The notes beneath the pieces were generated by a model, which worked only from the letters and a program-made list of their open reading frames with translations, had not been told where the DNA came from and made no database searches. The position numbers and the translations under genes are program-made. From a virus: a DNA stretch of 36,082 nucleotides. Shown here in pieces: positions 1-36,082 of this stretch. The stretch is taken from IMG/VR virus record IMGVR_UViG_3300025127_000113, positions 1-36,082 of that record; one strand, written 5' to 3'. Every line of letters begins with the position of its first letter. The first letter of the stretch is position 1.

Positions 1-33
1 ATGCTTGTAAGTAATTGAAATAATTAGACGAAT

Positions 34-91
34 AAAACCGTGACATTTCTTTGCACGATATGGAGATTAGTGTGCAATTTGTCACGGTTTT
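34..91. promoter_or_regulatory. Two-tier hairpin ahead of the first gene
   Basis: A perfect 12-base inverted repeat (AAAACCGTGACA at 34-45, TGTCACGGTTTT at 80-91) encloses a second perfect 6-base pair of arms (TTGCAC at 51-56, GTGCAA at 72-77). The apical loop is 57-71. The outer arm begins with A4 and ends with T4, so it could act as a terminator in either direction, or as a leader structure just upstream of the ribosome-binding site at 92-97. I see no convincing promoter in 1-33. The structure is directly visible; its role is inferred. Confidence 0.6.
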
Positions 92-102
92 GGAGAGGCA
101 CC

Positions 103-285
103 ATGAGTATAGAAAAAGACGCTGAGAAATATGTTTATGCTTTGCGCTCTGCTCCTAACGGATGGGGTCAACATATGATTGATGGAATGCAAAGTCATGA
201 GTGGTTGAGAATAATGTTTGACAACTATGGTCAAGATGATGTAAATGATTACCTAGAAGACAACTACTGGAGTAAAGAAAGATGA
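103..285 (+). CDS. Small hypothetical acidic protein (60 aa)
   Basis: I do not recognise a family. The 60-residue product is acidic, with Trp- and Tyr-rich stretches, and ends in a charged tail after DNYWSKER. An in-frame ATG at 40 exists, but it would run through the hairpin at 34-91. The ATG at 103 has a good ribosome-binding site (GGAGAGG at 92-98) and is preferred. Its stop overlaps the start of the next gene as ATGA, so the two are probably translationally coupled. It is the first of the run of small genes typical of phage early regions. No membrane segment or cysteine motif is seen, and no function can be assigned. Confidence 0.6.
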   Translation: MSIEKDAEKYVYALRSAPNGWGQHMIDGMQSHEWLRIMFDNYGQDDVNDYLEDNYWSKER

Positions 286-497
286 AAGAGTATACTGTGA
301 AAGTGTATCGCACTGTTCAACAGAGTGCAACTGTCACGATTGAAAGTGACAGAGAACTCAACGCTTCTGAATTAGAGTACATTCGTACAAAAGCAGAGGA
401 TGAGGCAGGTGAACTGTCTGATTACGATTGGAAGTATGAAGAAGTAGATGACAAGCTAGATATTGTTGTCTATGATGGTAATGAATACTATATATAA
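282..497 (+). CDS. Small hypothetical acidic protein (71 aa)
   Basis: The product is 71 residues. It starts with a beta-strand-like pattern (KEYTVKVYRTVQQSATVTIE) and continues into a strongly acidic second half with many Asp, Glu and Tyr. That pattern suggests a small folded alpha/beta protein, perhaps a host-takeover factor, but this is a guess. It overlaps the preceding gene by 4 bases (ATGA), which supports both starts. The next gene begins 12 bases after its stop. No domain or known family is recognised. Confidence 0.6.
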   Translation: MKEYTVKVYRTVQQSATVTIESDRELNASELEYIRTKAEDEAGELSDYDWKYEEVDDKLDIVVYDGNEYYI

Positions 498-509
498 AGG
501 ATACATGAG

Positions 510-1199
510 ATGACTACAACTACAGAACTGAATGATATTTTCCGTTGGTGTGATGACATAGGACAGTTCGCTATAGATCGTCCCATCAACGATACAAAGA
601 ACCACCAAGGTTCTTGCGTACACAAGACAGAGTTTTGCAAGGCTACTTGTTTCAATAATAAGTTATATAAACTCTATCCCAAGATGCATGACAGGGATGA
701 TAGGATTGAAAGTATCTGGCAAAGTCTTGATCCTCTTTCCATCAAACCTTTCCTTCAACGTAAGCGTAAGCAAACCAAACGGGTGCGCTTCATGACTAGA
801 GGTGAGGCGTTTGCCACTTGGTCAGATGTACTCAAGGTCAAGGCTATCCTAGAAGATAATCCAGATACTGAATGGTGGATACCTACCCGTGCATGGCGCG
901 ATCCAATCTTGAAAGTATTGATTGAAGAGATGATAATGCCATTGAAGAATGCGGCAGTTAATGCAAGCGTTGATCCATCCAATACAAAAGATGAATGGCA
1001 AATGCTACGCGAGGATGGATGGAGCATCATGTTTTATGGAGATGAAGACTTGACTAGAGTTCCAGACTCTGATATAAAAATGTTCCTGTGTCCTAAGACA
1101 CATAAGAAGATGAAAGGACATTGCGATATCTGCAAAGCTGGGTGCTTCAGTCCAGTGACAAGACAGTTACAGCAGTTCGTTCATCTGTCGCAACATTAG
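510..1199 (+). CDS. GP88-like cysteine-cluster protein
   Basis: The 229-residue product resembles the phage gene-product-88 (GP88) family of unknown biochemical role. Two cysteine clusters frame the protein: Cys36, Cys43 and Cys47 near the N terminus, and Cys194, Cys205, Cys208 and Cys212 at the C terminus. They look suited to binding a metal or an Fe-S cluster. Between them is an alternating strand/helix stretch with RFMTRGEAF near residue 93 and EWWIPTRAWRDPIL near 121, reminiscent of TIM-barrel-like proteins. The start follows AAAGGA at 497-502. An overlapping ATG at 504 is out of frame and closes at once. The family call comes from the pattern of cysteines and the central motif; metal binding is inference. 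Confidence 0.5.
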   Translation: MTTTTELNDIFRWCDDIGQFAIDRPINDTKNHQGSCVHKTEFCKATCFNNKLYKLYPKMHDRDDRIESIWQSLDPLSIKPFLQRKRKQTKRVRFMTRGEAFATWSDVLKVKAILEDNPDTEWWIPTRAWRDPILKVLIEEMIMPLKNAAVNASVDPSNTKDEWQMLREDGWSIMFYGDEDLTRVPDSDIKMFLCPKTHKKMKGHCDICKAGCFSPVTRQLQQFVHLSQH

Positions 1200-1208
1200 G
1201 AGTATGTA

Positions 1209-1457
1209 ATGAAAGATGAGGCAATCAAGCATGGGCATGTAAGCGTGCCTGTACTCAAGGCAATAAAAAATAATTGCATTGAGTGTAGTGGTGGGAGCTT
1301 TGCAGAAGTAAAGCTATGCACCGTTTACTCCTGCCACTTGTGGCCCTTCAGGATGGGAAAGAATCCTTGGCGTAAAGGAATGAGCCAGGAAGAAAAAGAT
1401 AAACGTAGTAAACGATTGAAAGAGGTAAGGAAATCATGGGCTACAGAACAGGACTAA
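1209..1457 (+). CDS. Small zinc-ribbon-like protein
   Basis: The 82-residue protein carries a compact four-cysteine motif: Cys23-x2-Cys26, then Cys37-x4-Cys42, followed by WPFRMGKNPW. The combination CxECSGGS, KLC and CHLWPFRMGKNP recurs in small phage proteins of unknown function and probably binds zinc. The C-terminal third is highly basic and helical, so nucleic-acid contact is plausible. AGGAG at 1198-1202 sits just upstream of the ATG. The 3' end overlaps the next small gene by 22 bases in another frame. The function is not established. Confidence 0.65.
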   Translation: MKDEAIKHGHVSVPVLKAIKNNCIECSGGSFAEVKLCTVYSCHLWPFRMGKNPWRKGMSQEEKDKRSKRLKEVRKSWATEQD

Positions 1458-1594
1458 TACCAGAATTGTTTTGTGATATCAATGACTTAATAGATCAAGT
1501 AAATGATCTTAAACCTACAGATTCTACCTTTGAGATTGCTAAATCTCTTTCTGATTTAAAGAGTAAAATCAGAGAAGAATTTGTAGGCTTCTAG
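1436..1594 (+). CDS. Small hypothetical protein (52 aa)
   Basis: A 52-codon frame starts with ATG at 1436, inside the end of the preceding gene, and ends with TAG at 1592-1594. It has a clear ribosome-binding site (AGGTAAGG about 5 bases before the ATG). The predicted product starts MGYRTGLIPELFCDINDL and is mostly helical, acidic and soluble. Although short, it fills the gap up to the next promoter exactly, which supports its being real. No family is recognised. Confidence 0.5.
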   Translation: MGYRTGLIPELFCDINDLIDQVNDLKPTDSTFEIAKSLSDLKSKIREEFVGF

Positions 1595-1595
1595 A

Positions 1596-1624
1596 TTGCA
1601 TACTTAGGTATAGTATGATATAAT
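1596..1624 (+). promoter_or_regulatory. Sigma70-type promoter P1
   Basis: TTGCAT at 1596-1601 and TATAAT at 1619-1624 are separated by 17 bases, the ideal spacing for host sigma70 RNA polymerase. The site lies between the stop at 1594 and the ATG at 1644, so it should start a transcript of the small-gene block 1644-2936. Confidence 0.7.
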
Positions 1625-1643
1625 ATATAGATTGGAGATTAGA

Positions 1644-1856
1644 ATGAGTAAGTTTAACTTCAAAGACCATGTACAAATTAGCCTATCTTCCGATACTGTT
1701 TGTGGAGAAGACTTGAACACTATCATCATGCGATACAGTAATACTATTTCAGTAACAGATGTATCAGTAAGAGAATGCAATAAGATACTAAACCATCAGA
1801 TGGAGGAATGGGAATATGAGTACAATCAATACCTCGATTCCTTTAAATATAACTAG
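1644..1856 (+). CDS. Small hypothetical protein (70 aa)
   Basis: The 70-residue product starts MSKFNFKDHVQISLSS and is unrecognised. A TTG twelve bases upstream is in frame, but the ATG at 1644 is preferred because GGAG at 1634-1637 is correctly spaced for it. The gene is the first after promoter P1. The last 41 bases overlap the start of the next gene in a different frame. The composition is acidic with aromatic residues near the C terminus; no membrane segment or metal motif is seen. Confidence 0.6.
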   Translation: MSKFNFKDHVQISLSSDTVCGEDLNTIIMRYSNTISVTDVSVRECNKILNHQMEEWEYEYNQYLDSFKYN

Positions 1857-2004
1857 GAAAGTAGAACGTATTTATAAATCAGGGATGCGTGATCCCTACT
1901 GGAAAGAACGTAGGCAACATCAAGTTATCCCTGATAAAAAGAAACAGGAAAGCAAAAGAAAGTGTAGAGGAAATGTTTATTATAGTTCAGGGAACGAAGG
2001 ATAA
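1816..2004 (+). CDS. Small highly basic protein (62 aa)
   Basis: The 62-residue product is rich in Lys and Arg, with a core near MRDPYWKERRQHQVIPDKKK. Short basic phage proteins with an R-x-P...K/R-x-R...VIPDKK arrangement are common next to early genes and may bind nucleic acid, but no function is known to me. It overlaps its upstream neighbour by 41 bases and its downstream neighbour by 32. A GGAATGGGAA stretch before the ATG serves as ribosome-binding site. Confidence is moderate because of the long overlaps. Confidence 0.5.
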   Translation: MSTINTSIPLNITRKVERIYKSGMRDPYWKERRQHQVIPDKKKQESKRKCRGNVYYSSGNEG

Positions 2005-2170
2005 TATACATAGATGTTTAGAGGAATTACATCCCTTACCTAATGCTTATGGTAACGCTGTTGAAACATTTAAAACTAAAGAAGACGCAGCTAAATTGCT
2101 TGAGCTATTATGGGATGTAGAAATTTCCGAATACGAAGAAAATAATATTCATGTATGGAGGCTTCACTAA
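1973..2170 (+). CDS. Small hypothetical protein (65 aa)
   Basis: The 65-residue product begins MFIIVQGTKDNIHRCLEE and has a beta-alpha-beta look: a first strand, a helix with LPNAYGNAVETF, and a C-terminal helix and strand ending in IHVWRLH. The frame is open from 1889, but ATG 1973 has a good AGAGGAA site directly upstream, and starting there reduces the overlap with the preceding gene. The stop overlaps the next short frame by one base (TAATG). No family is recognised. Confidence 0.55.
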   Translation: MFIIVQGTKDNIHRCLEELHPLPNAYGNAVETFKTKEDAAKLLELLWDVEISEYEENNIHVWRLH

Positions 2171-2244
2171 TGTATTATCCACCTAGTGATTTTATTGATG
2201 TGTTTATACTTATAGTAGAAGCTATAGTAGATGCTTTAATTTAG
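2170..2244 (+). CDS. Possible 24-residue hydrophobic peptide
   Basis: A 24-codon frame begins at the A of the preceding TAA (TAATG coupling). It encodes MYYPPSDF followed by a continuous hydrophobic run with a few acidic residues. It ends five bases before the strong AGGAGG site of the next gene. It could be a tiny membrane-associated peptide or chance; only the coupled start and the exact fit to the gap support it. Confidence 0.3.
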   Translation: MYYPPSDFIDVFILIVEAIVDALI

Positions 2245-2253
2245 GAGGTAAGT

Positions 2254-2463
2254 ATGAATTTATTAAATGTAATTGCTACTCTCGATAACATAAAAAGTAA
2301 GATGGATATTATTTATGAGAACACACAATCTAAAGATGTAAATGATAATTATATATCTAGTTTAAAAGATGAAACCTCTGAAAGTATAAGCACTTTAATA
2401 AACGATTTAAGATCAGTACACAAAGAAAGGGTAGGATTAGAGGTAAACGCATGGCGCATGTAA
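2254..2463 (+). CDS. Small helical hypothetical protein (69 aa)
   Basis: The 69-residue product is mostly helical and coiled-coil-like, with LLNVIATLDNIKSKMDIIYE at the start and STLINDLRSVHKERVGLE near the end. It has one of the strongest ribosome-binding sites in the region (TAGGAGGTAAGT just before the ATG). It overlaps the start of the SleB-like hydrolase by 13 bases, so the two are probably coupled. No family is recognised; a partner or regulator of the hydrolase is speculation. Confidence 0.6.
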   Translation: MNLLNVIATLDNIKSKMDIIYENTQSKDVNDNYISSLKDETSESISTLINDLRSVHKERVGLEVNAWRM

Positions 2464-2936
2464 AAATATTAATATTATTATCAATAATATTTATATTATG
2501 TTTATCTTCTACAGCATATGCAAAAGAAGAAACAAATAACTTTAAATGTTTGGTTGAAGCAATCTATCATGAAGCTAGGTCTGAACCTTTTATAGGACAG
2601 CTAGCAGTTGCAAATGTAATACTAGAGAGAGTTGCTTTACCTAACTTTCCTAATACTATATGTGGTGTTGTACATGCAGGGAAAAGATGGAAAGATAACA
2701 TAATAAAAAATCAATGTGCCTTTAGTTATTTCTGTGATGGTAAGAGAGAGTGGTATGATGTAGATAAAAAATCAGTTAGCGTTGCTTATGATGTTGCTTC
2801 TTTAGCTGTTAGAGGTGTGATGGTATATTCTACGTTAGGAGCTACGCATTACCATGCTAGTTATGTAGTTCCATTTTGGTCTAACCACTTGGAAAGATTA
2901 GAACAAATAGGGACTCACATTTTTTATATTGACTAG
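2451..2936 (+). CDS. Secreted SleB-like cell wall hydrolase
   Basis: The 161-residue protein fits the SleB/Hydrolase_2 family, which cleaves peptidoglycan glycan strands. Residues 1-24 form a signal peptide: short basic start, a long Leu/Ile core, and an AYA cleavage site. The family signature follows: EAIYHEARSEP at 36-46 with the conserved glutamates, QLAVANVILERV, the Cys in NTICGVVH, CAFSYFCDG, and the C-terminal ATHYHASYV...PFWS block. The predicted product therefore acts in the periplasm without needing a holin. It lies among early-type genes, far from the holin at 17705 and the M15 peptidase at 20974. It ends within promoter P2. The family call is strong; timing and role (lysis or entry) are inference. 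Confidence 0.85.
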   Translation: MAHVKILILLSIIFILCLSSTAYAKEETNNFKCLVEAIYHEARSEPFIGQLAVANVILERVALPNFPNTICGVVHAGKRWKDNIIKNQCAFSYFCDGKREWYDVDKKSVSVAYDVASLAVRGVMVYSTLGATHYHASYVVPFWSNHLERLEQIGTHIFYID

Positions 2937-2967
2937 TGCTTAAAAATATGATACTATTCGTTTGAAA
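2929..2967 (+). promoter_or_regulatory. Sigma70-type promoter P2 with shared start region
   Basis: TTGACT at 2929-2934 and TACTAT at 2952-2957 are 17 bases apart. The -10 box is followed by ATTCGTTTGAAA (2956-2967), which recurs identically at 7590-7601 after promoter P3. The -35 box lies inside the last codons of the hydrolase gene. The promoter should drive 2978 onward, including the replication genes. Confidence 0.7.
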
Positions 2968-2977
2968 CGAGGTTGAT

Positions 2978-3163
2978 ATGGGTAGAGTTAAAGATTTATT
3001 GTACACTGGAGTTTATGATATGAGTTATGAAGATGACTTATTAAGAGAGAATAATATACTAAGAAAAAATGTTAAAGATTTACAGGAACAATTACATAAA
3101 GCTCATCAGAGAATTAAACATCTTACTAATAATAAATGGTCTGAAGAGAAAGATATAAAATAA
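2978..3163 (+). CDS. Small coiled-coil protein (61 aa)
   Basis: The 61-residue product has YDMSYEDDLLRENNILRKN followed by a heptad-like Leu pattern (VKDLQEQLHKAHQRIKHL), a clear short coiled coil. Small proteins of this form are common ahead of phage replication genes, with no known function. It is the first gene after promoter P2, and ACGAGG sits 6 bases before the ATG. The next gene starts directly after its stop codon, which indicates one transcript. Dimerisation is likely from the heptads. Confidence 0.6.
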   Translation: MGRVKDLLYTGVYDMSYEDDLLRENNILRKNVKDLQEQLHKAHQRIKHLTNNKWSEEKDIK

Positions 3164-3400
3164 ATGGATGAAAATAAAAAACAGTGCCAGGTATTTGACT
3201 TTGTTTCTATCAAGCAAGCGATAGAAGAAAAGAAAAATGAATTTGAAAGTCAAGTCTCTGATGAAGAGTGGGAAGATTGTGTATATACTTTATTTATTTT
3301 CATGTCTGAAAATGGATATGACCCTCATAAACAATCAGAGATAATAGAATTTGTTAAAGATTATTTTCCTGATCTACCATACAATGATAACGAGGATTGA
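3164..3400 (+). CDS. Small acidic hypothetical protein (78 aa)
   Basis: The ATG follows the previous TAA with no gap. The 78-residue product is acidic and helical, with KQAIEEKKNEFESQVSDEEW in the first half and a YTLFIFMSENGYDP segment in the second. No conserved motif or family is recognised. The gene lies in the tight block 2978-5434, where spacing is 0-5 bases or overlapping, so it is very likely co-transcribed with the primase-helicase. Confidence 0.6.
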   Translation: MDENKKQCQVFDFVSIKQAIEEKKNEFESQVSDEEWEDCVYTLFIFMSENGYDPHKQSEIIEFVKDYFPDLPYNDNED

Positions 3401-3403
3401 CCA

Positions 3404-3592
3404 ATGACTAAAAATTTATGGGAGAAAGAAGAACGCCAAGTGTTTCGATCTCTCACTCGACAGTACAAACAAGAAGGTTATGATATCAAAGAAGCTAAGA
3501 AGTTAGCTAGAGAAGAAACAAATGAGATTATGTTAGACAAGAAAGAGTTTGCAGAAAACTTATATCAACAGGCGTTAGAAGACTTTGATTGA
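3404..3592 (+). CDS. Small charged helical protein (62 aa)
   Basis: The 62-residue product is nearly all charged helix (LWEKEERQVFRSLTRQYKQE and KEAKKLAREETNEIMLDKKE). No family is recognised. The start has CGAGG about 8 bases upstream, overlapping the end of the previous gene. The 3' end overlaps the next gene by 8 bases in another frame. It may be a small nucleic-acid or protein-binding factor; nothing more can be said from sequence. Confidence 0.6.
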   Translation: MTKNLWEKEERQVFRSLTRQYKQEGYDIKEAKKLAREETNEIMLDKKEFAENLYQQALEDFD

Positions 3593-3794
3593 TAATATTA
3601 TAGACAAGATAATTTTAGTTAGGGCATTAAACTATGATGCATCTTTTAAGTTTACTCGTAAGAAAGGAGGTATGCTATCTGTTTATAATTCTAACAAAGT
3701 TGTTTGGATATATCCGTATCCAAATGTACTATCACAATCTTATGTTAGAAAAGCTCTTACAGATTATTTTGGTAACTCTATTATTAGGAACTAG
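3585..3794 (+). CDS. Small hypothetical protein with TTG start (69 aa)
   Basis: The 69-residue product (MIDNIIDKIILVRALNYDA...) is basic with a beta-rich middle containing GGMLSVYNSNKVVWIYPYP. The only reasonable start is TTG at 3585, inside the end of the preceding gene, which suggests translational coupling rather than a strong independent site. The stop lies two bases before the primase-helicase ATG, and its last codons carry that gene's AGGA site. No family is recognised. Confidence 0.5.
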   Translation: MIDNIIDKIILVRALNYDASFKFTRKKGGMLSVYNSNKVVWIYPYPNVLSQSYVRKALTDYFGNSIIRN

Positions 3795-3796
3795 AT

Positions 3797-5434
3797 ATGT
3801 CTGGTAAATGGTTAGAAAGAGGAGAGTGTCCTGAGTGTGGATCAAGCGATGCTAACGTAAGACACTCTGATGGATACTCACATTGTTTTTCTTGTAACAC
3901 ACACTTTCATGGAGAGGATGGACAAGTGGTCGTGCCAATGCAAAATAAACGAGATGGTTTTTCAGTTGGAGAACTTAAAGGTATTGATGATCGTAAGATC
4001 AGCGCAGCTACGTGCAAGACATATAATACTTATGTTAAAACTAAAGGTGGTACGGTTACTCATCATATCTATCAGTACTTTAATTCACAAGGAGACTTTG
4101 TAGGTAATAAGGTTAAACAAGTAGAAGGTAAGAAGTTCTGGTCTGAAGGTGACATGCAAAGCGCAGGTCTGTTTGGTCAAAACTTATTTGGTAAAGGTGG
4201 TGGTAAGTATATCACTGTCTGTGAAGGTGAGCTTGATGCTATGTCTGCTTATGAGTTGCTTGGTTCTAAGTGGCCTGCTGTATCAATTAAAACTGGAGCG
4301 CAGTCTGCCTTGAAGGATTGCAAGCAAGCCTTTGAATATCTAAATAGCTTTGATAATATTGTTCTATGTTTTGATTCTGATAAGCCTGGACGAGAAGCAG
4401 CACAGAAGGTAGCTCAACTATTTGAGCCTAATAAATGCCGTATCATTAGTCTTGAGTACAAGGATGCTAATGAATACATCAAGATGAATAAGCGTAAGAA
4501 GTTTACAGAAGAATGGTGGAATGCTGAACCCTTTACGCCAGCAGGTATCATTAATCTTAATACTTTAAAAGATTCTCTGTATGATGAAGCTCACTTTGAG
4601 ACTTGCCTGTATCCTTGGTCAGGTCTTAATGAGAAGACTTATGGTATGCGGACAGGAGAGCTAGTAACATTTACTAGTGGTGCGGGCATGGGTAAGTCTA
4701 GTATTATCAGGGAGCTTATGCATCATCTGTTAAAAAATACAGAAGATAATATTGGTGTTCTTGCTATGGAAGAAAGCATTCGTACTACAGCATTTAACAT
4801 CATGGCTGTTGAAGCTAATGCTCGATTGTATATCAAGGAGATCAGAGATCAGTTTGATCGTAAGGACTTGTTGAAGTTTCAAGAGGACACCATTGGTACT
4901 GGTAGGTTCTTTGCCTTTGATCACTTTGGTTCTATAGGTAATGATGAGATACTAAATCGTGTCAGGTTTATGGCTAAAGCTCTTGAGTGTAAGTGGGTTG
5001 TGCTTGATCACCTATCAATCTTAGTATCTGGTCAAGAAGATTTTGGTGATGAGCGTAAGTCTATTGATATCTTGATGACTAAGTTACGTAGCTTAGTTGA
5101 AGAAACAGGATGTGGCTTGCTGCTTGTATCTCATCTGCGTAGGCCATCAGGTGACGTAGGTCATGAGAACGGTAAAGAAATTACCTTGTCACACCTGCGT
5201 GGAAGTGCTAGTATTGCACATCTGAGTGATAGTGTTATTGGTCTAGAGAGAAATCAACAAGCGACTGATGAGGTTGAAGCTAATACAACTATTATTCGTA
5301 TCTTAAAGAACAGATACACGGGTGATACTGGTGTTGCTACGTATCTACATTATGATAAAGAGACAGGTCGCATGGCACAAATAGATAACCCATTTGATGC
5401 GGGTCTAGAAGTAGATGAGGAGATACCTTTTTAA
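3797..5434 (+). CDS. Replicative DNA primase-helicase (T7 gp4-like)
   Basis: This bifunctional enzyme (545 aa, near the T7 gp4 length of 566) makes RNA primers and unwinds DNA at the fork. A zinc-binding domain comes first (Cys11, Cys14, Cys30, Cys33), then a Toprim-type primase core (CEGELDAMSAYE with Glu143; CFDSDKPG with Asp193 and Asp195). A RecA-like hexameric helicase follows, with Walker A SGAGMGKSS at 293-301, Walker B WVVLDH ending near 405, and SHLRRP at 445-450. The C terminus is acidic and ends in Phe (VDEEIPF), as in T7 proteins that dock on the polymerase. The stop overlaps the polymerase start as TAATG. All key residues are intact, so it is predicted to be active. Confidence 0.95.
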   Translation: MSGKWLERGECPECGSSDANVRHSDGYSHCFSCNTHFHGEDGQVVVPMQNKRDGFSVGELKGIDDRKISAATCKTYNTYVKTKGGTVTHHIYQYFNSQGDFVGNKVKQVEGKKFWSEGDMQSAGLFGQNLFGKGGGKYITVCEGELDAMSAYELLGSKWPAVSIKTGAQSALKDCKQAFEYLNSFDNIVLCFDSDKPGREAAQKVAQLFEPNKCRIISLEYKDANEYIKMNKRKKFTEEWWNAEPFTPAGIINLNTLKDSLYDEAHFETCLYPWSGLNEKTYGMRTGELVTFTSGAGMGKSSIIRELMHHLLKNTEDNIGVLAMEESIRTTAFNIMAVEANARLYIKEIRDQFDRKDLLKFQEDTIGTGRFFAFDHFGSIGNDEILNRVRFMAKALECKWVVLDHLSILVSGQEDFGDERKSIDILMTKLRSLVEETGCGLLLVSHLRRPSGDVGHENGKEITLSHLRGSASIAHLSDSVIGLERNQQATDEVEANTTIIRILKNRYTGDTGVATYLHYDKETGRMAQIDNPFDAGLEVDEEIPF

Positions 5435-7068
5435 TGCCTTACTGTGTAGTAGATATTGAAACTGATGGTTTAGATGCTACTAAATTACACTGTATTGTAG
5501 CTAAAGATATAGCAACAAAGGAGGTTTATACCTGGGCAGAAGATGAATGCAAAGAGTTTCCTACATGGTCTAGTAAGTATGATAAGCTAATCATGCACAA
5601 TGGAATTAACTTTGATGGATACTGGTTAAACAAGTTACTTAATATGAGTATACCATTGAATAAGATTGAAGATACTCTTATCATGTCACAGTTATACAAT
5701 CCAGTGCGAGAAGAAGGACATTCTCTTAAAGCATGGGGTGATAAGTTAGATATGCCTAAAGGTGATGTAGATAGTTTTGATTACTATTCTCCTGAGATGC
5801 TTGAGTATTGTAAACAAGATACAAACATCACTTATAAATTATATACTGTGTTATCAGAAGAAGGTAAAAGATTTTCTACTCAATCTAAACAATTAGAATA
5901 CAAGGTACGTGCAATAATTGATCAACAGGAACGTAATGGGTTTGCTTTTAACATACAGAAAGGTCAGACACTATTGGCTACCCTTGAAGATGAAGCAAAC
6001 GAATTGAGTGATAATGCACAAGAGATGATACCACCTACAAAGGTAGAGTTAAAAACAAAGACAAAGTACATACCTTTCAATATAGGTTCTCGCCAACAGA
6101 TAGGCACAGTGTTACAGGATCGTGGATGGGAACCTAAATTATATACTGAGAAAGGTAACATCATAGTTAATGATGAAGTTTTATCTAAGATTGACATGGA
6201 CGAGGCTAGAATGTTTAGTCGCTATCTTTTATTACAGAAGCGTATAGCCCAGATTCGATCTTGGATAGAGAAGTGTGGGGATGAAGGCAGAGTTCATGGA
6301 AAAGTAATGACTCTCAAAACAATCACAGGGAGAATGGCACATAACAATCCTAATATGGCACAAGTGCCAGCCTCCTACTCTCCCTATGGTGCTGAGTGTC
6401 GTGAGCTTTGGACCGTTAGTAATCCCCACACTCATAAGTTAGTAGGTACTGATGCTTCAGGACTTGAGCTACGTATCCTAGCCTCTTACATGAAAGATCA
6501 ATCTTTTATTGACGAGGTTGTTAATGGTGATGTACATACAGCTAACATGAAGATGGCTGGCTTGCAGGATCGATCTCAAGCTAAGACATTTATTTATGCT
6601 TTGATGTATGGAGCAGGACCAGCAAAGATTGGTGCAGTGGTAGGTGGCTCTGCAAAAGAGGGACAAGAACTTACTAATAGGTTCTTAAAAAACATGCCAC
6701 GCTTGCGTAACCTACGTAATCAAGTGACAGAAGCAGCAGAGTCTGGTTTAATTAAAGGGTTAGACGGTAGACTTTTACACATACGTAATTCGTTCTCTGC
6801 TTTGAATACCTTAATTCAAGGAGCAGGAGCAGTTGTATGTAAACAATGGCTTGTGCATATGATGTCTAATGTATATGCTCAAGGTCTTGATGTTAAACTA
6901 GTAGGGAGTATTCATGATGAATATCAGTTTGAAGTAGCTAACCAGGATGTTAAAAAGTTTACAGAGATTACCCAGTATGCTATGACTAAGACTACAAAAA
7001 CTTTAAACTTAAACTGTCCTTTGGATAGTGAACATAAGGTAGGAACTACATGGCTACAAACACACTAA
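5434..7068 (+). CDS. Family A DNA polymerase with 3'-5' exonuclease (T7 gp5-like)
   Basis: The 544-residue enzyme replicates phage DNA. The exonuclease domain covers about residues 1-150: Exo I DIETD (Asp7, Glu9), Exo II MHNGINFDGYW (Asp61), Exo III YCKQDT (Tyr125, Asp129). The polymerase domain has motif A GTDASGLELRILA (Asp340), motif B RSQAKTFIYALMYGAG (Arg380, Lys384, Tyr388) and motif C SIHDEYQFE (His494, Asp495, Glu496). Tyr388 occupies the position of E. coli Pol I Phe762 and T7 Tyr526. At 544 aa it is shorter than T7 gp5 (704 aa), mainly between the exonuclease and palm. It is translationally coupled to the primase-helicase and overlaps the next nuclease by 19 bases. Confidence 0.95.
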   Translation: MPYCVVDIETDGLDATKLHCIVAKDIATKEVYTWAEDECKEFPTWSSKYDKLIMHNGINFDGYWLNKLLNMSIPLNKIEDTLIMSQLYNPVREEGHSLKAWGDKLDMPKGDVDSFDYYSPEMLEYCKQDTNITYKLYTVLSEEGKRFSTQSKQLEYKVRAIIDQQERNGFAFNIQKGQTLLATLEDEANELSDNAQEMIPPTKVELKTKTKYIPFNIGSRQQIGTVLQDRGWEPKLYTEKGNIIVNDEVLSKIDMDEARMFSRYLLLQKRIAQIRSWIEKCGDEGRVHGKVMTLKTITGRMAHNNPNMAQVPASYSPYGAECRELWTVSNPHTHKLVGTDASGLELRILASYMKDQSFIDEVVNGDVHTANMKMAGLQDRSQAKTFIYALMYGAGPAKIGAVVGGSAKEGQELTNRFLKNMPRLRNLRNQVTEAAESGLIKGLDGRLLHIRNSFSALNTLIQGAGAVVCKQWLVHMMSNVYAQGLDVKLVGSIHDEYQFEVANQDVKKFTEITQYAMTKTTKTLNLNCPLDSEHKVGTTWLQTH

Positions 7069-7559
7069 GAAAGAGGGAGAGTTTTCAAACAGGAGAAAGA
7101 GCAGAAAATCTTTTTGAAAGGGTAGCAAAGAAAGAACATTTTAAAGTACATAAAGCTAATAGAGATCAGAATATGAATCAACATATTGATTTCTTTATTA
7201 GTTGTTATCATTTTAATTTTAGTGTGGACGTTAAAGCTAGAAAGAAAATTAGTAGAGGAGATTCAGAAGTTAATGATGCATGGACTTGGATTGAATTTAA
7301 AAATGTTAGAGGTAAACCTGGATGGTTGTATGGCAAAGCAGATTACATAGCTTTTGAAAGAGAGTTTGATTTTCTATTAGTCAATAGGTACAAATTGATA
7401 GAGTTTTGTGAAGATAAGATTGACTTAGAAAATATTGTACCATCTACTCATATGGCTGAGTATGCAGCATATCAACGTAAAGGAAGAAAGGATTTAATTT
7501 CAAGGGTTTGTATGGATGATATAAATAAACTGGAGGGTAACATTGTATTAATAAAATAG
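7050..7559 (+). CDS. PD-(D/E)XK nuclease, possible Holliday junction resolvase type
   Basis: The 169-residue protein shows a PD-(D/E)XK active-site layout: Glu19 in QTGERAENLFE, Asp47 in HIDFFI, and Asp60-x-Lys62 in SVDVKARKK. A later aromatic block contains WTWIEFKNVRGKPGWLYGKA. This arrangement, a helical Glu followed by a D...DxK beta core, is typical of small phage nucleases and archaeal-type junction resolvases. It sits directly after the polymerase, overlapping it by 19 bases, where T7-like phages often encode a resolving endonuclease. Resolution of branched replication DNA before packaging is the likely role. The nuclease fold is fairly secure; the exact substrate is inferred. Confidence 0.65.
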   Translation: MATNTLRKRESFQTGERAENLFERVAKKEHFKVHKANRDQNMNQHIDFFISCYHFNFSVDVKARKKISRGDSEVNDAWTWIEFKNVRGKPGWLYGKADYIAFEREFDFLLVNRYKLIEFCEDKIDLENIVPSTHMAEYAAYQRKGRKDLISRVCMDDINKLEGNIVLIK

Positions 7560-7562
7560 TAG

Positions 7563-7591
7563 TTGACACATTGCTTTGTATCATGTATAAT
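7563..7591 (+). promoter_or_regulatory. Consensus sigma70 promoter P3 for ssb
   Basis: TTGACA at 7563-7568 and TATAAT at 7586-7591 match the sigma70 consensus perfectly, with a 17-base spacer. The downstream ATTCGTTTGAAA (7590-7601) matches that of promoter P2. A short hairpin (GCAGA 7606-7610, loop GATA, TCTGC 7615-7619) falls early in the leader and may stabilise the mRNA. The transcript would carry the SSB gene and stop at the terminator at 8131. Confidence 0.8.
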
Positions 7592-7641
7592 TCGTTTGAA
7601 ATCATGCAGAGATATCTGCTAACTAGTAAGGAGAAAATACT

Positions 7642-8121
7642 ATGGGTGTAATTAATGGCACGGCTTATTGGGCTTCTGTAACCACACCAAACACCACCTT
7701 CAATGAGGATGGTGAATGGAAGATTGATGTAGGTAATCTTTCTGAATCCACCATTGCTAACTTGGTTGCAGATGGCCTTGAAGATCGTATTAAAAACAAG
7801 GATGACGAACGAGGTGAATACATTACCTTGAAACGTCAGGTTAAGAACCGTCGAACTGGACAAGCTAACTCTGCTCCTGATATTATGGATGGACAGAAGA
7901 AACCTATCTTAAACACGTTGGTAGGTAACGGTTCGATTGTAAATGTTCTGTATCGTCCATATGATTGGACGTATCAGAAGCGTAAGGGACGCTCTGCTTC
8001 GCTTGAGGCAGTACAAGTTCTAGACTTGGTTCCTTATGGTGGCTCTGCATCAGATGCTTTTGATGTAGTAGATGAAGGCTTCTCCTCAATGGACGAAGAT
8101 ATTATTCCTCTTTCGTCCTAA
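7642..8121 (+). CDS. Single-stranded DNA-binding protein (T7 gp2.5/DUF2815-like)
   Basis: The 159-residue product fits the phage DUF2815/gp2.5-type ssDNA-binding proteins that coat unwound DNA and coordinate the replisome. The N terminus (GVINGTAYWASVTTPNTTF) is typical of the family. An OB-fold-like core follows with EYITLKRQVKNRR and NGSIVNVLYRPYDW, then an acidic tail after VPYGGSASDAFDVVDEGF with MDEDII near the end. It is the only gene in a unit with its own perfect promoter (P3) and a strong terminator, which suggests high, independent expression, as expected for an SSB. The start has AAGGAGAAAA just upstream. Confidence 0.85.
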   Translation: MGVINGTAYWASVTTPNTTFNEDGEWKIDVGNLSESTIANLVADGLEDRIKNKDDERGEYITLKRQVKNRRTGQANSAPDIMDGQKKPILNTLVGNGSIVNVLYRPYDWTYQKRKGRSASLEAVQVLDLVPYGGSASDAFDVVDEGFSSMDEDIIPLSS

Positions 8122-8130
8122 ACTAGGGAA

Positions 8131-8168
8131 GGGGGAACTCTGGATATCTGGAGTTCCCCCTATTTTTT
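8131..8168 (+). terminator. Strong intrinsic terminator after ssb, overlapping the next gene's ribosome-binding site
   Basis: GGGGGAACTC at 8131-8140 and GAGTTCCCCC at 8151-8160 form a perfect 10-base stem with loop TGGATATCTG, followed by TATTTTTT. It should end the ssb transcript. The ATG of the next gene lies at 8169, immediately after the T run. The only nearby Shine-Dalgarno-like motif, GGAG at 8150-8153, is buried in the descending arm. Confidence 0.9.
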
Positions 8169-9038
8169 ATGAAAACAATTGATACATTAGTTGCTGATAT
8201 TTATTCTCTGTTTGAATCATCTGTACCTGATATGTCAGATGATGAAGTAGATAATATTATTGATAAGTTTGGTGATGCGCTAAAGGTACATTTAAAAAGA
8301 TTTATTTATGAAGAAGAACGTAGAAGAGATACTCTTCGACTATCTGCTATTGGTAAACCTGAAAGGCAGCAGTGGTATAGTGCATCTCCTCATTCAAAAG
8401 TTAAAGAGAATATAGAACTTCAAGGTAAAGATAAGATTAAATTTTTATATGGTTATATTTTAGAGGAACTATTACTTACCTTGTCTTCTCTCGCAGGACA
8501 TGAAGTTAAAGATGAGCAGAAAGAAGTATCAGTTGAGGGTGTACTAGGACATCAAGATGCTGTTATAGATAATGTATTGGTTGATTGTAAGTCCTCATCA
8601 GGTAGAGGCTTTGATAAATTTAAAAACAATTATGTATCTTCTGATGATCCCTTTGGATATATTGCACAGATATCTTCTTATGCTGAAGCTAATGGATTAA
8701 ATGAAGCTGCTTTCCTAGCTATCAATAAACAAACAGGTGAGATATGTTTATCTAAAGTTCATTCAATGGAAATGATTAATGCATCTGATAGAGTTAAGTA
8801 TATTAAAGACATGGTTAATCAAAGTAATCCACCAGCTAAATGTTATTCTGATGTTCCTGATGGTAAGTCTGGCAACCGTAAGCTGGATGTTGGTTGCATC
8901 TATTGTGATTACAAGCGTGATTGTTGGAAAGATGCTAATGGTGGTCAAGGATTACGTGTGTTTGATTATGCAACAAACCCTAGATATCTTACGCAAGTTT
9001 CTAAGATGCCTAACGTAGAAGAGATTGTAGATTGGTAA
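8169..9038 (+). CDS. RecB/Cas4-like PD-(D/E)XK exonuclease
   Basis: The 289-residue protein has the nuclease core of RecB/Cas4-type exonucleases. Seen in order are SAIGKPERQQWY near 59-70, a helix with FLYGYILEELLL (Glu99/Glu100), GHQDAVID (His128, Asp130), VDCKSSS (Asp139, Lys141) and AQISSYAEA (Gln167). A C-terminal cysteine cluster (Cys243, Cys246, Cys252, in GCIYCDYKRDCW) recalls the Fe-S cluster of Cas4-like enzymes, but the usual N-terminal Cys (PCxR) is replaced by PERQ. By position it probably fills the T7 gp6 role: degrading host DNA, removing primers and recombination. It has no free ribosome-binding site; translation appears linked to the upstream terminator hairpin. Its stop overlaps the next ATG by one base. 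Confidence 0.75.
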   Translation: MKTIDTLVADIYSLFESSVPDMSDDEVDNIIDKFGDALKVHLKRFIYEEERRRDTLRLSAIGKPERQQWYSASPHSKVKENIELQGKDKIKFLYGYILEELLLTLSSLAGHEVKDEQKEVSVEGVLGHQDAVIDNVLVDCKSSSGRGFDKFKNNYVSSDDPFGYIAQISSYAEANGLNEAAFLAINKQTGEICLSKVHSMEMINASDRVKYIKDMVNQSNPPAKCYSDVPDGKSGNRKLDVGCIYCDYKRDCWKDANGGQGLRVFDYATNPRYLTQVSKMPNVEEIVDW

Positions 9039-9436
9039 TGCATTGGAAGTACATAGGTAAACCTGACATTCAAAATAAATTTGGTTTTGTATATATCATT
9101 ACAAATAAGAAAACAGGTAAAGCTTATATAGGATGTAAGCAGTATTGGCACTACAAGAAAGGTAAGAAAGCTAGACAATCTAATTGGAAAGTTTATATGG
9201 GTTCTTCTAAATCTTTAACAGAAGACATTAAAAAACTAGGTAAAAGAAATTTTAAGTTTGAGATGTTAGCTGAATACAAAAACAAAAGAAGCTTGAGATA
9301 TTATGAATGTTATTATCAAATGAAATATAATGTTCTTGCTTCTGTTCTTGAAGGTACAGACGAACCAGCATTTTATAACAACTATGTAGGAGGAAAATGG
9401 TATAGACCAGTGGAGAGCTATGAATCAGAACTATAG
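9038..9436 (+). CDS. GIY-YIG-type endonuclease-like protein
   Basis: The 132-residue product has the hallmark of a GIY-YIG fold: FGFVYIITNKKTGKAYIGCK at 15-34 (VYI and YIG strands), then NWKVYMGSSKSL, a helix EDIKKLGKRNFKFEMLAEY and YECYYQ. Related free-standing proteins in phages are Seg-like homing nucleases or, without a mobile role, DNA-processing enzymes. No intron or intein splits a neighbouring replication gene here, so homing cannot be shown. The C terminus contains YNNYVGGKWYRP, which recurs in these phage proteins. The TAATG overlap with the exonuclease supports ATG 9038 over an in-frame TTG at 9032. Confidence 0.65.
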   Translation: MHWKYIGKPDIQNKFGFVYIITNKKTGKAYIGCKQYWHYKKGKKARQSNWKVYMGSSKSLTEDIKKLGKRNFKFEMLAEYKNKRSLRYYECYYQMKYNVLASVLEGTDEPAFYNNYVGGKWYRPVESYESEL

Positions 9437-9779
9437 AAACATACTTAATAATTTAACTTCGATAACAAACGAATCTATTTTTAATGATACTCATAATACA
9501 GAGTATCATTCTTTATTTATGGGTGTGATCTTTCGAGCATTGTTAGATGCTACTAAACCAGTATCTACCAATGAGCCTACTCATATTAAAGTAGATCGTA
9601 GTGCTGCTAAAGCCTGGTTCTATGCTTGTTCAGGCGTGACTTGTGAAAACTTTGAATACATATGTGATGTAGCAGGAGTTGATCCTGTTGCTATGCGGAC
9701 AATTGCTGATAAAATATTTAGTGAAGAGGATACTAGTTATGCCAGAAAACAAATCAACTCGTTCTTCTACGAAACATGA
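9420..9779 (+). CDS. Hypothetical protein with conserved helical core (119 aa)
   Basis: The 119-residue product has an Asn- and Thr-rich first third. Its C-terminal core is RSAAKAWFYACSGVTCENFE followed by YICDVAGVDPVAMRTIA. That core looks like a compact helical unit of a type often seen in marine phages; a helix-turn-helix is possible but not demonstrable by eye. GGAGAGCT directly precedes the ATG, which lies 17 bases inside the previous gene. The last 41 bases overlap the DUF3310 gene. It sits between nuclease and nucleotide-metabolism genes; function is unknown. Confidence 0.55.
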   Translation: MNQNYRNILNNLTSITNESIFNDTHNTEYHSLFMGVIFRALLDATKPVSTNEPTHIKVDRSAAKAWFYACSGVTCENFEYICDVAGVDPVAMRTIADKIFSEEDTSYARKQINSFFYET

Positions 9780-9984
9780 TATGGTTAATAGTCCCAAGCA
9801 TTACCGTATGCAGGGTGTAGAGGCAATAGATATTCTAGAAATGTCCATGACTGAAGAAGAGTTTATGGGTTACTTAAAAGGTAATATGCTTAAATATATT
9901 ATGAGATATAAACATAAGAACAAGCCCAAAGAAGACTTGCAAAAAGCAGAGTGGTATCTTAAAAAACTAATTGAGAAGATATAG
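9739..9984 (+). CDS. DUF3310 (SaV-like) protein
   Basis: The 81-residue protein carries the DUF3310 signature: MVNSPKHYRMQGVEAIDILE, then FMGYLKGNMLKYIMRYKHKN and a C-terminal DLQKAEWYLKKLIEKI. Such proteins are widespread in phages near nucleotide-metabolism genes and are sometimes annotated as nucleotide kinases; the biochemical role is not firmly known. The reading frame is open further upstream, but ATG 9739 follows GAAGAGGA at a good distance and is the best start. It overlaps the preceding gene by 41 bases and lies 11 bases before the ribonucleotide reductase, whose AGGAG site follows its stop. Confidence 0.8.
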   Translation: MPENKSTRSSTKHDMVNSPKHYRMQGVEAIDILEMSMTEEEFMGYLKGNMLKYIMRYKHKNKPKEDLQKAEWYLKKLIEKI

Positions 9985-9995
9985 AGGAGAACAAC

Positions 9996-11918
9996 ATGAA
10001 CCAAATTACTTTACCAACTAATTATCAATCATTCATTCACATGTCTCGTTACTCTAGATGGTTAGAGGAAGAGCAGCGAAGAGAAACCTGGGAAGAAACG
10101 ATAGATCGGTATCTTTCTTTCATGGTAAATCATTTAAGTAATAATTATACTTACGATTTGTTTGGTGAAGAATTATCTGAGATTAGAAATGCTATGCTTA
10201 ATCTTGAAGTGCTTGGTTCTATGCGAGCTTTGATGACTGCTGGTCCCGCTCTAGCCCGTGAGAATGTTGCTGGCTATAACTGTTCTTATCTTCCCATTGA
10301 TTCACCTCGTTCTTTTGATGAGTGTCTATATATTCTTATGAATGGAACAGGCGTTGGTTTCTCTGTTGAACGTCAGTATATTGCTAAACTTCCTACGATT
10401 CCTGATGTAGAGTTTGAACAAACAGATGATGTTGTTTCTGTTGCTGACTCTAAAGAAGGATGGGCTAGAGGGCTACGTGATTTAATCTCTCTTCTATATA
10501 CTAATCGTATACCTAAGATTGATACTAGTAAAGTTCGTCCTGCTGGTGAGCGACTTAAAATATTTGGTGGTCGTGCTTCTGGTCCTGCGCCTCTGGAAGA
10601 GTTGTTTGATTTTACTATTCAAACATTTAAGAAAGCACAAGGCAGAAAACTAAACTCTGTTGAGTGTCATGATATCATGTGCAAGATTGGTCAAGTAGTA
10701 GTTGTTGGTGGTGTTAGAAGGTCTGCTCTGATTTCACTTTCTAACTTGACTGATGAGCGTATGCGTATGGCAAAGAGTGGTGAGTGGTGGGTAGACAATC
10801 AACAACGCGCACTCTCTAATAATTCTGTATGCTACACAGAGAAACCTGACATGGGTATCTTTATGAAAGAGTGGCTATCATTGTATGAAAGCAAAAGCGG
10901 AGAGCGTGGCATCTTCAATCGTGTATCTGCACAGGAGAAAGCATCATCCAACGGTAGACGTGACGGCTCTATTGACTTTGGCACTAATCCTTGTTGTGAG
11001 ATTATATTACGTCCCTATCAGTTCTGTAATTTATCAGAGGTTATTTGTAGAGCAGATGATACTATTGCTACATTGAAAGAGAAGATTAAGATTGCAACTA
11101 TTTTAGGTACATTCCAATCGACTCTTACAGACTTTGGTTATCTACGTAAACGATGGAAAGATACTACAGAAGAAGAACGTCTGTTAGGTGTATCTCTCAC
11201 AGGTATCATGGATTGTCCTACTGTATACGATGCTTCTCCAGAGGCTCTTCAACAACTAAGAGATGTGGCTATTAAGACTAACAAGAAATTAGCAGAGAAA
11301 CTAGGTATCAATCATAGTACTGCTGTTACATGTGTTAAACCTTCTGGTACTGTGTCACAACTTGTTGATGCTGCCTCTGGTATACATGCTCGACATAATC
11401 CTTATTATGTTAGGACTGTTAGAGGAGATAACAAAGACCCGCTGACCATGTTTCTCAAAGACAAAGGTATACCAGCAGAGCCAGACTTTACAGCACCTGA
11501 TAGCGTAACAGTATTTTCTTTTCCTATGAAAAGTCCAGATAATGCTGTATGTCGTTATGACATGGGTGCTATTGAACAACTTGAACTGTGGTTAAAGATA
11601 GCTGATAACTACTGTGAACATAAACCTTCAGTTACTATCTCTGTTAAAGAACATGAATGGTTTGAGGTAGGCTCTTGGTGTTGGAATCACTTTGATTCTT
11701 TATCAGGTATTTCTTTTCTACCTTTCTCAGACCACACTTATAAGCAAGCACCTTATCAAGATATTAATGCTGAAGATTATAACAAGTTATCTAAGGGAAT
11801 GCCTCCTGCTATTGATTGGTATGAGCTTCAAGAATATGAACGAGGAGATACAACTAGTGGATCACAAGAGTTAGCCTGTACTGGTGGCGTGTGTGAGGTA
11901 GTAGATATAGGAGCATAG
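9996..11918 (+). CDS. nrdJ: Adenosylcobalamin-dependent ribonucleotide reductase (class II)
   Basis: The 640-residue enzyme reduces ribonucleotides to deoxyribonucleotides using a B12-generated radical. It resembles monomeric class II reductases of the Lactobacillus type. Expected features are present: YNCSYLP with active-site Cys96, the finger-loop FGTNPCCEI with Asn331, Cys333/Cys334 and Glu335, the partner Cys345 in FCNLSEV, VTCVKPSGTVSQL near 444, and a C-terminal redox pair Cys628 and Cys633 (ACTGGVC). NPCCE is unusual; most family members have NPCGE or NPCAE. At 640 aa it is about 100 shorter than the 739-aa Lactobacillus enzyme. AGGAG at 9985-9990 gives a strong start. It implies a host that makes or takes up B12. 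Confidence 0.92.
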   Translation: MNQITLPTNYQSFIHMSRYSRWLEEEQRRETWEETIDRYLSFMVNHLSNNYTYDLFGEELSEIRNAMLNLEVLGSMRALMTAGPALARENVAGYNCSYLPIDSPRSFDECLYILMNGTGVGFSVERQYIAKLPTIPDVEFEQTDDVVSVADSKEGWARGLRDLISLLYTNRIPKIDTSKVRPAGERLKIFGGRASGPAPLEELFDFTIQTFKKAQGRKLNSVECHDIMCKIGQVVVVGGVRRSALISLSNLTDERMRMAKSGEWWVDNQQRALSNNSVCYTEKPDMGIFMKEWLSLYESKSGERGIFNRVSAQEKASSNGRRDGSIDFGTNPCCEIILRPYQFCNLSEVICRADDTIATLKEKIKIATILGTFQSTLTDFGYLRKRWKDTTEEERLLGVSLTGIMDCPTVYDASPEALQQLRDVAIKTNKKLAEKLGINHSTAVTCVKPSGTVSQLVDAASGIHARHNPYYVRTVRGDNKDPLTMFLKDKGIPAEPDFTAPDSVTVFSFPMKSPDNAVCRYDMGAIEQLELWLKIADNYCEHKPSVTISVKEHEWFEVGSWCWNHFDSLSGISFLPFSDHTYKQAPYQDINAEDYNKLSKGMPPAIDWYELQEYERGDTTSGSQELACTGGVCEVVDIGA

Positions 11919-11919
11919 T

Positions 11920-12114
11920 ATGTCAACTACATTAACTTCTTTTTACTTACGACAATATAAAGATACTGTACCTAAAGGTGATTCCAATATACATGAAGCT
12001 ATTGATTTATTGCTACATTATATGGGTGATACTTTGGATAAACCTGTAGAAGATTTTCCTGACTCTGGATTTACAGATAGCTTTGATGCTAAAGCAACGG
12101 AGATGTTGAAATGA
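11920..12114 (+). CDS. Small acidic hypothetical protein (64 aa)
   Basis: The 64-residue product (MSTTLTSFYLRQYKDTVPKG...) is acidic and probably helical in the middle (IHEAIDLLLHYMGDTLDKP). It begins one base after the reductase stop, with GGAG a few bases upstream inside the reductase gene, and it overlaps the next gene by 4 bases (ATGA). No family is recognised. The tight spacing places it in the same transcript as the reductase and thyX. Confidence 0.6.
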   Translation: MSTTLTSFYLRQYKDTVPKGDSNIHEAIDLLLHYMGDTLDKPVEDFPDSGFTDSFDAKATEMLK

Positions 12115-12470
12115 GACAATTTGTATTTGACTGTTGGAACGGTGTGATGAACGCAGAGATAAGTCCTTTGAAAAATATAAAGGATTTACAGGTAAGACAT
12201 TTAGTCCTACAAACACTTGCTTGGATGTGGTGTATTACATTCTCAATTATGATAGGAGATTTATTATTCTTTGGTTATACCCTTATTGCTCACACCGTTC
12301 TTATAGTTGCTATAGTAGTGACAGTAAGTACATTTGAAACTGCTAGAAGAAGTCCTAATACTTTTAACTTTGTTAAGAAATACCATACACCTTCTAGGAG
12401 CCGCCATCAGTGGCACAATGGTAAGAAGATAGTTTATTCAGATGGAGACCCAGGTGGAGAACATGAATAA
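12111..12470 (+). CDS. Two-helix membrane protein (119 aa)
   Basis: The 119-residue protein has two adjacent predicted membrane helices, about residues 31-55 (LVLQTLAWMWCITFSIMIGD) and 56-75 (TLIAHTVLIVAIVV). A hydrophilic tail follows with YHTPSRSRHQWHNGKK and a final acidic segment. The tail motif recurs in small phage membrane proteins whose role is unknown; inner-membrane location is expected. It starts by ATGA overlap with the previous gene and overlaps ThyX by 8 bases. Superinfection control or host-membrane remodelling would be guesses. Confidence 0.65.
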   Translation: MRQFVFDCWNGVMNAEISPLKNIKDLQVRHLVLQTLAWMWCITFSIMIGDLLFFGYTLIAHTVLIVAIVVTVSTFETARRSPNTFNFVKKYHTPSRSRHQWHNGKKIVYSDGDPGGEHE

Positions 12471-13158
12471 TATGGAAGTTACACTTATTGATCATATGGG
12501 TTCTGATCTTACAGTTGTAAATGCAGCAAGAGTTTCTTTTAACAAAGAATCAAACTGGGAAACAATACCAGAGGCTGGGCCTGTACGTGATCTTCTTAAA
12601 GAAACAGATGAAAGACTAATTACTTATCTTGCTAAACATAAACATTGGACGCCCTTCGCTCACACCTCTCTTCAGTTTAGGATCAAGGCTCCTATTTTTG
12701 TAGCTAGACAGCTTGGTAAACATCAGGTGGGTTTGGTTTGGAATGAAATCAGTAGGAGATATGTTGATTATGAACCAGAGTTTTACTACCCAGAATATTG
12801 GAGAGGTAAAGCAGATGATAAGAAGCAAGGTAGTTCAGAGAAGAAGATAGATATTAATCCATCTCACGGCTCTGGCCCTGCTATGGTAGATGATTATAAA
12901 CAAGCTATGCAGACATGCAGTTGGACCTATCAACAGTTACTTAGAAAAGGTGTGGCACCAGAGATGGCACGCATGGTTCTTCCACAGAGTATGTTTACTG
13001 AATGGTACTGGACAGGTAGTTTAGTATCTTTTGCTAGGGTCTGTTCTTTAAGAAGTAAAACAGATGCTCAAAGAGAAACTCAAGAGATATCTTCTATGCT
13101 TGAGATACAATGTGCAAAGTGCTTTCCTTCTTCTTGGTCAGCTTTAATGACCCCATGA
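12463..13158 (+). CDS. thyX: Flavin-dependent thymidylate synthase ThyX, variant motif
   Basis: The 231-residue protein belongs to ThyX, which methylates dUMP to dTMP using FAD and methylenetetrahydrofolate. Recognisable are AARVSFNKES, LITYLAKHKHWTPFAHTS with FQFRIKAP-like context, ISRRYVDYEPEFYYPEYWR, APEMARMVLPQSMFTEWYWTGS and LRSKTDAQRETQEI with the catalytic-type Arg197. The ThyX signature RHRx7S is altered: here it reads KHQVGLVWNEIS, that is Lys86-His87-Gln88 and one extra residue before Ser97. The downstream NE-x-S-x-RY part is kept. ATG 12463 is preferred over 12442 because GGTGGAG lies just before it. Paired with the reductase, it supplies dNTPs independently of host ThyA. Confidence 0.9.
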   Translation: MNNMEVTLIDHMGSDLTVVNAARVSFNKESNWETIPEAGPVRDLLKETDERLITYLAKHKHWTPFAHTSLQFRIKAPIFVARQLGKHQVGLVWNEISRRYVDYEPEFYYPEYWRGKADDKKQGSSEKKIDINPSHGSGPAMVDDYKQAMQTCSWTYQQLLRKGVAPEMARMVLPQSMFTEWYWTGSLVSFARVCSLRSKTDAQRETQEISSMLEIQCAKCFPSSWSALMTP

Positions 13159-13331
13159 AATTATATACTAACGATGAAGACTTTGATCTGTTGCACCAAG
13201 CAGCAGATAAAGCTAGAAAAAATGCTAAAGAAGTAAAAGTTTCTAGACAGGCTCTTATAAATATACTTATGGATCATTCACATTTAGTAAGGTCAGTAAA
13301 AGAATTAGGAGATGATGTAGAATTTAGTTGA
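13155..13331 (+). CDS. Small hypothetical protein (58 aa)
   Basis: The 58-residue product (MKLYTNDEDFDLLHQAADKA...) is mostly helical, with a central LINILMDHSHLVRSVKELG. The frame is open from 13110, but ATG 13155 overlaps the ThyX stop as ATGA and is the natural coupled start. Its stop codon lies within the -35 box of the hsp20 promoter. No family is recognised. It closes the nucleotide-metabolism transcript; no terminator is visible after it, so read-through into hsp20 is possible. Confidence 0.6.
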   Translation: MKLYTNDEDFDLLHQAADKARKNAKEVKVSRQALINILMDHSHLVRSVKELGDDVEFS

Positions 13332-13356
13332 CTTTACATTTAAGATATGATATAAT
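13328..13356 (+). promoter_or_regulatory. Sigma70-type promoter P4 for hsp20
   Basis: TTGACT at 13328-13333 and TATAAT at 13351-13356 with a 17-base spacer form a near-consensus promoter. The sequence TATAATTCGT is shared with promoter P3. The expected start near 13363 gives a leader of about 55 bases that contains two hairpins (next entry). Confidence 0.8.
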
Positions 13357-13366
13357 TCGTAATATA

Positions 13367-13412
13367 GTAGAGAATGCTTTTGGTTCTCTACCTTCTTGCT
13401 AACAAAGGAGAA
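13367..13412 (+). promoter_or_regulatory. ROSE-like RNA thermometer in hsp20 leader
   Basis: Two hairpins fill the leader. The first is a perfect 8-base stem, GTAGAGAA (13367-13374) with TTCTCTAC (13384-13391). The second pairs TTCTTGCT (13393-13400) with the ribosome-binding site AGGAGAA (13406-13412) across a 5-base loop AACAA. All pairs form if one G (13398) is bulged, with one G-U wobble. The element contains TTGCT at 13396-13400, matching the UYGCU box of ROSE heat sensors, which sits opposite the Shine-Dalgarno with a bulged G and melts on warming. The gene it controls is an Hsp20 protein, the classic ROSE target. Pairing is seen; heat control is inferred. Confidence 0.65.
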
Positions 13413-13416
13413 CAAT

Positions 13417-13860
13417 ATGAACAGATCGTATCCTAACTTTCCATCTCATGTGTGGAATAATTTTTTTGAGCAATCAGTTGGTTTTGATAAATTACTATCT
13501 AATATAGATAACTATTATCTCAACGTAGATAAGAAACCCTCTTATCCTCCTTATAATATTATTAGAAATAGTGAGTCATCTTATCAAATTGTTATTGCCC
13601 TAGCAGGTTTTAGCAGTGAAGATATTACTGTAAGTTTAAATGAAAATATTTTAACTGTAATAGGAGATGTAAAATCAGATGACAACCCAGATAAATACTT
13701 AATAAAAGGTATTGCTTCTAGAAAATTTGAAAAACTATTCTCACTAAATGAATATGCTATTGTAGATAGTGTATCATTTAAAAATGGTGTGCTAGATATT
13801 AAAATTAATATTGTGTTACCTGAAGAGAAACAACCTCAGACCTTTACTATAGAGGAGTAA
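13417..13860 (+). CDS. Small heat-shock protein (Hsp20/IbpA family)
   Basis: The 147-residue protein is an ATP-independent chaperone that holds unfolding proteins. The N terminus (NRSYPNFPSHVWNNFFEQSVGFDKLL) matches IbpA-type proteins. The alpha-crystallin domain covers about 43-130: PPYNIIRNSESSYQIVIALAG, then SSEDITVSLNENILTVIG, IASRKFEKLFSLNEYA and NGVLDIKINIVLPEE with the family A-x-x-x-N-G-V-L motif. The tail QPQTFTIEE provides an I-x-E-like end in place of a clear I-x-I. An in-frame TTG at 13396 would include the leader hairpin; ATG 13417 after AGGAGAACAAT is preferred. It has its own promoter, a thermometer-like leader, and leads the glycan-enzyme cassette. Confidence 0.92.
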   Translation: MNRSYPNFPSHVWNNFFEQSVGFDKLLSNIDNYYLNVDKKPSYPPYNIIRNSESSYQIVIALAGFSSEDITVSLNENILTVIGDVKSDDNPDKYLIKGIASRKFEKLFSLNEYAIVDSVSFKNGVLDIKINIVLPEEKQPQTFTIEE

Positions 13861-13862
13861 CC

Positions 13863-14642
13863 ATGTCACAGACCTATAATATCTACATAGGATTTGATCC
13901 TAAAGAAGAAGCTGCATACGAGGTTCTTAAATGGAATCTAGAACGTATTGCTAAAAATCCTTTGAATATTTTTCCACTTAAAAAAAATATTCTAGAGAAA
14001 ATAGGTCTGTATACTAGAGAATATACAGAAGAGAATGGACAAAAGATTGATAAGATCGATGGTAAACCATTCTCTTCTGACTTCTCATTTACACGTTTTT
14101 TAGTTCCTGCCTTAACTATGTATAAAGGATGGGCTTTGTATATGGATTGTGACATGTATCCAAGGAGTGATATCTGTGAATTGTTTGAAGAATATAATGA
14201 TCCTTTCCATGCTTTATATTGCGTTAAGCATGAGTACGCACCTAAAGATAATACGAAGATGGACAATCAGAAACAAGAATCGTATTATCGAAAGAACTGG
14301 TCAAGTCTCATGCTGTTCAATTGTGAGCATCCTCAAAATCAAATGCTTACTCCGCATGTAGTAAACACTCAAACAGGACAATACCTACACAAGTTTGGAT
14401 GGTTGCCTGATAAGCCAGCAGATATTGGAGGTATTAATGAAGAATGGAACTGGCTTGATGGTCATTCTCCTGAAGAATTAGAAGCAAAGAATGTTCACTT
14501 TACAACGGGTGGTCCTTGGTTTTATAATTGGAAATGTAAACGTGAAATAGATGGCAAGTATGCAGCAGAGTGGAACAACGATGCTGTATATATGCAAACA
14601 ATTGGTGTGCTTAAAAATGAAGTACACAAGTATTTTTTATAA
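13863..14642 (+). CDS. GT8-like glycosyltransferase
   Basis: The 259-residue protein looks like a GT-A-fold, GT8-type sugar transferase. It begins with a beta strand and IYIGFDPKEEAAYEVLKWN, typical of these enzymes, and has the metal-nucleotide DxD motif in ALYMDCDMYP (Asp95, Asp97). Later come SLMLFNCEHP, IGGINEEWNWLDG, VHFTTGGPWF and W-K-C-K, fitting the acceptor side. No signal peptide or membrane helix is seen, so it acts in the cytoplasm on nucleotide-sugar donors. It lies 2 bases after hsp20 and 15 before the large fusion gene, forming a surface-glycan or DNA-glycosylation cassette. Donor and acceptor are unknown. Confidence 0.8.
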   Translation: MSQTYNIYIGFDPKEEAAYEVLKWNLERIAKNPLNIFPLKKNILEKIGLYTREYTEENGQKIDKIDGKPFSSDFSFTRFLVPALTMYKGWALYMDCDMYPRSDICELFEEYNDPFHALYCVKHEYAPKDNTKMDNQKQESYYRKNWSSLMLFNCEHPQNQMLTPHVVNTQTGQYLHKFGWLPDKPADIGGINEEWNWLDGHSPEELEAKNVHFTTGGPWFYNWKCKREIDGKYAAEWNNDAVYMQTIGVLKNEVHKYFL

Positions 14643-14657
14643 GGAATAATAATAATA

Positions 14658-17078
14658 ATGACCAACATTAATTTTGTAACATCTTTCAATGAAAGTCTAT
14701 TTGTTGATACTTCATATAAGTTTTTAGAATCTGTCATTGATAAATGGGAACCTAAGATTAACCTTACATGCTATACTCATGATCTTGATCTTAGTAATTA
14801 TGTAACTCCTAATGTAAAGAATATTACATTTAAATCGTTACATGATGTAGATACATATGATACATTTCAAAAAACATTTGCTAAACATAATGGCACTGAA
14901 GGTCAGACAGTAGATTATAATTGGAAGATTGATGCGTTACGTTGGTCACATAAAGTATTTGCATTAACTCAATCTGCATTCAATCTAGTAGCTAATCATA
15001 AATCTCCTGGTTGGCTTATCTGGATTGATGCAGATTCTTATACGCTAAAACGCATGACAACTAAAGATGTATTAGCTCTTCTTCCTGAAGGTGCTGATGT
15101 AGTTTGTCTTGAACGATCTGATCAAGAGTATCATGAAGGTGCTTTCATGGCGTTTAATTTAAATAGCCAAGCTACTCAAGATTTGTTGGGAGATTTACGT
15201 GGTGCCTATATATCAGGAGAGGTATTTAACTATAGAGAATGGCATGATACTTTTATATTTACTCGACTTCTTACTTTGTATAAAGCTCACGGTTTAAAAG
15301 TTCTTAATCTAGGAATGAACGCAGATACAAAAAATTATACTGCATTTGAACAGTCTCCTCTTGCACCTATGTTCCTTCACTTTAATGGTGCAGATGCCTC
15401 TTCATTAAAAAATATTCGCGATGAAAAAGGTGAACGATTTATTTCTTTGTCAGATGATACATCATATGATATTCTACCTAGCCGTTATACATTATTGTCT
15501 GATGTAATGAAACATTATAAACCAGAAAAAACAATCTTAGAGACAGGAACTTGGAATGGTGGTCGAGCTATTCAAATGGCTATGACTATGTTTGAACATA
15601 CAGATACTGTTCATTATATTGGTTATGATTTGTTTGAAGATGCTACTCCTGAAACAGATGAAGAAGAGTTTAATGTTAAAGCTCATAATAAAATGAACGC
15701 AGTTGAAAAAAGATTTACAGACTTTGCTAACATTATGCTAAAGCGTAAGTCTAAATATTTTACCTTTGAATTAATTAAAGGTAATACACGACAGACTATG
15801 ACAAAACAAGATGCCGACTTTGTATTGTTGGGTAGTGGTAATAGTATACAAACTGTACAGAATGAATATGAACATGTTAAACATAACAAGATAATTGTGC
15901 TAGATAATTATTATATGCAAGATAGTTCAGAGCGAAATGTTATTGATAAGTACAAAGGTGTGAACGAAGTCTTTGAAAATATTAAAGAGTCTAAAGTAAA
16001 ACAAGATCAAAAGACAGATGATGGTTGGACATCGTTTGATAAAGAAGACACAGGTATTAGAAAACTTATTCTACCATCATCAGATGATGTAAGAGGTGGA
16101 GGTATTGCACACATTTGTTTAGTGTTAAATGATCCTAGTTTACCTGAAGTACCTAAAAAATTTAAACAAGTACCTATCATAGTTAATCCTAGAGATTGCG
16201 TATCTAAAGATTATATTCGTGATAATATTAAAGCTAATCTTAAAATGATTGAACCTAATAGGTTTATGCACCGTATTAGTCCACATAATAAAACAGCTTT
16301 AATTGTTTCTGGCGGTCCTTATTTAAATATTAAAGAACTTAAAGATACAATTAAATCTATTCCAGGGTGTAAAGTAGTATGCGTTAAACACAGTTATAAT
16401 AAACTAATTACAAATGGTATTAAACCGTGGGCTTGTGTCGTACTTGATCCTCGTCCTATTACAGGTGTAAGCACTCATGGTATTGTGCGAAAAGAATTAT
16501 TTAAAGAGGTTGATCCTGATACAAAATTTTTTATAGCATCTATGACAGACCCTTCTGTAACAGAATATCTAATGTCTAAAAGTGCAGATATCTATGGATG
16601 GCACGCTTTTACAGAGTCTCTACGTGATGAAGATGAACGAGGTGTACAGATTGTTAATAATCAAGTTCATCTTGTAAGTGAATTAGGTATACCTCAAGGG
16701 TCTACATTAATTACAGGTGGTACTTGTGCAGCAATGAGATCTATTGGTATCATGAATACAATGGGCTTTAGGGAGATGCATCTATTTGGCTTTGATTGTT
16801 CTATGGAAGAGCCTACTGAAGAACAAATGAAAGAGACTACAGGTGCTGAAGATGAAGACCCTAAACCTAAGTATATGAAAGTCACAGTAAATGATATAGA
16901 CTTTTGGACTACAGGTGAACTTCTAGCTATGGCACAAGATTGTGAGCGTAGTTTCAGGGATGAAAACTCTTCAATTAATTTTACTTTTCACGGTGAAGGA
17001 ACAATGGTAGCAGAACTATGGAAGATTATTGATTCGGAACGACCTACTCCTAAGTTTGAGGAGGTGTTCGATGACTAA
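14658..17078 (+). CDS. Three-domain glycosyltransferase / methyltransferase-like / DUF115 fusion
   Basis: The 806-residue protein appears to join three modules. Residues 1-265 resemble a GT-A glycosyltransferase, with WLIWIDADSYTLKR containing Asp124-x-Asp126 and EWHDTFIFTRLL. Residues 270-465 resemble a SAM-type Rossmann fold, with the glycine loop TILETGTWNGGRAIQMAM at 292-309 and IGYDLFED. Residues 500-795 fit DUF115, related to MptE and to Maf flagellin-glycosylation proteins: ALIVSGGPYLNIKELKDTI at 547-565, VKHSYNKLITNGIKPWACVV, LDPRP and GGTCAAMRSIGIMN at 687-700. The whole is cytoplasmic. AAGGAA precedes the ATG, and the stop overlaps the next methyltransferase by 8 bases. Modifying host or phage glycans is the likely role; the middle domain may be inactive. 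Confidence 0.7.
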   Translation: MTNINFVTSFNESLFVDTSYKFLESVIDKWEPKINLTCYTHDLDLSNYVTPNVKNITFKSLHDVDTYDTFQKTFAKHNGTEGQTVDYNWKIDALRWSHKVFALTQSAFNLVANHKSPGWLIWIDADSYTLKRMTTKDVLALLPEGADVVCLERSDQEYHEGAFMAFNLNSQATQDLLGDLRGAYISGEVFNYREWHDTFIFTRLLTLYKAHGLKVLNLGMNADTKNYTAFEQSPLAPMFLHFNGADASSLKNIRDEKGERFISLSDDTSYDILPSRYTLLSDVMKHYKPEKTILETGTWNGGRAIQMAMTMFEHTDTVHYIGYDLFEDATPETDEEEFNVKAHNKMNAVEKRFTDFANIMLKRKSKYFTFELIKGNTRQTMTKQDADFVLLGSGNSIQTVQNEYEHVKHNKIIVLDNYYMQDSSERNVIDKYKGVNEVFENIKESKVKQDQKTDDGWTSFDKEDTGIRKLILPSSDDVRGGGIAHICLVLNDPSLPEVPKKFKQVPIIVNPRDCVSKDYIRDNIKANLKMIEPNRFMHRISPHNKTALIVSGGPYLNIKELKDTIKSIPGCKVVCVKHSYNKLITNGIKPWACVVLDPRPITGVSTHGIVRKELFKEVDPDTKFFIASMTDPSVTEYLMSKSADIYGWHAFTESLRDEDERGVQIVNNQVHLVSELGIPQGSTLITGGTCAAMRSIGIMNTMGFREMHLFGFDCSMEEPTEEQMKETTGAEDEDPKPKYMKVTVNDIDFWTTGELLAMAQDCERSFRDENSSINFTFHGEGTMVAELWKIIDSERPTPKFEEVFDD

Positions 17079-17703
17079 TTTTTCTAGACAAGCTCCCTCT
17101 TCTCGATACAATGAGTTGATTAAAAAGTATGAAACAATTCATGCAAAAGGTAAGGGATATTTTAATGGTAAAAGTTTATTAAAATATATCTCTGTTATTC
17201 AAACAAAACTTATTGTTCATGAATGCAAAACACTTCTTGATTATGGTTGTGGCAAAGGTCTTTTGTATACGGATGAGTGTCACACTGTAATGCCATCATC
17301 TCCTAAAGCTAAACCTATCACTCGACCATTACAAGAACTTTGGAACTTAACCAGTCATACGTGTTACGATCCTGCCTATCCGCAACATGCTACTAAACCT
17401 ACAGGAACCTTTGATGCTGTTATTTGTACAGATGTTCTTGAACATGTGAACGAAGAAGATATGGAATGGGTATTGAATGAAATTTTTTCTTATGCAAACA
17501 AAATGGTTTTCTTAAACGTGGCTTGCTTTAAAGCAGCTAAACATTTTGATGATGGCGAGAATGTACATATTAGTGTATTCAATCCTGAATGGTGGTACAT
17601 TTTGATATCAGATATCATGAAACAATATCCTAATCTTACAACATATTTAACATGTGAGAAGATAGGACATGCGACAGACTATACAATAAGAGGAGGAGAA
17701 TAA
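17071..17703 (+). CDS. Class I SAM-dependent methyltransferase-like protein
   Basis: The 210-residue protein has methyltransferase motif I at 54-63 (TLLDYGCGKG), a probable acidic ribose-binding residue in CYDPAYPQ (Asp100), and a clear motif with FDAVICTDVLEHVNEEDME at 114-132, the form seen in small-molecule and sugar methyltransferases. MVFLNVACFKAAKHF and VHISVFNPEWW follow. The frame is open upstream, but ATG 17071 overlaps the fusion gene by 8 bases and has GGAGG just ahead. It is the last of the three glycan-cassette genes and probably methylates a sugar or another product of that pathway. The specific substrate is unknown. Confidence 0.75.
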   Translation: MTNFSRQAPSSRYNELIKKYETIHAKGKGYFNGKSLLKYISVIQTKLIVHECKTLLDYGCGKGLLYTDECHTVMPSSPKAKPITRPLQELWNLTSHTCYDPAYPQHATKPTGTFDAVICTDVLEHVNEEDMEWVLNEIFSYANKMVFLNVACFKAAKHFDDGENVHISVFNPEWWYILISDIMKQYPNLTTYLTCEKIGHATDYTIRGGE

Positions 17704-17704
17704 A

Positions 17705-18109
17705 ATGATAGGAATTGCAGAGAGTGTTATTGGAGTTGCAGGTAAAGTTCTTGATAAATTTGTAGAGGATAAAGATTTAAAAACTAAACTTAGTGCAGAG
17801 CTTCAATCACAATTAATTAATCTAGATGCTCTTCAAGCACAAACAAATCTAGAGCAAGCTAAACATGATTCTATTTTCGTCGCAGGAGCTAGACCTGCTA
17901 TCATGTGGATATGTGCTTTTGCTTTGGCATGGCAGTATATACTAGCACCTATGGCATCATGGGCATTGGCTATATGGTATCCTGTAGTTACTCTTCCAGA
18001 GCTAGGTACTGAAGAGCTTACAGGGCTTATCATGGCATTACTCGGATTGGGTGCAGCCCGTTCATATGAGAAGGCTAAAGGTGTTGCTAGAAATAGCATG
18101 AAAAGGTAA
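17705..18109 (+). CDS. Holin, 3TM type
   Basis: The 134-residue protein fits the 3-TM phage holin family. An amphipathic N terminus (IGIAESVIGVAGKVLDKFVE) is followed by a charged helix. Then comes ARPAIMWICAFALAWQYILA (about 62-81) continuing into a second hydrophobic stretch to about 98, and a last helix LTGLIMALLGLGAARSYEK at 105-123. The R-P-x-x-M/W pattern before the first helix and the G-x-x-RS-x-EK end are typical. It would form the inner-membrane lesion that times lysis. AGGAGGAGAA precedes the ATG. The stop overlaps the next small lipoprotein by one base, forming a short lysis cassette away from the M15 peptidase. Confidence 0.85.
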   Translation: MIGIAESVIGVAGKVLDKFVEDKDLKTKLSAELQSQLINLDALQAQTNLEQAKHDSIFVAGARPAIMWICAFALAWQYILAPMASWALAIWYPVVTLPELGTEELTGLIMALLGLGAARSYEKAKGVARNSMKR

Positions 18110-18252
18110 TGAAGATTTTATTATTAGGGGCTATGTGTTTGTCTTTAAATGGATGTATACATCTAGCAGTTTTTTCTATCATAAAAGAAACCGCTACATG
18201 GTCATACTATGATAAGAAATTTAAAGAACTTGAAGAAAAACAAAAGCCATAA
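18109..18252 (+). CDS. Small lipoprotein, possible outer-membrane spanin subunit
   Basis: A 47-residue frame starts by TAATG overlap with the holin. It begins MKILLLGAMCLSLNGC: a basic start, a hydrophobic core and a lipobox (LNGC, Cys16). Maturation would leave a 32-residue peptide, lipid-anchored at Cys16, with an aromatic stretch and a charged helix (KKFKELEEKQKP). Small lipoproteins next to holins often serve as Rz1-like outer-membrane spanin subunits that fuse the membranes in the final lysis step. It lacks the Pro-rich body of classical Rz1. The lipoprotein call is well supported; the spanin role is inference from size and position. Confidence 0.6.
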   Translation: MKILLLGAMCLSLNGCIHLAVFSIIKETATWSYYDKKFKELEEKQKP

Positions 18253-18268
18253 TTATTTATTTAGATGT

Positions 18269-18352
18269 ATGATTATATTACTAGTGTCTTATTTTATCTA
18301 TGTAGTAGGATCAGCAATAATTAATACAGTATGTGGAGGATGTTTAGTATGA
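18269..18352 (+). CDS. Possible 27-residue membrane peptide
   Basis: A 27-codon frame encodes one hydrophobic segment (MIILLVSYFIYVVGSAII) ending NTVCGGCLV. It overlaps the next start as ATGA, but there is no good ribosome-binding site. It fills most of the 96-base gap between the lipoprotein and the cupin gene. It could be a tiny membrane protein of the lysis cassette or merely a leader. Confidence 0.35.
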   Translation: MIILLVSYFIYVVGSAIINTVCGGCLV

Positions 18353-18795
18353 TAGAGGGCAAGGTATGGGGTACTACACAAAATATTTTTTCAAATAACT
18401 CTTTTGAGTTTCACCGCATAGAATTTAAAAAGGATAGTGAGTGTAGTAAACATAAACATCTATATAAATGGAACGGATTTTTTGTAGAGCGTGGTAGGCT
18501 CTTAATAAGAGTGTGGAAAAATTCTTATGATCTAATTGATCAAACTATTTTAAAGGCTGGAGAGTTTACAAAGGTAAAGCCTGGAGAGTATCATCAATTT
18601 AAAGGACTTGACGATGGTGTAGCATTTGAGATATACTGGGCTGAGTTTAACCATGAAGATATTGAAAGGGAAAGTGTTGGAAAAGGACCAAGAGGATACA
18701 TTGAAGAAGACGACACCGCTCCACACGAAGGATTGGTATATCAAGTGGGCAGCTTCCCTGATTCTATTAGTTGGAATGCTGCTGACAAGCAATAA
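18349..18795 (+). CDS. Cupin-fold protein
   Basis: The 148-residue protein has a single cupin (double-stranded beta-helix) pattern: FEFHRIEFKKDSECSKHKHL with metal-type His residues, YKWNGFFVERGRLLIRVWKN, LKAGEFTKVKPGEYHQFKGL with the second-motif P-G-x-x-H, and VAFEIYWAEF. This resembles the cupin domains of sugar-phosphate isomerases (mannose-6-phosphate isomerase type II) and other sugar enzymes, so a link with the glycan cassette upstream is plausible. ATG 18349 lies after GGAGG at 18335-18339 and is preferred over 18331. Its 3' end overlaps the next gene by about 95 bases, unusually long for this genome. The substrate is unknown. Confidence 0.7.
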   Translation: MIEGKVWGTTQNIFSNNSFEFHRIEFKKDSECSKHKHLYKWNGFFVERGRLLIRVWKNSYDLIDQTILKAGEFTKVKPGEYHQFKGLDDGVAFEIYWAEFNHEDIERESVGKGPRGYIEEDDTAPHEGLVYQVGSFPDSISWNAADKQ

Positions 18796-18952
18796 TATTT
18801 TTCCTTATAATCTTTTTGTACATATTATAGGATTAACAGGATGGTTGATTGTAGCATTAATGTGGAATGATCGAGCTTTGATTATTATTAATGCTGTATC
18901 AATTGCTATCTTAGCTAATGGATTATTAAATTATTATGTCGTTAAACAGTAA
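18701..18952 (+). CDS. Small membrane protein, DUF6552-like
   Basis: The product has a soluble start (KKTTPLHTKDWYIKW) followed by three closely spaced membrane segments: AASLILLVGMLLTSN, LFVHIIGLTGWLIVALMW and ALIIINAVSIAILANGLL. The pattern IKWAAS...GWLIVALMWNDRALIIINAV matches small DUF6552-type membrane proteins found in aquatic phages, of unknown role. The frame is open upstream. I choose TTG 18701 because AGAGGA at 18691-18696 is well placed; ATG 18653 is the main alternative (99 aa) and lacks a site. Either way it overlaps the cupin gene by 95-143 bases and TerS by 17. An inner-membrane location is expected. Confidence 0.6.
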   Translation: MKKTTPLHTKDWYIKWAASLILLVGMLLTSNNIFPYNLFVHIIGLTGWLIVALMWNDRALIIINAVSIAILANGLLNYYVVKQ

Positions 18953-19343
18953 ACAAGAAAAATTTGCACAGTCCTATGTGTTACATCGTAACGCAACGGA
19001 TGCAGCAAAAGCAGCAGGGTATTCTGAGAAGTCTGCAAATAATCAAGGGTACAGATTGTTGCAGATAGATGAAGTCGTAGCCAGAATTGAGGAACTGGAA
19101 AACGAACTTGTTACAGATATTGATGTTGTTGATGAACTAGAATCTCAGTATACCTTTGCTGCTACTCATGGACATACAAACAGTGCTATCAAAGCACTTG
19201 AATTATTATCTAGAGTACGAGGAGCTAAGTCCGATAGGACAGCACACTTATCTACAGAAACTATTGAGCAAGAGATTATTAATTACATGCAAGCTTTAGG
19301 TAAAGATAAGATAGATGAGCTAGTTAAGAAGTGTAAATTCTAA
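18936..19343 (+). CDS. terS: Terminase small subunit
   Basis: The 135-residue protein matches the Terminase_2-type small subunit that recognises phage DNA for packaging. The N terminus has the family pattern LNSKQEKFAQSYVLHRNATD followed by AAKAAGYSEKSANNQGYRLL, a helix-turn-helix DNA-binding unit, then IEELENEL and a helical oligomerisation region. The start lies 17 bases inside the preceding membrane protein gene. No large terminase follows: the gene is the last on the + strand and runs head-on into the late operon, with which it shares 4 bases at the stop codons. The large subunit must therefore be encoded elsewhere, probably beyond the right edge. Confidence 0.8.
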   Translation: MSLNSKQEKFAQSYVLHRNATDAAKAAGYSEKSANNQGYRLLQIDEVVARIEELENELVTDIDVVDELESQYTFAATHGHTNSAIKALELLSRVRGAKSDRTAHLSTETIEQEIINYMQALGKDKIDELVKKCKF

Positions 19344-20974
19344 GCAGCAATCTGTTTAAATTTTCTATTGTACTCATCTTTCATACTACCTTCATAAGCA
19401 TTATTATTTCCTAGTTTGTAATCTTCGCCTAACCATTCCCCTCTAACTGCTCTACCTCTGAGAGTTCTTATATTATTTGCTGTATATGTGTAGTTATCTT
19501 TGGTTTCAAGATTGTATACTACCTGGTTCTTTAATTTACCTTGAGCAGGTTCTACTCTTGTTACTTCAATTAGTTCACCATCAGCACCTAATATAGTATC
19601 TCCTACATTTAACCATTGAACAACGGCAGCAGTACCATCTCCTTTAATTATCCATTCAGTTGCAGAAACCATTGAGTCATTTAAGTGCCAAATAACTGAT
19701 GAGATATCTACAAGTAGAGATATAATTGGTTTAGCTTCTAAAGGAGTGTTCCATCTCCTAGTAGCTTGATCCTCTGGATAAGACATAATCATATCACCAA
19801 CTTTTAAATCTTCAATATTCTGATATGTATTATCTGCCATTAATATTTGAGTTCCTGCTATCCAACATGCAGACCCTGCTGAACTTCCAAAACCACCGCT
19901 TGATCCTCGTGATCTAGATGAACCTCTACGACTTCTAGATTGAGAGGCTCGTTCTCTGGCTGTAAAGCTTGGGCTATCACTTGTATCATCTGCACCTGTT
20001 CGACCACCAATACCTCCAAATCCAGCACCTATATCAGAACCTCTTCCACCACCAGAAGAACTTCCACCTGCAAGAGCTTTTTCAAATGCATCTAAGTCTG
20101 CTTTAGTAATTGGCTCCATATCAAAATTTAATGTATCAAAAGCAGGGTCTACAGTAGTGTCTCCAAAGAAAAAGCTAGATTCAGTGCCGCTGATACCTAA
20201 TCCTACATCTGGATCACTAAATCTATCACTATCATCATCATCATCAAAGAAATCTCTTGCTAAATTAGCAATAAAAATAAGTGGCACTAATGGAGGTGCA
20301 ACTAGTGCAGCTATGCCTGTTGCTACATCAAATCCATAATCTGCTGCATCAGATTCTCGACCTGTTATTTTATCAGTTAAAAACCTTCCTATGCCAGGGA
20401 CAGCAGCACCTAGAAATTTATTTCCAGCTTGAATAGCAGCTTGGTTAAGTGTGCTATTAACAACCTTTGAAATCAATGTATTTTTTATATTTCTCTTTTT
20501 ACCGAAAGCTGTAAATGTTCCTTCACCAAAGTCTACACCAAATGCATCTCGACTAGTTGCTTCAGATATTTTATCTCCTATTTTATTTAAAAGTCCTGTG
20601 TCTCCTCTTTCGCCAATATATCTAGGTGCAAATGGTCCTACAATACTGTCAGTAGTTGTTGCAGGTGCTTCTACTGTGTCAGCAGTAGGAGTAGAAGGAG
20701 GACGAGGAGGAGGAGAAAGTTGCCGTCTTCCACCTGAAGAACGTATTCCAGGAGCTAATTCATCAGGCGCTCTTAGTGATCCTATACCAGTATTTTGTTG
20801 TGGTATTTGTCCTGCTTCAATCTTTTGTCGTGCTATTTCTAACCGAGGAAGACCAGCAAGCTGACCAAAAATATTTAACTCTTGATTATCATCAGTTCCA
20901 ACAGATTGCCCTTCCTGTCTACGAACGGGAACAAAGCTGGCTAAACCAGTATTATCTATTGGAACTGTAAACAT
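19340..20974 (-). CDS. Virion-type protein with C-terminal Hint domain
   Basis: The 544-residue protein is the last gene of the - strand operon. Residues 1-110 are Pro/Gly/Ser-rich. 140-240 contain a Gly/Ala-rich segment with a hydrophobic run (GIAALVAPPLVPLIFIANLA, 220-239), followed by an acidic Asp run. 300-369 are a Gly/Ser/Arg low-complexity linker. From Cys370 a Hint (intein/hedgehog-like) autoprocessing domain begins: CWIAGTQILMADNTYQNIED, LKVGDMIMSY, a block-B-like SATEWIIKGDG, WLNVGDTI and VYNLETKDNYTYTANNIRTL to about 505. The usual TxxH His appears replaced by Glu, and the terminal His-Asn is missing. The N part resembles the neighbouring internal-virion proteins. Self-cleavage at Cys370 is possible but unproved. 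Confidence 0.7.
   Translation of the reverse strand: MFTVPIDNTGLASFVPVRRQEGQSVGTDDNQELNIFGQLAGLPRLEIARQKIEAGQIPQQNTGIGSLRAPDELAPGIRSSGGRRQLSPPPRPPSTPTADTVEAPATTTDSIVGPFAPRYIGERGDTGLLNKIGDKISEATSRDAFGVDFGEGTFTAFGKKRNIKNTLISKVVNSTLNQAAIQAGNKFLGAAVPGIGRFLTDKITGRESDAADYGFDVATGIAALVAPPLVPLIFIANLARDFFDDDDDSDRFSDPDVGLGISGTESSFFFGDTTVDPAFDTLNFDMEPITKADLDAFEKALAGGSSSGGGRGSDIGAGFGGIGGRTGADDTSDSPSFTARERASQSRSRRGSSRSRGSSGGFGSSAGSACWIAGTQILMADNTYQNIEDLKVGDMIMSYPEDQATRRWNTPLEAKPIISLLVDISSVIWHLNDSMVSATEWIIKGDGTAAVVQWLNVGDTILGADGELIEVTRVEPAQGKLKNQVVYNLETKDNYTYTANNIRTLRGRAVRGEWLGEDYKLGNNNAYEGSMKDEYNRKFKQIAA
19460..19867 (-). other. Hint (intein/hedgehog-like) domain within the 544-aa protein
   Basis: The domain runs from Cys370 (codon at 19865-19867) to about residue 505. 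Visible intein-like blocks are A (CWIAGTQILM...GDMIMSY), a diverged B (SATEWI), and F (VYNLETKDNYTYTAN). There is no homing endonuclease insert and no His-Asn plus Cys/Ser/Thr at the end, so protein splicing is not expected; N-terminal cleavage is the most that could occur. Confidence 0.7.
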
Positions 20975-21354
20975 TATTTATAACTCCATATCCAAGGGCG
21001 TGGGTGAGTATCAGCAGACATATCATCTAGGTGTATAAACCTACGATCATGCACTCCTCTTTGAGCAACACCTATGCCTGTCATACCATGTTTCATACCT
21101 AGTCGTATAACTTCATATGCAACATCACCAATAGCTGCTACATCTACAGCCCTACCATATACATGAGGTGAATCTTTCACACCTCCTATGGCGCTGTTAT
21201 GAGCAGGGTGACGGTATGCAGAGTTAATGATCATAGGACGATCTAACTCTTCTCTAATCTTAATTAACTTTTCTATAAATGCTTCATTCATATCACACTC
21301 ATCAGTGCCTTGGCATTTCATTTCATCTATAGAAAAATAAGGATTGTCTATCAT
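20974..21354 (-). CDS. M15A-type peptidase (endolysin-like)
   Basis: The 126-residue protein fits peptidase M15A, D-Ala-D-Ala-type zinc peptidases that cut peptidoglycan peptides. The core is complete: INSAYRHPAHNSAIGG at 43-58, SPHVYGRAVDV at 62-72 with ligands His64 and Asp71, and RRFIHLDD at 104-111 with ligand His108. At 126 residues it is a bare catalytic domain with no signal peptide, so it would need a holin to reach the wall. It overlaps the spanin-like gene upstream by 4 bases and the Hint protein downstream by 1. It lies in the late operon on the strand opposite to the holin. It probably acts as endolysin, though a virion-associated role cannot be excluded. Confidence 0.85.
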   Translation of the reverse strand: MIDNPYFSIDEMKCQGTDECDMNEAFIEKLIKIREELDRPMIINSAYRHPAHNSAIGGVKDSPHVYGRAVDVAAIGDVAYEVIRLGMKHGMTGIGVAQRGVHDRRFIHLDDMSADTHPRPWIWSYK

Positions 21355-21698
21355 TTCTTCTCCTCTACAGGGGGATGTTTTCCGTTGTGCATGTGTATAA
21401 TTTTCTCTAAATTTTTTTCTAAAACGTCTAATCTAGTTTCCATTCTTTCAAGAGAACGGTGAAGTTTCTCTCTATTCTCTGGAGAAAGTATTTGACTAAT
21501 AACAGCAACTCGATTTTCTGAAACTTCAGTTGCTATGTTATTTTTTTCTAGGTTATCATATAACTCAGTAATATTTTTTTGCATTGCTTTAGAATCTTCC
21601 TCTAACTCAATGCACTTTTGTCTAACAACAATAAAAGAAGTTATCACTGAGATAAGCATACCTCCTAGTGTTATTAATAATCTTGCATCTAGTTCCAT
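21351..21698 (-). CDS. Spanin-like membrane-anchored coiled-coil protein
   Basis: The 115-residue protein has one N-terminal membrane helix (ARLLITLGGMLISVITSFIV, residues 5-24) and a long charged coiled coil (IELEEDSKAMQKNITELYDN; HRSLERMETRLDVLEKNLEK) ending in a flexible HNGKHPPVEEKK tail. This is the layout of an Rz-like inner-membrane spanin subunit, with the C-terminal part in the periplasm. It lies immediately before the M15 peptidase, overlapping it by 4 bases, which supports a lysis role. Alternatives are a small holin accessory or a tail-associated coiled coil. A partner could be the lipoprotein at 18109. Confidence 0.6.
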   Translation of the reverse strand: MELDARLLITLGGMLISVITSFIVVRQKCIELEEDSKAMQKNITELYDNLEKNNIATEVSENRVAVISQILSPENREKLHRSLERMETRLDVLEKNLEKIIHMHNGKHPPVEEKK

Positions 21699-21699
21699 G

Positions 21700-24600
21700 T
21701 TAATTACCTTTAACTGTAATTTTTCTAGGTTGGTTAGATAGACGCAATATTTCTTTTATATATTTATTGTTTCTAAAGTCTTTTCCAAACTTTTCTCTTA
21801 ACTTTCTATCTGTTTGTTTATTTGCAAATAATTTATCAGGAATTACTATACCAGTTCTAGCTAAATTTTCTATTGAACTTTTAGCTCCTGCTTGAATTAG
21901 TTGCTCTTTAGGATTATAATAAAAATTATCTGTAGACATCTTAATGATATCTCCATAATTAATATTTTTATCTATTAAGTCATCCTTTATTCTTTTCTTA
22001 TAAGGCATACCTAAAGTAACACCAACCTTTTCTGCAACTTCGTTCATAGCTTGGTACTTACTTTCTTGTAGTTCTTTATACCTCTCAAGCAATTCTTCTC
22101 CTACTTCATCTGAAATACCGTTAGGGTTAGGGTCTAATTTACCAAGATAAGCATCTAAAGCTATCTGAGTAGCAGCAGCTTGTTTTAAAGGTTCAGATAA
22201 ATTAAATCCTATTGATCTATTTAAGTTTACAGTTGAAGTACGAATACCTGTGGTCATCCAACTTTCTATGTCTTCTAAATTTTGAGGAAATCCTGAAGCT
22301 GATTTACCTAGTCTATTAAGGTCTTCATTACTCCAACCATTTTGAATATAATCTATTAAATTTTTATAACCAGCAGACTCAGCAAATTGATTACCTCTAG
22401 TAATTACTTGAGATGTTCCTGGTTCCATAGACTTTACAAATTCTATCATGCCTGTTCTAATATTTTCAGTACTAAATCCTTCTTCACCTTTTAGCTCAGA
22501 ATATAAAGGTTTACCATTCTTAGTTTTTTGTGTAAGTAAAACTCGTCCAAGACCATCCCAGAAAAACTTAGGACTTGTATACGGACCTGTTATAGAATCA
22601 TATACCGCAGCTATAGCCTCATCTACTTCAAAATCTTTTATATCATCCCCTGCTATTAACCTAGCTGTTATTTGTCTTATAGGTAGTTTTAAAATATCAG
22701 CAGCATCAAACTGTGAAGAGTTTGCAAATCGAGTCATGATAGGTCCATTACCTTCTTGAATCATGCCATCCAAGAAAAATTGATTTTGTCCTTTACCCCA
22801 ACCATCAGGTGCAAGCATATTAAGAACTCTTTTATTTTGATTAGTTATACCATACTCTTCATTATTTTGAGTTGTATAATATCCAATACCTGACGTTACT
22901 GTAGCTAACCCTGTTAATCTTTTAAGTCCTCGAATAGCTAAACCTCTTTGAGCCTCTGCACTTAACTCAGGATTATTAAGTTGTTTTATATCATTAATAC
23001 CATTCTTAATAATATTTTTATGTGTTCGTATTATCTCAGAAGGAAACAAAGCATATGTACCTATAGGTAATTTACTAAGCTGCCTAGCAAAAGGAGATGC
23101 TATACTATAAGACGGCATTGTATCCCTAACTATTTCAGATGCTTTTGCAAACAAGTCATCCTCAGAAATTCTTCCATCTCTTATTTCATTTTTATAAATT
23201 TTTCTAAGGTCTTGTAATTCAAAACTATGAGCCATTATTTTAGAGGCAGTATCTGTAGCTCCATAAAACTCACTTAAACCACCTAACCCTTTTTGATATC
23301 CTCTTAGTCCTCTTTGTAGAGTCGCTCGTACAGGTCTACTTTTAAACTCTGCCATAGAAGCTTTACCAAAATTATTTACTGCCGACTGAACCATCTCAGC
23401 AGATAAATCAGTATCAATAACACCTTGTTCTTTTAATTTTAATAAAGATTTTGTAGCAGCTTCATTAGTTCCAAAATATTGATTCCATAATTGCTGCCCT
23501 GATTTTTTCCAAGCTTGTCCTTTAGCTAAATTAAATAAATGACCGTTAGATAAAAATGATTGTCCTGCTCCATACAGGTTTACACCATATGCAGGAAGAT
23601 CAAGTATTGTTTGGCTTGCTTGTCCTAAAGCAGCAAAGTTTTGTAATAATCTTCCAGTGCCAGTTGATCCTAGATTTTGAGAAACTGGACCAAAATAATC
23701 TATTCCTCCCTCAATAAACTTTAACATTTTTGGAGAGGTGTATATATCTTTTAATAAAGATATTTGATTACCTTTTCTATTAGCATAATCTTTTCCTAAA
23801 GTATTTTCTACAAGAGTATAAAGACCAGCACTAGCATCAGATGTTCCAGTAGGAGAAAGAGATTCTATAACTCTAGCTCGAACCCTTGGTAATTTTTTAG
23901 GTATTAAACCACCAAGCTCAACATAAACACCTTCACCACCATTCTGTTTATTTAAAGCTTGTTTAAAAAACATATCTACACTAGATAAATATTCTATTTC
24001 ATTAAGAAGTCTACGTTGTTTTCCTAATGTATTTCTTATGTTACCTGTCCAATCTGTTCTCTCACCTAGTAACTCAAGGATAGGCTCATCTAAATCTTTT
24101 TTCTTTGCTAATATTTTTTTAGCTTGCGGAGACATTGTTGAATTTTCTACAACATTATTTAATATCTGTAATGGATTAAGAAGAATACCTCCACCCTCTT
24201 GAGGTTTAGCTAATCTTTCTACTACATTAAGAATAATACCATCAATTTCATCCTCATTATATTTATTTTTATACAAACCTTTAAAATATTCTCTAGCATT
24301 CTCAACTTTATTTATAAATTTTGCATCTACTTTTTCATTATTTAAAGCTTTACTAATATCTTTTAAATATAAAGGGTTGTTTTCAGATATAAAAGTTCTG
24401 GTAATATATATCTCATTATCACCACGTTGAACACCTAACTTTTGATTATCAGGTAATCCTAAATAATTATTTAATGCAGATTCATTTTGATTAACTTTAT
24501 CTTTAACACGTTCTAATTGAGTTTTTAACGCAGGAATATTATCAACTGCTTGAATTGATGCAGCATTACCTGCAAAGTATCCGTTAATCAAATCATCTTT

Positions 24601-25899
24601 TTCTTTTTCAGAAAGATCAGATAAATTATTTTTAACAGCTTTATTTAAATCTCGTAAAGATTTTTTAAGCTCAAAATTAATTGCCCTATCACCTCTAGAT
24701 TTTTTAATAGCTGCTCTAAATAATTCTGGAGGAAGAGCAGAAGCAGAACTAAAAAGTCTACCTGCACCTGTATTTATTTTAGCTAGTCTTTCTGTAATTG
24801 CATGACGAGCTTGAGGTTTTCCTGGTACAGCTTCTGTTACATCTAGTAAGTCTATATTAGAATCAGGAGATTTATTTATTGTGTCAGTCATCTCCTTGAT
24901 AGCTTTACTTTTTCCTATTTGACCTGCTGCAACTGGACCATATCTTCCTAATACTCCTCCAAGAACAGCACCTCCACCTACAGTTAAAGCAGTTTGTAAT
25001 CTATCTGGTTGTTTAACTTCTCCTGTTTCAGGATCAATAACACCTATATCAGTTTCTAAACTTTGCCTTGAAATATCTTGAGCGCCAGCAAAGGTTGCTC
25101 CTGAAGCTGCTCCTGTTTTAGCATATTGTTTACCAACAGTTTTAAGTGCTTCTTTACGAGCTTCCTTTACAATCTCCTCTGTAGCTTTACCACTACCTTC
25201 AGTCACACCACGTTTAGCTAACTCTGCTATAAGCTGTTTCTTTAATTCAAACTTACCTGCTATTGTAGCTGATCTACCTCCTATAAGTTTAGCTAAACCT
25301 CCAATGCCAAATCCAGCTATCAGTGAACCCCATGTAGCAGGATCAGCACTTGTATTTTTAAATGCCCTAAGTGTAGATTTTAAATCAGTATCTGCTGCAT
25401 CAAAGTCTTGTAATGAGTTAACCCATGCTTGTTTAACATCATCAGGCATTTCATCTATATTTAATGCAGTCTTAGCAGCAGTAAGACCTAAGTCTGTTAA
25501 GTTCCAAGCTAAAGATGAATGTCGATCTGCAAGCCAATCACCTGGACTATCATATCCAGATTCAGCAGCATTAAAAGGTTTACCCTCTTCATACTCATAG
25601 ATTTTCACACCCGATGAAATCCACTTAGGGTCTTTAATTAAATCATTAACAGAACGATCATCTTCTTCTTTGTCTATCTCTTGTTCAACTTTAGATACGA
25701 CAGGTTGTAAAGAAGAATCCGTTACTTCTCCAGCAATAATTTTATCAAAAGCTGATGGTGAAGTTACAGGTTTTTGAGAAGAATCCGTTATTTCTCCACC
25801 AATAATTTTATCAAAAGTTGATGGTGAAGTTGAAGATTCTTGAGAAGAACCTGTTACTTTTCCTGCAATAATTTTATCAAAAGTAGATAGTTCAGACAT
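21700..25899 (-). CDS. Very large internal virion / DNA injection protein (1399 aa)
   Basis: The 1399-residue protein lies in the position of T7 gp16-type internal virion proteins, which are ejected to form the DNA channel. It opens with three tandem 22-residue repeats of the form TFDKIIAGEVTDSSQ.P.TS (residues 6-71). An alanine/glycine-rich region at about 190-330 follows, with possible membrane-inserting stretches (WGSLIAGFGIGGLAKLIGG; GAVLGGVLGRYGPVAAG). The rest is mostly helical, including YALFPSEIIRTHKNIIKNG and later LKRLTGLATVTSGIGYYTTQ. No lytic transglycosylase motif is seen. The start has only a weak ribosome-binding site and lies 2 bases after the previous stop, so coupling is likely. 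The family call rests on size, composition and order. Confidence 0.6.
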   Translation of the reverse strand: MSELSTFDKIIAGKVTGSSQESSTSPSTFDKIIGGEITDSSQKPVTSPSAFDKIIAGEVTDSSLQPVVSKVEQEIDKEEDDRSVNDLIKDPKWISSGVKIYEYEEGKPFNAAESGYDSPGDWLADRHSSLAWNLTDLGLTAAKTALNIDEMPDDVKQAWVNSLQDFDAADTDLKSTLRAFKNTSADPATWGSLIAGFGIGGLAKLIGGRSATIAGKFELKKQLIAELAKRGVTEGSGKATEEIVKEARKEALKTVGKQYAKTGAASGATFAGAQDISRQSLETDIGVIDPETGEVKQPDRLQTALTVGGGAVLGGVLGRYGPVAAGQIGKSKAIKEMTDTINKSPDSNIDLLDVTEAVPGKPQARHAITERLAKINTGAGRLFSSASALPPELFRAAIKKSRGDRAINFELKKSLRDLNKAVKNNLSDLSEKEKDDLINGYFAGNAASIQAVDNIPALKTQLERVKDKVNQNESALNNYLGLPDNQKLGVQRGDNEIYITRTFISENNPLYLKDISKALNNEKVDAKFINKVENAREYFKGLYKNKYNEDEIDGIILNVVERLAKPQEGGGILLNPLQILNNVVENSTMSPQAKKILAKKKDLDEPILELLGERTDWTGNIRNTLGKQRRLLNEIEYLSSVDMFFKQALNKQNGGEGVYVELGGLIPKKLPRVRARVIESLSPTGTSDASAGLYTLVENTLGKDYANRKGNQISLLKDIYTSPKMLKFIEGGIDYFGPVSQNLGSTGTGRLLQNFAALGQASQTILDLPAYGVNLYGAGQSFLSNGHLFNLAKGQAWKKSGQQLWNQYFGTNEAATKSLLKLKEQGVIDTDLSAEMVQSAVNNFGKASMAEFKSRPVRATLQRGLRGYQKGLGGLSEFYGATDTASKIMAHSFELQDLRKIYKNEIRDGRISEDDLFAKASEIVRDTMPSYSIASPFARQLSKLPIGTYALFPSEIIRTHKNIIKNGINDIKQLNNPELSAEAQRGLAIRGLKRLTGLATVTSGIGYYTTQNNEEYGITNQNKRVLNMLAPDGWGKGQNQFFLDGMIQEGNGPIMTRFANSSQFDAADILKLPIRQITARLIAGDDIKDFEVDEAIAAVYDSITGPYTSPKFFWDGLGRVLLTQKTKNGKPLYSELKGEEGFSTENIRTGMIEFVKSMEPGTSQVITRGNQFAESAGYKNLIDYIQNGWSNEDLNRLGKSASGFPQNLEDIESWMTTGIRTSTVNLNRSIGFNLSEPLKQAAATQIALDAYLGKLDPNPNGISDEVGEELLERYKELQESKYQAMNEVAEKVGVTLGMPYKKRIKDDLIDKNINYGDIIKMSTDNFYYNPKEQLIQAGAKSSIENLARTGIVIPDKLFANKQTDRKLREKFGKDFRNNKYIKEILRLSNQPRKITVKGN
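25687..25884 (-). repeat. Three tandem 66-base coding repeats
   Basis: The 5' end of the 1399-aa gene holds three in-frame copies of a 66-base unit, encoding residues 6-27, 28-49 and 50-71. Each starts (T/A)FDKII(A/G)G and contains TGSSQ, TDSSQ or TDSSL. The third copy is most diverged at its end. Confidence 0.85.
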
Positions 25900-25901
25900 A
25901 A

Positions 25902-28046
25902 TTATTTAACACTTCTAATTTTTATTATCTTCATAATTGTAGGTATATCACTCATCTGTAGATTTGGGTTGTCTCCTGACTCTACAATTTCTTTAAGGTC
26001 TTCTTCTTGTTGTGCAGGAGATTTGTTAGCTAAATCATCTAAATTTTTATTTGTAAGCTTTGTAACTGAAACTTTTTTACCTTCTGTACCTATGCTAGGT
26101 ACATTATAGTTAGCTAGTAAATTATCAGCTTTTGATTTTAAAGTTATTAATAAACTATCTTGAAAATCTCTAGAGTTTTTATTTGTAAACCCTTTTAAAC
26201 TATCTAATAATCTAACTGATAATTCAAATCCTTTTTTAGAATCTAATGAATCACCAGATGGAAGTACTATAGTTTGATTTGCCTCATCCCAACTTAAACC
26301 TTCTTGAAGTCCTATTTCTTTCCTCAAAGCATTAAACTCAGAAGCAGTCATATATTTCTTTGAATCTTTTAAAGCAGCTAGTCTTCTTGCTTCAGACTCA
26401 TTTCTTGCAATATCTAGTTCTTCTGCTTTTATTGCAAAATCTATATCTTCTTTTGAACGCTGTTGATCCCGTAAAAATTTTTCTCTTTTTGATTTTAGTT
26501 CAGCATCTTCTCTAGCAGTTTGTAAAGTTTCTTGCCTAAGAGCATCTTCAGCAGCAAGCTTTTCATCTGTAGCCATACGTTCATCTGAAATCTTTTGAGC
26601 TTCTATTCCTATTTCCTCAAACTGTGGTCTTTCTGGATCACCTCTACCTGCTGCATTTAACATTCTAAACAAAGCAGTAGTGTTAAAACCTAAGTTAAAA
26701 GGATCACGCCTTGCTTGTTCTCTATCTATTTTTGCTTGATATGCTTTTTCAGCACGTTTTTGCCGTGCTTCTAAAATAGCATCTTGTCTTTCTTGTAAAT
26801 CTATTCCAGCAACATTTTGTAATATTCTATTCTCTTTCAACCTTTGTCTTAAAGAACCTAAAGCCTCTCCTCTTGGACCTGGAATAGGAGTAAGAGTGCC
26901 TCTAAGGTCTCCTAGTTCAGGATTAGTCATTCCTGGTGTTCGTCTACGAACTAAAGGTACAAGGCCACCATCACGACGAGATACAACCCCACCATGTTTA
27001 TTAGCTTTCTTACCACCTAGTTGACCAAAAAGATTACCAACACCTGTACCTAAAGCACCTACATTAGTAGCTAATGTTTGAAATGGTGAAGGACCAAAGG
27101 TAGTTGGATTCTGCGTAACCCTTGAACGTAAAGCAGGAAAACCAAATGCTGCTGATTGCATACGATCAAGAACAGTTTCAGGAAACGCTTGCTCTTCAAG
27201 AAATTCTTTATATGCTTCGTCAAGTGCGGTTTGTGTTTGTGCTTGTTGTGCTGCACCCACACGCTCAAGACCCTGAAGCTCTCTAGTACGTTGGGCGCTT
27301 TCAGCAGGAGATAGTCCTATCAATGCTTGAGCCTGTCCACGCTCTCTAGCTTTCTGCTGCTCAAATGCTTTCTGTCCTTGTGTAAATGCAGACTGTAATC
27401 CTTTAGCTTGTATATCACCAAGAAGCTGTTGTTGATTACGCAAAGCTTCTGCTTCTAATATAGCGCCACGACTTCCTCCAAATGATCCTGCTTGAATAGC
27501 AGCAGCTTGTACTTTAGGTAAAACATCTTGTTCAAACTTTTGTTGTGCTTCTCTCTTTTCAATATCAATAACAGCTTGTTGAAAAGGAGACATAAACCTT
27601 TGTGCTACATCACCAGTAAATTCTTCTTGTTGTCCTCGTATCAAAGCTTCAGCATCAGCAAACCGAGTGCCAGCAAGTCCAGTTCCTGTTTGAGTTACAG
27701 ATCGTTCTCCAGTTTCAGGATCAGTAATAATATCAAACCCTGCCAGTCCAGCTAGACCACGTTGAGCAGCTAATTGTTCAGGAGTAAATTGAGCAATTGT
27801 TTGTCCTGTAAATGCTTTGTATCCACCAGGATCAACAGGTTCTCCTGTTACAGGATCAAGAACTAATTCACCAGTTGTTTCATCTCTTAGACCTTCAGAT
27901 CGTAATGTAGCAAGAGCAGCTTCTTTCTCAAGATAGTCCTTCATGAAAGGAGCTATCTCTGTTGCAAGCTTTTCTTGTGCAACAGTTACGCCACCTGGAC
28001 GAGCCTGTGGTTGAAAGAATCCTGTGCCTAATAATGATGATGCCAT
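25902..28046 (-). CDS. Large internal virion-type protein (714 aa)
   Basis: The 714-residue protein is Gln/Ala/Glu-rich and largely helical. The N-terminal region has FQPQARPGGVTVAQEKLATE, then short beta-turn units (ETTGELVLDPVTGEPVDPGG; DIITDPETGERSVTQTGTG). Helices with FMSPFQQAVIDIEKREAQQK and AAAIQAGSFGGSRGAILEAE follow. A central basic stretch (KKANKHGGVVSRRDGGLVPL, about 350-370) may be a processing or membrane-contact site. Long coiled coils occupy about 400-580. Proteins of this type lie beside gp16-like proteins in marine podoviruses and are taken as internal virion or injection components. AAAGGA precedes the ATG. The assignment is by context; the exact T7 counterpart is not clear. 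Confidence 0.6.
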   Translation of the reverse strand: MASSLLGTGFFQPQARPGGVTVAQEKLATEIAPFMKDYLEKEAALATLRSEGLRDETTGELVLDPVTGEPVDPGGYKAFTGQTIAQFTPEQLAAQRGLAGLAGFDIITDPETGERSVTQTGTGLAGTRFADAEALIRGQQEEFTGDVAQRFMSPFQQAVIDIEKREAQQKFEQDVLPKVQAAAIQAGSFGGSRGAILEAEALRNQQQLLGDIQAKGLQSAFTQGQKAFEQQKARERGQAQALIGLSPAESAQRTRELQGLERVGAAQQAQTQTALDEAYKEFLEEQAFPETVLDRMQSAAFGFPALRSRVTQNPTTFGPSPFQTLATNVGALGTGVGNLFGQLGGKKANKHGGVVSRRDGGLVPLVRRRTPGMTNPELGDLRGTLTPIPGPRGEALGSLRQRLKENRILQNVAGIDLQERQDAILEARQKRAEKAYQAKIDREQARRDPFNLGFNTTALFRMLNAAGRGDPERPQFEEIGIEAQKISDERMATDEKLAAEDALRQETLQTAREDAELKSKREKFLRDQQRSKEDIDFAIKAEELDIARNESEARRLAALKDSKKYMTASEFNALRKEIGLQEGLSWDEANQTIVLPSGDSLDSKKGFELSVRLLDSLKGFTNKNSRDFQDSLLITLKSKADNLLANYNVPSIGTEGKKVSVTKLTNKNLDDLANKSPAQQEEDLKEIVESGDNPNLQMSDIPTIMKIIKIRSVK

Positions 28047-28058
28047 CTTTATATTCCT

Positions 28059-29546
28059 TTATGCTATACTTTGTAGACCTAACCTCAAAGCTTTTTCACC
28101 ATTAATTTCATTAGGTTGTTGGGACGTACCATAAGCTTTGCGTCTAATTTGTTTAATTGTTTCATCCATAATTTTCGCACCTTCATCAGCATTACCATTA
28201 CCTAAAGCTGACATAGTATATGCATCAACTACATATTCTTTAGGGCTAACTGCTAACGTAGCAACTTGTTCTCCATCAGATACAATAGGCATTTGAACAT
28301 TATCTTCCATACCATGTCCATCACCACCTACCATACCTGAGAATTGATCAGGATACATTAAAGACATTACAAATTCTTCATTACTTAAAGGACCACCTTC
28401 TGCTGCTTGAACAAGTTGAGTACGTCGAGCAAATTCAGTTCGTCCTACTAAGTCTTGTTTTGTAATACGTTTACCCTTATGAATAGTAGAACCTGTTTCC
28501 GCAAGTTGTTTAATTTGATTTGGAGTAAGTTCTGCTCGATCTACTTTTGGAGCAATAGGAATACGTCGTATCCCACCTATCTCACGAGGCAGTTTAGGTA
28601 TATATGGATTACCTGGAATTGATTGCAATCCTAAACCTTGTCCTTGTGGTGCTTGAGGAGTTGCTGCTGCTTTTAATAAAGAACGACCAAGAGGTTCAAT
28701 ACTTCTTCCTGCTATTCCTTGTAGTGATATTTTCCCTCCAGGTTCTCTAATTCTAGAATAATCTGCGACTCTACCAAAGAAATCTGATGGACTTGCAATA
28801 TCAGTTTTACTTCGATCTATACGTTCTTTTTGAGCGTCTTGTATAGCAGTTCGTTGTGCACGCTCCTCATCAGTCAACTTCTTTTCATCTTCATCAAAAA
28901 GTAAATCACCAAAAAATGCACGTTCACCTCGCTTAGTTGATGCATAGTCGCCTAATGTTCGTAGAGCAAGATCTGTACCAAAACTATATGCATCAGGTTC
29001 ATAACCAGAACCAAAGAGATCACTAAATGCATAATCAAGTGCAAAGTTTGTACCTGCTCCGACAAGACCTTTACCAACTGATGAACTTAAAAAATTTGCT
29101 ACATCAGGACTAGCAACTCTATCAACAGCTACGCCAAGTCCTGTACCTACTACATCTCCTACAAAAGATTTACCTATATCTAAAGCAACATCTTTTATAA
29201 ATCCTCCAAAACTAGCTTCTGCTACAGGCATACTAGCAAGACCTCTAGCAATTAAATTAGAACCTTCAGCTAGTTTAGTTTGTTGTTTATAATATTTATC
29301 AAACATATTAGGATTTTTAGTTAACATTGCTTCAACATGAACTTCTGCTAAAGAGTCTCCTACTGAAGCAATACGTTTTTCTTTTTCTTTCTCAGCTACA
29401 TCATTAAGAGAACCTCCTGTAGACATATACATATTAGGTTTCTCTGACATATACTCAACCATCTTCATACGATCATTCAAAGCATCACCTTGAATCATAT
29501 CTCTAAAGTCCATGAACTCTTCAAAGTTTCTATTTTCTGGAATCAT
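28059..29546 (-). CDS. Virion structural / internal protein (495 aa)
   Basis: The 495-residue protein has an N-terminal helical part (IPENRNFEEFMDFRDMIQGD), a Gly/Ala-rich middle with membrane-like runs (FVGDVVGTGLGVAVDRVA; SSVGKGLVGAGTNFALDYAF), and a conserved C-terminal block including FSGMVGGDGHGMEDNVQMPI, GEQVATLAVSPKEYVVDAYT and MSALGNGNADEGAKIMDETI. The C-terminal block is familiar from structural proteins of marine phages. The frame continues to 29582, but ATG 29546 after GGAGAAGGTG is clearly better. It overlaps the upstream small gene by 17 bases. The Gly/Ala-rich middle resembles that of the Hint protein. A role in the ejected inner core is inferred from its neighbours. Confidence 0.6.
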   Translation of the reverse strand: MIPENRNFEEFMDFRDMIQGDALNDRMKMVEYMSEKPNMYMSTGGSLNDVAEKEKEKRIASVGDSLAEVHVEAMLTKNPNMFDKYYKQQTKLAEGSNLIARGLASMPVAEASFGGFIKDVALDIGKSFVGDVVGTGLGVAVDRVASPDVANFLSSSVGKGLVGAGTNFALDYAFSDLFGSGYEPDAYSFGTDLALRTLGDYASTKRGERAFFGDLLFDEDEKKLTDEERAQRTAIQDAQKERIDRSKTDIASPSDFFGRVADYSRIREPGGKISLQGIAGRSIEPLGRSLLKAAATPQAPQGQGLGLQSIPGNPYIPKLPREIGGIRRIPIAPKVDRAELTPNQIKQLAETGSTIHKGKRITKQDLVGRTEFARRTQLVQAAEGGPLSNEEFVMSLMYPDQFSGMVGGDGHGMEDNVQMPIVSDGEQVATLAVSPKEYVVDAYTMSALGNGNADEGAKIMDETIKQIRRKAYGTSQQPNEINGEKALRLGLQSIA

Positions 29547-29724
29547 CACCTTCTCCAAACGATGCGTAATTAGATTGTACATTATTATCTATACTAGAAA
29601 CATTTTCAATTGGATTAAATTTTTGTTGTATGTTATATAATTGTGGCAACATGATTTGTCCTTGATTAAGATTACCAATCAAGGTACTGTTGTTTACAAA
29701 ATTAAAATATTCTTCGTTAGTCAT
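29530..29724 (-). CDS. Small hypothetical protein (64 aa)
   Basis: The 64-residue product (MTNEEYFNFVNNSTLIGNLN...) is Asn/Gln-rich and neutral to acidic, without membrane segments. An upstream in-frame ATG at 29742 exists, but ATG 29724 overlaps the previous stop by one base (TAATG) and has GGAAAGA upstream, so it is preferred. The last 17 bases overlap the next gene. Small Asn/Gln-rich proteins in this position may be minor tail or assembly factors; nothing specific can be claimed. Confidence 0.5.
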   Translation of the reverse strand: MTNEEYFNFVNNSTLIGNLNQGQIMLPQLYNIQQKFNPIENVSSIDNNVQSNYASFGEGDDSRK

Positions 29725-30005
29725 TAATGAAAATCTTTCCATGTTGTAGAAGCAGCGGTACTAACGTAACCTTTAAATTTACCACTGCTTGCAGAGTATG
29801 CAACATCTCCCCCTTTAGGACGACCAATATCTGTAACGGTTACAACTGTAAAAATGTTGGTAGCAGAAGCGCCTTCTAATTCTTGATCTCTCAAATCAAG
29901 TTGATTAACTAATGCTGCTCCCCATTTTTCTAAAGCATTATAGACCTTTCTTGTTTCTTCTTGTGTTACATTTAACAAGTAAGGAAGATCAGGATAACGT
30001 GCCAT
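29724..30005 (-). CDS. Small structural-region protein (93 aa)
   Basis: The 93-residue product begins ARYPDLPYLLNVTQEETRKV, continues as a helix with ALEKWGAALVNQLDLRDQEL, and ends in a beta-rich part (FTVVTVTDIGRPKGGDVAYS). Such short helix-then-strand proteins next to tail hub genes are common in phages and may be tail assembly or baseplate parts. The start uses a very strong GGAGGAAGG site and overlaps the preceding stop (TAATG). No family is firmly recognised. Confidence 0.55.
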   Translation of the reverse strand: MARYPDLPYLLNVTQEETRKVYNALEKWGAALVNQLDLRDQELEGASATNIFTVVTVTDIGRPKGGDVAYSASSGKFKGYVSTAASTTWKDFH

Positions 30006-31846
30006 TACCTTCCTCCATCAGGTTGAAATGCTACACGAATAGCACCCCATCTCCATTTAGCTTCAGTTGAATTAGTAGAAACTTTAATACTGGCTTGCCT
30101 TCCTCTGGCTCTAAAATCTATTTTCTTTGTGGACTTTGTAATAGTAAATGGTCCTTTGGTAACTGTCTCTGTACTCTCTGGATAGTCTTTAGTAGTAATA
30201 GAAAATTTAATATTACCATCTGTTAAATCAAAGTCAGGTATCATTCTATTTAAAAACATTAATTGATTACCATCTTCAATATCAAAGTCAGCAGATTCAA
30301 TAAAAGATGATAAAGGTTCTCCCGCTCCTGTTTGAGTATCAAACCCTACAGGTTCATTATCATATAAATTACTACCTAATATAGATGTTCCTGTAGTAAT
30401 AGTATTTCCAAAAACATATTGATCTGCAAAGGTAGTAAATAATGTAGTACCAATTGTCCAATAATTTTCAACTGGTGAATATATTACATACTTATCACAA
30501 TCATTATTAGATGTACTATTAGATGGATATAACCAAATAATTTCATTAAACTCTGAACTAATTCCTGCATATATTTTATCAGACTGTGATAAGTTTAATT
30601 CATCAAAAACATGTTTTCTAACAGAACATGGGAGGACTCTTACTTGTCCATCATTAATATAAAAGTTATCATGTCCCATCCAAATAGATGCACCATTATA
30701 ATCAATAGCAGCATGTGGTGCAATTAATCCACAGTTTGATCCGAGTTGTTGAAACTTAAATACAAACGGAGGACCAACAAAACTCATAGCCCATAATGCA
30801 TTATCTGTCCAAATATTAACAGCATTACGAGAACGAACACCACCAACAATTCTAGTACCGTCAGTTAATAAATTATCTCCAGCATTAGAACTAACCGAGG
30901 GAGTCCAGTTATCTCTACGGTTTGTATCACACCATCTAACTAACATAGGATTATATGCACCACTTAACTCATTAGCTCCTAATGCAATAATATGTCTATC
31001 GTTTGGAGATACTAAAATAGAGTCAATAGTAGTAGGAGAATTAGTAACAGTAGTTAATCTTATAGGTGATGTAGATGCATCTGTATCAAAGAAGAATATT
31101 GGACCTTTACGCCTATTTGCTACAACATCTTCACCATAGTTATCAAGACTCCATTGTGTAATCTGCGTTACTAAACCTGTCGATCCTGCTGATGCTGGTT
31201 GGTTCCAAGCTCTTGTTTGAGATGCACATACAGTTGCTTGATATTTAGCAGCACTATAACCAAGACCTTCAACAGCAGTTGATGTACCTGTTGAAATTAA
31301 ATAATTTAAAGTAGCACTTCCTGATTGCGTGCTTGTAGCATCTGCTGCATCTGTTACACTAATTTTATATACGTTAGCATTTATAACAGATTTAACCTCA
31401 TATGTATTATTTCCTAAATTAATATTACCGCCAAGATTAGTTCCTGCTGATGTAAAGTTTACAAAATTACCAACAGCAGTGCTACTATCTGTATCAGATA
31501 CGCATACTATATTTGATCCAGCAGACGTACCAAAACAATTTGTAAGTGTAACAGTAGATACTATTGGTGTAACATCAAATAGTGAATCACCATGAAATTC
31601 AAAAAGTTTTTTATCTGTACCAAACATAGCTCTTTTAGTTTGGCTATTATCAATCCAAGTTAATAAATCTCTAGCATTACCTTCAAAGGTATCGTTTATC
31701 TTAGTTTCATATCCTCTAAGACACTCAGGTTTACCATCTCGAAAACGAACTCGATCTGCGTTAAACCATTTTCCTTCTTCAGCATATTCAGTTGACTCTT
31801 TAAATATGCCTGGTGGAAACTCAAGTTTGACTAGCTTCCCTGTCAT
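30005..31846 (-). CDS. Tail hub/nozzle-like protein (613 aa)
   Basis: The 613-residue protein opens KLVKLEFPPGIFKESTEYAE and GKWFNADRVRFRDGKPECLR, the standard beginning of a large phage tail-hub family found in podoviruses. Repeating beta-rich units follow, consistent with a beta-propeller: AMFGTDKKLFEFHGD, RDNWTPS, IVGGVRSRNAVNIWTDNALW, GPPFVFKFQQLGSNCGLIAP, ASIWMGHDNFYINDGQVR, YSPVENYWTIG. It ends with a beta domain (RARGRQASIKVSTNS). By position between the fibre genes and internal proteins it corresponds to the T7 gp12 nozzle or P22 gp10 hub. Fold and role are inferred; the N-terminal family motif is the strongest evidence. Confidence 0.65.
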   Translation of the reverse strand: MTGKLVKLEFPPGIFKESTEYAEEGKWFNADRVRFRDGKPECLRGYETKINDTFEGNARDLLTWIDNSQTKRAMFGTDKKLFEFHGDSLFDVTPIVSTVTLTNCFGTSAGSNIVCVSDTDSSTAVGNFVNFTSAGTNLGGNINLGNNTYEVKSVINANVYKISVTDAADATSTQSGSATLNYLISTGTSTAVEGLGYSAAKYQATVCASQTRAWNQPASAGSTGLVTQITQWSLDNYGEDVVANRRKGPIFFFDTDASTSPIRLTTVTNSPTTIDSILVSPNDRHIIALGANELSGAYNPMLVRWCDTNRRDNWTPSVSSNAGDNLLTDGTRIVGGVRSRNAVNIWTDNALWAMSFVGPPFVFKFQQLGSNCGLIAPHAAIDYNGASIWMGHDNFYINDGQVRVLPCSVRKHVFDELNLSQSDKIYAGISSEFNEIIWLYPSNSTSNNDCDKYVIYSPVENYWTIGTTLFTTFADQYVFGNTITTGTSILGSNLYDNEPVGFDTQTGAGEPLSSFIESADFDIEDGNQLMFLNRMIPDFDLTDGNIKFSITTKDYPESTETVTKGPFTITKSTKKIDFRARGRQASIKVSTNSTEAKWRWGAIRVAFQPDGGR

Positions 31847-31849
31847 AGT

Positions 31850-32773
31850 CTATCTCTTAAAATCATAAAGCATAACTGCATCAATAGTAGTAGCACTTCT
31901 TGCACTATATACTAGCATATCCATAGCATTTGCTGTAGTTGTTAATACAGGAACAGAACCACTAACAAATTTATATACTGTATTATATCCTAAAGTTCTG
32001 TTACCTGTACCATCTTGAGCAACATATATAAGACCTGTCTGTCCTGCCGTAGCATTAGATGGTGCAGCAAGAGTTCTATTATCTGTAAGAGTTACCATAA
32101 AATTATTGCCTGTTAAAAAGTCAACAGCAATAGATGCAGCATCAGTTAATGTTGTAATAGGATTAACTGCTCTAGCAGAAGTGCTAATAACAAATTGACC
32201 ATCTCTTACAGTTTTAGTTCCTAAAAGAGTTGTATTAACTGTTACAGAAGTTCGTAGATAACGAATATCTGCTAAAGATGTATCAGGAACATTTGTTGCA
32301 CAGACTCCTATATCTGCACTAGCTGCTGTACCTAGGTTTAAACCTTTGGTAGTTACAGAACGAACTGAAGTATTATCACAATAAACCCACCCTACACTAT
32401 CAAAAGGAATATCATATCCATCGCCAGCAGCAGTTTTAATTTTAATAATATTACTAGTTGATGTATTAGCAGATACATCATTATTAATTAAATAATGTTT
32501 TGTATTAGCAGGAACAATTAAAGAAATAGTATTATGCGCTCCTCCTACTGTACCTTTAATATGCAAAATAGCTGAACGAGCTTCATCTGCTGCTCCATTA
32601 TTAGATGTTAATGTAACAGATGTAGTTGCTCCTACACTAATAGTAGCAATACCTGCAATGGCATGATCAGTTAAACTAATTACACCTTCATTTAATACCT
32701 GACCCCAGCTATTAGGATTGTCTCCATCCCCCTGTTTATTAAGGCGTATATTTGTTGTAAATGTACTTGACAT
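31850..32773 (-). CDS. Virion surface or tail-associated beta-rich protein (307 aa)
   Basis: The 307-residue protein begins STFTTNIRLNKQGDGDNPNS and NSWGQVLNEGVISLTDHAIAG. That opening is widespread at the N terminus of tail-fibre-like or decoration proteins of marine phages. The rest is Thr/Ala/Ser-rich beta sequence (VGATTSVTLTSNNGAADEA; FMVTLTDNRTLAAPSNATAG), with TGLIYVAQDGTGNRTLGYNT and a final LVYSARSATTIDAVMLYDF that matches fibre-like repeats. AAGGAA precedes the ATG. A virion surface or accessory fibre role is likely, since it lies between the hub and the main fibre. Confidence 0.6.
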   Translation of the reverse strand: MSSTFTTNIRLNKQGDGDNPNSWGQVLNEGVISLTDHAIAGIATISVGATTSVTLTSNNGAADEARSAILHIKGTVGGAHNTISLIVPANTKHYLINNDVSANTSTSNIIKIKTAAGDGYDIPFDSVGWVYCDNTSVRSVTTKGLNLGTAASADIGVCATNVPDTSLADIRYLRTSVTVNTTLLGTKTVRDGQFVISTSARAVNPITTLTDAASIAVDFLTGNNFMVTLTDNRTLAAPSNATAGQTGLIYVAQDGTGNRTLGYNTVYKFVSGSVPVLTTTANAMDMLVYSARSATTIDAVMLYDFKR

Positions 32774-32775
32774 TA

Positions 32776-33156
32776 TTAAATTCCTTTACTTATTTCTGGC
32801 GACCCTCTTGCTACAATATAACCTATAAAGCCATTATTTACTGGTGGCACTATTTTTAATATAGTAGTATTATTTTTTTCGTAATCTTTATAACTTCCAA
32901 GAACCCTATCGACTACAAAAAGTACAGGCGGTCTAAGAGCAACACATTTGCTAGTAATTCTTTTTTTTGTAATTTCAACTATAAATTCATCTTTACTTTT
33001 AGAATCAGCAAGTGCAATCTCCATTATAGATTTTTCTTCTCTACAGATAAAAAATGCTGCTACCTTATCACCTTCTTTCCAAACCTCTTCTGCCATGACG
33101 CAACTGGGCAATATTGCAAAACAAGCAGCAAGAGTAAGAGCAATTAATGTTTTCAT
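32776..33156 (-). CDS. Secreted small protein with signal peptide (126 aa)
   Basis: The 126-residue product has a clear signal peptide (MKTLIALTLAACFAILPSCV then MA), with predicted cleavage after VMA at residue 22. The mature part is about 104 residues with two Cys (in FICREEK and SKCVALRPP) that could form a disulphide, and ends in a beta-rich section. It contains no known domain. It lies in the late operon between two fibre-region genes and overlaps neither. Periplasmic export by the host Sec system is expected. Superinfection exclusion, receptor blocking or lysis help are possible roles; none can be chosen from sequence. Confidence 0.65.
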   Translation of the reverse strand: MKTLIALTLAACFAILPSCVMAEEVWKEGDKVAAFFICREEKSIMEIALADSKSKDEFIVEITKKRITSKCVALRPPVLFVVDRVLGSYKDYEKNNTTILKIVPPVNNGFIGYIVARGSPEISKGI

Positions 33157-33159
33157 TTA

Positions 33160-33717
33160 TTATACCACACTTTCTCTAGGATTAACAGGCCACTCATTAA
33201 ATTCAGATGCTAATTTACCAGCATCTCTCATCTCTTCTGTATATACTGTCATAGCTTCAAGACCTGCAACATCTGACTTATCATCAATAGCAGTCTCTAA
33301 TGCAACAGCTTTTGCTCTAAGGTCTGTACGCCACTTTGAAAGGTCTGCTGGCTTTGCAGTGCCGTTGTCCTGTTCTCTGATAACAATCCAGTCAGTTTGC
33401 TCTAGATAATTAGCAAGAGTTTTAGACACACTATTTTTCATAGCTGCTTTAATATCATCTATATTATTAGCAGACTGTGTTCTACGAACAACAACTCTAT
33501 CTTCTTCTACAGCAGGAGCAGCTTCATTAGTGCTGTAGAACATATTTGATATGTAACTACCTTCATATACATAAGGTACAATACCAATAGCTTTACGCTG
33601 TTCGTCTGTCCAAGAACGAGTAAAAATAGATTTAGAATATTGTACATTATTAATTGTCATGGATTTTGGTCGGTGAATAATTTCTACCAACTGACTCCCC
33701 ATAATTCTTGCCCACAT
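33160..33717 (-). CDS. Tail-fibre-associated or assembly protein (185 aa)
   Basis: The 185-residue protein starts MWARIMGSQLVEIIHRPKSM and has VQYSKSIFTRSWTDEQRKAI, the form of the short N-terminal domain in phage tail fibre assembly (DUF4376-type) proteins. A Trp-anchored C-terminal helix pair follows (YLEQTDWIVIREQDNG; ADLSKWRTDLRAKAVALETA). It lies directly downstream of the main fibre gene, where such chaperones are encoded. AGGAGAG sits just before the ATG. The call is by motif resemblance and context; it could also be a virion component. Confidence 0.6.
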   Translation of the reverse strand: MWARIMGSQLVEIIHRPKSMTINNVQYSKSIFTRSWTDEQRKAIGIVPYVYEGSYISNMFYSTNEAAPAVEEDRVVVRRTQSANNIDDIKAAMKNSVSKTLANYLEQTDWIVIREQDNGTAKPADLSKWRTDLRAKAVALETAIDDKSDVAGLEAMTVYTEEMRDAGKLASEFNEWPVNPRESVV

Positions 33718-33726
33718 AATACTCTC

Positions 33727-36082
33727 CTATCTTCCGTAGATCGGTGGTAGCGTACCATTACCACCTATATCTGCCATAGCCATATAAACATAAGTTCTTC
33801 CAGTACCATTTATTGTGCCAGAATTTGTTCTGAGCTTGATACCATCAGACAAAAAATCAAAAGCAGGATTGTCTGCAAAGTTTGTATTATGTGCTTCTTC
33901 TGCGGTATTAGCATCAGCCTCTAATGTACCACCATTAGAACCACCAGCAGTGGTAGTGCCATTAAATGTATATCTTGCAGAATCAGCAATAAACCAGTTG
34001 TGAGAAGCGTCAGCAAGAGTAGCACACTTAACTAACCAGTATCTAGGTTTGAAACCTAAACTTAGGTAAACCCCATCATCAGAAGAATTTCCAATATAGC
34101 TTCCTACTTTACACACACCAGAAATTGATCTTAGTGCATAAAATACAAGGCTTTCACCACTTGCATTTATTTCATTATGAGTACCAATTTTAAATACATT
34201 AGCAGTTGGATTAGATGCATCACTTCCACCAAATTTTGTAGAGTTAGCTGCAAATGCTTGGTTAGCTACAGCAAAGTCTGCTGTGTGTGTAGCACCTCCA
34301 CCATCTGTATGCCAAATCAAACCAAATGTGGTACGACTAAGGTTGCGTACTATGATCATTTCTGGAATGCCACCAAGCCCATGCCCGACTGTAGAATTAT
34401 CAGTACCATTTCCAGTGTAAGTTCCCACACTAAAGTGAGCAGCATTAGCAACAGAAGAAGTGCTGGCTATAGTTCCAGCAGGAGATGTGGTTGAGGTGCT
34501 ACCAGAAGCAAGCCAATTCCAACTTACATAGTCTTCAGTATTTGTATTTACTTGGGCTAGATTACCAACTGTAAAACCATCAGACCCAAAGGTTGTTAGT
34601 CCTTCAGATTCTGTACTTGCGGTGGTATTGGTATTTGATTCCCATTGCTTTGTCACACCTCTGGCAATGTCATATAGTGCATGGTCATCGGTAGCATCTC
34701 GGTTTTTTATCCAGACCCAAGAGGGTGAAAACCCAACGCCCGTGACTGCTTTACCGCCAGAACCAATTGCAGTGCCATTGCCTGTGTAAAGAGTAGAATT
34801 AAAGTAATCTATTCCTTGATAGTCTGGTGCGGTTAGGTTTGCAGAATTTAAAGCTTTAGCATCTGCTGGTCTGTTTGTTGAACCAGTCCAGTCATCTTCA
34901 TCCATTATAAGAGTTTGAGTGGAAGAACCACCAAGATCAACTGTTATAAAATATACAGGCTCAGAACCGCTAGTAGGCAGTCCAGTTGTAGGCATAGCAC
35001 CTGTTTTGCTAGAACCGCTTGTTGGATCACCAGAGTTAAACCATGAAATCGTTGATCCAGAAATGCTTCCAAAATATATTGCTCTGTTATCGCCATCCCA
35101 AGCTACGGCAAACCTAACCGCCCCAGATTGAGCAGAACTATAACTTGAGGTAAGAGTGCCATTGTTATTAACCGAACCATTGTACGTCTGATAGATATGA
35201 GTTTCCGCTGTCGAATTAGCCCAAACGCCTGTGCCTGTATATCCAATAGCACTTTGTTGTGCTAAACCTAAACCAGGAAAACTTTGATCCGCAGTATCTA
35301 CTTCCCAGTACCACAGTCCAGAAAACGGCAGAGTTTGTGACATAACAATTCCACCGTTATCAACTACGACAGCTTTTGTATTACCTTCACTCAAAGTAAC
35401 TGAACCGCTGCCAACTCTTGCAAGAGGATTCCAAACAGGGTAAACTTTGCTAGGTGTATTTTCAGATTGATTATTACTATCTATACTTGTAGGAGTAAAA
35501 TCATTACCATTACCACTAGCATCTGTGCCTAAGTTACCAACGGCTGAATCTAAAATAATTTGTTTAAAACCCCATCCAGACGTACCAGAAGAATTAGAAA
35601 TATTAATAAGTTTCCAATATCTATGTGAACCAGGATTATCAGATGTAAGGTCTAGTATACCGCTATTTGCAGTTGATGTTATTGATACATTACTAAAGGT
35701 TGTTCCAGTATCAGTAAAGTCTGAACCATTATCGGAAAACTGAACTTTAAAGTTACCAGTTATTGAGCCTCTTGAAGTAACTTTAACAGCTTTAACATCT
35801 TTTGCAGAACCTAAATCAAAGGCTACATGATCATTATCTACATTAGTTGCTGGATCAACATTACTTCGCCATTCAGTTGTAAAATTTCCATCTGTTAAGT
35901 TAGATAGTGATCCACTAACTGTACCAGCGTTAGACGTAGGTGTAACACCAGAGGATAAAGCTACACTTGCAGATGAAAAGTCTAAACAAAAGCTATTACC
36001 ACCAGCGGAAGATGCGAGTGCAGCAATATCACTATCTTTCTTTGGAATAATTTGTGAACCATTAGTTCCAAATGTAAATGTG
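33727..36082 (-). CDS. Tail fibre/adhesin with discoidin-like and SPRY-like domains (5' end beyond window)
   Basis: The frame is open, without stops, from the right edge through to the TAG at 33727, giving 785 residues in the window; the start lies beyond 36082. An in-frame TTG at 35392-35394 is not a real start, because homologous-looking sequence continues upstream. In order: an F5/8-type (discoidin-like) carbohydrate-binding pattern at about 35530-35930 (LSNLTDGNFTTEWR, VKVTSRGS, SHRYWKLINIS), then a SPRY-like domain at about 35000-35380 (GLWYWEVDTADQSFPGLGLA; RFAVAWDGDNRAIYFGSI). Two copies of a repeated unit follow (GVGFSPSWVWIKNRDATDDH; GLGGIPEMIIVRNLSRT). This layout fits a receptor-binding fibre. 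Domain names rest on pattern only. Confidence 0.8.
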   Translation of the reverse strand, partial: TFTFGTNGSQIIPKKDSDIAALASSAGGNSFCLDFSSASVALSSGVTPTSNAGTVSGSLSNLTDGNFTTEWRSNVDPATNVDNDHVAFDLGSAKDVKAVKVTSRGSITGNFKVQFSDNGSDFTDTGTTFSNVSITSTANSGILDLTSDNPGSHRYWKLINISNSSGTSGWGFKQIILDSAVGNLGTDASGNGNDFTPTSIDSNNQSENTPSKVYPVWNPLARVGSGSVTLSEGNTKAVVVDNGGIVMSQTLPFSGLWYWEVDTADQSFPGLGLAQQSAIGYTGTGVWANSTAETHIYQTYNGSVNNNGTLTSSYSSAQSGAVRFAVAWDGDNRAIYFGSISGSTISWFNSGDPTSGSSKTGAMPTTGLPTSGSEPVYFITVDLGGSSTQTLIMDEDDWTGSTNRPADAKALNSANLTAPDYQGIDYFNSTLYTGNGTAIGSGGKAVTGVGFSPSWVWIKNRDATDDHALYDIARGVTKQWESNTNTTASTESEGLTTFGSDGFTVGNLAQVNTNTEDYVSWNWLASGSTSTTSPAGTIASTSSVANAAHFSVGTYTGNGTDNSTVGHGLGGIPEMIIVRNLSRTTFGLIWHTDGGGATHTADFAVANQAFAANSTKFGGSDASNPTANVFKIGTHNEINASGESLVFYALRSISGVCKVGSYIGNSSDDGVYLSLGFKPRYWLVKCATLADASHNWFIADSARYTFNGTTTAGGSNGGTLEADANTAEEAHNTNFADNPAFDFLSDGIKLRTNSGTINGTGRTYVYMAMADIGGNGTLPPIYGR

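Follow-up and report, generated by a model that had tools for sequence, protein, structure and literature searches.

A ROSE-like RNA leader precedes hsp20 and dnaK genes in diverse phages

Introduction

ROSE-like RNA thermometers are recognised by their location in the 5' leader of a small heat-shock protein (sHsp) gene, by two to four hairpins of which the 3'-most contains the Shine-Dalgarno (SD) sequence, and by a U(U/C)GCU box that pairs imperfectly with the SD and leaves a G bulged. ROSE_3 (RF02523) is a two-hairpin ROSE-like thermometer of Pseudomonas ibpA (PMC3669281). Members of the ROSE (RF00435) and ROSE_2 (RF01832) families, known from rhizobial hspA and enterobacterial ibpA, likewise place a UYGCU box, one G of it bulged, opposite the SD of an sHsp gene, as does the phage leader described here, but they differ from it in having three or four hairpins (PMC3669281). 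A review described ROSE elements as always lying on bacterial sHsp genes (PMC4166951), and ROSE-like elements are now also known upstream of ABC transporters (PMC11342760). In E. coli, IbpA represses its own mRNA through the 5' UTR and is released by aggregates; this self-repression depends on Arg93, which chaperone activity does not need, and also requires an aromatic residue at position 34 and positive charge at positions 97 and 98, and R93K abolishes it (PMC10474464).

A 2024 list of phage RNA thermometers held three, namely lambda cIII, the SPbeta blyA fourU and the sigma70 thermometer of a gut Caudoviricetes (PMC11182007). These too are temperature-responsive 5' leaders on phage genes, but they belong to other structural classes and act on other targets, and none is ROSE-like or lies on a chaperone gene. 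Hsp20 itself has been counted among the core genes of cyanophages, its purpose being unclear (PMC7674155). Here we describe a ROSE-like leader on a phage hsp20 gene and its occurrence before chaperone genes of other phages.

Results

The window, that is, the whole stretch of DNA analysed, is a 36,082-base virus record. It is a tailed-phage contig encoding a primase/helicase, a DNA polymerase, an SSB, a Cas4-type exonuclease, a class II RNR and ThyX, together with a terminase small subunit, virion proteins and endolysins. A 134-aa homing endonuclease-related ORF (9032-9436) adjoins the Cas4-type exonuclease and class II RNR genes. On the minus strand, a 544-aa ORF (19343-20974) has a Hint (intein-like) motif match confined to residues 370-398 (PF05203) and a weak PDZ match, and is possibly a remnant or a novel protein. 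The hsp20 gene and its leader comprise the following features.

13328..13356, plus strand: sigma70-type promoter with an extended -10, TTGACT-17-TATAAT, from direct reading and kept in 7 close relatives
13367..13391, plus strand: hairpin I, GUAGAGAA-U-(bulged G)-C-UUUU-G-G-UUCUCUAC, from direct reading, the fold and the family pattern
13393..13400, plus strand: anti-SD strand UUCUUGCU with the ROSE box UUGCU at 13396-13400 and bulged G13398, from direct reading, with flanking pairs that covary with the SD
13406..13412, plus strand: SD strand AGGAGAA of hairpin II, from direct reading, the covariance model and covariation
13417..13860, plus strand: hsp20, an IbpA-like small heat-shock protein of 147 aa (PF00011, E 1.3e-14; phrog_432, E 8e-35)

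The promoter matches the consensus at 11 of 12 positions, with the -35 at 13328-13333, a spacer of 17 nt and the -10 at 13351-13356 preceded by TG. Transcription of hsp20 would thus start at about 13362-13364, immediately 5' of hairpin I. The arms of hairpin I, GTAGAGAA (13367-13374) and TTCTCTAC (13384-13391), are fully complementary, and the hairpin obeys the family pattern of a variable stem, a U.G or C-G pair, a bulged G and a C-G pair, a parsing across the family in which the bulged G was slightly rewarded by the scoring. In hairpin II, TTCTTGCT (13393-13400) pairs with AGGAGAA (13406-13412) once G13398 is left unpaired, and 4 nt separate the SD strand from the hsp20 ATG (13417). The preliminary description of this DNA, made from its letters, had proposed an hsp20 gene with its own promoter, an 8-base hairpin and a bulged-G pairing of a UYGCU-type box with the SD; direct reading bore out these elements and their coordinates, and the protein matches agreed with the gene call. 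The window leader thus lies 5' of an sHsp gene and has two hairpins with the SD in the 3'-most, and covariation in relatives suggests that its box is imperfectly paired to the SD around a bulged G.

Other readings of the leader were dropped: hairpin I as a terminator, because no T run follows it; a fourU thermometer, because the anti-SD strand is UUCUUGCU and not four consecutive U; and a preQ1-II riboswitch, whose weak Rfam match is the SD region.

Folding gave -16.7 kcal/mol for the window leader compared to -10.2 kcal/mol for shuffles (z -2.5), with 5 of 200 shuffles equally good. The minimum-energy fold has two hairpins, but the register of its hairpin II differs, setting CUUCUU against AAGGAG with no bulge. 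The first pair of this register depends on C13392, a position at which the close relatives, the identical L001 apart, have A, and it is the bulged-G register that is backed by covariation. Since several other leaders in the window also cover their own SD when folded, folding alone is weak evidence. Folding at increasing temperature, which the preliminary description had called for, opened the window SD hardly at all up to 47 C in the nearest-neighbour model; a ROSE_3 control likewise stayed closed to 47 C, and some other leaders of the window were just as closed, indicating that the model handles this motif poorly and that the result neither supports nor refutes a thermometer.

Blastn of this region of the window against phage records gave no match. 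We searched for the leader in other phages by two routes. A DNA-only pattern with the 17 specified bases of TTCTTGCTNNNAAAGGAGAA, which covers box and SD and uses no protein information, was scanned against 2.9 million viral contigs and found 47 stretches, most of them immediately 5' of Hsp20 start codons in very diverse phages. The Hsp20s at these loci are mostly about 30-40% identical to the window Hsp20, and a hairpin of the same shape but different sequence stands upstream of the box. Conversely, a profile of diverse Hsp20s selected 80 viral loci by protein only. Of the 76 leaders for which a start was called, 72 had box and SD (44 of 48 when nonredundant); among 37 other ORFs with an SD at these loci, none did.

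Four leaders were exceptions. In L072 and L117 the element sits before an upstream small ORF of the hsp20 operon, in L099 the start is miscalled and the element is present, and L102 has a TTGCA box yet gave a 45.7-bit match to the covariance model described below. The element is also present in L083 and L095, which have no called start. L088 and L091 passed the box/SD test by accident, with the real element further upstream, so that in L072, L088, L091 and L117 alike the whole element precedes a 72-74-aa ORF followed by hsp20 in one operon. This small ORF looks phasin-like and has no Pfam match (L072:1687-1960, L088:1296-1565, L091:503-780, L117:1674-1950).

We then relied on a covariance model, R1, seeded with 10 phage hsp20 leaders from which the window and its close relatives were left out. 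Raw leaders aligned with MAFFT had misaligned stems, and a length-matched seed with covariance alignment was used instead. In the window, R1 had a single match.

13369..13413, plus strand: R1 match, the sole one in the 36-kb window, 21.9 bits, E 1.5e-4, full length (1-55/55)

R1 matched 84 of 88 loci (85 matches), with none at E<=1 in L083, L089, L142 and L148. Among 13 cultured phage genomes searched with strict filters, the hsp20 leader was the sole match in 6 and no match was found in 6; Atu_ph07 had one weak off-target match. The leader was found in the Pelagibacter phages HTVC115P, HTVC103P and Mosig, Methylophilales phage Melnitz, the Prochlorococcus phages P-SSM4 and P-RSM1, the Synechococcus phages S-RSM4, S-MbCM7 and S-CAM1, Agrobacterium phage Atu_ph07 and Sinorhizobium phage Phosso. 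It was not found in the Vibrio phages PWH3a-P1 (L142) and VpB-34 (L148), which do carry hsp20.

The RNA structure is supported by covariation across the family, the window and its close relatives being too similar for covariation of their own. In the R1 alignment 93.6% of cells are paired, 15 of 18 pairs change on both sides, including 11/11 pairs of the hairpin I helix, and the covariation score was 0.526 compared to 0.153 for shuffled alignments and at most 0.093 for slid structures. As this alignment is fitted to the structure, we additionally counted hairpin II pairs straight from the leaders, excluding pattern-selected loci, with shuffle tests that ignore shared ancestry. The box-1/SD5 position was paired in 42 of 42 leaders, including AGGAC opposite G (S-RSM4/S-MbCM7 type) and AGGAT opposite A (HTVC103P). 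The box-2/SD+1 position, as U-A, C-G or A-U, was paired in 29 of 42 against 16.2 by shuffle, and the innermost pair, as U-A or A-U, in 30 of 33 against 20.4. The outermost pair, box-3/SD+2, was not significant in this set.

An Rfam scan of the window leader returned no match at gathering thresholds and no ROSE family even at E<=10, and the RF01832 and RF02523 models run on the window had no match at the leader, which is therefore not an RF02523 member by that family's own threshold. ROSE_2 matched neither the window nor any phage hsp20 leader checked. Some phage leaders, however, align full-length to ROSE_3 at 24-34 bits, the best relative reaching 34.1 bits against a gathering threshold of 43, and R1 in turn detects a true ROSE_3 element (L146, E 0.016). 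R1 also matches hsp20 leaders of SAR11-type and SAR86-type bacteria. The preliminary description had regarded the absence of an Rfam match as grounds for rejecting a ROSE element; the window has none, and the relatives together with the covariance model overturn this as a refutation. Judged by anatomy and bridging homology, the phage leaders are ROSE-like and nearest to ROSE_3, with which they share two hairpins, a hairpin I with U, bulged G, CC(G)...(C)GG and G, a hairpin II with YUYGCU against the SD, and a position directly 5' of an IbpA-type gene. Unlike ROSE_3, they are AT-rich, score below threshold, stand on phage promoters and also occur on dnaK.

The dnaK association emerged from one hsp20 contig, in which a second strong R1 match lies directly before dnaK. 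We collected 80 viral contigs carrying phrog_22485 dnaK (L243-L322). The box precedes dnaK in 68 of them. In 73, dnaK is followed by hsp20, and in 63 the leader of the following gene has a box of its own; the elements lie at contig positions of about 1447-1497 (before dnaK) and about 3415-3470 (before hsp20). R1 matched 14 of 17 dnaK contigs, once or twice each and always at the dnaK and hsp20 leaders; the three without a match include a subgroup in which UUACU replaces UUGCU before dnaK. A T4-type capsid gene is present in 5 of the 17, and as two of these five also have R1 matches, there are true phages among the dnaK contigs. Large aquatic phages thus carry a dnaK-hsp20 pair with one copy of the leader per gene (in L054 at 6741-6789 and 8713-8760) and no other confident match. 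That the leader goes with two chaperone genes speaks against its being a general feature of late mRNAs.

R1 matches were also seen before other genes. On L155, a T4-like phage contig that also has an hsp20 leader, a second ROSE-like leader (3212-3278, minus strand; R1 29.2 bits, ROSE_3 21.2 bits) precedes an 89-aa acidic ORF adjoining a sliding-clamp-like gene. On L330, from an AT-rich alphaproteobacterial genome, a 28.4-bit R1 match (1480-1534, minus strand) lies before an rpoH-like sigma factor gene, where ROSE-like control of sigma32 is possible.

Finally, we compared the promoters in front of the leader. In the SAR11-type bacterium HIMB114 a sigma32-type promoter, CTTGAAA...CCCATAT, stands in front of it. 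Of 102 phage leaders, 42 have the T4-type late promoter TATAAATA there, which in 38 of these 42 lies 7-11 nt upstream of the pairing 5' of the bulged G, and in the window family the leader lies behind a sigma70 extended -10. This placement means that transcripts should in every case begin at hairpin I or only slightly upstream of it. The RNA has been kept while the promoter was swapped, sigma32 serving in SAR11 bacteria and T4-late or sigma70 promoters in phages. In the protein tree, phage Hsp20s are old, diverse and deeply diverged, many being about 30-40% identical. The tree groups the Hsp20s of HIMB114 and Pelagibacter phage Mosig as sisters (100/100), which shows exchange between SAR11 and its phages. 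The window Hsp20 has a long branch and an unsure position. The contig L173, binned as Sphingobacteriales, has an hsp20 leader near-identical to that of phages L057/L061 with a T4-type late promoter, and is probably phage sequence in the bin.

Discussion

We consider it likely that the window leader works as a translational switch of ROSE-like type, keeping the ribosome-binding site covered until stress. Transcription from the strong phage promoter would begin a few bases 5' of hairpin I, which would form a stable 5' hairpin. In hairpin II the UUGCU box would lie on the SD and block ribosome loading in the unstressed cell, the bulged G keeping the helix weak, such that heat or a physiological equivalent could open it and Hsp20 would be made. 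Occlusion of the SD in vivo, its opening on warming and a benefit to the phage are predictions of this scheme, and the leader may respond to heat, to aggregation or to both. Phage lineages would have taken over a unit of hsp20 and RNA switch common to proteobacterial ibpA genes, replacing the bacterial sigma32 heat-shock promoter with promoters of their own, and some large phages would have added the switch to dnaK. Thus, from the preliminary proposal of a ROSE-like thermometer, a ROSE-type two-hairpin leader that is conserved in very diverse phages and akin to ROSE_3 stands, whereas fever-like stress as the trigger is unsupported, as is a specific role in virion protein folding.

Many element-bearing phages come from aquatic habitats with modest temperature swings, so heat is not an obvious natural signal. 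The strongest rival, and a serious alternative to which we give somewhat less than an even chance, is that the leader is an aggregation sensor: phage Hsp20 would repress its own translation through the leader until misfolded protein, for example virion protein, titrates it away. Such IbpA-style autoregulation, absent from the preliminary interpretation, is equally compatible with the leader, can coexist with a thermometer and would suit phages of temperature-stable water. By analogy with E. coli (PMC10474464), the phage case would combine a ROSE-type leader with an sHsp bearing the RNA-binding arginine; the window Hsp20 keeps Arg and Tyr at the Arg93 and Tyr34 equivalents, as expected of IbpA-type autoregulation. 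Across 108 phage Hsp20s, Arg stands at the equivalent of position 93 in 93, and Tyr or Phe at that of position 34 in 107; in PWH3a-P1 and VpB-34, the Vibrio phages without the element, position 93 is Ser. However, the other 15 of the 108 have Lys at 93 and these phages still have the leader, Lys98 is not kept in the window protein, which has Leu there although Lys at 97, and control of the dnaK leader would require Hsp20 to act in trans.

That the hairpins stabilise the 5' end of the mRNA and tune translation at a fixed level, with no sensing, seems improbable to us. Hairpin I does start within a few bases of the predicted transcript start, with TATAAATA at a fixed distance in 38/42, and an mRNA-stability role has been proposed for hairpin I of Pseudomonas ibpA (PMC3669281), but this would leave unexplained why the UYGCU box is conserved, why it covaries with the SD and why the element is confined to chaperone genes. 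Related leaders in SAR11, SAR86-like and Pseudomonas-type bacteria could also suggest a leftover that arrived with a captured bacterial ibpA and no longer works in phages; we regard this as very unlikely, since a near-universal element with compensatory changes across deeply diverged Hsp20s must be under selection. An AT-rich leader that folds by chance, as other window leaders fold over their SD while Rfam is silent, is refuted by the held-out R1 match, single in 36 kb, by the control ORFs and by covariation, and we give it practically no weight.

More broadly, we lean slightly towards the view that phages of several host groups own a chaperone regulon, hsp20 alone or, in large aquatic phages, dnaK with hsp20, in which each gene has a ROSE-like sensor, phage promoters replace sigma32, and heat or misfolded virion protein gates the chaperone supply while the phage infects its host. 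Searching the text of two papers on cyanophage sHsps, phage-borne proteins of the same family (PMC3827213, PMC5028025), brought up nothing on a leader element, a UTR or a thermometer, nor does a thermometer figure in a paper on large aquatic phages that encode DnaK/Hsp20. Judged from the open-access literature, the ROSE-like leader on phage chaperones is likely to be new.

Taken together, our results add viruses, and a dnaK gene, to the known range of ROSE-like leaders, and provide a case of an RNA sensor retained while its promoter was exchanged. A conserved switch on phage hsp20 and dnaK would mean that these chaperones are made conditionally rather than constitutively, and heat or misfolded protein is probably the cue by which many phages limit how much of their own chaperones they make. 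The purpose of phage sHsps, long open, thereby becomes testable.
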